From assembly GCF_003781945.1 (NCBI RefSeq), contig NZ_RJJW01000006.1, forward strand, positions 1 to 64,000: a stretch of 64,000 nt of DNA, in the 5' to 3' direction. This document shows positions 1-64,000 of the stretch, one piece after another; the stretch's first letter is position 1, and each line of letters begins with the position of its first letter. The notes under the pieces were generated by a model. That model saw only the letters and a list, made by a program, of their open reading frames with translations, had not been told where the DNA came from and made no database searches. The stretch is from Halorubrum sp. CSM-61 (lineage in GTDB: Archaea > Halobacteriota > Halobacteria > Halobacteriales > Haloferacaceae). Both the position numbers and the translations under genes were made by a program.

Positions 1-522
<522 letters not shown>

Positions 523-528
523 GTATAA

Positions 529-556
529 CCTCCGAGCCTGATTCCCGGCTCGGAGG
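529..556 (-). other. rRNA leader hairpin just before 16S
   Basis: A perfect 10-bp inverted repeat (cctccgagcc / ggctcggagg) with an 8-nt loop lies 6 nt upstream of the 16S 5' end. It sits where haloarchaeal pre-16S transcripts carry processing structures. It may be part of the leader fold used in maturation; which cleavage it serves cannot be told from sequence. Confidence 0.55.
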
Positions 557-740
557 GGTGTTGGCGGGTTTTGACTTGCGATAAGTCAAAACACCATTGC
601 ATGGTCTATGTGGTGTCCGAATCACCCAGCGACCTGGATGACACCGAACTACCACGGCTCACATCAGATTTCCTCTTACGCCGGAGCGCAGGGGGCGAAA
701 TCCTCATCTTCGCGGATCTAGTTGTAGGCCTCGGGTGGGT

Positions 741-757
741 ATAAACCCATCGAAGCT
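741..757 (-). promoter_or_regulatory. rRNA operon promoter, proximal copy
   Basis: On the minus strand this reads TTCGATGGGTTTATACC, the TTCGA...TTTATA arrangement typical of haloarchaeal rRNA promoters. It lies about 220 bp upstream of the 16S start. A ggatctag / ctagatcc inverted repeat flanks it (about 715-722 and 759-766). Confidence 0.7.
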
Positions 758-840
758 CTCTAGATCCAGCGAAACCGGACCGAGTTGAACGGCCCGAGTT
801 CGCAGGTGCGTTCTTCGCATTAGTCACGATGGCCGGGTTG

Positions 841-857
841 TATTTAACCCCGTCGAA
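841..857 (-). promoter_or_regulatory. rRNA operon promoter, distal copy
   Basis: On the minus strand this reads TTCGACGGGGTTAAATA, the same box order as the proximal promoter 100 bp downstream. Tandem promoters are usual for haloarchaeal rRNA operons. Apart from these boxes and the leader hairpin, 523-957 contains no gene that I can support. Confidence 0.65.
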
Positions 858-957
858 CTATCGACGCCACGTCATGCGGTTTCATGGCGAAGAAGTGTGA
901 ACGAGCGGATAGCTAGGCGGGCCGGCACGGCGAAAAAACTCGGTCTGCCCTCGAAGG

Positions 958-1287
958 CTACTCGTCGTCGATGTACTCGATCCCCTGTTTCGAGACGTTC
1001 GCCTTCGTGATGTCGTCGAGGTCGTTGAGCCAGAACTCGTCGTCGGCGTCGTCGACCTCGGGGGCGCTGTCCTTCCAGGCCCATCCCTCGTACTCGTGGA
1101 CCTTCTGCGTCCCCTTTTCGCGGAGCCGGAGCGTGATTCGTTCCGCCTCCTCTTCCGAAGGCGCGGGATCGAGGGTGCGGGCGGCCTTGAGCGCGGCCTG
1201 ACGAGGCATGTTGCCCGAGAATTCGCTCGGTTCCGATCCGTCTTCCTCTCGAAGGGCGAAGTTTCGCTTACCGTCTTCACGTACCAT
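958..1287 (-). CDS. Non-histone chromosomal protein MC1
   Basis: Small basic/acidic DNA-bending chromatin protein of 109 aa. The N-terminal signature KRNFALREEDG, the central PRQAALKAA segment and the ITLRLREKGTQKVHEY block match the MC1 family, which bends and compacts DNA in methanogens and haloarchaea. The C-terminal third is much more acidic than in Methanosarcina MC1, as expected for a halophile. The start at 1287 is supported by a Shine-Dalgarno-like ggagg 7 nt upstream on the minus strand, unusual here because most genes look leaderless, and by a TATA-like atatatttattac further upstream. It stands alone beside the rRNA operon. Confidence 0.92.
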   Translation of the reverse strand: MVREDGKRNFALREEDGSEPSEFSGNMPRQAALKAARTLDPAPSEEEAERITLRLREKGTQKVHEYEGWAWKDSAPEVDDADDEFWLNDLDDITKANVSKQGIEYIDDE

Positions 1288-1293
1288 GGTTTA

Positions 1294-1337
1294 TCCTCCG
1301 TGCGAACCCAACACACAGTCTGTAATAAATATATCGG
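1294..1337 (-). promoter_or_regulatory. Promoter and ribosome binding site of the MC1 gene
   Basis: Minus-strand ggagg at about 1294-1298 sits 7 nt before the ATG, and an AT-rich TATA-like element lies at about 1325-1337. A second AT-rich run (about 1358-1372) could be an alternative or divergent TATA box. A transcript with a short leader and a true SD is implied. Confidence 0.55.
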
Positions 1338-1521
1338 GGAAATGAAAGCTGCCCTCCACAATATTTATATACTAACTCGGTACCGGCTAGCGATTTTGCC
1401 CCGGCGACGAGGAGATGGGCACGGAAATCGGAAGTTCACGACGGCGGCCGCGCGCGAAGCGGCGGTCGACTCGTCGTCGCGTTCGACGGTTCGAGAAGCA
1501 GCGGTACCCGGCCTGTTCGGT

Positions 1522-1571
1522 TGACATCCTCCCCGCTGAAGCGCGACGCTTTCTCTTCGATTCTCCGTAAA
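1522..1571. mobile_element. Probable IS1341-type element end remnant
   Basis: The string TTGACATCCTCCC followed by a short imperfect GCTGAAGCG / CGACGC hairpin and CTTTCTCTTCGATTCTCC closely resembles the right end of the tnpB element at 28586 (TTGACATCCTCCCACGG...) and part of its left end. No transposase is nearby, so this is either a decayed end or a minimal non-autonomous copy. The rest of the 1288-1618 gap holds only promoter sequence for the two flanking genes. Confidence 0.45.
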
Positions 1572-1618
1572 CAACACTTATGTGTCTGGTATGGCGAACT
1601 CCGACCAGTACAACCGCG

Positions 1619-1822
1619 ATGGTCCGTAAAAAGAAGCTCAGCCCAAGTGGCGCCAAGGACGACGACGGGGAGTACCACAACGTCCACGTGAACCTCCACG
1701 AAGACGAGCTCGCCGTCGCCGGGATGGAGATCGGCGACGAGGTGTTCGTTCGGGTGCGAGACGGGAAGATCATCATCCAGAAGGCCGACTCGAGCCCCGA
1801 AGACCTCGAACACGACTTCTGA
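1619..1822 (+). CDS. Small AbrB-like protein
   Basis: A 67-aa protein, basic at its N terminus (MVRKKKLSPSG) and ending in an acidic tail. The core ELAVAGMEIGDEVFVRVRDG followed by KIIIQKA has the alternating strand pattern of the AbrB/SpoVT swapped-hairpin fold, which usually binds DNA as a dimer and often acts as an antitoxin or transition-state regulator. I start it at the ATG at 1619 rather than the in-frame upstream start at 1580, because VRKKK is the more typical beginning and the upstream part overlaps the IS-end remnant and promoter. No toxin partner is adjacent. Target unknown. Confidence 0.7.
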   Translation: MVRKKKLSPSGAKDDDGEYHNVHVNLHEDELAVAGMEIGDEVFVRVRDGKIIIQKADSSPEDLEHDF

Positions 1823-1950
1823 GACGCCGGGCGTTCCGTCACACTTCCCTTCGGAAACCGGACCGAGACAGCGGACAACCGAAACGCCGAGGGCCGTTGG
1901 GTCCGGCGGCGGTCGGCGGATTGATGCCCGTCCGTGACGAGACCGAAACG

Positions 1951-3006
1951 ATGGGCGCGTACGATCTGTTGAAGCCGGCGCTGTTCGGTCTCCCACCGGA
2001 GACCGCACACGGGCTGACACACCGGCTGTTGCGGGCGGTACAGGGGACGACGGTGACCGATCGCCTCCGCGATCGGTTCGCCGTGGACGACCCGCGTCTG
2101 CGCGTCGAGGCGTTCGGGAACGAGTTTCCGAACCCCGTCGGCGTCGCGGCGGGCTTCGACAAGAACGCGGAGGTCCCGCGCGGCCTCGCCGCGCTGGGGT
2201 TCGGCCACGTCGAGGTCGGCGGCGTCACCGCCGAGCGGCAGCCGGGGAACCCGCGGCCGCGGCTGTTCCGACTGCGCGAGGACGAGGCGCTGATAAACCG
2301 GATGGGGTTCAACAACGAGGGCGCCGACATCGTCGGCGAACGGCTCGACGGGGAGCCGCTGCCGGCGGTCCCGGTCGGGATCAACATCGGAAAGTCGAAG
2401 TCGACGCCCCTCGACGACGCCCCGGACGACTACCTCTACACGTACGAGCGCGTCGCGGACGCGGGCGACTACTTCGTCGTCAACGTCTCGAGCCCCAACA
2501 CGCCCGGGCTCCGCGATCTCCAGAACCGCGCGGCGCTAGAGGAGATACTCGGCTCGCTCGCGGACGCCGGCGCCGACCCGCTCCTCGTGAAGCTCTCCCC
2601 GGACCTCCCGGAGCCGGCGGTCGAAGACGCGCTCGGAGTCGTCGACGACCTCGGTCTCGACGGCGTGATCGCGACCAACACCACGACGTCGCGTCCGAAC
2701 TCCCTGAAAAGCCCCCAGAAGGCCGAGCGAGGCGGACTCTCGGGGAAGCCGATAGAGTCGATCGCCACGGAGCGGATCCGGTTCGTCGCCGAGCGCACCG
2801 ACGTTCCGGTGATCGGCGTCGGCGGGGTTTCGGACGCGAAGGGCGCCTACGAGAAGATTCGGGCGGGCGCGTCCGTCGTGCAGCTGTACACGGGACTCGT
2901 CTACGAGGGCCCGGGCCTCGCGCGCGACATCAACGAGGGAATTCTCGACCTCCTCGACCGCGACGGCTTCGACTCGGTCGAGGCGGCAGTCGGCGCGGAC
3001 CTGTAG
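1951..3006 (+). CDS. pyrD: Dihydroorotate dehydrogenase (quinone)
   Basis: Fourth step of pyrimidine synthesis: oxidises dihydroorotate to orotate with FMN and passes electrons to the membrane quinone. The 351-aa protein has the class 2 hallmarks: an N-terminal helical extension (DLLKPALFGLPPETAHGLTH) for membrane contact, then NPVGVAAGFDKNAE, the VGGVTAERQPGNPRPRLFR segment, the catalytic-serine block NVSSPNTPGLRDLQ and the FMN-phosphate region IGVGGVSDAKGAYEKIRAGA. I use the ATG at 1951, which starts MGAYDLLKPA; in-frame starts upstream at 1897 and 1924 add only low-conservation residues. Converges with valS downstream. Confidence 0.95.
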   Translation: MGAYDLLKPALFGLPPETAHGLTHRLLRAVQGTTVTDRLRDRFAVDDPRLRVEAFGNEFPNPVGVAAGFDKNAEVPRGLAALGFGHVEVGGVTAERQPGNPRPRLFRLREDEALINRMGFNNEGADIVGERLDGEPLPAVPVGINIGKSKSTPLDDAPDDYLYTYERVADAGDYFVVNVSSPNTPGLRDLQNRAALEEILGSLADAGADPLLVKLSPDLPEPAVEDALGVVDDLGLDGVIATNTTTSRPNSLKSPQKAERGGLSGKPIESIATERIRFVAERTDVPVIGVGGVSDAKGAYEKIRAGASVVQLYTGLVYEGPGLARDINEGILDLLDRDGFDSVEAAVGADL

Positions 3007-3036
3007 CCGGACCGCGGACCCGCCGAACGCGGCCTC

Positions 3037-5703
3037 CTACGCGTCGTCGCGGACGATGACGACCACGTCCTCGGCCTCCAACAGCTCGCCGTCGCCCCGA
3101 TACTGCCGCTCCTCCTCGATCTCGAACTCCTCCTCGACGAGCGTGACGCCCGCGACGCGGAGCTCGTCGCCGTCGATCTCGTACTCGCCCCGCGCGAGCG
3201 CCGCCTCGATGTCACCGACCTGATCGCCGTACTTCGGGCCGACCGTCGCGTAGTCGAGGTCGATCCCGGTGACGACCGTCTCGACGGGGGCGTCCTCGTC
3301 GGGGTGGACGGCCAGATCGGCGACGTGCATCACGCCCGTGATGTCGTCCTCGAACCCGCGGACGTCGGCGTACACCTCGACCGCGTCCAGTTCGGCGTTC
3401 AGGGGGAGCTGGTTCTCGCTCTTGTACTTCCGGAGGACGCCGACCACGGCGGTCGCGGCCGCGCCCGCGTCCCGGTCGGCGTCGATCCCGAGCGGCTCGG
3501 GCCAGTCGACGAGGTGGACGGAATCACCGGCGCCGTCGACGGCGTCGGCCGCCTCGGTCGCGGCGTCCGCGTACATGTCGTGCCACAGCTCCTCGGTGAC
3601 GTGCGCGAGCAGCGGGGCGAACAGCTTCAGGAACCGCCGGTGGGCGGTCCGGAGCGTGTACGCCGCGGCGGCGTCCTCGCGCTGCTTGGCGATCTCGAGG
3701 TAGTCGTCACAGAACGTGTTCCAGAAGAAGCTCCGGAGCTCGTCGCGGGCCTTCGAGAACGCGCGGTCCTCGAACAGCTCGGTGAGCCGCTCGATCTGAC
3801 CGTCGAGCTCGGCGAGCAGCCAGCGGTCGAGCTCCCGGAGCTCTTCGTCGTCGGGCTCGTCCGGATACGGCGCCGGCGCGAGCGACTCGACGAGCTTGGA
3901 GGCGTTCCACAGCTTCCGGATCAGCTTCTCGCCCGCGCGGAGGTCCTTCTCCTTGAACGGGAAGTCGTCGCCGACGGCGGTACCGGCGGCCCAGTAGCGC
4001 GTGGCGTCGACCGGGAACTCCTCGAGCACGGTCTCGGGCTCGACGACGTTGCCGACGGACTTCGACATCTTCTCGCGGTTCTCGTCGAGGACGTGCCCGT
4101 TGATCATCGTCTCCTCGAACGGGACCTCGTCGGTGTGCTCGTAGCACTTGACGAGCGTGTGGAACAGCCAGAAGCTGATGATGTCGTGGCCCTGCGGACG
4201 GAGGTCGAACCGGTACAGCTCCGGGTGCTCCATGGTGAACTCCCCGGCCTCCTCGTCCCAGTCCCACCCGGCGTTGATGAGCGGCGTCAGGCTGGAGGTG
4301 GCCCACGTGTCGAGCACGTCGTCTTCCGGCTCGAACTGATCGTGGCCGCACTCCGGGCAGGCGTCGACCGGCGGGTCGTCCGAGAGCGGGTCGACGGGCA
4401 GGTCGGCCTTCTCCGCGATGATCTCCTCGCCGCAGCCCTCGCAGTACCAGACGGGGAACGGAATGCCGGAGGAGCGCTGCCGGGAGATGAGCCAGTCCCA
4501 CTGTAACCCCTCGACCCAGTGTTCGTACCGGCTGAACATCTTCTCCGGGGACCACTCCATCTCCCGGCCGATCTCGAGGTACTCGTCGGTCTTGTCGAGC
4601 ATCTCGACGTACCACTGCTCGGTGACGAGGAACTCGACGCTCGTCCCGCAGCGCTCGTGGACGTTGACGGTGTGGGTGATGTCGCGGCGGTCGAGCAGGG
4701 CGCCGGCCTCGTCGAGGTCCTCGACGATGACCTCGCCGGCCTCGGAGGAGTGTAACCCCTCGTACTCCTCGGCGACCTCGGTCAGGTGACCGGACTCGTC
4801 GATGGCGACCCGGAGGTCCAGGTCGTGGACCTGGTACCACTCGATGTCGTTCTGGTCGCCGAACGTACAGCACATCACGATCCCGGAGCCCGTCTCCATG
4901 TCGACGCGCTCGTCGGCGATGATCGGCACCTCGTGGCCGAACAGCGGGACCTCCGCGGACTCGCCGACGAGGTGCCGGTTCTCGTCGTCGTCCGGGTGGA
5001 CGAAGACGGCGACGCAGGCCGGGAGGAGCTCCGGACGCGTCGTCGAGATAACGAACTCGTCGGGGGTGTCGTCGTCCTCGTCTGCGGAGGCGACGGGGAA
5101 CGCGATGTCGTTGAAGTGGCTGGCCTGCTCGTCGTCCTCGGTCTCGACCTGCGAGATGGCGGTCTCGCACTCCGGACACCAGATCGCGGGCGCCTTCTCG
5201 CGGTACTCGCGACCTTGGTCGTACAGGTCGACGAACGACAGCTGGGAGACGCGCTGGACGCGCGGCTCGATGGTCTGGTACGTGTGGTCCCAGTCGACGG
5301 AGACGCCGAGCGACTGGACGTTCTCGGTGAACTGCGCCTCGTAGTCGGCACAGACCTCGCGGCACTTCGCCTGGAACTCCCGGCGCTCGAAGTCCTGATG
5401 CCGGATGTCGAGCTCGTCCTCGGTGAGCCGCTCGGAGGCGATCCCGTTGTCGTCGTAGCCGAACGGGAAGAACGTCGCCCCGCCGTTCATGCGCTCGAAG
5501 CGCGCGACGAAGTCCTGGAGGGTGAACCCGTACAGGTGGCCCATGTGGAGGCTCCCCGATACCGTCGGCGGGGGCGTGTCGATGGAGAAGACGGTGTTCG
5601 GATCGACCGGGTCGTCGTCGGGGTAGGCGTACGTCTCCTCGTCGACCCATCGCCGCTGCCACCGCGGCTCGACGGCGTCGGGGTCGTACTCACCACTGGG
5701 CAT
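3037..5703 (-). CDS. valS: Valyl-tRNA synthetase
   Basis: Charges tRNA-Val in the cytoplasm. 888 aa, class I synthetase. The HIGH-type motif is HMGH at residues 53-56 after PPPTVSGSL, and the KMSKS motif is intact as EKMSKSVGNVV around residue 560. Between them are the CP1 editing domain and a Cys-rich zinc-like insertion (CEGCGEE ... CPECGHDQF). The C-terminal anticodon-binding helical region and a short extra domain follow. The archaeal type is shown by the PSGEYDPDAVEPRWQRRW start. Monocistronic, with a short AT-containing promoter at about 5725-5740. Confidence 0.97.
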   Translation of the reverse strand: MPSGEYDPDAVEPRWQRRWVDEETYAYPDDDPVDPNTVFSIDTPPPTVSGSLHMGHLYGFTLQDFVARFERMNGGATFFPFGYDDNGIASERLTEDELDIRHQDFERREFQAKCREVCADYEAQFTENVQSLGVSVDWDHTYQTIEPRVQRVSQLSFVDLYDQGREYREKAPAIWCPECETAISQVETEDDEQASHFNDIAFPVASADEDDDTPDEFVISTTRPELLPACVAVFVHPDDDENRHLVGESAEVPLFGHEVPIIADERVDMETGSGIVMCCTFGDQNDIEWYQVHDLDLRVAIDESGHLTEVAEEYEGLHSSEAGEVIVEDLDEAGALLDRRDITHTVNVHERCGTSVEFLVTEQWYVEMLDKTDEYLEIGREMEWSPEKMFSRYEHWVEGLQWDWLISRQRSSGIPFPVWYCEGCGEEIIAEKADLPVDPLSDDPPVDACPECGHDQFEPEDDVLDTWATSSLTPLINAGWDWDEEAGEFTMEHPELYRFDLRPQGHDIISFWLFHTLVKCYEHTDEVPFEETMINGHVLDENREKMSKSVGNVVEPETVLEEFPVDATRYWAAGTAVGDDFPFKEKDLRAGEKLIRKLWNASKLVESLAPAPYPDEPDDEELRELDRWLLAELDGQIERLTELFEDRAFSKARDELRSFFWNTFCDDYLEIAKQREDAAAAYTLRTAHRRFLKLFAPLLAHVTEELWHDMYADAATEAADAVDGAGDSVHLVDWPEPLGIDADRDAGAAATAVVGVLRKYKSENQLPLNAELDAVEVYADVRGFEDDITGVMHVADLAVHPDEDAPVETVVTGIDLDYATVGPKYGDQVGDIEAALARGEYEIDGDELRVAGVTLVEEEFEIEEERQYRGDGELLEAEDVVVIVRDDA

Positions 5704-5807
5704 TTCACGCGCATCTTCCGCCGGTTCCCCCTTAACGGACTCGGTTGTGCGGAACGGGATCGCGGGGTAGCGCGGCCAGCTTCGGTCGGTCGTGCGGTCG
5801 GCCGCGA

Positions 5808-6062
5808 TCAGACCGTGTCGTCGAGGTCGTGTTCGGCGGCCATCTTCGACGCCTCCGACGCGAACCGCTCGACCTCGTCGGCCGGGCTCTCCCCGAGCGC
5901 GTTCTCCTCGACCTCGCGACCGGCGGTGATCCCGTCGCCCGTGACGAGCCGCTGTTCGGCCAGCTCCTTCGTGTGCATCCGCTTCCCGTCCTCGGTGGCG
6001 TACGTGAGCCGCACGAGCCCCTTCGAGTCGAACTGCCGATCGACGAGCCAGACCGTGGTCAT
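5808..6062 (-). CDS. Small conserved haloarchaeal protein, function unknown
   Basis: 84 aa. The N-terminal half (MTTVWLVDRQFDSKGLVRLTYATEDG) predicts beta-strands; the C-terminal half is acidic and helical (ADEVERFASEASKMAAEHDL). No catalytic or metal-binding motif is visible. An A/T-rich cttaaaaagg on the minus strand about 25 bp before the ATG fits a leaderless promoter. The start at 6062 is chosen over longer readings because those run into the repeat element upstream. Function not recognised. Confidence 0.75.
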   Translation of the reverse strand: MTTVWLVDRQFDSKGLVRLTYATEDGKRMHTKELAEQRLVTGDGITAGREVEENALGESPADEVERFASEASKMAAEHDLDDTV

Positions 6063-6140
6063 ACGCGGCGATGGGTGCCTGCGACGCTTAAAAAGGACGG
6101 TCGCGGCGGAGGAACACCCAGCGATGGGACTGGATCTTGA

Positions 6141-6450
6141 CGGTTGATGCGGTCGGCGCGCGCCTGTGAGCGCCCGAAGGGCGCGAACAGCGCCGCGCGA
6201 GGGAGGCGGGCGCCCGGAGCAACGCGGAGGGCGACCGACGAGGCTGGAGAGGCGTGAGGCTGTGCGGTGCTGTGTGAACGGGTGGGTCCCAAAGGGGCAG
6301 CCGTGAGGCGCCCAGAGACGACGCAAGCACCGCAGGAACGAGTGTAACGAGTGACGAGGAGCGCAGCGAGTGTCTGGGCGCCTCACGGCTGGGGCTTTAG
6401 AGGCCCTCGCCGTCGATCCGCAGTCAATCACTTATAAGCGAGCGGTTGGG
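6141..6450 (+). repeat. Dispersed hairpin element, copy A (forward)
   Basis: First of four related copies. It runs from tgcggtcggcgcgcgcc, through aggctggagaggcgtgagg and gtgggtcccaaaggggcag, to a perfect 18-bp hairpin (6299-6316 with 6373-6390) whose loop carries gcaagcaccgcag and gaggagcgcagcgagtg. It then ends ggctggggctttag ... cgatccg ... cacttataagcgag. It fills most of the 6063-6585 gap. Copies B, C and D share these blocks in the same order while the hairpin-arm sequences differ. No convincing ORF lies inside it. Confidence 0.85.
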
Positions 6451-6585
6451 ACTTTGCAGGTCCGCGTCTTCGAAGCGATATCCCGTCAGCGATCGCATCG
6501 GTCCGCGATCGGTCAGTCACCCGATTCGGCCGATCCAGCGTACGGCGTCGCCAGCGCTTTGTACCGCCTCGCCGAACCGGGACCC

Positions 6586-6828
6586 ATGCACGTCGAGTTC
6601 GACCGCGACACCTGCGTCGGGATGTTCCAGTGCGCCGCCGAGTGGGACGCCTTCGAGAAGAATCTGAACGAGGGGAAGGCGGACCTCGCGGGCAGCACCG
6701 AGGAGGAAGAGGACCTGTTCGTCGTCGAGGTTCCGGACGGCGAGGAGTTCGACGCGAAGTTCGCGGCGCGGGTCTGCCCGGTCGACGCCATCGAGGTCTA
6801 CGACGACGACGGCGAACAGGTGGTGTAG
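6586..6828 (+). CDS. Ferredoxin, probably [3Fe-4S] type
   Basis: 80-aa electron carrier. The cluster ligands read C10-x5-C16 near the N terminus and C64-P in ARVCPVDAIEVYDDD, so there are three cysteines in the C-x5-C...CP order of single-cluster [3Fe-4S] ferredoxins, not the four of a 4Fe-4S site. Residues 30-45 are an acidic insertion (STEEEEDLF) typical of halophiles. I start at the ATG at 6586 because it gives MHVEFDRDTCVG; longer in-frame readings cross the repeat element. The TTATAAG at the end of copy A lies about 150 bp upstream and could act as its promoter. Redox partners are not evident nearby; a P450 is at 39.5 kb. Confidence 0.85.
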   Translation: MHVEFDRDTCVGMFQCAAEWDAFEKNLNEGKADLAGSTEEEEDLFVVEVPDGEEFDAKFAARVCPVDAIEVYDDDGEQVV

Positions 6829-6888
6829 TCCGCTTCGACGGATAGTCTCAGTCGATCCGAGCGTACCGCGCGAGTACGCCCGGTAGTA

Positions 6889-6897
6889 TTATAAATA
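6889..6897 (+). promoter_or_regulatory. TATA box of the rhodanese gene
   Basis: ttataaata centred about 33 bp before the ATG at 6926, implying a start of transcription within a few bases of the start codon. Confidence 0.6.
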
Positions 6898-6925
6898 GTG
6901 ATAGATCCTATGGTAGAGACGTACA

Positions 6926-8563
6926 ATGGGAGCCCCACTCTCACCTTCAGCGGTACGGGACGCGATCGACTCCAGCGATCCGGTCGCGATACTCGACGTC
7001 CGGCAGTCGCTCGACTACGTCAACGGGAACGTCATGGAGAGCACGTGGGTCCCGCGAGGCGACCTCGAACGCCGCCTTCCGGCGCTGGTCCCGAACCGCT
7101 CGACGCCGATCGTCCTCTGTGACGAGCGCGGTGAGCGCGCGGCGCTCGACGCACGCTGGATCGAGTCGCTCGGCTACGACCGCGTCGACCATCTGGACGG
7201 CGGGATCGCGGCGTGGCGGAGCGCCGGGCTGGACCTCGTGGAAGCGGTCGATGGCGTCCATGCGACGGCGTTCGGCTACGAGAGCAAGGAGTTCGGCGAG
7301 CGGGTCGAGGTGTCGCGAGACCTCCCGAAGATGGACCCGAAGGAGGTCGCCGAGCGACGAGCGGCGGTCACCGTCGTCGACGTGCGGAACCCCCCCGAAT
7401 ACGAGCGGTACGGGACGATCCCCGGGTCGATCAACGTCGAAGGCGTGGACCTCGCGCTGTACGCCGACGAGCTCCGGGACGACGAGCCGCTGGTCGTCCA
7501 CTGTGCCGGTCGAACGCGGAGCATCATCGGTGCGGCGACCCTCCAGGCGCTCGGGATCGAGGAGGTGTACGAGCTGGAAAACGGGACGATGGGATGGGAG
7601 CTTGCGGGCCACGAACTGGAGGCGGGTCCCGGCAAACCTGACGGCGTCGACGTCGATTCTGACCGATATCGTCGCCTTCGGTCTTCCGTCGAGGAACTCC
7701 TGCAGGGATCGAACGCGTCGTACCTCTCTTCGGCCGAACTGGCGGCCTTCCGCAGCGAGACCGACGACGGGCGAACGACGTATCTCTTCGACGTCCGGAC
7801 CGAACCGGAGTTCGAGGCGGGACACGTGCCCGGGGCGCGCTCCGTCGCCGGTGGACAGCTCATCCAGACCGCCGGCCAGCACATCGCCGTCCGTGACGCG
7901 GCGATCGTCCTCGTCTCGGAGACACACGTCCGGTCGTCGATAACCGCGTACTGGCTCGCCGAGATGGGATATCCGAACGTCCACGTGCTTCGCGGCGGGA
8001 CGAGCGCCTGGGAGGACGCTGGCTCCGACCTCGTCGAGGGGGCCGAGACGACCGAACCGCTCGGGATCGATCGGGTCGCAGCGACGGTTACGACCGTTTC
8101 CCCGGACGACCTCGCCGACCTGCTCGACGCCGATCGACCGACGGTTCTCGACGTCGGCGCACGGGACTCGTTCGTGGACGGTCACCTGCCGGGTGCGGCG
8201 TGGGCACCCCGCTCCGAGATCGAGTCCGCAATCGCCGCCGAACAGGAGGACGGCGGGACGCTGGTACTGACGTGCGAGTCGGGCGAGGTGTCCGCGCTCG
8301 CGGCGGCACAGCTCGAATACTGTCGGGATTCGATCGAGGGGCAGCGGGGTGACGCTCGCGAAGGCGTTTCGTCGGTCTCAGACGACGTCACGATCCTCGT
8401 TCTCGAGGGGGGAGTGGCAGCGTGGCGAGACTCCAAGCGCGACGTCGAGACGGGGGACGGACGCACGGTGATCGAGCCGCGCGAGGTGGTACGGAAGCCG
8501 TACGCACAGGGAACGCGGGAGATGAAGCGGTATCTGGAGTGGGAAGAGAACCTCGTCGAATGA
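6926..8563 (+). CDS. Four-domain rhodanese (sulfurtransferase) protein
   Basis: 545 aa built from four tandem rhodanese homology domains, about residues 5-106, 130-235, 262-372 and 388-515. Each shows the VVDVR/ILDVR-type strand, an E...GHxPGA-like region and a terminal GG-x-AW motif. The active-loop cysteine is present in domains 1 (C65, IVLCDERGER), 2 (C193, VVHCAGRTRS) and 4 (C450, VLTCESGEVS) but absent in domain 3, where the loop reads IVLVSETHVRS. Domain 3 is therefore probably non-catalytic. Such proteins move sulfane sulfur between persulfide carriers; the donor and acceptor are not shown by context. Strong TATA box upstream; monocistronic. Confidence 0.88.
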   Translation: MGAPLSPSAVRDAIDSSDPVAILDVRQSLDYVNGNVMESTWVPRGDLERRLPALVPNRSTPIVLCDERGERAALDARWIESLGYDRVDHLDGGIAAWRSAGLDLVEAVDGVHATAFGYESKEFGERVEVSRDLPKMDPKEVAERRAAVTVVDVRNPPEYERYGTIPGSINVEGVDLALYADELRDDEPLVVHCAGRTRSIIGAATLQALGIEEVYELENGTMGWELAGHELEAGPGKPDGVDVDSDRYRRLRSSVEELLQGSNASYLSSAELAAFRSETDDGRTTYLFDVRTEPEFEAGHVPGARSVAGGQLIQTAGQHIAVRDAAIVLVSETHVRSSITAYWLAEMGYPNVHVLRGGTSAWEDAGSDLVEGAETTEPLGIDRVAATVTTVSPDDLADLLDADRPTVLDVGARDSFVDGHLPGAAWAPRSEIESAIAAEQEDGGTLVLTCESGEVSALAAAQLEYCRDSIEGQRGDAREGVSSVSDDVTILVLEGGVAAWRDSKRDVETGDGRTVIEPREVVRKPYAQGTREMKRYLEWEENLVE

Positions 8564-8572
8564 CTCGACGGC

Positions 8573-9553
8573 CTACAGCCGCTCGGCCAGGTCCTCGGCG
8601 AAGTACGTGATGATCAGGTCCGCGCCCGCGCGCTTGAGCGACAGCAGCGACTCGTGGGCGGTCGCCTCCAAGTCGAGCCACCCCTTCTCCGCGGCCGCGT
8701 GCAACATCGCGTACTCCCCCGAGACGTTGTACGCGGCGATCGGGTGGTCGAACTCCCGGCGGAGGTCGCCGACGACGTCGAGGTAGGGGAGCCCGGGCTT
8801 CACCATCAGCACGTCCGCGCCCTCCTCGGCGTCGATCCGGGCCTCGCGGAGCGCCTCGCGGCGGTTCGCGGGGTCCATCTGGTAGTGCCGGCGGTCGCCG
8901 AAGGCGGGCGCGCCGTCGGCCGCGTCGCGGAAGGGCCCGTAGAAGGCGGACTCGTACTTGACCGCGTAGCTCATCAGCGCCACCGCCTCGTGGCCCGCGT
9001 CGTCGAGCGCGTCGCGGATCGCCCGGACCTGCCCGTCGGTCATCGCCGAGGGCGCGACCATGTCCGCGCCCGCGTCCGCCTGCGAGACGGCGGTCTCGGC
9101 GAGCAGCTCCAGCGTCTCGTCGTTTTTCACCGTGAGGGTCGGGTCCGTCTCCGCCGACTCCTCGATCACGCCGCAGTGCCCGTGGTCGGTGTACTCACAG
9201 AGGCAGACGTCGCCGATCACGTACGCGTCGGTCTCGGCGGAGATCCGCCGGATCGCGCGCTGGACGACCCCGTCTTCCGCGTACGCGCGGGTGCCCTCGG
9301 AGTCCTTCGACTCGGGGATCCCGAAGACGATGACGGCCTCGACGCCGGTCTCCCGGACCTCCTCGACGCGGGCGACCGCCTCGCTCACGGGGACGCGCTC
9401 GTGGCCCGGCATCGTCTCGATCGGCACGCGTTCGTCTGTCGTCGCGTCGACGAAGACGGGCGCGACGAGGTCCGACGCCGACAGCGAGGTCTCGCTGACG
9501 AGCGGGCGGACGCCGTCGGTGCGGAGCCGCCGCGGCCGGTCCGTTGGGTGCAT
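8573..9553 (-). CDS. hemB: Delta-aminolevulinic acid dehydratase (porphobilinogen synthase)
   Basis: Condenses two aminolevulinates into porphobilinogen for haem and cobalamin synthesis. 326 aa, full length. The two substrate lysines are visible: K199 in MSYAVKYESAFYGPF and K252 in VLMVKPGLPYLD. The catalytic zinc cysteines are C117, C119 and C127 in DVCLCEYTDHGHCG, so this is a zinc-type enzyme. A TATA-like ataaaagg on the minus strand (about 9578-9587) sits 27 bp before the ATG, so the mRNA is leaderless. Its 3' end converges on the rhodanese gene with a 9-bp gap. Confidence 0.97.
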   Translation of the reverse strand: MHPTDRPRRLRTDGVRPLVSETSLSASDLVAPVFVDATTDERVPIETMPGHERVPVSEAVARVEEVRETGVEAVIVFGIPESKDSEGTRAYAEDGVVQRAIRRISAETDAYVIGDVCLCEYTDHGHCGVIEESAETDPTLTVKNDETLELLAETAVSQADAGADMVAPSAMTDGQVRAIRDALDDAGHEAVALMSYAVKYESAFYGPFRDAADGAPAFGDRRHYQMDPANRREALREARIDAEEGADVLMVKPGLPYLDVVGDLRREFDHPIAAYNVSGEYAMLHAAAEKGWLDLEATAHESLLSLKRAGADLIITYFAEDLAERL

Positions 9554-9702
9554 ACTCGGACGTTGACTCCGAGACGCCTTTTATGATCCGTCCGCGGCGA
9601 CCCGGTTGAGGAAGGGGAACGGGAGAAAGGAAGACGCGGATCGACGAATCGCTCCGGCCGACGGCGAGTCAGCGGGTCGACGGCCGGTCGGCCGATCGAC
9701 CG

Positions 9703-9867
9703 CTACTCCGACGATTCGATGTCGATCTTGTCGCGGAGCGAGGCGAGCTCGTCGGACTCGGCGAGCTCCTCGACGCGCGCCTTGAAGTGCTCCTCGCAGA
9801 GCCCGACGACCACGCCGCTCTGCTCGGCCTCGTAGGTGGCCTCCCGCTCGCAGTAGTGACACCGCAT
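9703..9867 (-). CDS. Small zinc-finger protein (DUF6757-like)
   Basis: A 54-aa micro-protein starting MRCHYCEREATYEAEQSG and continuing VVGLCEEHFKARV, with a C-x2-C ... C-x2-H metal site and an acidic C-terminal helix. Haloarchaea encode many such one-finger proteins, mostly of unknown function. The ATG at 9867 is preceded by a TATA-like ggttaag on the minus strand about 25 bp away. It lies between hemB and the PHP esterase on the same strand but is separated by over 70 bp from each. Confidence 0.75.
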   Translation of the reverse strand: MRCHYCEREATYEAEQSGVVVGLCEEHFKARVEELAESDELASLRDKIDIESSE

Positions 9868-9939
9868 ACGCCACACTCTGTCGGCGTCGGGCTTAACCCT
9901 GTTCGTCGATCGGGAAGGTCGGGACGCCGGTGTGCGCCC

Positions 9940-10767
9940 TCAGGCCGCGTCGGACCGGGGGTCGGGATCGGAGACCGGCTCCGGCAACCGCTCGCGGACC
10001 GGCGGGAAGTCCTCCGCCGTCAGCCCCGCCTCGGCGAGGGTGCGCTCGTGCGCGTCGGTGCCGCCCGTCAACAGGAGGTCGCTCTCGGCGGCCACCCGCT
10101 CGACCCGCGCGTGGTCGACCGCGCGTCCGTAGGGGTAGAACCGCTCAACCGCGTCCAGCTCGCGGGCCACGTCGAGCGCGGCGTCGACGTTCTCGTACCG
10201 GAAGGGATGCGCGAGCCCCACGATCGCGCAGGCGTCCCGGAGCAGGTCGACGCCGCGCTCCAGCCCCGTCACTTCGCGCGCGACGTAGCAGGGGCCGTCG
10301 TTCCCGATCAGCTCGTCGAAGGCGCCGGCGTAGTCGTAGGGCGCGGACGACTCCTCGATCGCGCGGGCGATGTGCGGGCGCCCGAGTCCGGAGCGGGGCT
10401 CCACGCCGAGGTCGACGCCGAGCCGGTCCTCGACCGCGTCGAGGATCGCGGCCCCTCGCTGCTCCCGATCGGTCTGGAGCCGTTCGATCTCGGCGTCGAG
10501 CGCGTCGGTGCGCTCGACCGCGTAGCCGAGGAGGTCGAGGCGCTCGAAGCCGGCGTCGACGCGGAGCTCGATCCCGCGGACGACCCGGACCCCGTCGCGC
10601 TCGACGACCGGCGCGCCCACGTCGGGGTGCACGCGGTCGTGGTCGGTGATCGCGACCCAATCGAGGCCGGTCTCGCGGGCGACGTCGACGAGCTCGGCGG
10701 CCGTCATCGTGCCGTCGGAGACCGTCGTGTGCGCGTGGAGGTCGGCGACGATCCGGTCCGTGTCCAT
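9940..10767 (-). CDS. PHP-domain metal-dependent phosphoesterase
   Basis: 275 aa. Contains the four PHP metal-binding motifs in order: [11 protein letters not shown] near residue 10, ITDHD near 40, the GIEL strand near 64 followed by a helical insertion, HPFRYEN near 190 and GTDAHE near 240. This is the PHP family fold with a three-metal centre, related to histidinol-phosphate phosphatase and nucleotide phosphoesterases (YciV/RNase AM group). The exact substrate cannot be read from sequence. Start chosen at the ATG at 10767 because the upstream Met adds only MRRRRTAG. Confidence 0.85.
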
Positions 10768-10967
10768 GCCCGCCGTTCGGCGACGGCGCACTAAGCGTCG
10801 GCGGTCGAGCGTCGGTCGATTGTCGATCGGTCGTCGGCCGACCGTCGGTTGATCGTGGACTACCGTCCGTGTGAAATATCGACAATATAAGGAAATATAA
10901 TTTGATTCTCCGGACTAAGGTTGTGCATGGACAATCATTAAGAACCATCGGCGGCTCGCAGTAGTTG

Positions 10968-11252
10968 ATGCGCTTGAACGGCGTCGACGACCGACTCGAA
11001 CGGCACCACTACCCGACGACCTCGGAAGAACTGATCGCGGCTCACGGAAACGCGACCGTAGAGCTCGCCGACGGCTCCGAGCGTCTCGGAGACGTGCTGG
11101 AGCGGTTCGGCGAGCAGACGTTCGACGACGCGGACGACGTGTTCACCGCGCTCCGCGCGGGCGTCTGTCACCGGGGGGTCGGTCGGCGGTTCTACTCGGA
11201 CCGCGACCCCACGACCGACGCCGACGACGGACCGTCGCCGGTCTCGTTCTGA
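10968..11252 (+). CDS. DUF5789 family protein
   Basis: 94 aa, haloarchaea-specific. Pattern MRLNGVDDRLERHHYPTTSEEL, then GNATVELADGSERLGDVLERFG, then a conserved C-terminal VGRRFYSDRDPTT and final PVSF. I recognise this as the DUF5789 family; no function is established for it. ATG at 10968 chosen; a TTG one codon upstream is less likely. The AT-rich interval 10868-10915 holds its promoter region. Confidence 0.8.
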   Translation: MRLNGVDDRLERHHYPTTSEELIAAHGNATVELADGSERLGDVLERFGEQTFDDADDVFTALRAGVCHRGVGRRFYSDRDPTTDADDGPSPVSF

Positions 11253-11288
11253 GCGGGCAGCGGAACCGACCTTCGTTTTTCGAGCGGT

Positions 11289-12335
11289 TCAGACCCAGTT
11301 GATCGCGGCCGATAGGTCGATCGGCACCGATCCCTTCCGGTACCCTTCGACGTACCCGTCCGGTCGCGCGCGGAGGACGACGGCCGGCCTGTGTCGGACC
11401 TCCGGTTGCACCTCGCGGACCGCTTCCCAGTCGTCCACGGGGAAAGAGGTGCAGTCCACGAAGAGAGTGACCCCGCCGCCGTGCGCCTCCAGCTGTCCGC
11501 TCGTCTTCGTCTCGGCCGTGTCGCGGACCGCCGCGACGGGGTCGCTCGCGGAGCGCCCGGAGACGGGCTGCGGGCGCGTCACCTCGACCAGCGAGGCGGC
11601 CCCGGTGTCCGGGTCCGTCGCGCGGTAATCGAGCGAGTGACCGGTCGTCACCTCGATCTCGGGGGTCGCCTCGTAGCCGGCCTCGGTCAGGATCCGGGCC
11701 GCGGTGAACTCCGCGATCGCGGCGCTCATCCGGACCAGATCGAGCGACGCCGACGTCCCGAGCTTCCCCGCCATCATCTCGCGGTAGTCGTCGAGTGACC
11801 CCGGTCGGAGCGTCTCCTCGACGAACCCCGTCCCCTCCTCGCGGGTCGCGTCGGGGAACCCGGCCGCGTGGTCGCGGAAGAACGCCCGCGTCGTCTCGGC
11901 GCCGTCCTTCGAGCAGAACACCGGGAGGAAGAACCACGAGACGTGCGGGTACGCCGCGAGCCACGGCTCGTCGTCGTGAAGCCCCGCGAGCAGCTCCCGC
12001 TGGGCCCACCGCGAGACCGGGTAGGGGACCTCGTCGAAGCCGTACTTGTCCGTCCGCCAGAGCTCGCTCGGCGTCTCCGTGTTGCCGATCCAGTACCCGA
12101 CCGGCCCGCCGTCGACTCCGTCCGGCGGGTCGGCGTCGCCGTCCGTCCAGCAGAACAGCGCGAACGAACCGTCGTCCATGTCGAACCGGCGGGCCTCGTA
12201 GCCCGTCGGCGGGACGAACCACGGGTCGCCCGCGGTGGCCCCGAGGTTGTCGTCGAGGGGGCGTTCGAGCCGCGAGCGCACGCGGTCGGCGCTCCAGCCG
12301 CCGGGCGCGCGCCTGAATCGGAGCGGTTGTGCCAC
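11289..12335 (-). CDS. DUF5784 family protein
   Basis: 348 aa, cytoplasmic, haloarchaea-specific. Recognised from PLRFRRAPGGW at the start, the DPWFVPPTGYEARRFDMDDG segment, the HVSWFFLPVFCSKDGAETTR block and the C-terminal TETKTSGQLEAHGGGVTLFV region ending in KGSVPIDLSAAI. The last third (YEATPEIEVTTGHSLDYRA ... LVEVTRP) resembles the core of PD-(D/E)xK-type nuclease folds, so a nucleic-acid role is possible; this is inference only. I use GTG at 12335 (VAQPLRF), because upstream residues are not conserved-looking. Convergent with the DUF5789 gene. Confidence 0.82.
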   Translation of the reverse strand: MAQPLRFRRAPGGWSADRVRSRLERPLDDNLGATAGDPWFVPPTGYEARRFDMDDGSFALFCWTDGDADPPDGVDGGPVGYWIGNTETPSELWRTDKYGFDEVPYPVSRWAQRELLAGLHDDEPWLAAYPHVSWFFLPVFCSKDGAETTRAFFRDHAAGFPDATREEGTGFVEETLRPGSLDDYREMMAGKLGTSASLDLVRMSAAIAEFTAARILTEAGYEATPEIEVTTGHSLDYRATDPDTGAASLVEVTRPQPVSGRSASDPVAAVRDTAETKTSGQLEAHGGGVTLFVDCTSFPVDDWEAVREVQPEVRHRPAVVLRARPDGYVEGYRKGSVPIDLSAAINWV

Positions 12336-12473
12336 GCCGGTGCTACCGCACGGCGGGGTTAATCGGTTCCGGTGGGCCGAACCGGTCCGCAATCGGTCGC
12401 CGGTCCCGTCGGTCGATCGATCCCGTATCGCGATCACTCGACAGACGTTTTCGGATCGACCATTTCACCGACA

Positions 12474-12482
12474 CATATATTA
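12474..12482 (+). promoter_or_regulatory. TATA box of the DUF5786 gene
   Basis: catatatta about 30 bp before the ATG at 12510, consistent with a leaderless transcript. Confidence 0.55.
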
Positions 12483-12509
12483 CTGACAGTTTCCAAGCGA
12501 GAGTGTACC

Positions 12510-12683
12510 ATGTCAATGGGTGCCTATGACGAGGCCGAACACGAGCGTCGCGAGAAGAAGACCAGCGAAGTCGACGCCGATTTCGACGCCGAGCGGCCGG
12601 AGTACTCCGGATCGCTCACGTACGATTCCGGCGACTCCACGGAGGCACTCCTCGACAAGTTCCAAGAACTGCAGGGCGAGTGA
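12510..12683 (+). CDS. DUF5786 family small acidic protein
   Basis: 57 aa, starting MSMGAYDEAEHERREKKTS and ending ALLDKFQELQGE. It is a very acidic, probably helical protein that I recognise as DUF5786, widespread in haloarchaea and of unknown role. A good TATA box at 12474-12482 supports the start at 12510. Confidence 0.8.
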   Translation: MSMGAYDEAEHERREKKTSEVDADFDAERPEYSGSLTYDSGDSTEALLDKFQELQGE

Positions 12684-12699
12684 ACCGTCGTCGGCCGCC

Positions 12700-13095
12700 T
12701 TCTTCTCCGATTCAGCATACTTCGAGGTGGAGCCTCCGGCCTACTCGCTCCCTCCGGTCGCTCCGTGAGGCCGGAGAGGAAACCGACATGGTACTGAGCA
12801 GCCGTTAAGTTGCAGCCTCCCGTACTACCAGTTAGTGCTGTGCTGGCACAAGTCCCGCGCAGTACGGGCCGCAGTAGCCCGGCCCCAAATGGTGGGTTCG
12901 TCGACCTCGAAGGGCGTTCGGTGGGCGGGGCGCACAAAACGCCCCGTCGCGTCAACTGACGGCGAGGACCACATCAAAGCCCCATCACCAGAAATCGGAG
13001 ATTTCTGGTTAGCAGTCAGAACGCAACGCGTTCTGACGACACCCTCAACGAGCCAGCCCTTCAGGGCGAGCGAAGTAGGGTGGGGTCGGTTACTT
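12700..13095. other. Multi-hairpin non-coding region, possibly an IS200/IS605-type remnant
   Basis: No credible gene lies here, but hairpins crowd it: 12734-12742 with 12768-12776 (9 bp); 12819-12826 with 12861-12868 (8 bp, enclosing a smaller stem); 12926-12932 with 12940-12946 (7 bp); 12988-12996 with 13000-13008 (9 bp, 3-nt loop); 13015-13024 with 13028-13037 (10 bp, 3-nt loop); 13056-13060 with 13063-13067. The end, gggcgagcgaagtagggtgggg, looks like sequence found at haloarchaeal IS200/IS605-family ends. Either a decayed element or a structured RNA would fit. Strand unknown. Confidence 0.5.
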
Positions 13096-13129
13096 CCCCT
13101 CGCGGATCAAACCAACGCTCGGACCCGAG

Positions 13130-13798
13130 TCACGAGAGTGCGATCGCCGCGGAACAGACGATCGCGACCGCGAGGACGTGCCCCACGACCGCCCCGAGTA
13201 GGATCGGTTCCTCGAGCAGGAACGGGACGAGCGCCAGTTGCATCGCCGAGAAGGCGATGTTCTCCGCGTCGAGACGCCTGGTTCGCGACGTCGCGTCCGG
13301 GGGGAGGTCGACGTGGACCGCGCGCCACAGCGCGACGACCGCGCTCCACCACGAGGTGCCGATCCGGTAGGTGAGGTCCCAGAGGATCAACAGCGTGAGG
13401 TAGACCACCGGAATCGACGGGTCCGGACCGAACAGCCGGGCGATCAGCGCGCCGTCCCACGCGATCAGGTACGTCGTCAGGGCGATGAACGCCAGCACGC
13501 CGAGGACGATCTCGATGCTCGACCCGAATAGCAGCCGCTTGTGCGCCGCCGGCGTCGGGAGCCGGCGGTTGATCGCGCCGAGGCGGTGCATCTCGACGCT
13601 GCCGACGGCGGCCACGACGACGGCGACGGTCCCGGCGACGACCGCGTCCCACAGCCCGTAGTACCAGCCGAGCGCCACCACGCCGACCTCGAACAGGACG
13701 AACTGGATCGCGACCGCGAGCGACCGGGAGATCCCGAGTCCGGGAATCCCGCCGACGAGGCTCTCGTACACCCACGTCTCCCCGTAGTTGCGACTCAC
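13130..13798 (-). CDS. Conserved haloarchaeal membrane protein
   Basis: 222 aa with about five or six hydrophobic segments (around 25-45, 48-68, 92-112, 125-145, 185-215) separated by charged loops; no signal peptide cleavage site or catalytic motif is seen. Starts with GTG at 13798, which overlaps the stop codon of the upstream epimerase gene by 4 nt (GTGA), so the two are translationally coupled. This suggests the membrane protein and the epimerase act together, perhaps in quinone, lipid or envelope metabolism. Function not recognised. Confidence 0.75.
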   Translation of the reverse strand: MSRNYGETWVYESLVGGIPGLGISRSLAVAIQFVLFEVGVVALGWYYGLWDAVVAGTVAVVVAAVGSVEMHRLGAINRRLPTPAAHKRLLFGSSIEIVLGVLAFIALTTYLIAWDGALIARLFGPDPSIPVVYLTLLILWDLTYRIGTSWWSAVVALWRAVHVDLPPDATSRTRRLDAENIAFSAMQLALVPFLLEEPILLGAVVGHVLAVAIVCSAAIALS

Positions 13799-14766
13799 GG
13801 CTCCGGTCCCTCCGATCGGGTCGGCTCCGGCCGATATTCTTCAGATCGATCGACCTGCTCCTCGGATCGATTCATCTCGTCGATCGCCCGAGCGACCGCC
13901 ACCTCGAACGGCGTCTGATCGATCGGAACGAGATCGCGGATCCGGTCGTCCTCGACGATCACGGTGTTGCGGAGCCCCTCGACGAGCGACCGCGCGAGGT
14001 AGGGGTTCACGTCGGTGACCAGCCGGAGCCACTTCGCCGACAGCTCCGGGCTCAGTACGGGCACCCGAATTATCCGTAGCCTGTGACCGAGCTGACGGCG
14101 GGTCCGACGGAGGATCTCCGCGTACGTCAACACGTTTGGGCCGCCGATCTCGAAGGTGTCGCCGGCGGTCGCCGGCTCTTCGAGTGTCCCGAGGAGGTAG
14201 CCGACCACGTCGTCGATCGCGATCGGCTGGCAGAGAGTGTCGACCCACTTCGGCGTGGTCATCACCGGGAGCCGGCTCGCGAGGCCGTAGATCACGTCGA
14301 AGCTCGCGCTGCCGGCGCCGACGATGATCGCCGCTCGCAGGGTCGTGAGCGCCGGCTCGCCGGTTCCGAGGATCCGCTCGACCTCGCGGCGGGACCGCAG
14401 GTGCTCGGAGAGGCCCTCGCGGTCTTCGCCGAGCCCGCCGAGGTAGATAACCCGGTCGACGCCCGCGTCCGACGCCGCCTCGACGAAGTTTCGAGCGCAG
14501 TTGCGGTCCCGCTCCTCGTAGCCTGGACCGCCGTCCATCGAGTGGACGAGGTAGTAGGCGGCGTCAACGGGGGAGCCGTCGACCTCGAACGCGGGCGGGA
14601 GGGTGTCGGGTTCGAGGAGGTCGCCCTCGACGACGCGAACGCCCGCGGGCGGAGCGTAGCCGTCGGCGTCGCGGACCAAGGCGACCACCTCGTGACCACG
14701 GTCGAGGAGCGCCGGGATGAGCCGGCTGCCGACGAATCCGGTGGCGCCGGTGACGAGCACGCGCAT
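13795..14766 (-). CDS. NAD(P)-binding epimerase/oxidoreductase (atypical SDR)
   Basis: 323 aa. Rossmann-fold atypical short-chain dehydrogenase with the dinucleotide motif TGATGFVGSRLIPALLDRGHEV at the N terminus, the YYLVHSMDG strand near residue 80 and VIYLGGLGED near 110. The catalytic YxxxK is replaced, as in the NmrA/NDUFA9-like subgroup, so it may bind NADPH without classical epimerase chemistry. ATG at 14766 gives MRVLVTGATGF; longer readings are not supported. First gene of a two-gene operon with the membrane protein. Confidence 0.85.
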   Translation of the reverse strand: MRVLVTGATGFVGSRLIPALLDRGHEVVALVRDADGYAPPAGVRVVEGDLLEPDTLPPAFEVDGSPVDAAYYLVHSMDGGPGYEERDRNCARNFVEAASDAGVDRVIYLGGLGEDREGLSEHLRSRREVERILGTGEPALTTLRAAIIVGAGSASFDVIYGLASRLPVMTTPKWVDTLCQPIAIDDVVGYLLGTLEEPATAGDTFEIGGPNVLTYAEILRRTRRQLGHRLRIIRVPVLSPELSAKWLRLVTDVNPYLARSLVEGLRNTVIVEDDRIRDLVPIDQTPFEVAVARAIDEMNRSEEQVDRSEEYRPEPTRSEGPEP

Positions 14767-14879
14767 ACCGATCCCTCGGACGGGGCGACCATAAGCGTCC
14801 GCCACGCTCGGCGGTCGGGTCCCCAGCCGGTCTCGCCCCGACCGATCGTTAAAAGGCGTCGCGCGCGAGTCGTGACCAC

Positions 14880-15800
14880 ATGAACGCAGGCGAGTTCGAG
14901 CCGGTCCGCGGGGTGCCGGACCTGTACGTCCACGACACCGGGATGTACGACACCGACGAGTACGGAGCGGTGTACGTGTACGACGCCGAGCGACCGATCG
15001 TGATCGACACCGGGACGGGGGCGAACCGCGAGTCGCTGTTCGAGACGATAGACGAGGTCGGGATCGGGCGCGAGGAGCTCACGTGGATCCTCGCCACGCA
15101 CGCCCACCTCGACCACGCGGGCGGCGCGGGCCACCTCGCCGAGCGCTACCCGAACGCCGAGGTCCGCGTCCCCGAGAAGGGGGTCCGACACCTCGTCGAC
15201 CCGGGAGCGCTCGTCGCCGGCACGAAGTCCGCCGTGCGGGACCAGTGGCAGTACTACGACGAGCCCGCCCCCGTGCCCGAGAACCGCATCGCGGGGGTCG
15301 CCGAGGGCGACCGGATCGATCTGGGCGACCGCGAGCTCGTCGTCCACGAGGCGCCCGGGCACGCCCCGCACCACGCGTTCTACCACGAGCCCGACGCCGA
15401 CGTCGTCTTCACCGCCGACGCCGCCGGGATCTACGTTCCGGAGGTCGACACGGTCCGACCCACGTCGCCGCCGCCGCAGTTCGACCTCGACCAGTGTCTC
15501 AGGGACCTCTCGGCGATCGAAGAGATCGACCCCGACTACCTCTGTTTCGGCCACTTCGGGCCGCGCGAGTACGACCCCTCGCTGATCGGCGAGGCGAAGC
15601 GGGCGTACGTCGAGTGGGTCGAGGCCGTCCGGGAGAAGCGCGAGGACCTCGGGGACGACGACGCCGTCGTCGACCACTTCGAGGAAACGAGCCGGGACGT
15701 AGAGTTCTGGAACCCCGAGCGCGCGCGGGCCGACGCGAGCCTGAACTCGCGCGGCGTGTTGACGTACCTCGATCGCGTTGACGAGGAGTCAGAGGAGTAG
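14880..15800 (+). CDS. MBL-fold metallo-hydrolase
   Basis: 306 aa. Metallo-beta-lactamase fold with the metal motif THAHLDHAGGAGHLAERYP (HxHxDH) near residue 76, further ligands in EAPGHAPHHAFYH and FTADAAGIY, and a last histidine in CFGHFGPREY. The C-terminal 80 residues form a helical tail. The family includes glyoxalase II-like thioesterases and other hydrolases; the N terminus (VRGVPDLYVHDTGMYDTDEY) resembles flavoprotein/lactonase-like MBL proteins. Substrate unknown. ATG at 14880 follows a TATA-like gttaaaagg about 25 bp upstream. Confidence 0.87.
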   Translation: MNAGEFEPVRGVPDLYVHDTGMYDTDEYGAVYVYDAERPIVIDTGTGANRESLFETIDEVGIGREELTWILATHAHLDHAGGAGHLAERYPNAEVRVPEKGVRHLVDPGALVAGTKSAVRDQWQYYDEPAPVPENRIAGVAEGDRIDLGDRELVVHEAPGHAPHHAFYHEPDADVVFTADAAGIYVPEVDTVRPTSPPPQFDLDQCLRDLSAIEEIDPDYLCFGHFGPREYDPSLIGEAKRAYVEWVEAVREKREDLGDDDAVVDHFEETSRDVEFWNPERARADASLNSRGVLTYLDRVDEESEE

Positions 15801-15883
15801 AGGCGCCGACGCAAGGAACCGAGGTCGATCCGCGCCCCCGACGGAAACCTCCTAAACCCCGCGCCGCCTAGCCGGTTCCAGAG

Positions 15884-16489
15884 ATGGGTATCTTCGACAC
15901 GATCCGCGCCGTGCTCGGGACGAGCGCGGAGACGGACGCGACCCGCGAGGCGGACCCCGAGGACCTCTTCGGGATGTCGACCGCGTACATGACGATGGAG
16001 GCCGACCTCGGCTACGACCACTGCGGGGAGGCCGCGCTGTGCTTCTCCGGCGTCGACAGCACCCGGTTCGACGACGCGGTCGAGACGGTCGAGGCCATCC
16101 TGGAGGCCGGCGAGATCGACACCGGGACCGGGTTCCATCGCCACGAGGACGACCACGGCTACCAGTGGTTCGTGCTGGAGGACGACGACCCCGAGGATCT
16201 GGTGACGAGCGTCCACTTCGCGGCCGACCAGTTCATCGAGGAAGGGTTCGGCTCCCGACTGCTCGCGGCCGTCTTCGGCTTCGAACGAGACGGCGTCGAC
16301 GCTTACTGGATCTACTCGTTCCGTCGCGGCGCGTACTACCCCTTCTCGCCGAAGGGGGCGAGCGACCGGAACCAGCAGGTCGAGTTCAAGCTCCAGTCCG
16401 TCCTCGACGGGGAGCTGGGGCTCGAAGACGACGAGTCCTACTGGTACCCGCTGTGGCCCGACGCACCGGGGGACCACCCGTGGGAGTGA
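15884..16489 (+). CDS. pspAB: PspA-associated protein PspAB
   Basis: 201 aa. The sequence from MGIFDTIRAVLGTSAETDATREAD through GMSTAYMTMEADLGY, the FAADQFIEEGFGSRLLAAVFGFER block and YWIYSFRRGAYYPF to the end YWYPLWPD...DHPWE matches the haloarchaeal family annotated as PspAB. These proteins are named for association with PspA/Vipp1 membrane-stress proteins. No pspA homologue is within the window, so the functional link cannot be tested here. Followed after 4 nt by a membrane protein gene. Confidence 0.8.
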   Translation: MGIFDTIRAVLGTSAETDATREADPEDLFGMSTAYMTMEADLGYDHCGEAALCFSGVDSTRFDDAVETVEAILEAGEIDTGTGFHRHEDDHGYQWFVLEDDDPEDLVTSVHFAADQFIEEGFGSRLLAAVFGFERDGVDAYWIYSFRRGAYYPFSPKGASDRNQQVEFKLQSVLDGELGLEDDESYWYPLWPDAPGDHPWE

Positions 16490-16493
16490 GTCG

Positions 16494-17018
16494 ATGAGCG
16501 CGACGGAGGCCGGTTCGGACCGGGAGTTCGCCGAGCGCGACGCGACGCAGAAGCGCCTTCTCCGGGCGGTGGCCGCACAGACCGCGGCGCTGAGCGCGGC
16601 CGTCCACTTCCTGTGGGCGTGGCCGCGGCTCGCCCAGCCCGCGGACGCGCGCCCCTACGTGTTCCTCCTCGGCGGGGCGTTCACCGTCGCGATCGCGGTC
16701 GCGACGCTGCGCGCGGACGAGTACCGACGGCTGTACGCGCTCGGCGCCGGCACCCTCGCCGCGTTCCTCGTCGGCTACGCCGGGTGGCACGGCGGCGGGA
16801 CCGCCGCGGCGCTCGCGAGCGACCCGCTGGCGATCGTCGGCAAGGGAGCGGAGGCCGTCGGCGTCGCCGCGTTCCTTGCGCTGTACCGGCTCGCGCCGCC
16901 GACGAGCGTCGTGATCGAGCGGCGGAAGGAGTCCGAGAGCGGGACCGGGAGCGAGAGCGGGCCCGGCGATGATGGGGAGAGGGAAATCACCGAGGAGGAC
17001 CGAGACGCGGGCGCATGA
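16494..17018 (+). CDS. Membrane protein of unknown function
   Basis: 174 aa. Four hydrophobic segments at roughly 28-46, 54-72, 81-97 and 112-132, then a long acidic, Ser/Gly/Glu-rich tail (ESESGTGSESGPGDDGE) likely facing the cytoplasm. Sits 4 nt after pspAB and overlaps the IMPACT-family gene by 4 nt (ATGA), so the three genes form an operon. The tail codons overlap the start of the next gene. No family recognised. Confidence 0.72.
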   Translation: MSATEAGSDREFAERDATQKRLLRAVAAQTAALSAAVHFLWAWPRLAQPADARPYVFLLGGAFTVAIAVATLRADEYRRLYALGAGTLAAFLVGYAGWHGGGTAAALASDPLAIVGKGAEAVGVAAFLALYRLAPPTSVVIERRKESESGTGSESGPGDDGEREITEEDRDAGA

Positions 17019-17647
17019 GCGGGACGTACCTAACGGTCGAGGAGTCCGCGACGGCGACGTTCGAGGTGCAGGGCTCGGAGTTCCTCGGGCACGTCTCCCC
17101 GGCCGACACGGTGGCGGCGGCCGAGGAGTTCATCGAGCGCGTTCGGACCGAGTACGACGACGCGACCCACAACGTGCCGGCGTACCGGGTGCCCGCGGGC
17201 GAGGCCTCGGCCCGGACGCCCGGCAGCGAGGTCATGCTCCGAGAGTACTCCTCGGACGACGGCGAGCCGACCGGCTCCGCCGGGAAGCCGGCGCTCAACG
17301 TGCTCCAGCAGCGCGAGATACGGAACGTCGTCGCAGTGGTGACGCGTTACTACGGCGGGACGAACCTCGGCGTCGGCGGGCTCGCACGCGCCTACTCGCG
17401 GGCGGTGAAAGAGGGGGTCGACGAGGCGGGCGTGATCGAGGAGCGACCGCACCGCCAACTGGTCGTGGAGACCGCGTACGACGACTCGGGGACCGTCCGG
17501 GGCGTGATCGAGTCGTCGGGCGTCGAGTTCGACGCGGACTACGACGAGCGCGTGCGGTTCGCACTTCGGGTCCCCGTGGCCGAGGTGGAGGCGCTCGTCG
17601 AGCGGCTCAACAGCGCGACTAGCGGCAGAGTCGAGATCGACCGATAG
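17015..17647 (+). CDS. IMPACT/YigZ family protein
   Basis: 210 aa. The N-terminal UPF0029 (IMPACT) domain is clear: EVQGSEFLGHVSPADTVAAA, the VPAYRV strand, and NVVAVVTRYYGGTNLGVGGL near residue 105. The C-terminal domain is the short ferredoxin-like fold seen in YigZ (VETAYDDSGTVRGVIESSGV). Family members bind ribosome-related or translation-stress targets; the precise archaeal role is unsettled. Last gene of the pspAB operon. Confidence 0.9.
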   Translation: MSGTYLTVEESATATFEVQGSEFLGHVSPADTVAAAEEFIERVRTEYDDATHNVPAYRVPAGEASARTPGSEVMLREYSSDDGEPTGSAGKPALNVLQQREIRNVVAVVTRYYGGTNLGVGGLARAYSRAVKEGVDEAGVIEERPHRQLVVETAYDDSGTVRGVIESSGVEFDADYDERVRFALRVPVAEVEALVERLNSATSGRVEIDR

Positions 17648-17849
17648 CCGGGGTGGTGGTGGCGATCGGTCGCGAGAAGGGCGATGGCGAACAGGCGACG
17701 CGCTGCTTCGGTTCGTTGCCCGCGGCGGTGCGTCGCGCTCCCGCCCAGTGCGCCGCGAGCGACGGTCAGGTCACGGCGAGGCTGGCGGCGGAATCGCACT
17801 TCAACTGTCGGGAGAGCCATCGGAGGTTCCGGGGAGCGGGGCGGTGGAG

Positions 17850-19517
17850 TCAGGCGAATTTCCTGACGGTCATCTCGAGGGTGTCCAGATCGAGGATGGG
17901 CGCGTAGCCGGAGTCGGGGTCGATGTTGACGGACTTCTGGAAGTCGGTCTGGGCCTGCCAGCAGCCGGAGTTGACGGCGAGCACGTTGTGGTACTTCCCC
18001 CAGCCGAGCTTGTGGACGTGGCCGGTGTGGAACACGTCGGGCACGTCCTCGATGACGAGGTAGTCGCGCTCCTCCGGCGCGACCCGGGTGTGCCCGCCGA
18101 ACTGCGGGGCGACGTGCCGCTTCTTCAGGAGCTGGTACATCGCCTTGTGCGGCTCGTCGTAGCTCGCCTTCTCCTCGGGAAGCTCCGCGATCACCTCGTC
18201 GAGCGAGACGCCGTGGTACATCAGCACGTCGACGCCCTCGACGGTGACGGTCGCCGGGTTCGAGACGATCTGCGCGTCGTGGACGTCCATGATGGAGCGG
18301 ATCTCGTCGTTGAACCCGGGCTGGGGCTCCGCGAGTCGGACCGCGTCGTGGTTGCCCGGGATCATCACGATCTCGGTGTCCGCCGGCACCTCCTTGAGGT
18401 GCTCCGCGAACGCCTCGTACTGGTCGTAGATGTCGACGATCTCCAGCTCCTCGTCCTGGTCCGGGTAAACGCCGACGCCCTCGACCATGTCGCCGGCGAG
18501 CAGCAGGTACTCGATCGGCTCGGCCTCGGGCGTGTGGAGCCAGTCCGTGAACCGACTCCAGGCGTCGGCCATGAACTCGTCGCTGCCGACGTGGACGTCG
18601 GAGATCAGCGCGGCCTGCACGTGGCGGTCGGCCGCCCCGGTCCGGTGGGTCCGGGGAACGTCGGGGAAGTGGAGGGAGTCGGCGAAGAGGATGCCGGAGT
18701 CGTCGGCGAGGGTCCCCTCGACGGCGAGGCACTCGTCCATCAATATCTCGTCGACGAGGTCGGCGAGCCCCTTGTCCTTCATGATCAGCGCGGGGAAGGT
18801 CCCGGTCGTGTCCTCCAGTTCGACGAGCCAGTGGCCGGACTTGGTGGACCGGACGTCGTTGACGAGCCCGATCATCGCGGCGTCGCTCCCCCCGGGCATC
18901 TCCGCGATCGCCTCGGCGGGACGGTGGTTGACGCGCCCGCGGAGCACCTTCGAGAGCCGCTCGTAGCGGTCGCGGAACGTCTTGACGAAGTCTCCGTACT
19001 CGCCCGTGCCGGTGCTCCGGCCGGTCATGTCGTTGCCGACCTCCAGCTCCCGCAGGTCGGGGTCGTGGTGGAGGGCGGTGTCGGTGCTGGGGTCGGAAGC
19101 AGGGTCGGTGTTGTGTTCGACGGTGTGGTCGGGATCGGGGTTCGAAGACCCCTCTGTTTCGACTGGAGAACGAGACTTAGAGGTCGCAGAGGACCGCTCA
19201 TCGCTGGTTTGGTCTGGAGTGGATTCGCTGGTCGTATCGGATTCCGAATCGGCGGAGTCGCCGTCGGAGTGAATCGGATCGGCGGAGCCGCCGTCGGCGG
19301 GAGTCGGATCGGCCCCGGAAGCGGGTTCGCCGTTTGTGACGGCGCGGACGTGGTCGGAGGTGATTCGGAGGGCGTCGTCGGGGGCGTGATCGACGACCGA
19401 TTCGACGGCGGCGGTGGAGTCGGATGCACTCGCCAGAAGGGTGATCGCTTCGCGTTCGGCGTTGTATCCGTGTCTGGCGAGCTCCTTGGCGATCCGAGCG
19501 TTCGACTCCAGCGGCAC
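17850..19517 (-). CDS. polD1: DNA polymerase D small subunit (DP1, exonuclease)
   Basis: 555 aa. Small subunit of the archaeal replicative polymerase PolD, carrying the 3'-5' proofreading exonuclease. An N-terminal helical domain (ARIAKELARHGYNAEREA) is followed by about 120 acidic low-complexity residues, an OB-fold region, and the calcineurin-like nuclease core: SDVHVGSDEF, GDMVEGVGVYPDQ, IPGNHDAVRL, MYHGVSLDEVI and TGHVHKLGWG hold the metal ligands. I choose GTG at 19517 (VPLESNARIA), since archaeal DP1 proteins commonly start PLE...; a TTG nine codons earlier is the alternative. Diverges from the signal peptidase gene and sits two genes from orc1. Confidence 0.94.
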   Translation of the reverse strand: MPLESNARIAKELARHGYNAEREAITLLASASDSTAAVESVVDHAPDDALRITSDHVRAVTNGEPASGADPTPADGGSADPIHSDGDSADSESDTTSESTPDQTSDERSSATSKSRSPVETEGSSNPDPDHTVEHNTDPASDPSTDTALHHDPDLRELEVGNDMTGRSTGTGEYGDFVKTFRDRYERLSKVLRGRVNHRPAEAIAEMPGGSDAAMIGLVNDVRSTKSGHWLVELEDTTGTFPALIMKDKGLADLVDEILMDECLAVEGTLADDSGILFADSLHFPDVPRTHRTGAADRHVQAALISDVHVGSDEFMADAWSRFTDWLHTPEAEPIEYLLLAGDMVEGVGVYPDQDEELEIVDIYDQYEAFAEHLKEVPADTEIVMIPGNHDAVRLAEPQPGFNDEIRSIMDVHDAQIVSNPATVTVEGVDVLMYHGVSLDEVIAELPEEKASYDEPHKAMYQLLKKRHVAPQFGGHTRVAPEERDYLVIEDVPDVFHTGHVHKLGWGKYHNVLAVNSGCWQAQTDFQKSVNIDPDSGYAPILDLDTLEMTVRKFA

Positions 19518-19639
19518 GACATCCGAGAGGCGGGCGCGGCTCAAAACGGTTCCGGAGCCCGTCGATTCACCCGGATCGACCGCGATCGCGGCGACCGGGA
19601 CCCGGAAGCTTATGGCCGAAACCCGTCAATCCGAACGTA

Positions 19640-20833
19640 ATGGACGAAGGCGATCGGTCGGGCGACGACGAGGAACCCGACCGGGGGACCGGGACGGTGG
19701 ACGACGACACCGGGAACGACGGTCCCGACGAGGACGGTTCCGGCATCCGCGACGACCGCGACAGTGACGGTTCACCTGACGACGATTTCGTTGGCGACGG
19801 TCCCGCCGACACCGGCTCAGCCGATGCCAGCTCAGCCGACGGCGACGACGAAAGCGACGGCGACCGGATCGTATCCGAGAGCGATGTCGGGTCGAGTGGT
19901 GAAAACGAACGAGTTTCCGGGAGTGGGAACGAAGGCGGTCGATTTGGAGGTGAAACGGACGGGGACAGAACCGACACTGACGGTCCGACGGCTGAACTGA
20001 GCCGACCAGAAACCGAACCGAGTCGACCGGAAGCCGAACCGAGCCGGAATCCGAGCGCCTCCGACGAGGGAGTTCTGCACCAGTTCCGCTACGACAGGGA
20101 GGGGCCGCTGATGTGGATCCGGGAGATGCTCTCCAGCGTCGCCATCGTGCTCGTGATCGGACTGCTCCTGTTCGGCGTCAGCGGGGTGTGGCCGCCGATG
20201 GTCGCGGTCGAGTCCGGAAGCATGGAGCCGAACATGGAGGTCGGCGACCTCGTCTTCGTCACGGAGCCGGGGCGGCTCGCGCCCGACGCCGCCGACAACG
20301 ACATCGGCGTAGTAACCCACGAGGTCGGCGAGCGGACCGGCTACCGGACGTTCGGGTCCTACGGCTCGGTGGTTATCTACCGGCCGCCCGGACGGACGGC
20401 CTCGCCGATCATCCACCGGGCGATGTTTCACGTGGAAGAGGGCGAGAACTGGTACGACCGCGCCGACGATCGGTACCACAGCGCCGCCGACTGCGGCGAG
20501 CTCAACCACTGTCCCGCACCCCACGGCGGGTTCGTCACGCTCGGCGACGACAACGGCGCGTACGATCAGGCGAACGGCCTCGCCCCGCCGGTCAGAGCCG
20601 ACTGGGTAACGGGAGTCGCGCGGGTTCGCGTGCCCTACCTCGGCTACGTCCGATTGATCGCGACCGGGCAGGCGGATCCGGGCGACGTGGTGGCGACGAC
20701 TGTCCATGTTCAGGCTGGAGGAGTCGGCATCGACGAGGGCTACGGCGGAGACTCTCTCGAGTCGAATCCCACCGTTTCAGGTGGAAAGGCCACCGTTTCG
20801 GGTGGAGCCGCGACCGCGGGCGCGGTCGGCTGA
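19640..20833 (+). CDS. Signal peptidase I, archaeal/eukaryal Sec11 type
   Basis: 397 aa membrane protease that removes signal peptides from exported proteins. The first 140 residues are a hyperacidic, disordered extension. One transmembrane helix follows (about 158-180, SVAIVLVIGLLLFGVSGVWP), then the catalytic serine S194 in ESGSMEPNM and the general-base histidine H259 in SPIIHRAMF, which replaces the bacterial lysine. FVTLGDDNGAYDQ is the conserved box E region. A short C-terminal segment encodes two VSGG repeats; the DNA under them matches ORB core motifs of the nearby origin. Convergent with orc1. Confidence 0.92.
   Translation: MDEGDRSGDDEEPDRGTGTVDDDTGNDGPDEDGSGIRDDRDSDGSPDDDFVGDGPADTGSADASSADGDDESDGDRIVSESDVGSSGENERVSGSGNEGGRFGGETDGDRTDTDGPTAELSRPETEPSRPEAEPSRNPSASDEGVLHQFRYDREGPLMWIREMLSSVAIVLVIGLLLFGVSGVWPPMVAVESGSMEPNMEVGDLVFVTEPGRLAPDAADNDIGVVTHEVGERTGYRTFGSYGSVVIYRPPGRTASPIIHRAMFHVEEGENWYDRADDRYHSAADCGELNHCPAPHGGFVTLGDDNGAYDQANGLAPPVRADWVTGVARVRVPYLGYVRLIATGQADPGDVVATTVHVQAGGVGIDEGYGGDSLESNPTVSGGKATVSGGAATAGAVG
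20773..20806. promoter_or_regulatory. Pair of mini-ORB motifs inside the 3' end of the signal peptidase gene
   Basis: GTTTCAGGTGGAA (20774-20786) and CGTTTCGGGTGGA (20794-20806) are exact matches to the ORB cores found just before orc1 (22682-22694) and in the origin (23193-23205). They lie about 75-110 bp beyond the orc1 stop codon. An ORB-containing negative element downstream of the initiator gene has been reported for Haloarcula hispanica oriC1, so a regulatory role is plausible. Confidence 0.6.
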
Positions 20834-20881
20834 AGGTGAACCGGGGAACTAGACGGGAAGTGGATTCCGCGACGGGGCGTC

Positions 20882-22669
20882 TCAGTTGTCGAACCGCGCC
20901 TGAACGAACGGCTGCGCGTTCTCGATGTCGCCGAGCCGGGAGTCCGACAGGAGGACGGCCTCCGTCTCCTCGACGGGAACCGACAGGCCCATCTCCTTCG
21001 TGCGGCCGTAGCGCCCCTTCGAGACGACGACGGCGTTGACGATCCCGAGCATGTCGAGTTCGCTGATGAGGTCGGTGACGCGGCGCTGCGTGAGCACGTC
21101 GGCGTCGATCTCCTCGCAGAGCCGCTTGTAGATGTTGAACACCTCGCCGGTGTTGATGTTGTGCACGCCGTTCTTCTCCAGGAGGATGACCGCGAACAAC
21201 ACGATCTTGCTCTGGGTCGGGAGGGTGCGGACGACCTCGACCACGCGGTCGAGTTCGATCTTGTCCTGCGCCTGTCGGACGTGTTTCTCGCCGACGATCT
21301 CGGCCTGCGAGCGCTCGGCGAGCTCCCCCGCGGTCCGGAGCAGATCGAGCGCGCGGCGGGCGTCGCCGTGTTCCTGCGCGGCGAACGCCGCACAGAGGGG
21401 GATCACGTCGTCCGTGAGCGCGTCCTGCTTGAACGCGATGTCGGCGCGGTGCTGGAGGATGTCCCGGAGCTGGTTCGCGTCGTACGGCGGGAAGACGATC
21501 TCCTCCTCGCCGAGGCTGGACTTGACGCGCGGATCGAGGAAGTCGGTGAACTTCAGGTCGTTCGATATCCCCATGATCGAGATGCGCGAGCGGTCGAGCT
21601 CCGAGTTCATCCGCGAGAGGTTATAGAGGGTGTCGTCCCCGCTCTTCTCGACGAGCTTGTCGATCTCGTCGAGCATGATCACGACCACGCGCTCGTGGTA
21701 GTCGACCGCCTCGAAGAACGTCGAGTAGACGCGGTCGGTGGGCCAGCCGGTCATCGGGACCTCCTCCATCTCGTCGGCGTCGGTTTCGAGCTCCTCGATC
21801 CGGGCGTCGAGGTCGTCGAGGGTCGGGAACTCGGTGTCGGCGAGGGCGGTCGGGTCGTCGACGGCGGCGGAGCGGAGCTCCCGATACCGATCGAGTCGGT
21901 CCGCGATGACCGCCTGATTCTCCTCGATAAAGGTGTTCGCGAGCTGTGCGAGGACGCGGTACTGCGTGTCCGTCACCTCGCAGTTGATGTACTCGACCTC
22001 GCAAGGTACGTCGTACTTCTGTGAGGTGGACTCGAGCTCCTGCGAGACGAACTTCGCGGAGGCCGTCTTCCCCGTGCCCGTCTTCCCGTAGATGAGGATA
22101 TTGGAGGGCGTTTCCCCGCGAAGCGCGGAGACGAGAATCGTCGCCATCCGGTTGATCTGGTCGTTGCGGTGAGGGAGCTCGTGGGGAGTGTAGGACGGGC
22201 GGAGGACCTCCTTGTTCTCGAATATCGGTTCCCCGGAGAGCAGATCGTCGAACAGGCCCTGGTTGTCGTCGCCGTCGTCGAGGACGACGCCGTCGAAGTC
22301 GACGTCCGGAGAGGAGCGGTCTCGACCCCCGCTTCCGACGTCGATGTCCGTCGAAACGTCGTCGATGTCCGTCGAAACGTCAGTCGGGGAGTTTGACTCA
22401 TCCGAATCCGGTGCTGTTGCATTCGGGCTTGTTGGCTCCAATTCTGCCGAGCCCGGCTCTACCGGATCTGCCTCTACCGGGTTCGGATCCACCGGGTCTG
22501 CTCCCGAGGAGTCGGTTGATGGCGGATCGTCGAGATCGGCGTCAGTCGTGTCAGCGTCGTCGGCCTCAGCGTCGTCGGCCTCAGCGTCGTTGGTTCCGGA
22601 CTGAGCACCGGCGATCCCGCTGTCGTCCGCCGATTCGTCGGTATGGGATGTGTTCTCTCCTTCGTCCAT
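20882..22669 (-). CDS. orc1: Replication initiator Orc1/Cdc6
   Basis: 595 aa. Binds origin recognition boxes and opens the origin; AAA+ ATPase. The first about 135 residues are acidic, disordered and contain short repeats (EADDAEADDA, DVSTDID twice). Then come LPHRNDQINRMATIL, Walker A GKTGTGKT (195-202), a helical insertion, Walker B LDEID (333-337), sensor 1 IMGISND, sensor 2 in GDARRALDLL and a C-terminal winged helix (TQRRVTDLISELDMLG) that contacts ORB DNA. The ATG at 22669 lies immediately beside an ORB, suggesting self-regulation. The adjacent origin supports assignment as the oriC1-linked initiator. Confidence 0.96.
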   Translation of the reverse strand: MDEGENTSHTDESADDSGIAGAQSGTNDAEADDAEADDADTTDADLDDPPSTDSSGADPVDPNPVEADPVEPGSAELEPTSPNATAPDSDESNSPTDVSTDIDDVSTDIDVGSGGRDRSSPDVDFDGVVLDDGDDNQGLFDDLLSGEPIFENKEVLRPSYTPHELPHRNDQINRMATILVSALRGETPSNILIYGKTGTGKTASAKFVSQELESTSQKYDVPCEVEYINCEVTDTQYRVLAQLANTFIEENQAVIADRLDRYRELRSAAVDDPTALADTEFPTLDDLDARIEELETDADEMEEVPMTGWPTDRVYSTFFEAVDYHERVVVIMLDEIDKLVEKSGDDTLYNLSRMNSELDRSRISIMGISNDLKFTDFLDPRVKSSLGEEEIVFPPYDANQLRDILQHRADIAFKQDALTDDVIPLCAAFAAQEHGDARRALDLLRTAGELAERSQAEIVGEKHVRQAQDKIELDRVVEVVRTLPTQSKIVLFAVILLEKNGVHNINTGEVFNIYKRLCEEIDADVLTQRRVTDLISELDMLGIVNAVVVSKGRYGRTKEMGLSVPVEETEAVLLSDSRLGDIENAQPFVQARFDN

Positions 22670-22673
22670 TGGA

Positions 22674-22695
22674 ACCCCCCTGTTTCAGGTGGAAG
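22674..22695 (-). promoter_or_regulatory. ORB adjoining the orc1 start codon
   Basis: Minus strand TTCCACCTGAAACAGGGGGG: the TTCCA...GAAAC core and G-run of haloarchaeal origin recognition boxes. It begins 5 bp from the orc1 ATG, so Orc1 bound here would block its own transcription start. Confidence 0.75.
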
Positions 22696-23178
22696 TCGTG
22701 CGCGCAACAACGACAGATGTCGTATATCGGCCTGAAACGACAGTATTCGACCGTGGTTGCGGTCGGATACGTCCAGTTGATGCAGTCGAACCAGATGAAG
22801 AGGGGGGACAAAAGTGTTACTCTCCGGACCCGAAACGGACCGTTCCGCGGAAGATCGATGAGGAAAGAACGTCGAATCCGGGAATACCGCAGCAACCAGA
22901 TCGAGAGGTCGATAGACCATACCCGATCGAAACGATAACTGGAGAGACTCGCCGGACAGGAAACGAGGGTGTCGTCTCCCGAATTGAGTCATGAGCGAAC
23001 CGCGATCTGTTCGTTTTGTTCGTTTTGAAGACATCTAGAGGTGGGAAGCTGGCACGGGGCCAACTTTCGGCACACGCCAGTTCGGTACCCGCTCGTTCAG
23101 TCGGTGACAACTGTTCGATCTGATTGCCGGTTCGTCATTTCTGGTGGTTCGTCATTTCTGGTGCTCTGATTCCGTTGA

Positions 23179-23207
23179 CCCCCCCACCCCTTCGTTTCGG
23201 GTGGAAC
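23179..23207 (-). promoter_or_regulatory. ORB, left arm of the inverted pair
   Basis: Plus strand shows a C-run, then ACCCCTTCGTTTCGGGTGGAA; its complement is a full ORB with a TTCCACCC-GAAACGAAGGGGTG core followed by a G-run. Faces the ORB at 23405-23434 across the AT-rich core. Confidence 0.85.
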
Positions 23208-23404
23208 ACGAATTTGGTGGGGGAGGGGGTGGAGAGGATCGTGTAATAACTCCGGTGGTTTTATTATCACCCCTATCGAACAGTACCCTCGACAAACCGT
23301 CATCCTTTATTTTGTTTCTATTGCTGGATATAGTAAGGCGTCTTCATCTAGTATAATCATTCGACTCGCCATCGACCGTCTCCACCCCCCACACTGACAC
23401 CCGT

Positions 23405-23434
23405 CTCCAGTCGAAACGAAGGGGTGGGGGGGGA
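23405..23434 (+). promoter_or_regulatory. ORB, right arm of the inverted pair
   Basis: CTCCAGTCGAAACGAAGGGG followed by tggggggggag. Inverted with respect to the ORB at 23179-23207; the two share GAAACGAAGGGGTGGGGG. Spacing of about 200 bp with AT-rich sequence between is the usual haloarchaeal oriC1 layout. Confidence 0.85.
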
Positions 23435-23815
23435 GTAGAACAACCCAACAAAACGAGTTGGGAGGAGAGCGAATCACGAGAAGAACACAACACGAGGAAA
23501 AGCAGGTTCGATATTCTCATCCCTCCTTTCGACACCTCGATCCAGCGTTCGACTCTTCGCCTCTGACCCGAGCGTCGACTCATATCCCGATAGCTAAAAA
23601 TATATAAATAAGATCGGGTAAATAAATAGCGGATATCGCGGGCGTCAACGACTACACGACCCGAATATTGCCAAATCGGCCGCGTCTGACGCAGTTCTTA
23701 AGTGAGAGGGGCGTAGATTCTATCGTAATTCCCCGAACGCACGCTGGATACGCGGTATCAGGCGTTACCACACCGCACAGAGTGTCCGGGAGAGAACACA
23801 GGACTGGAGGTCAGG

Positions 23816-24457
23816 ATGGGACTGCTCACGAATCTTAAAGACAGCATATCACGGGTCACAGACGGGCTGTTCGCGGCCGACGAGCCCAAGCGGATCGGGA
23901 TCTACGGACCGCCGAACGCCGGAAAGACGACCCTCGCGAATCGGATCGCACGCGACTGGACGGGTGACGCCGTCGGGCCGGAGAGCCACATTCCACACGA
24001 AACTCGCCGGGCGCGCCGGAAGGAGAACGTGGAGATCGAGCGCAACGGGCGGAAGGTCACTATCGACATCGTGGACACGCCCGGCGTGACGACGAAGGTC
24101 GACTACAAGGAGTTCCTCGACCACGACATGGAGAAGGACGACGCCGTGCGCCGGTCGCGCGAGGCGACCGAGGGCGTCGCGGAGGCGATGCACTGGCTCC
24201 GCGAGGACGTCGACGGCGTCATCTACGTGCTCGACTCCACCACGGACCCGTTCACGCAGGTGAACACCATGCTCATCGGGATCATCGAGTCGCAGGACCT
24301 CCCCGCGCTCATCCTCGCGAACAAGACGGACCTCCCCGGATCGGACGTCCAGCAGATCGCGAACGCCTTCCCGCAACACGAGACGATCCCGCTGTCGGCG
24401 CTGGAGGGCGACAACATGGACGAAGTGTACACGAAGATCGCGGAGTACTTCGGCTAA
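23816..24457 (+). CDS. Era-like GTP-binding protein of the origin-associated cluster
   Basis: 213 aa GTPase. G1 GPPNAGKTTL near residue 30, G3 DTPGV near 85 (VTIDIVDTPGVTTKVDYKEF), G4 NKTD near 163 and G5 SALEG near 188 are all intact. It has a short N-terminal amphipathic helix (LLTNLKDSISRVTDGLF) and a charged insertion after G3. The family always lies beside oriC1/orc1 in haloarchaea and has been labelled origin-associated (oap); its molecular role is not known. Overlaps the next gene by 1 nt (TAATG), so the three genes downstream of the origin form one operon. Confidence 0.88.
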   Translation: MGLLTNLKDSISRVTDGLFAADEPKRIGIYGPPNAGKTTLANRIARDWTGDAVGPESHIPHETRRARRKENVEIERNGRKVTIDIVDTPGVTTKVDYKEFLDHDMEKDDAVRRSREATEGVAEAMHWLREDVDGVIYVLDSTTDPFTQVNTMLIGIIESQDLPALILANKTDLPGSDVQQIANAFPQHETIPLSALEGDNMDEVYTKIAEYFG

Positions 24458-24870
24458 TGCCGGGCCCAACCCCCAACGTCGACGGCGACGCCCCTTCCGA
24501 CGACTCCGACGACGGGGTCCGGATCGACATGATAAGCGGGGCTCGGATGGACGGACTCACCGGGATGGAGAAGATCCGGCTCATCCTCGACGGGGTCCGC
24601 GACGGCAACATCGTCATCCTCGAGGAGGGGCTCTCTCCGGACGAGGAGTCGAAGCTCATCGAGGTGACGATGACCGAGATCAGCCCCGACGACTTCACCG
24701 GCATCGAAATCGAGACGTACCCGAAGGCGGAGACGGCCAATCAGAGCTTCCTCGACAAGCTGATGGGCCGCGAGTCGACCCAGAAGCTCACCGTCATCGG
24801 CCCGGCCAACCAGATCGAGACCCTGCACAAAGACGAGAACCTCATCAGCACGCTCGTCTCCCGCAAGTAA
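24457..24870 (+). CDS. DUF2073 family protein (origin-associated)
   Basis: 137 aa. After a variable acidic N terminus, the conserved core begins IDMISGARMDGLTGMEKIRL and continues through DGVRDGNIVILEEGLSPDEE and EIETYPKAE to TVIGPANQIETLHKDENLIS. This is DUF2073, present in many archaea, often next to a GTPase and a Zn-ribbon protein as here. No catalytic motif is visible. It ends directly against the next ATG, so translation is coupled. Confidence 0.88.
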   Translation: MPGPTPNVDGDAPSDDSDDGVRIDMISGARMDGLTGMEKIRLILDGVRDGNIVILEEGLSPDEESKLIEVTMTEISPDDFTGIEIETYPKAETANQSFLDKLMGRESTQKLTVIGPANQIETLHKDENLISTLVSRK

Positions 24871-25566
24871 ATGCCACACCAGTGTACCACCTGCGGCCGG
24901 ACGTTCCCCGACGGCTCCAAGGAGATGCTTTCGGGCTGTCCGGACTGCGGCGGGAACAAGTTTCAGTTCAAGCCGGCCAGCGAGACGGCCGACGAGCAGC
25001 CGTCACCCGGCGGAGACAAACCGCCGGCTACCGACCGTCAATCGCCTTCCACTGATCGCCAGTCATCTCCTACTGATCGCCAGTCATCTCCCGCAGGGAG
25101 CCAACCTGCTGCCGACGACAACTCCACCGCTGACGCCGACGCTTCCGCCCCTGAATCGTCCCGGCCCGATTCCGGGACCCCGGACGGTCAGGCCGCGAAC
25201 GCGAACGCCTCGGACTCGGAACACGTTCGCGAGCGAAGCCAAGAAGACGTTGCGCAGGCGAGCGCGCGTTCGGACGTCGTTTCGCCCGACGAACTCGACC
25301 GGGCGAGCCGGGACGTAGAGACCGGTTCGTCCTCCCCCGAACCCGGTTCTGACGCGCCGACCGATACGGAGGGTCCCCGTCCCGACATAAACGATCTCCG
25401 CGAGGAGCTCAACGAGCAGTTCGAGAGCATCCGGATCGTGAGCCCGGGGAAGTACGAGCTCAACCTGATGGAGCTGTACGACCGGCAGGAGTACATCATC
25501 TCGCTCCAAGAGGACGGTCGGTACGTCATCGAGATGCCCGACGCGTGGGGCATCGACGACGAGTAG
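24871..25566 (+). CDS. Zn-ribbon protein with C-terminal conserved domain (origin-associated)
   Basis: 231 aa. An N-terminal zinc ribbon (CTTCGRTFPDGSKEMLSGCPDCGG: C4/C7 and C22/C25 approximately) is joined by about 125 low-complexity Ser/Asp/Pro residues with direct repeats (TDRQSSPTDRQSS) to a conserved C-terminal domain: DINDLREELNEQFESIRIVS, then GKYELNLMELYDRQEYIISL and YVIEMPDAWG. Third gene of the origin-side operon. The linker length looks variable and repeat-driven. Function unknown; the zinc ribbon suggests nucleic-acid or protein binding. Confidence 0.85.
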   Translation: MPHQCTTCGRTFPDGSKEMLSGCPDCGGNKFQFKPASETADEQPSPGGDKPPATDRQSPSTDRQSSPTDRQSSPAGSQPAADDNSTADADASAPESSRPDSGTPDGQAANANASDSEHVRERSQEDVAQASARSDVVSPDELDRASRDVETGSSSPEPGSDAPTDTEGPRPDINDLREELNEQFESIRIVSPGKYELNLMELYDRQEYIISLQEDGRYVIEMPDAWGIDDE

Positions 25567-25870
25567 CTCGCGCTTACCGACCCTCGCGTCCTCGTTAACG
25601 ACCTCATACCTGCCGACGGTTCTAACGTCCCGACCGGATTCTCCACCGATTCAGCGATCGATTATCGCCAATGAGTGATCGGACGATCGATAACAACCGA
25701 GAACCGCCCCGATTCCCGATCGATTCGAATCGCTTGGCGACCCTTGTCGAAAAGACACAGTTTATGCGGCTTCCTCCGTTACGGAAGCCCATGTCTACCG
25801 ATCACACTCTCAGTGCAGCGTCTCGTTCGCTCTCCCTTTCGAGTCGACCGGCCGATAGCGAGGTGGCCGT
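25567..25870 (+). promoter_or_regulatory. Leader and promoter region before aspartokinase
   Basis: A 304-bp gap. It contains a 7-bp hairpin GGCTTCC / GGAAGCC (25768-25774 with 25783-25789) just after a tttatg element. A short reading frame (25671-25880) overlaps the kinase start but has no recognisable features, and I do not support it as a gene. Whether the hairpin controls the kinase is unknown. Confidence 0.4.
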
Positions 25871-27052
25871 ATGCGCGTAGTCGCCAAGTTCGGCGGCACG
25901 AGCCTCGGCAGCGGCGACCGGATCGAGCGCGCGGCGGATTCGGTCGCGAACGCGGTCGCGGCGGGCCACGAGATCGCGGTCGTCGCGAGCGCGATGGGGT
26001 CGACGACCGACGACCTCCTCGACGACATCACCTTCGAGACGGACGACGCCGACCGCGCCGAGATCGTCTCGATGGGCGAGCGCACCAGCGTCCGCATGCT
26101 GAAGGCCGCGCTGTCGGTCCGCGACGTCGACGCCGTCTTCCTCGAGCCCGGCCACCCGGACTGGCCCGTCATCACGAACGAGCTCGGCGAGGTCGACGTC
26201 GAGGAGACGAAGAAGCGCGCGCGCAAGATCGCCGCCGAGATGGACGGCGTCGTCCCCATCATCACCGGCTTCCTCGCGGAGGACCACGACGGGAACGTCA
26301 CGACGCTGGGGCGCGGCGGGTCCGACACCACCGCCGTCATGCTCGGCAACTACATGGACGCCGACGAGGTCGTGATCGTCACCGACGTCGAGGGCGTGAT
26401 GACCGGCGATCCGCGAGTGGTCGAGGGGGCGCGCAACGTCGGACGGATCACCGTCGACGAGCTGCGGAACCTCTCCTTCCGCGGCGCGGAGGTCGTCGCG
26501 CCGTCCGCGCTCTCGTACAAGGACGAGGACCTCGCCGTCAGGGTCGTCCACTACCAGCACGGCGACTTACTCAGGGGCGGTACTCGCATCGAGGGCGAGT
26601 TCGAGAGCCTGATCGACATGCGCGAGGAGCCGCTCGCGTGTCTCACCATCGCCGGCCGCGCAATCCGAAACCGGTCTGGAATCCTCTCGCAGCTCGCGAA
26701 CGCGCTCCGCGAGGAGGAGATCAACATCGACGCGGTCGCGTCCGGGATGGACTCCGTCACCTTCTACGTCGACGTCGACCTCGCCGAGACGGCGGAGGCG
26801 CTGCTCCACGAAGCCGTCGTCGACGACGAGGCCCTCTCCTCGGTGACCGTCGCCGACCCGATCGCGGTGATCCGGGTGACCGGCGGCGAGCTCCCGAACC
26901 AGTCCGGCGTCATCCAGGAGATCATCGCGCCGCTCGCCGAGGACGGGATCAACATCATCGATCTGATCACCAGCGCGACCTCGGTCGCGGTGTTCGTCGA
27001 CTGGGACGATCGAGAGGAGGCGCTCGAAATCGTTCAGGGTCGGTTCGACTGA
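25871..27052 (+). CDS. lysC: Aspartate kinase
   Basis: Phosphorylates aspartate at the entry to threonine, methionine and lysine synthesis. 393 aa, monofunctional. The kinase signature VAKFGGTSLGSGDRI is at residues 4-18, SMGERTSVRML follows near 72, the nucleotide-loop TTLGRGGSDTTAVML near 143 and the TDVEGVMTGDPRVV strand near 172. Two ACT domains (about 260-330 and 335-393) probably give feedback control by an amino acid. Start at ATG 25871 gives the canonical MRVVAKFGG. thrC and serA/serB are elsewhere in the window, so the pathway is dispersed. Confidence 0.94.
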   Translation: MRVVAKFGGTSLGSGDRIERAADSVANAVAAGHEIAVVASAMGSTTDDLLDDITFETDDADRAEIVSMGERTSVRMLKAALSVRDVDAVFLEPGHPDWPVITNELGEVDVEETKKRARKIAAEMDGVVPIITGFLAEDHDGNVTTLGRGGSDTTAVMLGNYMDADEVVIVTDVEGVMTGDPRVVEGARNVGRITVDELRNLSFRGAEVVAPSALSYKDEDLAVRVVHYQHGDLLRGGTRIEGEFESLIDMREEPLACLTIAGRAIRNRSGILSQLANALREEEINIDAVASGMDSVTFYVDVDLAETAEALLHEAVVDDEALSSVTVADPIAVIRVTGGELPNQSGVIQEIIAPLAEDGINIIDLITSATSVAVFVDWDDREEALEIVQGRFD

Positions 27053-27102
27053 TCGTCAGAGCCGGTTTCGACTGACCGACCGAGCCGGTTTCGACTGATT
27101 TT

Positions 27103-27504
27103 CTACCCGTCTAACTCCTCGAACTCGATCCGGTATCGGGTCGTTCGTCGGCCCTCGAACCGCGGCCCCCTGCCCGCCGCCGCGAACCCCGACGCCTCGA
27201 TGACCTCGCTCGTCTCCTCGTCGTTCGGGACGACGACCTCGACCCCCATTCTCTCCCGGCGCGCGAACCGACGGGGCTCCTCGAAGAGCCGTTCGATCGT
27301 CGAGCCGCTCCCGTCGAAGTCGGTCACGTGAACGGTCCCGTCGCGGACGTCGAACGCGACGAACCCGAGCACCTCCTCTCCGTCGTCGTCCACCGCGACC
27401 CGAACCGACCGATCGTGGATCGTGTTTCTCACGACCCCCGGCGGCCGATCGGTCGCCGCGGCCAGCGCCTCGGCGTCGGATTCGAGCGCGTCACGGATTC
27501 GCAT
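27103..27504 (-). CDS. GNAT-like acetyltransferase
   Basis: 133 aa. GNAT fold suggested by the N-terminal IRDALESDAEALAAAT helix, the central VLGFVAFDVRDGTVHVTDF strands and a C-terminal VIEASGFAAAGRGPRFEG turn. The classical acetyl-CoA Q/RxxGxG/A loop is weak (STIERLFEEPRRFARRERMG), so activity is uncertain. Substrate unknown. Diverges from the 29-aa membrane peptide gene with a shared 120-bp promoter region. Confidence 0.7.
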   Translation of the reverse strand: MRIRDALESDAEALAAATDRPPGVVRNTIHDRSVRVAVDDDGEEVLGFVAFDVRDGTVHVTDFDGSGSTIERLFEEPRRFARRERMGVEVVVPNDEETSEVIEASGFAAAGRGPRFEGRRTTRYRIEFEELDG

Positions 27505-27627
27505 ACTACGCGTATCCGCCGTTCAGTGATAAAAGCGGTGTCGGTGCCGTGGTCCCTCCTGACTACCTCCGATCGCCGCTTCGCCGAAAAATATAGCTTT
27601 AAACGACGGGCGGACCCAGAAACTCCC

Positions 27628-27717
27628 ATGAGCAAATCCACCCAGATCGTCGTCGGCACGATCGGCGTTTCGGCCGTCTTGTCGGTCCTCATCATTCTCT
27701 CGTACGTCTTCGCTTGA
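27628..27717 (+). CDS. 29-aa single-pass membrane micro-protein
   Basis: MSKSTQIVVGTIGVSAVLSV plus 9 more residues: a short polar N terminus then one transmembrane helix (residues 7-28). A TATA-like aaaaatatagctttaaac (about 27588-27605) sits at the right distance for leaderless transcription. Its stop codon overlaps the next start (TGATG), so it is co-translated with the following gene. Its size excludes an enzyme; it may anchor or regulate the partner. Confidence 0.7.
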   Translation: MSKSTQIVVGTIGVSAVLSVLIILSYVFA

Positions 27718-28585
27718 TGTTCTCGACGCGTCCGCTCGACGACGACCTCGACGCGCTTCGCGAGGCCCACGCCCCGGGCTCGCCGGTGCTCGACGTCGAC
27801 GCGGACTTCGAGACGCTCCCACCGGCCGCCGCGGAGGACCTCGGGCTGTTCGTCGACGGGCTCTCGCCCGCGTCGTTTCCGGTCGAGTGGCTCCCCGACG
27901 AGGCTCCCGACCTGCTCCGTAAGTACGCCGTCCCGACCTTCACGGTGGGGCTTCCGGGGGACGGTACCGTCGTCCGAACGACCCAGACCGATCCCCAGAC
28001 GGTCCTCGTCAAACACCGGGCCGAGGGGACCCCAGACGACTTCCTCGCGTTCCTGATCGCGGACCGGCTGGTCCAGATCGGCGTCGAACCGGCGCCGGGA
28101 TCCCTGCCGGAGGCGGTGACGAGCACCCGCCTCCCCGAGAGCTTCCTCCCGCTCTTCGGCGAGCGCTACCGCGACCTCGACGCCGCGATCCGGCGTCCCG
28201 ACCCCGAGACGGGCGCGTCCACGACCGGACTGGGTCCCAGCGACGTCTTCCAGATCGCGGCCGCGCTGTTCGACGCGTGGGTCGGGCTGTACACCCGCGA
28301 CGCCTTCGCGTCGTGGGAGGGGACCCACCCCCGGCTGTTCGAGGCGTGGGTCGACGCCGGCGACAGCCTCGAAGGGAGGCTCGGCGATCTCGCCGGTGAG
28401 GTCGCCCGCGGCGAGACCGACTTCGCGAGCGCGACGGAGTACGCCTGCTCGGCGGTCCGTCACGGCCTCGATCTGCCCGCGCCGTTCGCGGCGCTCGACA
28501 CCGCGGCGTACCGCGACCGCGGCGCTCCCTACGCGGTGACGTGGGCGGAGAAGACGGTGGCGTCGATGGTCGAGGCGTCGGATTG

Positions 28586-28586
<1 letters not shown>
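27717..28586 (+). CDS. Conserved haloarchaeal protein (DUF7089-like), function unknown
   Basis: 289 aa, cytoplasmic, acidic. Segments FETLPPAAAEDLGLFVDGLS, SFPVEWLPDEAP, TFTVGLPGDGTVVRT and PDDFLAFLIADRLVQIG look conserved; the second half is helical and rich in Ala/Asp/Leu. No catalytic motif. Starts at the ATG at 27717 overlapping the micro-protein stop. Its own TGA falls exactly on the edge of the IS1341-type element: the bases TTGACATCCTCCC that end it match the element-end remnant at 1522, so the last codon(s) may have been altered by the insertion. Confidence 0.75.
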
Positions 28587-29977
<1,391 letters not shown>

Positions 29978-29985
29978 GACAACAG

Positions 29986-29997
29986 ACGTATATACGT
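29986..29997. promoter_or_regulatory. Palindromic operator candidate between tnpB and the RHH gene
   Basis: Perfect 12-bp palindrome ACGTATATACGT in the 42-bp divergent spacer. It covers the TATA position of the RHH gene (about 28 bp before its ATG) and lies 9 bp upstream of the tnpB start. A dimeric ribbon-helix-helix protein typically binds such a site. Confidence 0.5.
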
Positions 29998-30019
29998 TTA
30001 GTCTTAAAGTCTTTTTGTC

Positions 30020-30151
30020 ATGCGCCCGAACATCGACATTACACACACGCTCGGTGGCAGGATCAAGGACTACGCAGAAGCGAACGATCTGGATCTCTCG
30101 GAGGCCTATACAGAGGTACTGGAGGCAGGGTTAGACGTACTCACAGAGTGA
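30020..30151 (+). CDS. 43-aa ribbon-helix-helix-like protein paired with tnpB
   Basis: [20 protein letters not shown] and 23 more residues, ending GLDVLTE. One predicted beta-strand (NIDITHTL) and two helices ([27 protein letters not shown]) match the Arc/CopG ribbon-helix-helix fold, a dimeric DNA-binding repressor. It is divergent from tnpB, 42 bp away, over a perfect palindrome, so it probably represses both genes. Too short to be found by length filters. It sits inside the element, between the tnpB start and the left-end hairpin. Confidence 0.72.
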
Positions 30152-30270
30152 ATATCCGAGAGAATCTCGTGCGTGGTTGTCCTCCCAGTTGTCGGATTCA
30201 CCCCACGGTTAAAGCCGTGGGCTCTCTCCTTAATTTCTGTAGGAGACGACGAATCGTCGAACGCGCCGCG

Positions 30271-30852
30271 CTATTTCACGTCGACGGTCACGCTCCCCTC
30301 GCCGTCGAGCTCGATCACGCCCTCGAACAGCTCTCGGAACCGGTCGAGGGTCGCGACCTCGTGGACCTCCTCGGAGAGGTGGAAGATGCCGACCGCGTCG
30401 TGCTCGTCGAGGAGGTCGAGGATGTCCGAAGCGGCCTCGTACACGGCGTCGTCGTCGGCGTAGTACGCCATCTCCGTGAGCGAGTCCACGGAGACGCGTC
30501 GCTTCCCCTCGTGCTCGGTGAGGAACCGCTCCACTCGGTCGACGACTCCGTCGAGGTCGTCCGGCGCGGAGACGTAGTACACGTCGTCGGAGGTGCGTCG
30601 GGAGTACCCCCGCTCGACGGAGAGCGTGTCGAGGATGGTCGCCTTCGTCTCGTCGACGTCGTAGTACTCCAGCTTCTGCTCGACCTCGCGCGCGGTGGTT
30701 CGCGTGGAGACGACGAGGAAGGCGTCGGTGTCGGTCTTCAGGAAGTCCGTGTCGATCCGGTCGGTCTCGCCGATGCTCGGGTGAACGAGGAGGAGCCCGG
30801 TGCCGCCCGGGATCGTTTCCGGCCCGTTCTCGATGGCGAGCGAATAGTCCAT
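30271..30852 (-). CDS. RecA-superfamily-like (HTR-like) protein, ATP site incomplete
   Basis: 193 aa starting MDYSLAIENGPETIPGGTGL. The strand order and segments LLLVHPSIGETDRIDTDFL, AFLVVSTRTTAREVEQKLEY, VSVDSLTEMAYY and AVGIFHLSEEVHEVATLDRF resemble KaiC/RecA-like proteins annotated as HTR-like or DUF7090 in haloarchaea. The Walker A loop is replaced by PGGTGLLLVH, so ATP binding is doubtful. I start at 30852; the upstream Met extends into the divergent mgtE promoter. Its end lies about 30 bp from the IS element. Confidence 0.72.
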   Translation of the reverse strand: MDYSLAIENGPETIPGGTGLLLVHPSIGETDRIDTDFLKTDTDAFLVVSTRTTAREVEQKLEYYDVDETKATILDTLSVERGYSRRTSDDVYYVSAPDDLDGVVDRVERFLTEHEGKRRVSVDSLTEMAYYADDDAVYEAASDILDLLDEHDAVGIFHLSEEVHEVATLDRFRELFEGVIELDGEGSVTVDVK

Positions 30853-30983
30853 GGGATCGGAAACCCGCCCGACCGACTTAACGATGCGGGCCACGGCGAT
30901 CGGGCGACGAGACCGGAGCGGTGGCGGACGACGGACCCCGCTCCCGGCCGGTTTTTTCACCGTCGGCTCCGTCGACACGGTCG

Positions 30984-31556
30984 ATGCCCGGCCACGACAC
31001 CGCCCGCGACGTCTACCGGCAGGCGCTCCCGGTGATCCTCGTCAGCCTCGTCGCGGGGCTGTTCTCCGGGACGATCCTCGGCTCGGAGACGATGCGGGCC
31101 GGGATCTCGGAGGTGCCGGGACTCCTCCTGCTGCTCCCGGCGTTCCTCGCCACCCGCGGGGGCGTCTACGGCTCGCTCGGCGCGCGGCTCTCGACCGGCC
31201 TGCATCAGGGGCTCATCGAGCCGCGCTTCCGGTTGGACCGTCGCCTCACGAACGCGATCGTCGCCTCCTTTATCAACGGGATGACCGTCTCCGTGTTCAT
31301 CGCGGTGATCACGTTCCTCTGGCTGCGGCTGTTCGGAAACGAGGGGAACCTCCTCGAACTGGTCGGGATCATGGTCGTCGCCGGCTTCCTCTCGGCGGTG
31401 CTCATGATCTCGGTGCTGATCGCGGTCATCTTCGTCGGCTACCGGCGCGGGCTCGACCCCGACAACGTGATCGGACCCGTCGTGACGACCCTCGGCGACG
31501 TGTTCGGGATCCTCTTCCTGCTCGTCGGGATCTACGTCGTGGGGGCGGTACTGTGA
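30984..31556 (+). CDS. Half-size MgtE-type magnesium transporter, first subunit
   Basis: 190 aa. About five transmembrane helices with the MgtE integral-membrane signature: RQALPVILVSLVAGLFSGTI, LLLLPAFLATRGGVYGSLGARLSTGL and DPDNVIGPVVTTLGDVFGIL, which includes the conserved P-x-x-T-x-x-D pore region. There is no N domain and no CBS domain. ATG at 30984 (MPGHDTARDVYRQ) chosen over 30921, which would overlap the divergent gene's promoter. The downstream half-transporter overlaps by 4 nt, so the two likely form a heterodimer equal to one MgtE dimer core. Confidence 0.82.
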   Translation: MPGHDTARDVYRQALPVILVSLVAGLFSGTILGSETMRAGISEVPGLLLLLPAFLATRGGVYGSLGARLSTGLHQGLIEPRFRLDRRLTNAIVASFINGMTVSVFIAVITFLWLRLFGNEGNLLELVGIMVVAGFLSAVLMISVLIAVIFVGYRRGLDPDNVIGPVVTTLGDVFGILFLLVGIYVVGAVL

Positions 31557-32146
31557 GTTCGCCTGACTCCGGTTCGGACGCCGGCCGCGAGTACGTCGAC
31601 GAGTGGTCGATCCGCCGCATCGTCCGGACGATGATCCCGCTTCTGGCCGCGCTGTCGGTGCTCCAACTCGTCTCCGGGACCGTCCTCGAAACGTACGAGG
31701 AGACGCTCGTCGAAAACCCCGCGCTCCTCGTGTTGGTGCCGGTCCAGATCGGGACGGCGGGGAACCTCGCGTCGATCACCTGCTCGCGGCTCACCACGCA
31801 GCTCTACCTCGGGACCTACGAGCTGGACCCGTCGAATCCCGACCTCCGCGCTAACGTCGGCGCCGTGTTCGCGCTCGCGGGGACCGTCTTCGGCGCGGTC
31901 GGCGTCGCCGCGTGGGGGATCGGCGTCGCGCTCGGCGGGACCCTCGGGTTCGGGCGCGTGCTTCTCGTCTCGCTCGTCTCCGGGATGCTGCTCGCCGTCC
32001 TCGTCGTCGTCGCCAGCGTCGCCGCGGTCGAGGCCTCGTACCGCGTCGGGCTCAACCCCGACGACACGACCATCCCCGTCGTCACCAACCTCTGTGACGT
32101 CGCCGGCGTGCTCATCCTCTTCGCGGTCGTTTCGGTGGTCGTGTGA
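31553..32146 (+). CDS. Half-size MgtE-type magnesium transporter, second subunit
   Basis: 197 aa. GTG start overlapping the preceding stop (GTGA). About five transmembrane helices; VLVPVQIGTAGNLASITCSR and NPDDTTIPVVTNLCDVAGVL are the MgtE pore motifs, with the conserved acidic residue in NLCD. The N-terminal 20 residues are hydrophilic. Directly coupled to the first half-transporter. The gene's last 22 bp are tandemly duplicated twice downstream, each copy repeating the stop codon. Confidence 0.82.
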   Translation: MSSPDSGSDAGREYVDEWSIRRIVRTMIPLLAALSVLQLVSGTVLETYEETLVENPALLVLVPVQIGTAGNLASITCSRLTTQLYLGTYELDPSNPDLRANVGAVFALAGTVFGAVGVAAWGIGVALGGTLGFGRVLLVSLVSGMLLAVLVVVASVAAVEASYRVGLNPDDTTIPVVTNLCDVAGVLILFAVVSVVV

Positions 32147-32190
32147 GGTCGTTTCGGTGGTCGTGTGAGGTCGTTTCGGTGGTCGGGTGA
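32125..32190 (+). repeat. 22-bp tandem repeat, three copies, spanning the mgtE stop
   Basis: ggtcgtttcggtggtcgtgt plus ga repeated at 32125-32146, 32147-32168 and 32169-32190 (third copy has one change, gggt for gtgt). The first copy is the end of the second MgtE gene including TGA. Confidence 0.9.
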
Positions 32191-32192
32191 GA

Positions 32193-32636
32193 TCAGAACA
32201 CGCTGTCGGCGGTCGCGGCGCCGACCACGCTGAACACCGCCCCCACGGAGATCGCCTTGAACGTCGTCCCCCACAGCTCGGCGCCCGCGACGCCCGCCTC
32301 GACGAGGAAGGTCCCGGGAGCGTCGAAGAGCAGCGCGAGGACGGTCACGGACCCGAACGCGACGATCATCAGCGAGACGAACCGAACGGGGATGCCACCG
32401 ACATCTCGCTCGTCGTCCGGATCGCGATCGGTGTCGGCCCGGTAGAGCGCCGCGTAGCCGATCAGCCCGACGACGCAGGCGGTCAGGACCGCCTGCAGCC
32501 AGTTCATGCTGGCCGCCAGCACCCACACCTCCTCGGTGACGACGAACGGGCCCGCGAGGAGGAACCCCCCGACCGCCTGCTGTGCGGAGTCCGCGATACG
32601 GAACTTCGGTCGTCGGAGGCTCCGTGGCCGTTTCAT
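32193..32636 (-). CDS. DUF2391 family membrane protein
   Basis: 147 aa, integral membrane. Four hydrophobic segments: AVGGFLLAGPFVVTEEVWVL (about 21-40), WLQAVLTACVVGLIGYAALY (45-65), RFVSLMIVAFGSVTVLALLF (85-104) and a final TTFKAISVGAVFSVVGAATA. This is the DUF2391/TIGR02587-like family of putative membrane proteins in haloarchaea. ATG at 32636 chosen because MKRPRSLRRPK is a typical positive-inside N terminus. It ends 3 bp from the 22-bp repeat array and converges with mgtE. Confidence 0.8.
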   Translation of the reverse strand: MKRPRSLRRPKFRIADSAQQAVGGFLLAGPFVVTEEVWVLAASMNWLQAVLTACVVGLIGYAALYRADTDRDPDDERDVGGIPVRFVSLMIVAFGSVTVLALLFDAPGTFLVEAGVAGAELWGTTFKAISVGAVFSVVGAATADSVF

Positions 32637-32772
32637 ACTCTCGGGAGGGCCGCCGACCGATAAAACGCCGACGCTTTCTCGTCGCCCCCCTCGTCCCCTG
32701 TGCGTCGCCGCGCGCGGCGAGTCGGCGGTCCCCTCCGAACCGGTTTTCACCCGCCCGCTCGTTCGCCCGCGT

Positions 32773-33450
32773 ATGAGCGTTCGCGAGGAGTTCGACGAGT
32801 GGGCGGCGGCGGGCAAGGACCGCGGCATGGAGGACCGACACTGGCACACCGCCAAGCACGTCCTCGCGCGGATGCCGGTCGAGGAGGGCGACGCCGTCCT
32901 CGATCTGGGCACCGGCTCCGGCTACGCCCTCCGCGCGCTCCGCGAACGGGGGATCGGCCGGGGGTACGGCCTCGACGGCGCGCCCGAGATGGCGCGCAAC
33001 GCCCGGAGCTACACCGACGACGACGCGGTCGGGTTCCTCGTCGGCGACTTCGACGCGCTCCCCTTCGCCGACGACTCGCTCGACCACGTCTTCTCGATGG
33101 AGGCGTTTTACTACGCGGCCGACCCGCACCACACCCTCGAAGAGATCCGGCGAGTGCTGCGGCCCGGCGGAACCTTCTACTGCGCGGTCAACTACTTCGC
33201 GGAGAGCGAGGGGACCCACGCCTGGCAGGACAACATCTCGGTCGACATGACGCTGTGGAGCCGCGACGAGTACCGCGAGGCGTTCCGGGAGGCCGGCCTG
33301 CACGTCGCCGAGCAGGACGCGATCCCCGACCGAGAGATCGAGATTCCGGACGCCTCGGCGTTCCCGACCGACGACTGGGACTCCCGCGAGGCGATGGTCG
33401 ACCGGTACCGGACGTGGGGGACGCTGCTGACGGTCGGCGTCTCGCCCTGA
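32773..33450 (+). CDS. Class I SAM-dependent methyltransferase
   Basis: 225 aa. Motif I is AVLDLGTGSGYALRALRERG near residue 40, motif II GYGLDGAPEMARNA near 66, and motif IV DALPFADDSLDHVFSMEAFY near 95 is followed by LEEIRRVLRPGGTFY, placing it in the UbiE/Methyltransf_11 group. The N-terminal cap VREEFDEWAAAGKDRGMEDR resembles methyltransferases acting on small molecules or quinones. Substrate not readable from sequence. Divergent from the DUF2391 gene. Confidence 0.88.
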   Translation: MSVREEFDEWAAAGKDRGMEDRHWHTAKHVLARMPVEEGDAVLDLGTGSGYALRALRERGIGRGYGLDGAPEMARNARSYTDDDAVGFLVGDFDALPFADDSLDHVFSMEAFYYAADPHHTLEEIRRVLRPGGTFYCAVNYFAESEGTHAWQDNISVDMTLWSRDEYREAFREAGLHVAEQDAIPDREIEIPDASAFPTDDWDSREAMVDRYRTWGTLLTVGVSP

Positions 33451-33537
33451 ATCGTCCGTTTCTGTATCAGTAGTCATTGTCGTCGGTGGTGACAGTTCTA
33501 ACGCTCTAATCGCTCAGTGAATCCTGATCGGTGGCTC

Positions 33538-33840
33538 CGCGGCGAACACCTCCAAAGCCCCAGCCGGTGAGGCGGGCGCACGCTCGCTGCGCTCCTCACT
33601 CCGTCGCTAGCGCTCCCTCGTTGCGGTGCTTACATCGCCTGCGCCCGCCTCACCGGCTGCCCCTTTGAGTCCCACCCCGACCGCACCGCAACCGCACCTC
33701 ATGCCTCCCCAGCCTCGCGGTTCGCGCTCTCCGAGCGCTCACCGCGTCCCTCGCACCGTCGGCTCGCGGCCCGCGGGGCCGCTCGCCGGGGCGCGCCGGC
33801 CGCACGGTCGCTTATAAAGCCCCTGCTCACGTCCGGCGAT
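33538..33840 (-). repeat. Dispersed hairpin element, copy B (reverse)
   Basis: Read on the minus strand it gives the same block order as copies A and D: a TTATAAGCGA head (33810-33818), gcgagggacgcggtgagcg, gaggctggggaggcatgagg, gtgggactcaaaggggcag, then a perfect 19-bp hairpin (arms 33562-33580 and 33640-33658), then ggctggggctttggaggtgttcg. It occupies most of the 33451-33879 gap; the remainder is promoter for the next gene. Confidence 0.85.
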
Positions 33841-33879
33841 CCCTTTTAAGTGTGCGAACCGTTGGCACAGGTGATCACG

Positions 33880-34767
33880 ATGGAACTCCGCTGCGAGGGC
33901 TGCGCCGGCTGCTGCGTCGACTGGCGGCCGCTCGCGCCCGACGCGGCCGGCTCCGACCGCACCGGTCGCCGCCCCCCGCTCGACGACGCCTACGACCTCG
34001 TGCCGCTCACGCGCGACGAGATCGCCGGGTTCCTCGACGACGGCCTCGGCGACGTGTTAGTCCCCCGGCTGTTCGAGCCCGCCGCGGGCGACGGCTCGGT
34101 CCGGATCGGCGGCGTCGCGGTCGCAGCCGCCGGCGACCGCCCCGTCTTCGCGGTCGGCCTGCGAAAGCCCCCCAAGCCGGTCGCGCCGATCGGTACCGAC
34201 GAACACCGCTGGCTCGACGCCTGCGCCTTCCTCGACCCGACCACGCTCCAGTGCCGGATCCACGGCGGCGATCGCTACCCCCGGGCCTGCTCGACGTACC
34301 CCGCTCACAGCCTCGAACTGGACGCCGAGACCGAGTGCGAGCGCGTCGAGGCCGCCGGCGGCGGCGACCGCCTCCTCGACGACGCGGTCCCGGACGACAC
34401 CCCGCCGCTCCCGTTCGGCCCGTACGCCGCCGGTTCGACCGTCTTCGCGTACCCCGACCCCGACGACCTCGACGGCGTGATCGACCGACTCCGGGCGGAG
34501 CGGCTCACTCCCGACGACCGCGCCCGGTTCGTCGGCGCCGCGGTCGGCTCCAGCCCCGGCTCGCTCTCCGTCGATCGCGACCGGATGGCCGAGGCCCGGA
34601 CCCGCGCCCGCGACGCCGACTCCTGGGCCGGCCGAGCGATCCGGGCGTGGAGCGAGCGGGCCGCGGGCGACGGCGACCGGGTCGCGCTCGCCCCGGACGA
34701 CCGCGAGCGGCTGGTCCGAGAACTGGAGGACGACGCGGGCGCGCCCGGAACGCCGGGGTGGGAGTGA
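33880..34767 (+). CDS. YkgJ family cysteine-cluster protein
   Basis: 295 aa, cytoplasmic. The N-terminal CEGCAGCC (residues 5-12) and the later CRIHGGDRYPRACSTYP motif (about 135-151) make the C-rich zinc or iron-sulfur site that defines the YkgJ/UPF0153 family. The haloarchaeal version has a long C-terminal helical extension. Family function remains unassigned, with suggestions of Fe-S or zinc binding. ATG at 33880 chosen so that MELRCEGC leads; a TATA-like cttttaag lies about 30 bp upstream. Confidence 0.85.
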   Translation: MELRCEGCAGCCVDWRPLAPDAAGSDRTGRRPPLDDAYDLVPLTRDEIAGFLDDGLGDVLVPRLFEPAAGDGSVRIGGVAVAAAGDRPVFAVGLRKPPKPVAPIGTDEHRWLDACAFLDPTTLQCRIHGGDRYPRACSTYPAHSLELDAETECERVEAAGGGDRLLDDAVPDDTPPLPFGPYAAGSTVFAYPDPDDLDGVIDRLRAERLTPDDRARFVGAAVGSSPGSLSVDRDRMAEARTRARDADSWAGRAIRAWSERAAGDGDRVALAPDDRERLVRELEDDAGAPGTPGWE

Positions 34768-34798
34768 CGGCGGGACGGAACCGACGGCAGGAGGGGAC

Positions 34799-35839
34799 TC
34801 ACACCGAATCCGGTCGCCAGACCCCCTGTTTCCGGTCGAGCCACGCGGTGACGACGACGTGCGGGAGCGTCAGCGCCGCGATACCGACGAGCGACGCCGC
34901 GAGCAGGTCGCCGGGCGCGGCGATCCCCGCGGGGGCCGCGAGCCCGACTCCAACGAGCGCGAGGAACCCTCCGAGCGTGAGCGGAGCCGCGTCGCGGGCG
35001 AACCGCGCGAGCGCCCGCCGAACGTCGCCTTCCCCGAGCGCGACCGCCGCGCCCGAATCGACGAGGATCAGCCGTCCCACGTGCCGGAGCGCGTGCCAGA
35101 GCGCGAAGTACACCCCGATCGCGAAGACGGGCGCCGCGAGCAGGAACCACGCCCACAGCACCGCGACCTCTCCCGCGTCGCGGAGCCACCCGCGCCGCGA
35201 GGCGCCGCGGCGGACCCGCGCGTACCCCACCCCGAGCGACGAGAGCGTCGCCGCGATCACGACCCCGCTGACCGCCAGCTGCGTATCGGGGGCGAACAGG
35301 GGCTCGACCGCGGCCGTCGCCGCGCCCGGCTCGACGAGGAACAGTCCCACGACCCACTCCGCGACCAGCCGGTACTCCTCCGGGTGCGCGAGAAGGGGGA
35401 CGCCCATCGGGAGCCCGCCGCGGACGACGAGACTCAGCCAGCGCTCCGCCGAGGTGGGGAGGTGCTCGACGCCCGCGATCGCGAGCGCGGCGACGTCGCC
35501 CTGTCCCCAGTGAAGCCACGTGAGCCCGACGAATCCGGCGAACGCGGCGACCGGCGCGGCGAAGAACGCGGCGACGACCGTCCCGCCGAGGACCGCGTAG
35601 ACGACGGAGACGACCGCTATCGACCGCCGGAGTGACACCCTCGGCGCCGCCCGCAGCGGGACGAGGTGGTCGACCGCGCCGTGGGCCATCCCGACCGCGA
35701 GCGTCCCGAGCGTGAACGCCGCGACGCCGAGTTCGACCGGAAACAAAGGGGTCGCAGCGCCGACCGGCAGCAGCGCGGCGAGCGCCAGCGCCGGGTACAA
35801 CGCGAAGAGCCGGTCCGCGCGCGACGCCGCCTCAGTCAT
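34799..35839 (-). CDS. blh: Brp/Blh-type beta-carotene 15,15'-dioxygenase
   Basis: 346 aa integral membrane protein that cleaves beta-carotene to retinal for rhodopsins. Eight or so transmembrane helices carry the conserved histidines: GMAHGAVDHLVPL near residue 53, LTWLHWGQGD near 107, ALWHALRHVGRL near 247 and LTLPHVVVTAW near 327, which together bind the iron. Start ATG at 35839, overlapping the lycopene cyclase gene by 8 nt, so substrate maker and cleaver are co-translated. No opsin gene is in the window; the retinal must serve a rhodopsin encoded elsewhere. Confidence 0.92.
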   Translation of the reverse strand: MTEAASRADRLFALYPALALAALLPVGAATPLFPVELGVAAFTLGTLAVGMAHGAVDHLVPLRAAPRVSLRRSIAVVSVVYAVLGGTVVAAFFAAPVAAFAGFVGLTWLHWGQGDVAALAIAGVEHLPTSAERWLSLVVRGGLPMGVPLLAHPEEYRLVAEWVVGLFLVEPGAATAAVEPLFAPDTQLAVSGVVIAATLSSLGVGYARVRRGASRRGWLRDAGEVAVLWAWFLLAAPVFAIGVYFALWHALRHVGRLILVDSGAAVALGEGDVRRALARFARDAAPLTLGGFLALVGVGLAAPAGIAAPGDLLAASLVGIAALTLPHVVVTAWLDRKQGVWRPDSV

Positions 35840-36626
35840 CGCCCGGTCCGGGAACGGTCTCGTCGACCGCCTCCGCGGACGCGTTGGCCGCCCTCCGGCG
35901 GTCGTTCCAGTCGAGTACCCACTCGAACAGCACGAGCCCGTTGACCGTCATTACGCCGGCCGAGACGAAGAAGAGCATCTCCTCTATCGGGAGCCCGAGG
36001 ACCGCGACTCCGGTGGTGTACTCCGCCGAGATGACCCACGTTCCCATCTCGATCGCGATCCGATCCGCGACCCAGAAGTACGCCGCCGGCAGGAGGGTCG
36101 CGGCGAGCCACGTCCGCGGCGTGCGGACGAGATACCCGCCGCCGACCGCCCACTGGAGCGCGAGCACGGGACCGACCCACGCGATCAGCCCGCCCAGGTA
36201 GAGGTACGACGGGTCGAGCGTCACCAGCCAGAGGCCGACGACGACCATCGCGATCCCGACCGCGACGCCCGCGATCCGGGGCGCTCGGTCGAAGTCGCCG
36301 TCGCGGAACGCCGGGTCGAACCCGATCAGGTGGAGCGCGAACGCGGTGACGACGGTCTGGACGGTGAAAAAGAGGTACTCGCCGAGCGGGATCGACAGCG
36401 CGCGGACCAGCACCGCGCCGTCGGCGTACGACCACGCCCCCTGCCGGATCATGTGGCTGATCCAGGGCGTCGTGTACAGGTACGCGATGGCGACGAGGAT
36501 CGCTATCCCGGCCGTCGCGCGTCGCTGACGAACGTCGTCGTACCGCGGCGCGAGGTGCCACAGGCCGGCGAGTACGGGGAGGCTGAAGACGAGATGAAAC
36601 TGCAGATACGTCAGCGTCGGCAGCAT
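35832..36626 (-). CDS. crtY: Lycopene beta-cyclase
   Basis: 264 aa, about seven transmembrane helices. Cyclises lycopene to beta-carotene. It is the archaeal/actinobacterial CrtYc-CrtYd fused type: two homologous halves each hold a signature, PLGEYLFFTVQ near residue 80 and PIEEMLFFVSA near 212, whose acidic residues protonate the substrate. Upstream gene of a two-gene operon with blh. Competition with bacterioruberin synthesis at lycopene is expected from the pathway. Confidence 0.92.
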   Translation of the reverse strand: MLPTLTYLQFHLVFSLPVLAGLWHLAPRYDDVRQRRATAGIAILVAIAYLYTTPWISHMIRQGAWSYADGAVLVRALSIPLGEYLFFTVQTVVTAFALHLIGFDPAFRDGDFDRAPRIAGVAVGIAMVVVGLWLVTLDPSYLYLGGLIAWVGPVLALQWAVGGGYLVRTPRTWLAATLLPAAYFWVADRIAIEMGTWVISAEYTTGVAVLGLPIEEMLFFVSAGVMTVNGLVLFEWVLDWNDRRRAANASAEAVDETVPGPGDD

Positions 36627-36739
36627 CCGATCACCCCGACGACCCCGGTCATGTCTCCCCCTTCTCTCCGCCGCTTATTAAGAACCCGTCCGAACAGTGT
36701 GTCCGTGTCCACCGGTCGACGGGACCACATTCGTCGCCT

Positions 36740-36853
36740 CCGCCGGCAGTCATCGTCTCCGCCGGCAGTCATCGCCTCCGCCGGCAGTCATCGCCTCCGC
36801 TGGCAGTCATCGTCTCCGCCGGCAGTCATCGTCTCCGCCGGCAGTCGCCGCCT
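36740..36853. repeat. 19-bp tandem repeat (VNTR), six copies
   Basis: Unit ccgccggcagtcatcgtct, with position 17 c or t; the fourth copy has ccgctgg and the sixth has gtcgccgcct. The array ends two bases into the stop codon of serB. Units are nearly identical, so the array is recent or actively homogenised. It lies in the 225-bp gap between crtY and serB. Confidence 0.92.
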
Positions 36854-37496
36854 ACTCTGCGGGGAGCACGTCGTATCCCTCCAGCACCTTCCCGAGGCGG
36901 AACATCGAGGCGACGACGGCGTCGCACACCGGTCGGACCGCGTCCTTGGGAACGAAGCCGATCGCGATCCCCGCGACCTCCAGCATCGGGAGGTCGTTCG
37001 CGCCGTCGCCGACCGCGACCGTGGAGGCCATCGGAATCCCGAGATCGTCGGCGAGCTCGGCCAGCGCGTCGTCCTTCGTCCCCTCGATGAGGGGACCCTC
37101 GGCCTCGCCGGTGAGAGCCCCGCCGTCCATCGGGAGGCGGTTGGCGACGATCGTGTCGGCCTCGACGCCCTGCTTCGCGAGCGCGCGCTCGACCCCGCGC
37201 TCGAACCCGCCCGTGAGCACGGCGACGTGGTGCCCCTCGGCCTGCAGGCGCTCGATTAACTCTCCGGCGCCCGGCCGGAGCGCCACCTCGTCGAACGCGG
37301 CGTCGACCTCGTCCTCGTCGAGCCCACCGAGCAGCTCCGCGCGCTGGTAGAGGCTCTCGGCGTAGCTGAGTTCGTCGTTCATCGCCCGCTCCGTAATCCG
37401 TGCCACCTCGTCGGCGACGCCCGCGCGCCGCGCGAGCAGGACCGTCATCTCGGAGTCGGAGAGCGTGCCGTCGAAGTCGAACGCGATGAGGCTCAT
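36852..37496 (-). CDS. serB: Phosphoserine phosphatase
   Basis: 214 aa HAD-superfamily enzyme making serine from phosphoserine. Motif I FDFDGTLSDSEM (nucleophile D7, general acid D9), motif II AVLTGGFERG near 93, and motif III lysine with motif IV GDGANDLPML near 168 are all present. The cap region ERAMNDELSYAESLYQRAEL is typical of SerB. Pairs with serA at 47 kb for the phosphorylated serine pathway. Its stop codon touches a 19-bp VNTR. Confidence 0.93.
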   Translation of the reverse strand: MSLIAFDFDGTLSDSEMTVLLARRAGVADEVARITERAMNDELSYAESLYQRAELLGGLDEDEVDAAFDEVALRPGAGELIERLQAEGHHVAVLTGGFERGVERALAKQGVEADTIVANRLPMDGGALTGEAEGPLIEGTKDDALAELADDLGIPMASTVAVGDGANDLPMLEVAGIAIGFVPKDAVRPVCDAVVASMFRLGKVLEGYDVLPAE

Positions 37497-37608
37497 AGGG
37501 TCCGTTCGGCGCGGCGGGGTTTTGAAGCACCTGATCGCGCAACTCGAGACGGACTATCGGGACTGGACCCCGGTGGTCTTTTTGCCCGTCGCGGTCGTCG
37601 CTCACCGT

Positions 37609-37812
37609 ATGGACCGAACCGACACGGCCCGCGCCGACGTCGACGCCGACGACCTCCTGAAGGTGGTCCTCGTCCTCGCTATCGTGTGGCTTCTCTTGGA
37701 GATCGTCGACACGGTGATCGGCCTGACGTTCGCGCTCTTGAACGCCGTTCCGACGCTCCTCGCGATCGTGATCGTCGTCCTGATCGTCTTATGGCTCACC
37801 GACCGGATCTGA
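37609..37812 (+). CDS. Small two-helix membrane protein (DUF7554-like)
   Basis: 67 aa. A charged N terminus (MDRTDTARADVDADD) precedes two transmembrane helices (about 18-38 and 44-64) and a short DRI tail. I associate it with a haloarchaeal small-membrane-protein family; function unknown. A TATA-like ctttttg lies about 30 bp upstream. It is followed after 3 nt by the LigT-like gene, so the two are co-transcribed. Confidence 0.78.
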   Translation: MDRTDTARADVDADDLLKVVLVLAIVWLLLEIVDTVIGLTFALLNAVPTLLAIVIVVLIVLWLTDRI

Positions 37813-37815
37813 GGC

Positions 37816-38430
37816 GTGTTCAGCCTGAACGTCCCGCTCGCGCCCGCGGTCGAGGAGCTCGCGGCGGATCTCCAGTCGAAATGCCCGGGGTTCGATCGGG
37901 TGCGCGATCGACACACGCTCGTCTGTAAGCGGTTCGGCGTCGCGGACGTGCCGGACCGCGTCGCGAGCGAGGAGGGCGGCGCGGCCGGCGGGGGCGGCGC
38001 AGGCGGCGCGACCGCGCCCCCCGGCGGCTCCGCCGGCGGACCCACACCGCCCAAGCCCGAGGCGCTCGACGCCCTGCGCGAGGACCTCCGCCCGCTGCTC
38101 GCGGGGACCGACCCCTTCCCGGTCGCCGTGACCGGGATCGACGTCTTCGACGCGCCCGCCTCGGGGTCGGGACCGGTGCTCTATCTGGTCGTCGAGAGCG
38201 ACGCGCTCGTCCGGATCCACCGCCGGCTCTGCGGTGCTTACGGCGCGATCGAGGGGATCGAGGGGGACGAGTACGTGCCGCACGTTACCGTGGCTCGCGG
38301 CGGGAATCCCGAGCCGGGCGTCGTCGCGGGGCTGGTCGGCGCCGAGTTCGAGCCGATCCGGTGGCGGGTCCACGCGCTCGACCTGTACGACCCCGAATAC
38401 CGTGAAGTCGCCGCGTCGATCGAGTTGTGA
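37816..38430 (+). CDS. 2'-5' RNA ligase / 2H phosphoesterase family protein
   Basis: 204 aa from GTG at 37816. The two HxT/S motifs of the 2H family are RHTLVCKR near residue 33 and PHVTVARGG near 155. Between them is a Gly/Ala/Pro-rich insertion (about 53-79: GGAAGGGGAGGATAPPGGSA and on) absent from typical members. The substrate is an RNA 2',3'-cyclic phosphate or similar; a second 2H protein (ThpR) is at 44.9 kb. Co-transcribed with the small membrane protein. Confidence 0.85.
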   Translation: MFSLNVPLAPAVEELAADLQSKCPGFDRVRDRHTLVCKRFGVADVPDRVASEEGGAAGGGGAGGATAPPGGSAGGPTPPKPEALDALREDLRPLLAGTDPFPVAVTGIDVFDAPASGSGPVLYLVVESDALVRIHRRLCGAYGAIEGIEGDEYVPHVTVARGGNPEPGVVAGLVGAEFEPIRWRVHALDLYDPEYREVAASIEL

Positions 38431-38498
38431 ATCGGTCGCTCTCGTTGCGATCTGTAGAGTGTGACGGGTATCGCGTACCGGATATCGGGGACCCGTTC

Positions 38499-38693
38499 CT
38501 ACGTCGATCCCCCGTTCGAAGCGGTTATTCGCTGGAGTCCGACGTAGAACACGGGAGCTAACACACCAGTCAGGACGACGCCGCCGACTAGGGGGAGGAG
38601 ACCTGTCGGGTTCGGAGCGAGCACGACGGAAACGGCGAATCCGAGGAAGAAGGCCCCGAGGATGGAGAGTGGCAGTATCACGCGAGACTTCAT
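38499..38693 (-). CDS. Small two-helix membrane protein
   Basis: 64 aa: MKSRVILPLSILGAFFLGFA then a turn (APNPTGLLP) and a second helix LVGGVVLTGVLAPVFYVGLQ. Resembles short membrane proteins of unknown function in haloarchaea. A TATA-like cttattaaattc on the minus strand (about 38713-38724) is 20-30 bp before the ATG, so the mRNA is leaderless. Confidence 0.72.
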   Translation of the reverse strand: MKSRVILPLSILGAFFLGFAVSVVLAPNPTGLLPLVGGVVLTGVLAPVFYVGLQRITASNGGST

Positions 38694-38755
38694 ATCTCAA
38701 ACACACTGGCCGAATTTAATAAGCGTATGTCTCTCGCTTCGCGCTAAACGCGAGT

Positions 38756-38910
38756 TGTCGACGGATCGGCAGCGACCTCTCCAAAGCTCCCAGTCGCTCG
38801 GACATAAAATGTCGATGACGGATCGACGAACACCTTCCAAGCCCCAACCGCTCGTTTATAAGTGATTGCTCACACCGGATCGACGGTGAACGCCTCCAAA
38901 GCCCCAGTCG
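38756..38910 (-). repeat. Three degenerate tail units of the hairpin element in tandem
   Basis: Read on the plus strand, each about 50-58-bp unit runs cggatcg(ac)...(a)cctctccaaagc(t/c)cc(a)...(g)ctcg. Units: 38756-38800, 38801-38851 and 38852-38910, the last being the true tail of copy C. The middle part matches the tail of copy A closely on the other strand: caatcacttataarcgagcggttgg. They fill the gap between the 64-aa membrane protein and copy C. Confidence 0.7.
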
Positions 38911-39215
38911 CGAGGACGCCGCACGCTCGCTGCGCTCCTCAGTCGCTCGCTTCACTCGCTCCTCAGTCGCTCGCTTCACTCGCTCCTCAGTCGCTCGCTT
39001 CACTCGCTCCTTCCGGTGCTTACGTCGCCTGCGGCGTCCTCGCGACTGCCCCTTTGAGTCCCACCCCGCACAGCACCGCCCCGCACCTCACGCCTCCCCA
39101 GCCTCGTCGGTCGCCCTCCGCTTCGCTCCGGCCGCCCGACTCCCTCGCGCGGCGCCGCTCGCGGGCCGGAGGCCCGCTCACAGGCGCGCGCCACCGCAGT
39201 TCGGTTATAAACCAC
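38885..39215 (-). repeat. Dispersed hairpin element, copy C (reverse)
   Basis: Minus-strand order: TTTATAACCGA head (about 39202-39210), tggcgcgcgcctgtgagcg, cgaggctggggaggcgtgagg, gtgggactcaaaggggcag, a perfect 18-bp hairpin (38906-38923 with 39030-39047), ggctttggaggcgttc. Inside the loop a 24-bp unit (cagtcgctcgcttcactcgc and tcct) is repeated three times exactly (38940-39011). No supportable gene inside. Confidence 0.85.
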
Positions 39216-39480
39216 TACGCTGACGGCTACTCCGATCGAGGTCATCGTCGCCTCTCTCGTCGTCGCCTCTCTCGTCGTCGCCTCTCTCGCCGTCGCCTCT
39301 CTCGCCGTCGCTCCCGTCCGGCTCACCGACCGCGTGATGCGGCCCGACCGGCCCGTGCGTCAGACAGACGCCGGCGATCGGGGTCGCGTTGAGACAGCAG
39401 GCGCGCTGCTGGCTCGCGATGGCGCCCCGAGAGAGGGGCTCCCCGCAGAGGCGGCAGTACGACTCCTCGTCGCCCGCCAT
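39205..39480 (-). CDS. Small zinc-binding protein with a GERGD repeat tail
   Basis: 91 aa. N-terminal MAGDEESYCRLCGEPLSRGA has a C-x2-C knuckle, followed by QRACCLNATPIAGVCLTHGP with further Cys/His, so one zinc site is likely. The C-terminal third is a low-complexity tail made by four copies of a 15-bp DNA repeat (39246-39305) encoding GERGD/DERGD. Translation stops at a TAA inside the TTATAA motif at the head of repeat copy C. The tail therefore appears to have been shaped by repeat expansion and by insertion of the element. Function unknown. Confidence 0.7.
   Translation of the reverse strand: MAGDEESYCRLCGEPLSRGAIASQQRACCLNATPIAGVCLTHGPVGPHHAVGEPDGSDGERGDGERGDDERGDDERGDDDLDRSSRQRSGL
39246..39305. 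repeat. 15-bp tandem repeat, four copies, inside a gene
   Basis: Unit cgtcgcctctctcgt (last base t, t, c, c in successive copies), a multiple of three so the reading frame is kept. Confidence 0.9.
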
Positions 39481-39483
39481 CGC

Positions 39484-40893
39484 TCAGCGCTCCCGGATGC
39501 GCATCGGCACCGGATGGTCCGGGTGCATCGTCAGCGAGCCCCGCAGCGAGAGGTCGGGACCCTCGTACTCCAGGTCGTACTGCGAGCAGACCGTCGCGAG
39601 GATCAGCTTGGCCTCCAGCAGCGAGAACGCCTTGCCGATACAGTGGCGCGGGCCGCCGCCGAACGGGAAGAAGGCGAACCGAGGACGTTGACTCCGGCGT
39701 TTCGGCTCCCAGCGACTCGGATCGAAGGCGTCGGGGTCGCCGTACCACCGCGGCGAACGGTGAACCACCCACTGCGGGCACATCAGCGCGGCGCCCTCGG
39801 GGATCCGGTAGCCCCCCAGTTTCACGTCGAGTTTCGGCTCGCGAAAGAGGGTGTAGACGGGCGGGTACAGCCGCATCGACTCGTCGAGCACGCGCTCGGT
39901 GTACCGCATCTCGCGGGCGTCAGTGGCAGTCGGCGGGCCGTCGGAAGTCGCCACTGTCGACTCCCGTGCGACGCGCTCTCGGGCCTCGGGGTGGTTCGAG
40001 AGCAGGTAGAAGGTGTACGTTAACGCGATCGCGGTGGTGTCGTGGCCGGCTAACAGCATCGTCACCATCTCGTCGCGGAGGTTCTCGTCGGTCTGCTCGC
40101 CGCGGTCGCGGGCGCGAAGCAGGACGGAGAGCAGGTCTATGGGGAGGTCGCCGCCGCCGTCTCCGGCGGGACCGTCCCCCGCGGGACCGCGCACCGCGAC
40201 GCCCTTCGGGCCGGCCGGGTCGACGGCGGGGTCGCGCTCGGTCCCGCGGCGCCGGTCGACGATCCCGTCGATGACGGACTCGAGGGTGCCGATGGCGGCG
40301 TCGAACTCGCGGTTCTCGCGGGTCGGCATCCAGTTCGGGATCAGGAAGCGACGGGGGTCGGGCTCGAAGCGAGCGCCGAGCGGCTCCAGCTTCGCTTGCA
40401 CCGTCTTCACCTCTTCGTCGGTGATATCGGCGCCGAACATCGCCGAGACGATGATCTTGACGGTGAGCCGGGCGACCTCGAGGTGCACGTCGACGACGTC
40501 GCCGTCGTTCCAGTCCGCGAGCTGCGACTCGGTGTGGTCGACCATCGTCCCCGCGAGCGCCCCGATCCGCTGGTTGTGGAACGAGGGGTTCGCGAGCTCG
40601 CGCTGGCGCTGCCACGTCTCCCCCTCGCTCATCAGGAGTCCGTTCCCGAGCAGGGTGTCGATGGCGTCGTCGCCGAAGTCCGGTTTGCGATACCGCTCGG
40701 CGTCGGCGACGAGCACGCGCTCGACGTCGGCCGGGTTCGTGAGCATGTACGTCTCGCGCGGGCCGAGGTCGAAGCGGACCACGTCGCCGTAGCTGTCGGC
40801 GCAGGCGCGCATGAACGAGAACGGGTCGGCGGCGTACTGACGACCGTTCCCGAAGAGGGGATCCCCGATGGGTCCGGGCGGCGTGGCGGACAT
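39484..40893 (-). CDS. Cytochrome P450
   Basis: 469 aa soluble haem monooxygenase. I-helix AGHDTTA at 282-288, K-helix ESMR (ExxR) at 338-341, the PERF-like region WEPKRRSQRPRFA and the haem loop FPFGGGPRHCIG with ligand C418 are all intact. A 25-residue Gly/Pro-rich insertion (about 225-250) separates the F/G-helix region from the I helix. Start ATG at 40893 (MSATPPGPIG); the reading frame remains open far upstream but that part is antisense to nothing conserved. Substrate unknown; carotenoid or fatty-acid hydroxylation is possible. Confidence 0.93.
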   Translation of the reverse strand: MSATPPGPIGDPLFGNGRQYAADPFSFMRACADSYGDVVRFDLGPRETYMLTNPADVERVLVADAERYRKPDFGDDAIDTLLGNGLLMSEGETWQRQRELANPSFHNQRIGALAGTMVDHTESQLADWNDGDVVDVHLEVARLTVKIIVSAMFGADITDEEVKTVQAKLEPLGARFEPDPRRFLIPNWMPTRENREFDAAIGTLESVIDGIVDRRRGTERDPAVDPAGPKGVAVRGPAGDGPAGDGGGDLPIDLLSVLLRARDRGEQTDENLRDEMVTMLLAGHDTTAIALTYTFYLLSNHPEARERVARESTVATSDGPPTATDAREMRYTERVLDESMRLYPPVYTLFREPKLDVKLGGYRIPEGAALMCPQWVVHRSPRWYGDPDAFDPSRWEPKRRSQRPRFAFFPFGGGPRHCIGKAFSLLEAKLILATVCSQYDLEYEGPDLSLRGSLTMHPDHPVPMRIRER

Positions 40894-40967
40894 GGAGGGA
40901 TCGGAGGGCTCGGCGCGGTTAAACGTTCGGCGGCGGAGAGAACGGTGGCTGCGGAGGGGTGGGAACG

Positions 40968-42581
40968 CTACTGCCCCCGGTCCCGCTTCGCGTCCAGCCG
41001 CTCGACGCGGGTGATCAGCTCGTCGACGGCGACCTCCTGGTCGTCGGTGGCGTCGACGATGCGGTCGGTCGCCTCCTCGGTGCGGTCGGAGCGCTCTCGG
41101 ACCGCCTCCAGCGACGAGGTGAGCTCCTCGACGGTGGCGGCCTGGTCGTCCGTGGTCCGGGCGACCTCGGCGACGCCGGCCGCGGCCTCGTCGACCGCGT
41201 CCGCGATGTCCTCGAGGGAGTCGAGAACCGTCTCGATCTCGGTGCCCGCGTCCTCGATGCGGTCGTGCGAGCGCTCGACGGCGGTGCTCGTCTCGTCGGA
41301 CTGCGCCTGCAGCTCCGCGAGGCTCTCCGTGATCTCCTCGGTGTAGCCGCGGGTCTCGTCGGCGAGCTTCTTGACCTCCTCGGCGACGACCGCGAAGCCG
41401 TCCCCGCCCTCGCCGGCGCGGGCGGCCTCGATGTTGGCGTTGAGCGCGAGCAGGTTCGTCTGCTCGGCCACGTCGGAGATGACCTCGATGACCTCCTCGA
41501 TGTCGTCCATGCGCTCGGAGAGCGCGCCGACGCTCTCGACGAGCTCGTCGCCGATCTCGACCACGTCCTCGGTCGCTCGTCGGGCGTCCTCGCTGGCGTC
41601 GAGCCCCTGGTCGGCGGCCTCGCTGGCGGCGACCGCGGCGGAGTCGACCTGGTCGGCCGTCGCGGCGACCTCCTCCATGCCGGCCGAGAAGGACTGCATC
41701 TCCGAGACGCTCTCCTCTAACAGCTCGTTCTGCTCGTCGACGTTCTCGGCGATGTCCGCGGCCGCGGTGCTGGCCTTCTGGACCGTCTGGTCGATCTGGC
41801 GAGCCTGCTCGTGGACGCTCTCGGAGAGGTCCTGGAGGTTCTCCGCCATCCGGTTGACGACGTCGACGACGCTCAACAGCTCCTCGTCGAGGATCTCGCA
41901 CTCCTCGTGACGGACGGCCCGGGCCTCGAGGTTCCCCTCGCCGATCGCCTCGGCCGTCTCGCGGACCTCCGTGACCAGCGTCTCGGTCGCGGTCCGCTGG
42001 TTGATGTTCTGCGTCCGGTCGATGACGACCTCGGTGACGCCGACGAGCTCGTCGCCGTCGTAGAGGGGCGACGCCGTGAACTCGATGTGTTTCTCGTCGC
42101 CGTGGCGGTCGACCATCGTGCTGGTGTCGCGGTAGCGGGTCTGCGCCGAGTCGCAGCGCTCGACGCCGTACGCCTCGTCGGCGTTCTCCGGCGCGTCGAG
42201 CACCTTGTCGGCCAGGGTGTCGGCCCGCCGCCCGTCGGGGTAGAACAGCTCCGAGACGTGCGCGTGGCCGATCGCCTCCGCGCGCTCGCTCCCGGTGAGC
42301 GACGCGATGGACTCGTTCCACTCGACGACGCTCCCCTCGTCGTCGAGGATGAACGTCGGGACGCCGGTCGAGTTGAACACCTGATCGAGACCGGCGGCGG
42401 CGATCGTCTCGGCGCGGCCGCTCCCGTTCTCTCCCGCGATATCGTACCCGTCCCCCTCGCGCGCGTCCGTTCCGGTCGCGTCGGCGGCGGTATCGTCCAC
42501 GACGACCCCGCCGTCCGGGACTGACCGCGAGTCGCGGTCCCGACCGAACGCGCGTCGGAGTAGCCCTCGAATACCCGTCAT
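40968..42581 (-). CDS. Soluble methyl-accepting transducer with a PAS domain (Htr type)
   Basis: 537 aa, no transmembrane segment, so a cytoplasmic sensory transducer. Acidic N-terminal linker to about residue 60, a PAS domain about 65-175 (VFNSTGVPTFILDDEGSVVE, LYDGDELVGVTEVVIDRT), then a long coiled coil with methylation-type heptads and the highly conserved hairpin tip DVAEQTNLLALNANIEAARA near residue 375, which binds CheA/CheW. No C-terminal pentapeptide for CheR. The ligand is sensed internally: the PAS could bind FAD, haem or a metabolite. Divergent from uvrC. Confidence 0.92.
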   Translation of the reverse strand: MTGIRGLLRRAFGRDRDSRSVPDGGVVVDDTAADATGTDAREGDGYDIAGENGSGRAETIAAAGLDQVFNSTGVPTFILDDEGSVVEWNESIASLTGSERAEAIGHAHVSELFYPDGRRADTLADKVLDAPENADEAYGVERCDSAQTRYRDTSTMVDRHGDEKHIEFTASPLYDGDELVGVTEVVIDRTQNINQRTATETLVTEVRETAEAIGEGNLEARAVRHEECEILDEELLSVVDVVNRMAENLQDLSESVHEQARQIDQTVQKASTAAADIAENVDEQNELLEESVSEMQSFSAGMEEVAATADQVDSAAVAASEAADQGLDASEDARRATEDVVEIGDELVESVGALSERMDDIEEVIEVISDVAEQTNLLALNANIEAARAGEGGDGFAVVAEEVKKLADETRGYTEEITESLAELQAQSDETSTAVERSHDRIEDAGTEIETVLDSLEDIADAVDEAAAGVAEVARTTDDQAATVEELTSSLEAVRERSDRTEEATDRIVDATDDQEVAVDELITRVERLDAKRDRGQ

Positions 42582-42724
42582 TTCTACGCGGGACTCTCCC
42601 AAGCACTCAGATAAACCGTTCCCCCCGTTATTCACGACTGATAATCGGCCGACTTGTCAGGCGACGTGACGGTCTCGAAATCCGCCCGTAGCGTTCAAAC
42701 GCGTTCGGCGGCTACGACTATTCG

Positions 42725-44491
42725 ATGGACGCCGACGCCGTGCGCGAGCGGGCCGCGGACCTCCCGACCGAGCCCGGCGTCTACCAGTTCCGGGTCGGGG
42801 AGACGACGCTGTACGTCGGCAAGGCGGTCGACCTCCGCGACCGCGTCAGGTCGTACGCCGACCCGCGCTCGGGGCGCATTCGGGGGATGGTCGGGCGCGC
42901 CGACCGGATCGAGTTCGCGGTCACCGACACGGAGACGCAGGCGCTCTTACTGGAGGCGAACCTGATAAAGCGGCTCCGCCCCCGATACAACGTCCGGCTG
43001 AAAGACGACAAGTCGTATCCGCTGGTCGCCTTCTCCGACCACGAGGTCCCGCGGATCGAGGTGACGCGGGACCCCGAGGCTGGCGCGGTCGCGTACGGCC
43101 CGTTCACGAACAAGGGCCGCGTGGACGCCGTCGTGAAGGCGATCCGCGACGAGTACCTCCTCCGGGGGTGTTCCGACCACAAGTACGCGAACCGCGACCG
43201 CCCCTGTCTCGACTACGAGATGGGGATCTGTTCGGCCCCCTGCACCGGCGAGATCGACCCCGAGAGCTACGCCGAGGACGTGGCGGCCGCCCGCCGGTTC
43301 TTCGAGGGCGAGACGGGCGTCCTCGCCGACCCCCTGCGCCGGCGGATGGAGGCCGCCGCCGAGGCGAACGAGTTCGAGCGCGCCGCGAACCTCCGGGACC
43401 GGCTCGAGGCGGTCGAGGCGTTCCACGGCGAGGGCGGCGAGGCCGTCAGCGACCGCACCGACGACCGCACCGTCGACGTGCTCGCGGCCGCGGTCGAGGG
43501 CGACACTGCCCGCGTCGCGCGGCTCCACAGCGAGCGCGGCCAGCTGGTCGACCGCAGCCGACACCAGTTGGACGCGGCGGCCGGGGACGAAGACGAGGGA
43601 GACCACGCCGGAGAGGACGCCAACACCCCCGCCGCGGTGCTGTCCGCGTTCCTCGCGCAGTACTACGCCGAGCGGGAGTTCCCGGACGCGGTCCTCCTCG
43701 CCGAGCACCCCTCCGACCCGGACGTGGTCGACTGGCTGGAGGCCGAAGGGGTCTCGGTCCACGTCCCCGGCGCGGGGCGGGAGGCGAAGCTCGTCGAGCT
43801 CGCGCTGAAGAACGCTCGGAAGCGCGGCGGCCGCGAGGACCCGGTCGGCGCGCTCGGCGAGCGGCTCGGCGTCTCCCGCCCCGCCCGGATCGAGGGGTTC
43901 GACGTGAGCCACGCGCAGGGGACGGCCGTGGTCGGCTCCGACGTGTGCTTCGCCGACGGGAGCGCGGAGACGAGCGGCTACCGCCGGAAGAAGCTCACCG
44001 ACCGCAACGACGACTACGCGAACATGCGCGAGCTGGTCCGGTGGCGCGCCGAGCGCGCGCTCGCCGGCGAGGACGATCGCCCCGACCCCGACCTCCTCCT
44101 GATCGACGGTGGCGAGGGCCAGCTCGGGGCCGCCCGCGACGCCCTGGCGGAGACGGGCTGGGACGTGCCGGTCGTCGCCTTGGCGAAGGCCGAGGAGCTG
44201 GTGGTGACCCCGACCGGCACGCAAAAATGGCCCGACGACGCCCCGGAGCTTCACCTGCTCCAGCGCGTCCGCGACGAGGCGCACCGCTTCGCCGTCTCCT
44301 ACCACCAGACCGTCCGCGACGAGGTCAAGACGGTCCTCGACGACGTGCCCGGCGTCGGCCCCCAGACCCGCCGCCGGCTCCTCCGCCGGTTCGGATCGGT
44401 CGAGAGCGTGCGCGACGCCTCCGCGGACGATCTCACCGACGTCGACGGCATCGGCGACGCGACCGCCCAGACGCTGCGAGAGCGTTTATAA
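42725..44491 (+). CDS. uvrC: Excinuclease ABC subunit C
   Basis: 588 aa nuclease making the two cuts in nucleotide excision repair. GIY-YIG domain at residues 15-95 ([20 protein letters not shown], then [20 protein letters not shown]), a cysteine cluster ([25 protein letters not shown] region, about 150-175), the UVR UvrB-contact motif near 200-235, an RNase H-like 5' nuclease domain ([29 protein letters not shown]) and two C-terminal HhH motifs ([20 protein letters not shown] and on). The stop TAA lies in the TTTATAAG head of repeat copy D. uvrA and uvrB are not in the window. Confidence 0.96.
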
Positions 44492-44815
44492 GTGAGCGAT
44501 GCGGTCGGCGCGTGCCGCCGAGCGCCCGCAGGGCGCGAGGTGCACGCGCGAGGGACGCCGTGAGCGACGGGCGACCGGAGGGAGCCCCGAGCGAGCGGCG
44601 AGGCTGGGGAGGCGTGGGGCGCGGTTGCGATGCGGTTGGGTGGGACTCAAAGGGGCAGCCGCGAGGGCGGCGCAGACGACCCAAGCACCGCAACGAGGGA
44701 GCGAACACCGTGAGCGACCGAGTGAGGAGCGCAGCGAGTGTGCGGCGCCCTCGCGGCTGGGGCTTTGGGGGCGTTCACCGCCGATCTGCTGTTCGCTATT
44801 TATAAGCGAACGGCC
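44485..44815 (+). repeat. Dispersed hairpin element, copy D (forward)
   Basis: TTTATAAGTGAGCGATGCGG head, agcgcccgcagggcgcgagg, gcgagggacgccgtgagcg, gaggctggggaggcgtgggg, gtgggactcaaaggggcag, an 18-bp hairpin with one mismatch (44657-44674 with 44741-44758), ggctggggctttgggggcgttc, and a tail ending tatttataagcga. It fills the uvrC-thpR gap. The thpR promoter follows at about 44849. Confidence 0.88.
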
Positions 44816-44848
44816 ACCCTTTCGAACTCGTTCCCCACGTCATCAACG

Positions 44849-44857
44849 ACTTATAAG
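44849..44857 (+). promoter_or_regulatory. TATA box of thpR
   Basis: cttataagc about 30 bp upstream of the ATG at 44884. It resembles the TTATAAG motifs of the neighbouring repeat element and may derive from one. Confidence 0.5.
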
Positions 44858-44883
44858 CGGTCTCGCCCAACGTCCCACTCGTC

Positions 44884-45465
44884 ATGCGCGCGTTCTTCGC
44901 CGTCGACCTCCCGGACGAGCTCGCGCCCGCCGTCGCGGAGGCACAGTCCGCCTTCGAGGACGCCGACGGCCTGCGGTTCGTCGATCCCGAACGGACGCAC
45001 GTGACGCTGAAGTTCCTCGGTGACATCGCCGAAGACGGCGCGGGAAGCGACCCGAACGTCCCCGCCGTCGACGACGTGATCGCGGCCGGCGAACAGGCGG
45101 TCGCGAACACCGATATCGACCCCTTCGAGTGCGCCGTCGAGGGGTTCGGCGTCTTCCCGAGCCTCGACTACGTCTCGGTCGTCTGGGCGGGGGTCGATCG
45201 GGGAACTCCCGAACTGACCGCGCTCCACGAGGCCCTCGAAGCGGAGACGACCGCGCTCGGCGTCGACCCCGAGGACCACGAGTTCACGCCGCACGTCACG
45301 CTCGCGCGGATGAACGACGCTCGCGGGAAGGAGCTGGTGCAGGAGGTCGTCCGCGAGCGCGACCCCGAGATCGGTCGGTTCGAGGTCGACGCGGTCCGGC
45401 TCGTGAAGTCGACGCTGACGAGCGACGGGCCGGAGTACGAGACGGTCGCGTCGTTCGGGCTCTAG
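44884..45465 (+). CDS. thpR: RNA 2',3'-cyclic phosphodiesterase
   Basis: 193 aa 2H-family enzyme that opens 2',3'-cyclic phosphates at RNA ends; close to the archaeal tRNA 2'-5' ligase group. The two catalytic motifs are ERTHVTLKFLGD (near residue 37) and FTPHVTLARMND (near 135). MRAFFAVDLPDELAPAVAEA is the classical ThpR start. Leaderless from the TATA at 44849. Followed after 12 nt by a convergent gene. Confidence 0.94.
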   Translation: MRAFFAVDLPDELAPAVAEAQSAFEDADGLRFVDPERTHVTLKFLGDIAEDGAGSDPNVPAVDDVIAAGEQAVANTDIDPFECAVEGFGVFPSLDYVSVVWAGVDRGTPELTALHEALEAETTALGVDPEDHEFTPHVTLARMNDARGKELVQEVVRERDPEIGRFEVDAVRLVKSTLTSDGPEYETVASFGL

Positions 45466-45477
45466 CGGGCACCGCGG

Positions 45478-46818
45478 TCACTCGGCCTCGTCGGTATCGC
45501 CCTCAGCGTCGCCCTCGCCTCCGGGTCCCTCGTCGCTCCCGACGCTATCGCCGCCTCCCTCTCTTCTCGCCTCTCCCGGATGCTCCACCCGCACGCGGGT
45601 CACCCTCGTCGGGGTCGCGCCCGTGACCGCGAGCGTCACGTCGCCGATCTCGACGCGGTCGCCCTCGGCGGGAATCCGCCCGAGCCGCTGGGTGATCAGC
45701 CCCGCGACGGTCTCGGCGCCCCCGTCGACCGGGAGGGCCAGCCCGAGCGTCTCGTTGAGGTGCGCGACGGTGGTCCACCCCCGCGCGACCGCGGCGTCGG
45801 GCGCGACCACGTCGACGTGGTCGGTCTCCCACCGCCCGACCAGCTCGCCGACGACCTCCTCGACCACGTCCTCTAAGGTCACGATCCCGACCACCGCGCC
45901 GAACTCGTCGACGACGACCGCCATCCGGAGGTCGCTCGACCGCATCGTCGCGAACAGCTCGTCGACCGCCTGCGTCTCCGGGACGAAGGTCGGCTCGCGG
46001 AGCGCGCTCGCGAGGGGCTCGCCGCGCTCGTTGGCGGCGACCGCGTCGCGCATGTCGAGGATCCCGACCACGTCGTCGCGGTTCTCGCCGTACACCGGCA
46101 TCCGCGTCACCCCCTCCGCGGCGGCGGTCGAGACCGCCTCCGCGGGCGTGACGGTGTCGGGCAGCGCGACCATGTCGGTCCGGGGGACCATCACCGCCGA
46201 CACGCGGGTCGCCTCCAGATCGAGGACGCCGCGGATCATCGCCCCTTCCTCGGGATCGAGCGCGCCGCCGGCCTCCCCCGAGAGCACCAGCGTCTCGATC
46301 TCCTCGCGCGTGAGGTACGACTCGATGGCGGACTCGCCGCCCGTGAACCGGTTGACGATCCCGGAAAGGGCCTCGAAGACGTACAGCACCGGACGGATGA
46401 CGCGCTGGATCGCGACCACCGGCCGCGAGACGCGGAGCGCGTGCCTCTCGGCGTTCGCGACCGCGTAGGACTTCGGCGCGATCTCGCCGAAGACGATGAC
46501 GAACACCGAGGTGACGAGCGTCGAGCCCGTGGCCGCCTCGCCGCCGGAGAAGCCGAACCGGACGAACACCGCGGTCGCGACCGACGCGGCCGCGATGTTG
46601 GCGACGTTGTTGCTTACGAGGGCGGTGACGAGGAAGCGGTGCGAGTCCCCTCGTAGCGCCGAGAGCGCCCGCGCGCCGGGCACGTCGGCGGCGAGCAGCG
46701 AGTCGACGCGGTGGGTCGGAACCGAGAAGACGGCCAGCTCGGAGCTGGAGAAGAAGGCGCTGATCCCCGTCAACACGAGGATCGCGGCCACGCCGGCGAA
46801 CGCGATCGTGATGTCCAT
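45478..46818 (-). CDS. CNNM/CorC-type DUF21-CBS membrane protein
   Basis: 446 aa. N-terminal DUF21 domain with about four transmembrane helices (residues 4-24, 60-85, 95-115 and 130-150: SAFFSSSELAVFSV, LVSNNVANIAAASVATAVFV, VFGEIAPKSYAVANAE). Two CBS domains follow (about 205-320), then the CorC_HlyC C-terminal domain (VAPDAAVARGWTTVAHLNET ... RLGRIPAEGDRVEI) and a low-complexity acidic tail. This family effluxes Mg2+ or Na+ or regulates it; the role in haloarchaea is unproved. ATG at 46818 chosen. Confidence 0.9.
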   Translation of the reverse strand: MDITIAFAGVAAILVLTGISAFFSSSELAVFSVPTHRVDSLLAADVPGARALSALRGDSHRFLVTALVSNNVANIAAASVATAVFVRFGFSGGEAATGSTLVTSVFVIVFGEIAPKSYAVANAERHALRVSRPVVAIQRVIRPVLYVFEALSGIVNRFTGGESAIESYLTREEIETLVLSGEAGGALDPEEGAMIRGVLDLEATRVSAVMVPRTDMVALPDTVTPAEAVSTAAAEGVTRMPVYGENRDDVVGILDMRDAVAANERGEPLASALREPTFVPETQAVDELFATMRSSDLRMAVVVDEFGAVVGIVTLEDVVEEVVGELVGRWETDHVDVVAPDAAVARGWTTVAHLNETLGLALPVDGGAETVAGLITQRLGRIPAEGDRVEIGDVTLAVTGATPTRVTRVRVEHPGEARREGGGDSVGSDEGPGGEGDAEGDTDEAE

Positions 46819-47051
46819 ACCCGACCAAACGTCCCGATATAAAAGGGAGTACCGCCGGGCGGCGCGGTTCCGGATCAGGCGGACGAATTCGCGGAGAACG
46901 GACCGGTATCCGTCGCGGACGATCGGTACCCACGAACGAGGGGTCTCCATCCGAAACGAAGGGGTTACTAATGCATGATAGCGGATCGTACTGCCCGGCA
47001 AAACGGAGCGATGAGGAAAGGGTTAACCTCGCGCCGCCGGTGAAATCGCCC

Positions 47052-48656
47052 ATGAAGGTACTCGTGACCGACCCCATCGCGGACGCGGGGTTGGACCGAC
47101 TCCGAGACGCCGGCCACGAGGTCGTGACGGACTACGAGATCGAGGGCGACGACCTGCTCGACGCCGTGAGCGATGCCAACGCGCTGATCGTTCGCTCCGG
47201 GACCGACGTGAACGAGGCGGTGTTCGAGGCCGCTCCCGAGCTCGTCATCGTCGGGCGGGCCGGCATCGGCGTCGACAACATCGACATCGAGGCCGCCACC
47301 GACCACGGGGTCATCGTCGCCAACGCACCCGAGGGGAACGTCCGGGCCGCCGCCGAACACACGGTCGCGATGACGTTCGCCGTCGCGCGCTCGATCCCGC
47401 AGGCGCACGGCCGCCTCGTCGGCGGCGAGTGGGCGAAAGGCGAGTTCCTCGGCACCGAGATCAACAACAAGACGCTCACCATCGTCGGGCTCGGCCGCGT
47501 GGGCCAGCAGGTCGCCAAGCGGCTCGACTCGCTCGGGATGGATCTGGTCGTCTACGACCCGTACATCTCCGAGGAGCGCGCCGACCGGCTCGGCGCCGAA
47601 CTCGTCGAGGACCTCCACGACGCGCTCGCGCGCGGCGACTTCGCGACGGTCCACACCCCGCTCCTCCCCGAGACCGAGGGGATGATCGGCGAAGACGAGC
47701 TGGCCCAGCTGGAGGGCGGCTACCTCATCAACTGCGCCCGCGGCGGGATCGTCGACGAGGACGCGCTCGCCGAGGCCGTCGACGACGGCGTCCTCGCGGG
47801 CGCCGCGCTCGACTCCTTCGCCGAGGAGCCGCTCTCGAAGGACTCGCCGCTTCTCGACGTCGAGGAGGTCGTCTTAACGCCGCACCTCGGCGCCTCGACG
47901 GAGGCCGCACAGGAGAACGTCGCGGTCGACACCGCGGAGGCCGTGCTCTCGGCGTTCGCCGACGAGCCGGTCCTGACGGCGCTCAACGCGCCCTCCGTCG
48001 ACGAGACGGCGTTCCCTCGGATCAAGCCGTACATCGCCGTGGCGGAGACCGCCGGCAAGGTCGCCGCGCAGCTGCTCGACGGCCGGATCACTGAGGTGGA
48101 AGCGACCTACGAGGGAGACATCGCCGAGGAGGACGTGGAGCTCGTCACCGCGAGCGCGCTGAAGGGCGTCTTCGAGCCGCTGGAGTGGCAGGTGAACTCG
48201 GTGAACGCGCCCCGGCTCGCCGAGGAGCGCGGCATCGACGTGACCGAGTCGAAGACCCGCCAGACCGACGACTTCCAGAGCCTGATCCGCGTCACCGTCC
48301 ACAACGGCGAGGACTCGATCGCGGTCGAGGGGACGCTGTTCGCGGGCGAGGACCCCCGAATCGTCCGCATCGACGGCTTCCGCGTCGACGCGGTCCCGTA
48401 CGGGCACATGCTGGTCGCGCGCAACACCGACGAGCCGGGCGTCATCGGGCTCATCGGCACCGTGCTCGGCGACCACGACGTGAACATCGCCGGGATGTAC
48501 AACGCCCGCGAGACGCAGGGCGGCGAGGCGCTCACCGTCTACAACCTCGATCAGGACGTGCCGGACGAGGCCGTCGAGGCGCTGCTCGCCGACGACCGGA
48601 TCGTCGAGGTCACCGAGATCACGCTGGACGAGGCGGACGAGCGGCCGGCGGAGTAG
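47052..48656 (+). CDS. serA: D-3-phosphoglycerate dehydrogenase
   Basis: 534 aa, first step of serine synthesis from 3-phosphoglycerate. Substrate-binding domain, NAD-binding Rossmann fold (TLTIVGLGRVGQQVAKRLDS near 150), catalytic R (NCARGGIVDEDAL, near 234), E and H (LTPHLGASTEAA, near 280), then an intervening domain (about 315-450) and a C-terminal ACT domain (HMLVARNTDEPGVIGLIGTV) for feedback by serine. MKVLVTDPIADAGLDRLRDA is the family start. serB is 10 kb away. The 3' end lies beside the toxin-antitoxin remnant. Confidence 0.96.
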   Translation: MKVLVTDPIADAGLDRLRDAGHEVVTDYEIEGDDLLDAVSDANALIVRSGTDVNEAVFEAAPELVIVGRAGIGVDNIDIEAATDHGVIVANAPEGNVRAAAEHTVAMTFAVARSIPQAHGRLVGGEWAKGEFLGTEINNKTLTIVGLGRVGQQVAKRLDSLGMDLVVYDPYISEERADRLGAELVEDLHDALARGDFATVHTPLLPETEGMIGEDELAQLEGGYLINCARGGIVDEDALAEAVDDGVLAGAALDSFAEEPLSKDSPLLDVEEVVLTPHLGASTEAAQENVAVDTAEAVLSAFADEPVLTALNAPSVDETAFPRIKPYIAVAETAGKVAAQLLDGRITEVEATYEGDIAEEDVELVTASALKGVFEPLEWQVNSVNAPRLAEERGIDVTESKTRQTDDFQSLIRVTVHNGEDSIAVEGTLFAGEDPRIVRIDGFRVDAVPYGHMLVARNTDEPGVIGLIGTVLGDHDVNIAGMYNARETQGGEALTVYNLDQDVPDEAVEALLADDRIVEVTEITLDEADERPAE

Positions 48657-48663
48657 GCGTCGG

Positions 48664-48726
48664 TCAGTACTCGGCGACCGGGACGAACGGCTCGAAGTCG
48701 TCGACGTTCCGGGTGACGACGGTCAT
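48664..48726 (-). pseudogene. VapC-type PIN toxin, C-terminal fragment only
   Basis: A 20-codon frame encodes MTVVTRNVDDFEPFVPVAEY. VVTRNVDDFE is the last conserved strand and acidic motif of PIN-domain toxins, normally about residue 100 of about 130. Everything before it is missing: the ATG joins directly to this fragment and overlaps the upstream antitoxin remnant by 4 nt, as intact vapBC operons do. The RNase cannot work from 20 residues. Confidence 0.65.
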
Positions 48727-48908
48727 TCGTCCCCGTCAGTGGTGCCCACCAACCGATCGATCGCCGCGGTCTGTCGGTCGCCCGCAGACTCGTCGAAGCG
48801 TTCTCGCGACGCGGCCGCGGCCTCGCGAAGCGACTCCGTCTCCTCGGCCGACAGCGCCCCGAAGCCGTCGCGCCAGTCGCCCTCGCTCTCGTCGATCAGC
48901 CGATTCAC
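48723..48908 (-). pseudogene. VapB-type antitoxin, C-terminal remnant
   Basis: 61 codons from GTG at 48908: NRLIDESEGDWRDGFGALSA, then EETESLREAAAASRERFDES and a short end. This matches the C-terminal, toxin-wrapping half of haloarchaeal VapB antitoxins (a segment like ...DVINRLI-x-DWREGFG...). The N-terminal DNA-binding half is absent; upstream is the thrC stop 5 bp away. It may still be translated by read-through from thrC. Confidence 0.6.
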
Positions 48909-48912
48909 TCGA

Positions 48913-50196
48913 TCAGTCCCGCAGGTGCTCCACGACCGCGTCCACGTCGTTCGGGACCGGCTCGGGGTCGCCGCCGGCCTCGTAGGCGGCGTCGGGGTCT
49001 TTCAAGAGGTGTCCCGTCGTCAGGCAGACGACCCGCTCGTCGTCGTCGACGACGCCCTCGCGGCGGAGCTTCCGGAGCCCGGCGAGGCTCGCTGCGGAGG
49101 CCGGCTCGACGCCGACGCCCTCCTCGGCGAGGTCGCGCTGCGCGTCGGTGATCTCCGAATCGCTCACGGCGACCGCGGTGCCGCCCGTGTTCCGGATGCC
49201 GGGGAGCGCCTTCGGCGCGTTGACCGGGTTGCCGATGCGGATCGCGGTCGCGCGGGTCTCGACCTCCTCCCAGCGCCGGACCTCGTCGTTCCCCTCCTCG
49301 ATCGCCTCGACCATCGGTGCGGCGCCCTCGGCCTGCACGCCGGTGAGCTTGGGAACCTCGTCGACGGCGAGTGCGCCCGACTGGACCAGCTCGCGGAACG
49401 CTTTATAAAGTGCCGAGGTGTTGCCCGCGTTGCCGACGGGGAGGACGATCCGGTCCGGGAACTCGCCGTAGTCGTCGCGGAACTCCTCTAAGATCTCGAA
49501 GCCGATCGTCTTCTGGCCCTCCAGGCGGAACGGGTTCAGGGAGTTGAGCAGGTACGCCTCGCCGCGGGCGGCCAGCTCCTGGACGATGTCGAGGCAGGCG
49601 TCGAAGTTGCCGTCGACTTCCAGAATGCGGGCGCCGTGGAGGCTCGCCTGCGCGATCTTCCCGGCGGCGACCTTCCCCGCCGGGAGGAGCACGAGCGTCT
49701 CCATCCCGCCGCGGCCGCCGTAGGCCGCGAGCGCGGCGGAGGTGTTTCCGGTGGACGCGCAGGCGAGCGCGCCGACGCCCAGCTCCTCCGCGACCCGGAC
49801 GCCGACCGTCATCCCGCGGTCCTTGAACGAGCCGGTGGGGTTCATCCCCTCGTGTTTGATCCGGAGCGCCTCGACCCCCACGGACTCCTCGATCCGCGGG
49901 ACGCGGTGGAGCGGGGTGTCGCCCTCGGGGAGCGTCACGCCCAGGTCGAAGGGGAGCGCCTCGCGGTAGCGCCAGACGCCGCGGTCGGGGCCCTCGGAGG
50001 GGGCGTCCGCGCCGAACTCCTCGAAGGTCGGCGGGTCGGCGTAGCGCACCTCCAGGAGGCCGCCGCACTCGTCGCAGGTGTACCGGACCGCCTCGAAGGG
50101 GGCGAACGTCTCGTCGCACGCGATACAGGCGAGCCACGTCCCGTCGTCGGCGCAGTCGGGCGCCGCCGGGGCCGGGGCGTCGATGGCGAGGTCCAT
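48913..50196 (-). CDS. thrC: Threonine synthase
   Basis: 427 aa PLP enzyme converting O-phosphohomoserine to threonine. An N-terminal zinc ribbon (ACIACDETFAPFEAVRYTCDEC, residues 22-43 approximately) is typical of the archaeal/plant type. PLP lysine in MNPTGSFKDRGM near residue 128; phosphate-binding VLPVGNAGNTSALY near 250. Completes the threonine branch begun by aspartokinase at 25.9 kb. A minus-strand TATA-like cttaag before the ATG at 50196 fits leaderless transcription. Confidence 0.95.
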   Translation of the reverse strand: MDLAIDAPAPAAPDCADDGTWLACIACDETFAPFEAVRYTCDECGGLLEVRYADPPTFEEFGADAPSEGPDRGVWRYREALPFDLGVTLPEGDTPLHRVPRIEESVGVEALRIKHEGMNPTGSFKDRGMTVGVRVAEELGVGALACASTGNTSAALAAYGGRGGMETLVLLPAGKVAAGKIAQASLHGARILEVDGNFDACLDIVQELAARGEAYLLNSLNPFRLEGQKTIGFEILEEFRDDYGEFPDRIVLPVGNAGNTSALYKAFRELVQSGALAVDEVPKLTGVQAEGAAPMVEAIEEGNDEVRRWEEVETRATAIRIGNPVNAPKALPGIRNTGGTAVAVSDSEITDAQRDLAEEGVGVEPASAASLAGLRKLRREGVVDDDERVVCLTTGHLLKDPDAAYEAGGDPEPVPNDVDAVVEHLRD

Positions 50197-50291
50197 TACG
50201 TCGTCGTCCGTGCCGCCGCGGCTTAAGACGGGCGGTCGGGACGGACGTTGCCGTGCGGACGGGAAGCGTGGATGGCACCGTCCCCGACCGC

Positions 50292-50510
50292 TCAGTCGAC
50301 GATGATCTCCGAGCTGCCGCCGTCGCCCTCGTCGGGGCCGGAGCCGAGCCGGTCCTGATAGCGCTCGATCCAGTCGGCGAAACAGTCGGGACAGAGCCGC
50401 TGGGTGTCGATGTTCGCCCGGTCGACGCTCAGCCGGACGACCCGCGCGAGCGCGTCCGTGGTGGGGTCGCCGCAGCCGTCGCAGGGCTCGGTCGTCGGCG
50501 CGTCGCTCAT
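50292..50510 (-). CDS. Small zinc-finger protein (DUF7569-like)
   Basis: 72 aa. CDGCGDPTTDALARVVRLSV, then RLCPDCFADWIERYQD, giving two C-x2-C knuckles for one zinc, and an acidic tail ending SSEIIVD. One of the many small CPxCG-type zinc-finger proteins of haloarchaea; function unknown. Between thrC and upp on the same strand with its own short promoter (cttttaag on the minus strand). Confidence 0.78.
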   Translation of the reverse strand: MSDAPTTEPCDGCGDPTTDALARVVRLSVDRANIDTQRLCPDCFADWIERYQDRLGSGPDEGDGGSSEIIVD

Positions 50511-50563
50511 ACGGATCGGTCGCGCGGGCGGCTCTTAAAAGTACGTCGGCCGCGACGGTCGCC

Positions 50564-51241
50564 TCAGACGGTCCGGAACGCGCGGTCGCCGGCGTCGCCG
50601 AGCCCGGGGAGGATGAACCCGTCGCCGTCGAGCCGGTCGTCGATGGCGACCGTCAGCAGGTCGGCCTCGGGCACCGACTCGCTCACGCGCACGAGCCCCT
50701 CGGGCGCGGAGACCGCCGAGAGGACGAACAGGTCCTCGAAGTCGTCGGCCTCCTCGAGGACGTGGTCGAGGACCGCGCACATCGTCGAGCCGGTGGCGAG
50801 CATCGGGTCCGCGACGATCACGGTGTCCTCGGGCCGGATCTCGGGCAGCTTCACGTAGTCGATGGTGATCGGGAACTCCCCCTCGTCGGTCATCCCGGCC
50901 TCTTCGTCGCGGCCGGCGGAGATGACGCCCTGCTTCGCCCGCGGGAACGCCTTTAAGAGTCCCTCGACGAACGGGGTCGCGGCCCGGAGCACGTTAATGA
51001 TGACCACGTCGTCGAGTCCCTTCACGCGCTCGCCGGTCGTCTCCTGGAGGGGCGTCTCGACCGGGACGTACTCCGTCTCCATCGCGCCGTCGATGATCTC
51101 GTAGCCGCAGATCCGGCCGAGTTTCACGAGCCCCTTCCGGAACGCGACCTGCTCGGTCTCGACGTCGCGGAGCCGCGAGAGGGTGTCCTTCGCCAGCGCG
51201 TGCGTGATGAGGTGGGCGTCGTCGCGGTCTTCGATCGTCAT
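50564..51241 (-). CDS. upp: Uracil phosphoribosyltransferase
   Basis: 225 aa salvage enzyme making UMP from uracil and PRPP. The PRPP-binding motif [20 protein letters not shown] is near residue 143 and the uracil-contact region [20 protein letters not shown] near 175, with a C-terminal [38 protein letters not shown] in the middle is conserved. Start ATG at 51241. pyrD supplies the de novo route elsewhere in the window. Confidence 0.96.
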
Positions 51242-51358
51242 TGTCGGAAAAAGAGCCGCGTTCGAGTTAAAGGATGACGAAACTCGCCGGCTCGTCGGCT
51301 CGTCGGCTCGCGAGTTCGGTCTCCGAACGCGGCCGCCGATCCCGGCCCGCGGGGACCG

Positions 51359-51592
51359 CTACCGCAACACGGCCACGTACGTCACCGCGAAGAGGATCAG
51401 CGCCAGCGTCGCGACGTTCTGAAGGGTGAGCGCGATGAACCCGAGGAAGTCGAGCCCCCAGACGACGACCCACGCGAACCACGTCGAGAGCACGGCGTTC
51501 AGCGCGAGCACCACCCGCGGGTCGCCGGTCGACTCCTCGACGCCCGATCGGATCCCCTCGCCGTCGCTCGGCTCTCCGCGCTCCTCGCTCAT
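51359..51592 (-). CDS. Small two-helix membrane protein
   Basis: 77 aa. An acidic N terminus (MSEERGEPSDGEGIRSGVEE) precedes two transmembrane helices: VVLALNAVLSTWFAWVVVWG (about 27-46) and FIALTLQNVATLALILFAVT (about 52-72). Resembles haloarchaeal membrane proteins of unknown role that have two helices and a disordered cytosolic tail. No partner gene is evident. Confidence 0.75.
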   Translation of the reverse strand: MSEERGEPSDGEGIRSGVEESTGDPRVVLALNAVLSTWFAWVVVWGLDFLGFIALTLQNVATLALILFAVTYVAVLR

Positions 51593-51651
51593 ACGGCGAC
51601 TGGCGCGTGTGCGCCACTTAGCTCTTGTCCGTCGGAGACGTACCGCACTCG

Positions 51652-51676
51652 TGACATCCTCCCCGCCGCGCCTCGT
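51652..51676. mobile_element. Possible IS1341-type element end remnant
   Basis: gtgacatcctccccgccgcg shares GTGACATCCTCCC with the ends at 1522 and 28586. There is no transposase or hairpin beside it, so this may be a scar or a coincidence. Confidence 0.3.
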
Positions 51677-51784
51677 AACCGTCCCGGTGGCCCGATTCGG
51701 TTCGAGCGCGCGAGCGGAACGGGCTGCGCCTGCTGAGAGCGCCGCCCTCGTCCGGCGATTCCGCGCTCGGGGCGTCGACTCCGT

Positions 51785-53098
51785 TTACGGCTTCCGGAGC
51801 GCCAGCGCCTCGCCCTGCTCGGTCGGGAAAGGGAGCTCCCCGTCGATCTCGCCGCCGTCCTCCTCGAAGGCCGTCCACTCGTCGTCGGTGACGAGCGCGT
51901 CGTCGAGGCGCTCGCGGAGCGCCGCCTCGTCGATGCCGGTGCCGATGACGACGTACTCCGTCAGGCGGTCGCCGTGTTCGTCGTCCCAGTCGAGGTTCGG
52001 TCGGTTCGAGCGCAGCATGTCGCGCTCGACGGCCGGGAGGCTCGCGATCCACGGACCGAGCGCTTCGACTCGCACCGACGCGCCGGCCTGTTCGACCTGC
52101 TGACGCTGGTCGGTGCCGGCGACCCACAGCGTCCCCTTCGAGCGGACCACGTCGTCCGGGAGGTCGCGGAGGAGGGCGGCGACCCGGTCCGGGTGGAAGG
52201 GTCGCCGGCGGCGGTAGGTGAAGGAGGTGACGCCGTACACCTCGTCGGGGTGGCGGTGGTCGCGGTCGCCGCTCCCGTGCCCGTGGCCGTGACCCCCGCT
52301 CCCTTCCGCCAGCGCCCGCTTCCACCCCGGGAGGTCGCCGAGCTCGCTCGCGTCGAACAGCCCGACGCCGAGGATCCGGTCCGGATCGACCGCGGAGAAC
52401 TCCGCGACCACCGTCTCCGCGTCGGGCTGGAGCGCGCCGACGAGCTCGACCGCCTCGTCGATCTCCGCGTCGGTACAGAGGTCCGCCTTGTTGCAGACCA
52501 CGAGGTTCGACACTTCGATCTGCTCGACGAGGAGGTCCGAAAGGGGGCGCTCGCCGTCGTCGCTCCCGTCTCCCTCCCCGTTCGCGTCGCTCCCGTCTCC
52601 CTCCCCGTTCGCGCCGACGCCGCCGTTCCCGCCCTCCGCGTCCGGGTCGACGCGACGCTCCGGTGTCCCCTCGCCCGCGAAGGCGTCGAGGAACTGCCGC
52701 GTGTCGATCACGGTCACCAGCGCGTCGACCCGGTACCGGGCCGCCGCGCGCGACTCGGTCGTGAACAGCCGCGCGACCGGCGCGGGCTCGGAGATTCCCG
52801 ACGACTCCACGACGAGGGCGTCGAAGGAGCGCTCGTTCGCGAGCCGCACCACGGCCGTTTCGAGGTCGTCCTGCAGCTCACAGCAGATACAGCCGTTCGA
52901 CAGCTCCGTGACGCCCTCGACGTCGATCTCGGACTCCTCGGCGATCAGCTCGGCGTCGACGTTCACGTCCCCCATGTCGTTGACCAGCACCGCGATGTCG
53001 CGGTCGCCGGCGTTCCGCAGGAGGTGATTCAACAGGGTCGTCTTGCCCGCGCCGAGGCTCCCCGAGAGCACGGTCACCGGGATCCGATCGTCGTCCAT
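51785..53098 (-). CDS. CobW/ZNG-family GTP-dependent metallochaperone
   Basis: 437 aa. Walker A GSLGAGKTT at 13-21, metal motif C70-x-C72-C73 in NGCICCEL, then VESSGISEP, the NKADLC guanine motif (near 207) and a C-terminal CobW_C domain. Two features mark metal handling: a His-rich loop GHGHGHGSGDRDHRHP near 272 and a low-complexity acidic linker containing a 9-residue duplication (ANGEGDGSD twice, from a 27-bp DNA repeat at 52561-52614). The metal (zinc or cobalt) cannot be read from sequence. ATG at 53098. Confidence 0.9.
   Translation of the reverse strand: MDDDRIPVTVLSGSLGAGKTTLLNHLLRNAGDRDIAVLVNDMGDVNVDAELIAEESEIDVEGVTELSNGCICCELQDDLETAVVRLANERSFDALVVESSGISEPAPVARLFTTESRAAARYRVDALVTVIDTRQFLDAFAGEGTPERRVDPDAEGGNGGVGANGEGDGSDANGEGDGSDDGERPLSDLLVEQIEVSNLVVCNKADLCTDAEIDEAVELVGALQPDAETVVAEFSAVDPDRILGVGLFDASELGDLPGWKRALAEGSGGHGHGHGSGDRDHRHPDEVYGVTSFTYRRRRPFHPDRVAALLRDLPDDVVRSKGTLWVAGTDQRQQVEQAGASVRVEALGPWIASLPAVERDMLRSNRPNLDWDDEHGDRLTEYVVIGTGIDEAALRERLDDALVTDDEWTAFEEDGGEIDGELPFPTEQGEALALRKP
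52561..52614. repeat. 27-bp in-frame tandem duplication in the CobW gene
   Basis: Two copies of cgctcccgtctccctccccg followed by ttcgcgt or ttcgcgc; multiple of three, adds nine residues per copy to a disordered linker. Confidence 0.9.
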
Positions 53099-53257
53099 GG
53101 CGTTCGGTGGGCGTGCCGGACCCTTCAACGTCGCGGCGGCGGAAGCGGTCGCGATCGCCGGTGTCACGCCGACCTCCCCGTCCGCGTCGGCGACCGTCGG
53201 GTCCCGTGTTCGCCGGAAGCCGATACGTTGAAACGTCGCCCCCGCGGATCGCGGACC

Positions 53258-53473
53258 ATGATCGATTACTCAGCCGTGGTGGGGATCGTGGCGATCGCGG
53301 TGACCGTTCTGATGGTCGTCGCGATGCTGTACCTCGTCTGGGACGCGCTCGACGGGGACGCACACACGCCGAGTCCCGATCGAACGGGACACTCCGACTT
53401 CGGCGACGGCGACGAGGCGGGCGACGGGGAGGAGACGCAGGGCGAGCTGACCGACGGCGTCGACTCGGCCTGA
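53258..53473 (+). CDS. Small single-pass membrane protein
   Basis: 71 aa. MIDYSAVVGIVAIAVTVLMV and VAMLYLVWDA form one long transmembrane helix (about 7-28), followed by an acidic, disordered cytoplasmic tail with His and Asp (DRTGHSDFGDGDEAG). Divergent from the CobW gene with a 160-bp gap; could be metal-related by position only. Confidence 0.7.
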   Translation: MIDYSAVVGIVAIAVTVLMVVAMLYLVWDALDGDAHTPSPDRTGHSDFGDGDEAGDGEETQGELTDGVDSA

Positions 53474-53612
53474 CCGCGATCGGACCCCGTCTCCGCCGGA
53501 CCGAGCGCTGAGACGCCGACGCGAACCGCCTCCGATCCGCTGACGAGCGCTCACGAGCGCCCGCCGCCCGACCGCGATACCTTTTAACACGTCTCGACCG
53601 TCACGATCGGTA

Positions 53613-53909
53613 ATGACAGTCGCCGACCGGATCGAGGCGTTTCGAGCCGCGCTCGAGGAGTGGCTCCGCGGGCTGTACCACGGGATGATAACCCATCCGG
53701 CCTACGAGAAGATCGAGAAGGAGGCGGAGGACGCGGAAGACGAGTTCATGCTCGCGTGCTTCCCCGACGCCTTCGGGATCCCCTCGCCGGTCTCGTACTA
53801 CACCGCCGAGCTGCTCCCCTACCTCGAAGACGAGTTCGAGGCGTGGGAGCGGCGGCTGTGGGACCGCGAGAGCCTCATCGAGCGGAAGGGCCAGCAGTAC
53901 CACTTCTGA
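53613..53909 (+). CDS. Conserved 98-aa protein coupled to an ArsA-type ATPase
   Basis: 98 aa, helical: MTVADRIEAFRAALEEWLRG and MITHPAYEKIEKEAEDAEDE, then FGIPSPVSYYTAELLPYLED and a basic C terminus. It has no recognised motif but is a compact, conserved-looking haloarchaeal protein. Its stop TGA overlaps the ArsA start (TGATG), so it is translationally coupled to that ATPase. A TATA-like ccttttaac at 53580-53588 gives a leaderless start. Possibly a regulator or client-binding partner of the ATPase. Confidence 0.8.
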   Translation: MTVADRIEAFRAALEEWLRGLYHGMITHPAYEKIEKEAEDAEDEFMLACFPDAFGIPSPVSYYTAELLPYLEDEFEAWERRLWDRESLIERKGQQYHF

Positions 53910-54886
53910 TGGAGCGGTTCGTCTTCTTCGGCGGGAAGGGCGGGGTCGGCAAGACCACGGTCTCCTGCGCCTACGCCTCCCGCTGCGCGAACGCCGGGCT
54001 GCGGACGCTCGTCGTCTCGACCGACCCCGCGCACTCGGTGTCCGACGTGTTCGATCAGCGGTTCACCGACGACCCGGAGTCGGTCGACGGCGTCGAGGGG
54101 CTCGACGCGATGGAGATCGACCCCGAAGACGAGATGCAGCGGCACCTCCGGGAGATCCGCGAGGGGCTCTCCGAGCAGGTGTCGGCGTCGATGGTCTCGG
54201 AGATCAACCGGCAGCTGGAGATGTCGCACGGGACGCCGGGCGCGTACGAGGCCGCCCTCTTCGACGCGTTCGTGGGCGTGATGCGCGAGGAGAGCGAGCC
54301 GTACGACCGCGTCGTCTTCGACACCGCGCCGACCGGGTCGACGCTGCGGCTGCTCGGGCTCCCGGACTTCTTGGGCGACTGGATCGACCGGCTGCTGTAC
54401 AAGCGCAAGCAGTCGATCGACCTGTTCGAGAAGGCCGCCATCGGCGACATGGAACCCCGGCGCCTGATGGACGGCGACCCCGTCTTGGAACGCCTCCAGC
54501 GCCGCAAGGAGTTCTTCGAGTTCGCGGGCGACACATTGCGGTCCGACGCCGCCTTCTTCCTCGTGTTGAACCCCGACCAGTTGTCGGTCAACGAGACGGG
54601 CCGGACGATCGAGGGGTTCACCGAGCGGGACCTCCGAGTCCGCGGGCTCGTCGCGAACAAGCTCACCCCGTCGCCGGACGACGACGAGGAGGGACGCGGG
54701 GCCAGCTACCTCCGGGAGAAGGCCGCGACCGAGCGCGAGCGGCTCGATCAGGTGCGCGAGGAGTTCGACCCGCCGCTGGTCGCCGAGATCGAGTCGCGGA
54801 CGCGGGAGGTCCGCGGGGACGTGCTCTCGGAAGTCGCGGCCGCGCTCGACGTCGAAACGGGAGCGCCCGTGGACGCGCGCGAATAA
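53909..54886 (+). CDS. arsA: ArsA/GET3-family ATPase
   Basis: 325 aa. Deviant Walker A GGKGGVGKTT at 8-17, the switch I region STDPAHSVSDVF and switch II FDTAPTGSTLRLL near 132 are intact. The protein lacks the duplicated second half of bacterial ArsA and the CxxC of eukaryal Get3, so it is a single-domain archaeal GET3/ArsA-like ATPase. A role in membrane-protein targeting is as likely as arsenite export; no arsB/arsC is nearby. Overlaps the 98-aa partner gene by 1 nt. Confidence 0.9.
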   Translation: MERFVFFGGKGGVGKTTVSCAYASRCANAGLRTLVVSTDPAHSVSDVFDQRFTDDPESVDGVEGLDAMEIDPEDEMQRHLREIREGLSEQVSASMVSEINRQLEMSHGTPGAYEAALFDAFVGVMREESEPYDRVVFDTAPTGSTLRLLGLPDFLGDWIDRLLYKRKQSIDLFEKAAIGDMEPRRLMDGDPVLERLQRRKEFFEFAGDTLRSDAAFFLVLNPDQLSVNETGRTIEGFTERDLRVRGLVANKLTPSPDDDEEGRGASYLREKAATERERLDQVREEFDPPLVAEIESRTREVRGDVLSEVAAALDVETGAPVDARE

Positions 54887-54999
54887 GAATCAGGGATAGA
54901 TAGACGAAACCAACGTCTGGATCGCGGAAAGTAATCGCCGGGTGGCGTCCTGTCCGGTGATTCGATCGGATCGAGCGCGTAACTATCACGGTCGAAGCC

Positions 55000-55008
55000 A
55001 ATATTTAA
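55000..55008 (+). promoter_or_regulatory. Probable TATA box of cstA
   Basis: aatatttaatacg begins at about 55000, some 45 bp before the cstA start, implying a short 5' UTR of about 20 nt; ggcagggg near 55035 is a weak ribosome-binding-like purine run. Confidence 0.5.
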
Positions 55009-55048
55009 TACGCTCTTTCCGAACCGGTCTCGTGAGGCAGGGGAATTC

Positions 55049-56905
55049 ATGACAAGCATCATCTGGATCGTAGTTGCTGTGCTCGGCACCTTCACCGTGG
55101 GGTATATGGGGTACTCGCGGTACCTCTCGCAGTTCGTCGACCTCGACGACGAGCGGGAGACGCCGGCGCACAAGTACGAGGACGGACAGGAGTACGTACC
55201 GTCGAAGAAACCGGTACTACTGGGGCATCACTTCTCGAGTATCGCGGGCGGCGCGCCGATCGTCGGCCCGATCACGGCGGGGGCCATTTGGGGCTGGGTC
55301 CCGGCGCTGTTGTGGGTCGCCATTGGGAACCCCCTGATGGGTGCGGTCCACGACTTCATCTCGCTGTCGAGCTCGATCCGCCACGAGGGTCGCTCGATCG
55401 GCTACATCGTCGGCCAGTACGTCGGGGAACGTGGGAAGAACCTGCTGCTGTGGTTCGCGTTCCTCACGATCATCCTCGTCGTCGCCGTGTTCGCATTAGT
55501 CGTCGGGATCGTGTTGAACGCGTTCCCGTCGGCGGCGACCGCGAGCTTCGTGTACATCGCGCTCGCGGTCGTCTTCGGCGTGTACCTCTACCAGCTCGAC
55601 GGCCCGTTCATCCCCGGGACCGTCCTGTTCGTCGCCGGAGTGTTCGCGGGCGTCTGGGTCGGTATCCAGTACCCGTTCGCGTTCTTCTCGCTGGCCGGCG
55701 AGGCGTCCCACACCGCGGGCACGTTCGTCCTCTTCGAGGGGAGCACGGGCTCGTGGGTACCCGGCGCGGGTGCACTCGGCGGTAACACGGCCGCGTGGGT
55801 GCCCGTCATCCTGATATACGCGGTCATCGCGAGCGCGCTCCCGGTCTGGACGCTGCTGCAGCCGCGTGACTACCTCTCGTCGTTCCTGCTGTACGCGGGG
55901 GTCGGCGGTGCGTTGGTGGCGATCATCGTCGGTACGATCTTCGGCACCTCGTCGCAGCCGCTCGTGATCGACAGCAGCATCCAGCCGTTCCAGGGGTTCA
56001 TGGGGGTCGACAGCCGGGCGCCGTACCCGCTGTTCCCCATGCTGTTCGTCACTATCGCCTGCGGGACCATCAGCGGGTTCCACTCGCTGGTCTCCTCGGG
56101 GACCACGGCCAAACAGCTGAACAAGGAGAGCGACGCCCGACTGATCGGCTACGGCGGCATGCTCGGTGAGGGGCTGCTCGCGGCGACGGCGCTGTCAGCG
56201 CTCGCCATCGCCGGGTTCGCCTCCGACGCCGCGGCCGGCGGCATCGGCGGCGCGCTGCCGAACTTCGCGAGCGGCGGCGGGATCATCCTGACGAGCCTCG
56301 GCATTCCCGCCACGTACGGCGCCCCCTTCATGGCGCTGGTGCTCGTGAGCTTCCTGCTCACCTCCACGGACACGGCCGCGCGGCTCGGCCGCTACATGAT
56401 GGAGGAGATCGTCGGCACGAAAGGGACCCAGAGCGAGACCGGTTTCGCCGGCGGGATCGGTTCGTTCGCCCGCGGTCGCTACACGAACCCGATCGTCCAA
56501 GGACTGATCGCGTACGCGCTGGTCATCTCCGGCGAGTGGGCGACCCTGTGGGCGCTGTTCGGCAGCGCGAATCAGCTGCTCGCGGCGCTCGCGCTGCTCA
56601 CCGGAACCGTCTGGCTCGCCAACTGGGACGAGTCGAAACAGCTCGTCAGCACGGGCGTGCCGATGGCGATCATGGTCGTCATAACCGTGATCGCCTTGGC
56701 GTTCCTGGCGGGGTATCAGTGGCTGTTCGTCAACCTGATCCAGGGCGGCGTGACCGGCATCGGTAACCAAATATCGATGGTCGTCCGAATCGCGCTCGCG
56801 GTCGTGCTCGTCTACCTCGCGCTGGCGCTCGTGCGCATCGGTTACGGCAACATCGCGAGCGTCCGCGGCGGCGACCGCACCGCCGCGGAACCGAGCGACG
56901 ACTGA
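55049..56905 (+). CDS. cstA: Carbon starvation protein CstA family transporter
   Basis: 618 aa polytopic membrane transporter, about 16 helices. Family markers: YSRYLSQFVDLDDERETPAH, then PVLLGHHFSSIAGGAPIVGP near 55, VALWVAIGNPLMGAVHDFIS near 90, FHSLVSSGTTAKQLNKE near 348 and TSTDTAARLGRYMMEE near 437. CstA-type proteins take up peptides or pyruvate. A 160-bp leader before the start contains an AT-rich promoter. Single gene, no BtsT-type regulator adjacent. Confidence 0.93.
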   Translation: MTSIIWIVVAVLGTFTVGYMGYSRYLSQFVDLDDERETPAHKYEDGQEYVPSKKPVLLGHHFSSIAGGAPIVGPITAGAIWGWVPALLWVAIGNPLMGAVHDFISLSSSIRHEGRSIGYIVGQYVGERGKNLLLWFAFLTIILVVAVFALVVGIVLNAFPSAATASFVYIALAVVFGVYLYQLDGPFIPGTVLFVAGVFAGVWVGIQYPFAFFSLAGEASHTAGTFVLFEGSTGSWVPGAGALGGNTAAWVPVILIYAVIASALPVWTLLQPRDYLSSFLLYAGVGGALVAIIVGTIFGTSSQPLVIDSSIQPFQGFMGVDSRAPYPLFPMLFVTIACGTISGFHSLVSSGTTAKQLNKESDARLIGYGGMLGEGLLAATALSALAIAGFASDAAAGGIGGALPNFASGGGIILTSLGIPATYGAPFMALVLVSFLLTSTDTAARLGRYMMEEIVGTKGTQSETGFAGGIGSFARGRYTNPIVQGLIAYALVISGEWATLWALFGSANQLLAALALLTGTVWLANWDESKQLVSTGVPMAIMVVITVIALAFLAGYQWLFVNLIQGGVTGIGNQISMVVRIALAVVLVYLALALVRIGYGNIASVRGGDRTAAEPSDD

Positions 56906-56966
56906 CGCAGACGACCGACCTCGCCTTCTCGCCCTCTTCGGTCATCTCTTCGGTGACGCGCCGACC

Positions 56967-57638
56967 TCACCGCCAGAACCGCTTCGCGAACCGCGAGAGG
57001 AACCCCTCGTCCGGTCTCTCGACCGGCTCCCACAGTCGGAGGGCCTCGGCGGTGCTCGCGGCCTCGCTGGTGACGAGCCGCTCCTCGTCGGGCGCGACCA
57101 CGACGAGGTTCACCTCGTAGTGGCCGTAGTAGCCGAACTTCAGCAGCGTCCGGTCGCGGAACCCGTCGACGAACGCGGCGACGTCGTCTGAGATTCGATC
57201 GGCGACGAGCGCGACGGTGATATCGGTACCGTAGTGCTGTTCGTTCCCCTCGACCCGCTCGTCGGCGACGCCGTGGGCGAACTCCACGAGCCGCTCTAGC
57301 TCGCCGACCGTCGGGCTGGCGACGCGTCGGGCGAACAGGTACTCCATCACGTCGTGGTCCGCGTAGCTCAGCGCGGGGTGGAGGAACTGCTTCTGGTTGC
57401 GCACCCGCATCTCGGCGGTGAGATCGAAGCGTTCCCCGTCGACGACGACGTCGCGATCGAGGTCGTAGCTGTACATCAGCCGGTCGGAGACGCGGTCGAA
57501 GTACTCGTCGTCGTAGTCGGGGACCGCCTCGCGGATCTCGGCCGGCAGCTCCTCGGGGTCGCGGCGGGCGTCGCCCGCCGCCGGAGCCGCCGCGTCGGCG
57601 CGCGTCTCGTCGTCCGCGCCGTCGGCGGCGTCACTCAT
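56967..57638 (-). CDS. Conserved haloarchaeal protein, function unknown
   Basis: 223 aa. Starts with an acidic, Ala-rich disordered segment; the folded part begins PEELPAEIREAVPDYDDEYF and includes DRLMYSYDLDRDVVVDGERF, NQKQFLHPALSYADHDVMEY and FGYYGHYEVNLVVVAPDEER. It ends in a basic tail (FLSRFAKRFWR). No known motif seen. Overlaps the cupin gene by 8 nt (ATGAGTGA), so the two are translationally coupled. Confidence 0.72.
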   Translation of the reverse strand: MSDAADGADDETRADAAAPAAGDARRDPEELPAEIREAVPDYDDEYFDRVSDRLMYSYDLDRDVVVDGERFDLTAEMRVRNQKQFLHPALSYADHDVMEYLFARRVASPTVGELERLVEFAHGVADERVEGNEQHYGTDITVALVADRISDDVAAFVDGFRDRTLLKFGYYGHYEVNLVVVAPDEERLVTSEAASTAEALRLWEPVERPDEGFLSRFAKRFWR

Positions 57639-58011
57639 CGTCCGGGTCGTAGGCGACCGCGTCGTTGTCGGCCGGCGGCGCGCCGATCGCGAGCACGGTC
57701 ACGGGGCCGTCGGCGTCGGCCGGGTTGTACGCCCGCTGCGGGCTCTCGGGGTCGACGACGAACAGGTCGTCCGCGAGGACCTCGTAGGTCCGGTCCGGCG
57801 TTTCCACCGAGAGCGTCCCGTCGAGGACGTAGAACGCCTCCTGTTGGGTCTCGTGGTAGTGGTATGCGAGCGGCAGCTGCTCGCCCGGCTCCGCGCGGAA
57901 GCGGTTTATCGCCGCGGCATCGAGGCCGCCCGGCTCGGAGAGCTTCCGGCACTCGCAGGGTCGGTCGGGCTTCGGCTCAACCGAGTCCGTGTCGACGACG
58001 CGATATCCCAT
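57631..58011 (-). CDS. Cupin-domain protein
   Basis: 126 aa. Single cupin barrel: metal motif 1 is AYHYHETQQEAFYVLDGTLS with the two His and the Glu, and motif 2 is a weak version DDLFVVDPESPQRAYNPADA in which the last histidine is replaced. A cysteine pair near the N terminus (RPCECRKL) is unusual. ATG at 58011 gives MGYRVVDTDSV, a common start; the upstream Met at 58026 adds five residues. First gene of a pair with the unknown protein. Confidence 0.85.
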   Translation of the reverse strand: MGYRVVDTDSVEPKPDRPCECRKLSEPGGLDAAAINRFRAEPGEQLPLAYHYHETQQEAFYVLDGTLSVETPDRTYEVLADDLFVVDPESPQRAYNPADADGPVTVLAIGAPPADNDAVAYDPDDE

Positions 58012-58178
58012 GTGAACACATTCCATGGCCGGTTGAAAAGCGCATCGGGCCGGCGTCGAACCGAAACCGGACCGGAGTCGGTCGGTTTCGCCGCGGTCAC
58101 CGGCGATCCGGAACTCCCGAATCGGCGTCGGCGAGGGGTTTTTAGCCGATCGAACACGAACGTTCGGTAGAGATACCC

Positions 58179-58412
58179 ATGTCCGACGAGGAGATCAAAG
58201 CGGAGGCGTGCGGCCGGTGCTCGATGTCGACGGTCGTCGGCGCGGTGAGCGGTGACCAAGGCCCGGAGGAGCGCGCCGAGCGCGACCCGTTCGCCGGCGA
58301 GCGCATCGAGGTCGACGAGTCGTCTATCCGGCGCGTGTCGCCGGGCGGACTCCTGAGCGACCTCAAAGACCGGATCGACGCGCTCGGTCGCCGGCTCGCG
58401 TACGGGAAGTAG
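58179..58412 (+). CDS. Small conserved protein, function unknown
   Basis: 77 aa. MSDEEIKAEACGRCSMSTVV contains one C-x2-C; a variable acidic middle follows, then an amphipathic helix RRVSPGGLLSDLKDRIDALG. One knuckle alone cannot hold zinc, so a homodimer or disulfide is possible. The TATA-like tttttagc at about 58138 fits. Function not recognised. Confidence 0.68.
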   Translation: MSDEEIKAEACGRCSMSTVVGAVSGDQGPEERAERDPFAGERIEVDESSIRRVSPGGLLSDLKDRIDALGRRLAYGK

Positions 58413-58469
58413 CGGCTTCGGTCCGGTCGCCGGGACTTATACGCGCTCGCGCCGTAACGGGGGCAACCG

Positions 58470-59210
58470 ATGGAAGAGAGCATCTCCGGCTTCAAGATGC
58501 GCGGAGACTGGGGCGACGCGGTCGAACACGGCGAGCGGATCGCCCTGGCGCTCCGGGAGACGGGCGCCGACGGCGACCCGTTCCACGAGTTCGACGACTG
58601 GCGCCCGAAGTCCCACGAGCGCATCGACGAGGACGTGTCGGAAAAGACCGCCGAGCAGGCGTCCGTCGGCGAAGGCGAGGGCGAACAGGCGGGGAAATCG
58701 CCCGGCGAGGACCTCCAGACGGCCGGCGAGAAGCTCACCGAGTCCTACGAGAAGGTCGAGGAGGACGACACCGAGAGCGCGGTGGAGAGCTGGGGCGAGT
58801 CGATCGGTCACGTCGCCCGCGCGGCCGACTCCGCGAGCCGCAAGGCGCTCCGGAAGGTCGAGGACACGGTGTACCGGAAGGTGATGACTCAGATGGCGCC
58901 GTACTACTTCGACAACGAGCTCGTCAGCGCCAACATCCAGGAGGTCGGTCGCGGCGAGAACGGCGAGACGTTCGTCTTCGAGGTGAACGTCAACGACGAC
59001 GAGCTGAAAGCGGAGGTGAGCGACATCCTCGCCGACTACGAGTCGGAGATCGACCGCTGGCACGTCGAGGCCGAGAAGCGGACTGAGGACGTGGCCGCCG
59101 CTGAGGGGGTCGAACCGCCGGAGGAGGAGGGGGGGTCCGGACTCGACGACGACCTGATCTCGGTCCGCCGGCGGCGCGAACGCGCCACCTCTCCGACTCG
59201 GAGCCGCTAA
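58470..59210 (+). CDS. DUF5828 family protein
   Basis: 246 aa. MEESISGFKMRGDWGDAVEH and GERIALALRETGADGDPFHE followed by a long acidic region and, near residue 145, VMTQMAPYYFDNELVSANIQ plus a conserved NVNDDELKAEVSDILADYES segment match DUF5828 as I recognise it; function unknown. The C terminus is a disordered acidic tail. No catalytic residues apparent. Confidence 0.75.
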   Translation: MEESISGFKMRGDWGDAVEHGERIALALRETGADGDPFHEFDDWRPKSHERIDEDVSEKTAEQASVGEGEGEQAGKSPGEDLQTAGEKLTESYEKVEEDDTESAVESWGESIGHVARAADSASRKALRKVEDTVYRKVMTQMAPYYFDNELVSANIQEVGRGENGETFVFEVNVNDDELKAEVSDILADYESEIDRWHVEAEKRTEDVAAAEGVEPPEEEGGSGLDDDLISVRRRRERATSPTRSR

Positions 59211-59262
59211 CCTCCGGTGCGAACACGTCGAACTTAACTCGCGGAACCGCGAACGGACGCCA

Positions 59263-59505
59263 ATGACCGAGGTACTCCGGGTGGCGGCCGGCGAGCTGTC
59301 TGCCGACGAGATAATCGACGCCCTCAACGAGGGGCGGCGGGTCCTCGTCGACGTCGAGGTCGCCGGCGGCGACCACGAGGTCGTGCTCCGGTACGACGGC
59401 GAGACGTACCACTGCGACACGCCGACGAACCTGCACCGCCACAGCGACGAGTCCGGAATGCGCGGATGCGTTCGCAAGATGGGATACGCCGCGGACGACG
59501 ACTAA
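59263..59505 (+). CDS. Small conserved protein (DUF8001-like), function unknown
   Basis: 80 aa: MTEVLRVAAGELSADEIIDA and LNEGRRVLVDVEVAGGDHEV, then LRYDGETYHCDTPTNLHRHS and GMRGCVRKMGYAADDD. Predominantly beta-strand after a helical start; contains C and H residues but no clear metal site. A TATA-like cttaactc lies about 30 bp before the ATG. Function not recognised. Confidence 0.68.
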   Translation: MTEVLRVAAGELSADEIIDALNEGRRVLVDVEVAGGDHEVVLRYDGETYHCDTPTNLHRHSDESGMRGCVRKMGYAADDD

Positions 59506-59586
59506 TCTCGGTGGCTGACGACCGCGACGCCGCCACCGCGCGGGGCGGATGGCGACTTTTAACCCGCCCGCCGTCGAACGGCGTCC

Positions 59587-59964
59587 ATGAGCGACCCCGA
59601 GATCGAGGACCTCGTCGGCGACGTGTCTCCCTCCTTCGAACACGTGCTCTCCTGCGTGTTCGGCGTCCAGGACCACGAGAGCCGCACGTACCTGACGCTG
59701 CTCGATCACCCGGGAAGCACCGTCGCCGAGCTCGCCGAGACCCTCGATCGAGACCGGTCGAACGTGAACCGGTCGCTGTCGACGCTGCGGGAGAAGGGGC
59801 TCGTCGAGCGCCGCCGCCGCCTCCTCGACTCGGGCGGCTACGTCTACCAGTACACCGCGATTCCGATCCCGGAGGCGAAAGCGCGCCTCCACGACGCCTT
59901 AGACGAGTGGGCGGAGGGCGTCCACGACGCGATCGACGCGTTCGACCCGGACGACCGGGAGTAG
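59587..59964 (+). CDS. Winged-helix transcriptional regulator
   Basis: 125 aa. A TrmB-like winged helix-turn-helix: HESRTYLTLLDHPGSTVAEL then AETLDRDRSNVNRSLSTLRE with recognition helix and the wing KGLVERRRRLLDSGGYVYQY. A short C-terminal helical dimerisation segment follows, with no effector domain, so the protein resembles the small haloarchaeal wHTH regulators. A TATA-like cttttaac about 25 bp upstream fits leaderless initiation. Convergent with the peptidase gene. Confidence 0.85.
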   Translation: MSDPEIEDLVGDVSPSFEHVLSCVFGVQDHESRTYLTLLDHPGSTVAELAETLDRDRSNVNRSLSTLREKGLVERRRRLLDSGGYVYQYTAIPIPEAKARLHDALDEWAEGVHDAIDAFDPDDRE

Positions 59965-59968
59965 CGCG

Positions 59969-62104
59969 CTACTCCTCGTCGCCGGGCTCGTTCTCCTCGC
60001 CCCTTTCTTCGCCGTCCGCCGCGCTCAGCCCCTCCTCGTCGGAACGGTCGAGCGCGCGCGGCGCGTCGTGGTGCTCGGAGTAGCCGTCGAACCAGCGGGC
60101 GATCCGCTCGATCCGGTCGACGACGTGGGCGGGCTCGCCCGACCGCGACAGCTCGTGGCCCTCGCGCGGGTAGCGCACGAACCGCGTGTCGACGCCGTTC
60201 TTCCGGAGCAGTCGGTGGTACAGCTCCGCCGTGCAGATCGGCGTCCGGGTGTCGTCTTCGGCGTGGATCAAAAGCGTCGGGGTGGCGACCGCGTCGGCGT
60301 GGCCGGTCGGCGACTGCTCCCACAGCCACTCGGGGTCGTCGGAGGGGACCGCGTCGAAGTCGCCCTCGACGAGCTTGTACGCGGCGTCAGTCGACCCGTA
60401 GAAGCCGGTCAGGTCGTACACGCCGCGCTGCGAGACGGCCGCGCGGAAGTAGTCGGTCTGGCCCACCGCCCACGCCGTCATGAACCCGCCGAAGGAGCCG
60501 CCGGTGACGAAGGCGTTCGATTCGTCGACGTACGGGCGCTCCGCGACCACGTCGACGCCCGCCATCACGTCCGCGAGGGTGACGTCGCCCCAGTCGCGCT
60601 CGATCGCCTGCGTGAACGCCTCGCCGTAGCCGGTCGAGCCGCGCGGGTTCGACCAGAAGACGGCGTACCCCCGGGCCGCGAGCGTCTGGAACTCGTGCCA
60701 CATCGTCCCCGACGTCGACCACATCGCGTGCGGGCCGCCGTGGATCTCGACCGCGAGGGGGTACTCCTCGTCCGCCCCGCCGTCGCCGTCCGGATCGACC
60801 CCCGGCGGCGTCAACACCCATCCCTGTATCTCCGTCCCGTCCGACTCGAACCGGACCTCCTCCGGCTCGCCCACGGCGCGCTCGGCGAGGTAGTCGGCGT
60901 TGAGATCGGTCATCCGCCTCTTCTCGTCGTCCTCGGCGTCGTAGACGAAGGCGTCGCCCGGGTGGTCCCACTCGCTGGCGGCGAACGCGACCGTCACCTC
61001 CTCGGGACCGGCGCCCGCGTCGCCGCCGACGGTCCCGCCCGCCACCGTGCCGGGGCGACAGAGCCGCTCGGGTTCCGCGCTCCCGTCGCCGGGGACGTGC
61101 CAGAGGGCGGTCTTCCCCTCGTCGGGCGCCGCGTAGTACAGCGTCGCGTCGTCGGGGCCCCACTGCGGGGCGATCGCGCCGCCGACCCCGCGGTCGAGGC
61201 CTCCCGTGAGCTCGGTCACCTCGCCGCTCTCGCGGTCGAGCACGCGCAGGTCAGTCTGCCGCATGGAGACCCGCTCCGCCTCCGCGTGGGTGAACGCGAT
61301 CCGGCCGTCTCCCGTCGCCGCGAGCGCGGCGCCCCACCCCGTCGTCTCGTGGACGGTCTCCGTCTCGCCGGTCGAAAAGTCGCGTTCGCGGATCGCGATC
61401 TCGACCGAGTCGTCCGGGTCGTCGCCGACTTCCTCGGTGAAGTAGAGGGTCTCGGCGTCTCCCCACTCGGGCGCGCCGAAGTCCGCGTCGGCGTCGGTGA
61501 CGCGCTCGATCCCCGCTGCCGGGTCGCCGCCCGTCGCGCCGTCGACCGCCGCGTCGGCGTCGGCGACGTAGACGTGCGATCGCCGCCCGTCGAAGTAGCG
61601 TTGTCCCGAGCGGTAGACGGTGCGGTCGACGACGCGGGGGTCGGGGTGCTCGTCCGGCTCGTACCCCTCGGGGACCGTGAGGTCGCGTCCCTCGTCCCGG
61701 TCGTCGGCCGTCACCGACTGGACGAAGGCGATCCGCTCGCCGTCGGGCGACCACGCGATCTCGGAGACGCCGCCGACGACGTCGGTGACCCGCCGGGCCT
61801 CGCCGCCGGAGAGCGGGAGCACCCACAGCTGTTGGCGGTCGTCGTCGGCCCCCCGCGTGGCGGTGAACGCGATCCGGTCGCCGGAGGGGCTCCAGCGCGG
61901 CTCCGCGTCCGACCCCTCGGCGAGGGTGAGCCGGCGGGGGTCGCCGCCGCTGCTGTCGGCGTCGACGAGGTACACCGTCGACTCGGTGGTCTCGTCGTCG
62001 ATCGGCTCCCGTCGGAGGAAGGCGACGCGGTCGCCGTCGGGGGAGAGCCGCGGGTCCGCGGGCGTCGCGATGTCGTGGTAATCGGCCGCAGTGACGCGCT
62101 CCAT
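59969..62104 (-). CDS. S9-family prolyl oligopeptidase-like peptidase
   Basis: 711 aa. An N-terminal seven-bladed beta-propeller (WD40-like PD40 repeats with SPDGERIAF-type motifs, about 1-430) is followed by an alpha/beta-hydrolase domain. The catalytic triad is visible: Ser in GGSFGGFMTAW near 540, Asp in HAEDDTRTP near 620 and His in REGHELSRSG near 655. Such acylaminoacyl-peptidase-like enzymes trim acylated or short peptides in the cytoplasm. No signal peptide. Its 3' end is 5 bp from the wHTH regulator. Confidence 0.93.
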   Translation of the reverse strand: MERVTAADYHDIATPADPRLSPDGDRVAFLRREPIDDETTESTVYLVDADSSGGDPRRLTLAEGSDAEPRWSPSGDRIAFTATRGADDDRQQLWVLPLSGGEARRVTDVVGGVSEIAWSPDGERIAFVQSVTADDRDEGRDLTVPEGYEPDEHPDPRVVDRTVYRSGQRYFDGRRSHVYVADADAAVDGATGGDPAAGIERVTDADADFGAPEWGDAETLYFTEEVGDDPDDSVEIAIRERDFSTGETETVHETTGWGAALAATGDGRIAFTHAEAERVSMRQTDLRVLDRESGEVTELTGGLDRGVGGAIAPQWGPDDATLYYAAPDEGKTALWHVPGDGSAEPERLCRPGTVAGGTVGGDAGAGPEEVTVAFAASEWDHPGDAFVYDAEDDEKRRMTDLNADYLAERAVGEPEEVRFESDGTEIQGWVLTPPGVDPDGDGGADEEYPLAVEIHGGPHAMWSTSGTMWHEFQTLAARGYAVFWSNPRGSTGYGEAFTQAIERDWGDVTLADVMAGVDVVAERPYVDESNAFVTGGSFGGFMTAWAVGQTDYFRAAVSQRGVYDLTGFYGSTDAAYKLVEGDFDAVPSDDPEWLWEQSPTGHADAVATPTLLIHAEDDTRTPICTAELYHRLLRKNGVDTRFVRYPREGHELSRSGEPAHVVDRIERIARWFDGYSEHHDAPRALDRSDEEGLSAADGEERGEENEPGDEE

Positions 62105-62182
62105 GGGGAGGGGTCGCTCGCCGGGCTCAAAAGGCGTCGGGAGCCGGAAAGGCGGTCGGGCGGACCCGATTCGGACGGCCTC

Positions 62183-62791
62183 CTACTCCGCGTCGTTGTC
62201 GAACGCCAGCGCCACGCCGTCGCCGTCGACGGTCGCGCCCGCGGCGCACACCGGGTGCTCGAAGTCGGCGCCGAGGACTTCCGTCGCGGCCGCCGCGGCG
62301 TCGGGCGTCTCGGCGTCCGCGGCCGCGAGCGCGTACGGCTCGGGGCTGTCCGTCTCGTAGGTGGCGACGATGGTGGGCTCCTCGACGGCCTCGACGACGA
62401 GCCCGTCGCGGCGGACGACCCCGATCGTGGCGGTCTCGGCGCCGACGACGCCCGCGATCCGCGGGGTGTCGTAGTCGTCCTTCTCGAAGTCGAGCGCGAG
62501 CAGGGGCGTCGCCAGCGCGTCGCGGGCGGGGTACCCCAGTTCCAGCTTCTCAGCGATCGGGTCGACGTGCGAGCCGTTGCCGACTACCGCCAGCGGCTCG
62601 TCGGTGGGCCTCCGGACAGCGCGAGCGCAGTTGTACGAGACGTACGGGTTGTCCGTGTCGGGCGCGTCGGGGGTGGGCCCGACGGTGAGCGTTCCGTCTC
62701 GGTCGGTCACTCGGCGGTTCGGGAACGAGCGCGAGGAGACGCGGTAGGCGCCGATACCGGGCGCGACGACGACGAATCGTCCGACGTACAT
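62183..62791 (-). CDS. purO: IMP cyclohydrolase, archaeal type
   Basis: 202 aa. Closes the purine ring to give IMP. This is the archaeal PurO family, unrelated to bacterial Pur[21 protein letters not shown], the RSFPNRRVT strand, [20 protein letters not shown] near residue 50 and [20 protein letters not shown] near 70 are conserved. N-terminal nucleophile-like fold without a processed serine. Single gene; TATA-like ggctaaag upstream. Confidence 0.92.
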
Positions 62792-62981
62792 ACAGGGTCG
62801 TGGCTATCCGACCGGCTAAAGCGCATCGATATACGCACGTTCGGCGATCGATTTCGCGCGAAACTCCCCCGTCCGCTCTCCGTATCCCTCCCGCTCCGCC
62901 ACGAACGTCTGTGAACGCGTGACAGAGGGCCGGCGACGCGCAACGCTTACAAAGACCCACTGGCTATCGATGAGTGCGCAC

Positions 62982-63054
62982 AGTCCATTGGGGTAGTGGC
63001 CAATCCTGTTGCCTTCTGGGGGCAACGACCCTGGTTCGAATCCAGGATGGACTA
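62982..63054 (+). tRNA. tRNA-Gln (anticodon CTG)
   Basis: Acceptor stem AGTCCAT pairs with ATGGACT, discriminator A. The anticodon arm is TTGCC, loop TTCTGGG, GGCAA, giving anticodon CTG. The T arm is CCTGG-TTCGAAT-CCAGG, a perfect 5-bp stem. The 3' CCA is not encoded. No intron is seen. Confidence 0.93.
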
Positions 63055-63221
63055 TTCTCGCGGTTCGCTCCGGTCGATTCTCGCCCGACCCGACGACCTA
63101 CCGGCGGTCGGGCCGCGTCTCGATCCTCACGGTCGCGGTTCGACCGTCGCTCCTCCGAATTTCCACTGGAACGCGATCGCCGTCACGTACCGCGTTTTCC
63201 AATCGAAGCAAAGGGGCTCGA

Positions 63222-63812
63222 CTACTTCTCGACGTCGAGCAGCGCGACGCGTTCGCGGACGATGTCGGAGAGGTCGCCGGCGGTCGCCGCGATCTCGCGG
63301 TCGCCGACGTCGTAGAACTCTCGAACCCGCGCCTCGTCGAACGCGGGATCGAACTCGCCGCCTCCGGCGCCGATCTGCTCCGCTGGCGACGCGAGCAGTT
63401 CTCTCACTGACGCGGCGGCCGCGTCGAGGTCCGCGTCGGGTCGGTTCGCCCCCGGGACCCCGCCGAAGTCGGCGACGAGGACGACCGCGCGCTGTTCCCC
63501 CTCCTCGACCCCGAGTTCGAGCGCTCGGTCGATCTGGCGTCTGCCGGCCGCGTACAGCATGACCTCGACGCCCGGGTCGCGGGCGACGGCCTCGCCGCGG
63601 GCGATCGCGCGGGCGGCGAGACGGGTCGCCTCGCCGAGGTGCGCGGCCGAGACGACCAGCTCCGCGTCGAACGCCTGCACGACGGCGCCCGTCTCGGTCG
63701 CGATCTCGTCGAGCGAGGCGAGGAAGGCGTCGAGATCGTCGATGGCGGCGGTGCCCGCGACGAGGCGGTGGGGCGGGGTCGGCGGATTGGGGGAGTTGTC
63801 GCCATCGCTCAT
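63222..63812 (-). CDS. cgi121: KEOPS complex subunit Cgi121
   Basis: 196 aa. Subunit of the KEOPS complex that adds N6-threonylcarbamoyl to tRNA A37. The core [20 protein letters not shown] (VVSxxHL signature) and [20 protein letters not shown] match Cgi121, as does the C-terminal [20 protein letters not shown]. Overlaps the hel308 stop by 4 nt (ATGA), as seen in other haloarchaea where cgi121 follows hel308. Other KEOPS subunits are not in the window. Confidence 0.93.
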
Positions 63813-64000
63813 CGGAAATCACCCAGACTCGCCTGCCCGTCGCCGTCGTCGTCGCTCGCGGACCCGGCGGTCGCCGCCGCGGAGGCCGACTTGTCCGGCC
63901 GCACGTCGTCCATCGAGGGGTCCTCGCGGCCGGCGTGTTCGAGGATGCGCTCGGCGGTGCGCTCGCGGCCGCGGAGCGCGCCGAGGACGACGGCCTTGTC
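63809..64000 (-). CDS. hel308: Hel308 ATP-dependent DNA helicase, C-terminal end (gene runs off the window)
   Basis: Only the last 63 codons are present: [20 protein letters not shown] then [16 protein letters not shown], an Ala/Asp-rich linker and the final QASLGDFR. The [12 protein letters not shown] stretch is the end of the Hel308 helix-loop-helix domain; QASLGDF is the C-terminal motif resembling a PCNA-interacting (PIP-box) peptide. Hel308 unwinds replication-fork and Holliday-like DNA. Identification also rests on coupling to cgi121. Confidence 0.85.

Follow-up and report, generated by a model that had tools for sequence, protein, structure and literature searches.

Bacterial chromosomes carry palindromic intergenic repeats such as REP/BIME, ERIC and NEMIS/Correia, which occur in hundreds of copies and are enriched near the 3' ends of genes. 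In haloarchaea, palindrome-associated transposable elements (PATEs) and SMRs were described in Haloquadratum walsbyi (PMC3119063). Hairpin terminators near gene 3' ends, one of which was shown to terminate transcription, were described in Haloferax volcanii (PMC7237163).

Four copies (A to D) of a dispersed repeat were found in the window, the 64,000-nucleotide stretch of Halorubrum sp. CSM-61 DNA analysed here. With REP/BIME, ERIC and NEMIS/Correia the repeat shares a palindromic and chromosomal character and the REP/BIME-like features of high copy number, intergenic position and proximity to gene 3' ends, on which we base no claim of membership. In contrast to these bacterial repeats, it is archaeal and class-wide, its fold is far longer and contains a tandem GA zipper, and its arm sequence is not fixed. 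PATEs and SMRs are likewise non-coding, dispersed, numerous, haloarchaeal and palindrome-containing, and they too have short terminal-only versions and other elements nested inside. PATE palindromes, however, lie close to the termini and resemble IS605 ends in sequence (PMC3119063), whereas in our element the arms vary by copy, an internal structure of ~120 nt contains the GA zipper, and the element is kept without a Y1 transposase. The H. volcanii terminators resemble it as haloarchaeal hairpins near gene 3' ends; unlike them, it has no T stretch, it is oriented independently of the gene and its conserved fold is much longer. Covariation, G.U preference and conserved unpaired linkers are shared with the structured RNA families of Rfam 15, yet our element matches none of these families and reaches at least 100 copies per genome. 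When Rfam 15 covariance models were run against the window, SSU rRNA alone was returned; near the element P34 appeared at E=5, and no family reached the gathering score there. The open literature searched contained no description of the element.

Anatomy and range of the unit

The sequence-only reading had placed a hairpin at 44655-44760. The hairpin is real, but this span covers the element only in part: the hairpin, here called P3, occupies 44648-44767, and the unit 44486-44805. Two upstream hairpins, P1 and P2, are part of the element. The features of the unit and of the other three copies are as follows.

44486-44805, + strand: unit, copy D, about 314 bp; P1, P2 and P3 with TTATAA at either end
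44486..44491, + strand: left TTATAA, from the sequence; its last three bases are the uvrC stop codon
44508..44549, + strand: P1, stem GCGCGTGC..GCACGCGC around an inner stem with GA/GA closure, from folding; 113 P1 variants
44556..44600, + strand: P2 hairpin between GAGGGA and AGGCTGGGGAGG, from folding; sequence varies from copy to copy
44601..44612, + strand: conserved linker AGGCTGGGGAGG, from an alignment of 48 copies
44648..44767, + strand: P3, with a CAAAG/CTTTG basal stem, GGG/GGG internal loop, 18-19 bp stem and GA zipper; covariance model R1, 123.7 bits
44676..44739, + strand: zipper, first read as a "loop"; 2-bp steps split by conserved tandem GA/GA, from covariation and RNA + strand folding
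44800..44805, + strand: right TTATAA, 32 nt 3' of CTTTG
6290..6399, + strand: P3 of copy A; R1 119.6 bits, arms pair 18/18
33553..33667, - strand: P3 of copy B; R1 127.2 bits, arms pair 19/19
38897..39056, - strand: P3 of copy C; R1 116.8 bits, arms pair 18/18

The pairing of the arms within each copy, claimed from the letters, was reproduced in A, B and C over their full length (18/18, 19/19 and 18/18) and in D (44648-44767) at 17 of 18 positions. The CAAAG/CTTTG stem around a GGG/GGG internal loop was likewise found in all four copies, copy A ending in CTTTA. In the aligned copies the order of the unit is TTATAA, P1, GAGGGA, P2, the GAGGCTGGGGAGG linker, GGGTGGGACTCAAAGGGGC, P3, GGGGCTTTGGAGGTGTTCACCG and TTATAA. 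In 105 of 161 copies the leader has TTATAA on its left, and the commonest spacing from CTTTG to the right TTATAA is 32 nt (53/99 copies). Copy C (38897-39056) contains a tandem repeat of a 24-bp zipper segment, indicating that this segment can duplicate as a unit. The window also holds direct tandem repeats unrelated to the element, of 19 bp and 15 bp, at 36709-36860 and 39242-39316.

The exact pattern CAAAGGGGCAGNCG..CGGCTGGGGCTTTG gave 106 matches in the CSM-61 genome and its reversed form none. All 53 Halorubrum genomes searched contain the unit. In genome G022, 122 copies were counted. Within the order, the P3 covariance model matched 92 of 146 genomes from 40 of 56 genera, including, outside Halorubrum, Halolamina (79.9 bits), Halohasta and Halobium. 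By DNA search, genomes with matches, many of them weak, numbered 127 of 171 in the family and 177 of 292 in the class. Units appear to be rare on plasmids and phages: in the collections searched, phage records gave no match and plasmid records three weak matches only.

Covariation and the folding strand

Arms that differ among copies and pair within each copy had been taken as a sign of selection on a folded molecule. This pattern extends well beyond the window. At least 11 of the 12 outer pairs are Watson-Crick pairs in 143 of 169 copies, compared with about 17% when the 5' arm of one copy is combined with the 3' arm of another. In alignment A1, comprising 108 diverse copies from many Halorubrum genomes, 92.9% of the cells of 24 stem pairs are paired, and 16 of the 24 pairs have changed on both sides. 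The covariation score of A1 was 0.250; shuffled partners scored 0.084 and slid partners 0.064 or less. Column pair 16-122 displays a stepwise CG/UG/UA series (76, 19 and 12 copies). P2 paired better with its own partner than with a shuffled one (0.598 vs 0.474).

The hairpin loop is not a true loop. RNAalifold carries the helix through it as a zipper of strongly covarying 2-bp steps separated by tandem GA/GA. The steps at columns 38/39, 48/49, 51/52, 56/57, 60/61 and 64/65 pair with 101/102, 92/93, 89/90, 85/86, 81/82 and 77/78. Between the four innermost steps, conservation of the GA dinucleotides is 96-100% on either side of the helix. For a tree-aware test of 107 copies, substitutions were re-placed along a FastTree tree in 100 replicates and scored with an APC-corrected G test, a home-made imitation of R-scape and not R-scape itself. 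Eight pairs were significant at E<0.05 (61-81, 28-112, 29-111, 57-85, 49-92, 21-118, 38-102 and 31-109); all eight fall within the proposed structure, four of them in the zipper, and none outside it. The covariation anticipated by the sequence-only reading was thus borne out, and together with the G.U excess described below it supports the selection on a folded RNA or hairpin DNA that had been suggested.

Mismatches point to the strand that folds. Among 152 unique copies selected with a filter blind to mismatch type, the outer 12 bp of the stem contained 47 G.U and 7 A.C cells. Similar ratios were obtained for the zipper (45 vs 6) and P1 (32 vs 8), and parsimony over all pairs gave 75 G.U and 12 A.C changes. 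Since an A.C on this strand is a G.U on the opposite one, the + strand is the folding strand. A strand-biased C>T mutation was rejected as the cause of the excess because G>A and C>T are symmetric in conserved unpaired columns (2.4% and 2.6%). Folding of 108 copies recovered 91% of the zipper pairs with the + strand as RNA, 35% with the - strand as RNA, and 23% and 13% with the + and - strands as DNA, whose energy parameters may undervalue tandem GA. Given the G.U excess and the RNA folding, selection acts on a single folded strand, which is most likely RNA. Both G.T and tandem GA are acceptable in single-stranded DNA as well, so that RNA is favoured by these data and not proven.

Gene context, the uvrC site and mobility

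Neighbours of 105 copies were predicted with a simple gene caller. Units prefer convergent gene ends: 53 of the 105 copies lie between convergent genes, whereas convergent pairs flank 89 of 610 gaps longer than 60 bp (15%) and 66 of 216 gaps longer than 250 bp (31%). Fifteen copies are located between divergent genes. In tandem gene pairs 15 copies are sense and 22 antisense. A simple 3'-UTR role is disfavoured, because such a function should produce a sense bias in tandem pairs. TTATAA was considered as a promoter of the full RNA and rejected. Transcription starts are expected 27-30 nt from such a motif; the start would land inside the 5' arm of P1, and TTATAA is therefore badly placed to serve the whole RNA.

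Copy D lies directly behind uvrC, where insertion and inheritance can be compared. The uvrC-thpR gap measures 394 bp in the CSM-61 genome, 28 bp at locus L053 and 80 bp at L056. The L056 gap contains one TTATAA and is shorter by the unit length (314). Among the uvrC sites read, all filled ones have TTATAA at the stop codon and the empty ones lack it, except L056. P3 is found directly 3' of uvrC in eight Halorubrum, namely CSM-61 and seven others (halophilum, distributum, trapanicum, coriense, xinjiangense and two further Halorubrum), whose uvrC genes are 17-35% divergent from that of CSM-61 at silent sites. The arms differ among these copies and the fold is the same, with 0-2 defects per stem. 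An inherited copy in neutral decay should have several broken pairs. The persistence of the fold could alternatively stem from conversion by other copies. In H. lipolyticum the copy after uvrC (L047) consists of P1/P2 and the tail without P3, the joint reading GGGTGGGGCTTTGG.

Dispersal and empty sites show that the element is mobile, and mobility could be the sole source of selection. The best of the alternatives weighed here, which we nevertheless consider unlikely, is that the fold serves transposition in the form of single-stranded DNA, in the manner of IS200/IS605 elements and their passengers such as PATEs and REP. A HUH transposase would read the folded top strand, with one TTATAA flanking the element as left cleavage site and the other forming its right end. 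The fixed places of TTATAA at both ends, the 314-bp unit set against uvrC-thpR gaps as short as 28 and 80 bp, the orientation without sense bias and the PATEs of Haloquadratum (PMC3119063) are all consistent with this mechanism, and strand-specific G.T tolerance is likewise expected of single-stranded DNA. On the other hand, a Y1 transposase (PF01797) gave no match in 11 of the 53 Halorubrum genomes, all of which carry the element, and in many copies. Across the Halorubrum genomes copy number and Y1 count are uncorrelated (rho 0.04, p 0.76), and dependence on a Y1 transposase was rejected on this ground. Moreover, the zipper was not recovered with DNA parameters, inherited uvrC copies retain the fold, and scarcity in plasmid and phage records would be unusual for a transposon.

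An ordinary MITE, in which a transposase selects for recognition of the ends only and the internal hairpin is incidental, is improbable. About 30 copies in the CSM-61 genome are indeed enclosed in a MITE whose long terminal inverted repeats read GGCTCTGTTGAAATCC...GATCGATAGCGGGAGTGGGTAT, but these ends are not seen on most copies, including the four of the window, and constraint is tightest on the internal fold, which is common to several genera. A transposase with matching ends was not found in the CSM-61 genome; the sole IS6-like transposase family seen there was rejected as the mover, as its ends differ. The MITE-like subfamily (L020-L041, e.g. L023, L028 and L033) is younger, with terminal inverted repeats of ~26 to >90 bp that start with GGCTCTGTTGAAATCC.

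Least probable is that template switching or gene conversion at the DNA level keeps the arms complementary with no selection on folding: loops inverted between the arms (2/169 copies) and the insertion into loops of short perfect hairpins that differ in sequence fit such events, but conversion would have turned GA/GA into GA/TC, cannot produce the 75:12 excess of G.U, is spoken against by the CG/UG/UA steps at column pair 16-122, and is refuted as the source of covariation in the zipper, where GA/GA is kept while the intervening pairs change in step. Conversion-like events do occur and are rare.

Several rearranged copies were noted. In L046 (101-220, - strand) and the L175 copy at 13846 (- strand) arms and flanks are normal but the stretch that the arms enclose is inverted, as after recombination between the inverted arms. 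Series of perfect hairpins, 7-10 bp long with 3-base loops and differing in sequence, are inserted in P3 or the leader (L043 from 11938 on, L059 from 11939 on, L022 and G043:C1:155819), and in one copy they replace P3. Tandem units of ~57-66 bp (GGCTGGGGCTTTGGAGGTGTTCACCG...CGAGC) follow P3 on its 3' side in L129, L140, L142, L144 and L150, L129 having several almost identical repeats.

A candidate structured RNA at gene ends

Taken together, the evidence favours a folded RNA strand that is maintained at its sites and is part of an element that spreads as well. In our proposal, which we hold with about as much confidence as doubt, Halobacteria carry throughout the class a dispersed, chromosomal, non-coding repeat (~300 bp in Halorubrum), the + strand of which is under selection for folding, most likely as RNA, with a role at 3' ends. 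Of this, the repeat, the fold, the covariation specific to one strand, the retention of the fold at a single inherited locus and the bias towards convergent gene ends have been demonstrated; the action as RNA, the role at 3' ends and the manner of spread are proposed. Transcription through the intergenic space would bring the strand into play as RNA, and it would fold into P1, P2 and the long rod P3. The rigid rod may then mark or protect RNA 3' ends, or limit read-through between neighbouring genes; this control of 3' ends is the least certain step. Copies may have spread as non-coding passengers, some within the MITE with long terminal repeats. More tentatively, the element might represent a family of structured RNAs found across this archaeal class and not described before, present in up to hundreds of copies per genome and acting in place at gene ends through a long tandem-GA zipper helix while its stem sequences drift freely.

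Covariation of this density suffices to define the structure without experiments, and the at least 100 natural variants per genome make the function of the element directly testable. If the proposal is true, a natural long helix in which 2-bp steps alternate with tandem GA pairs would exist in a high-salt cytoplasm, and a whole archaeal class would possess a reiterated, conserved nucleic-acid fold absent from Rfam and from the literature searched.
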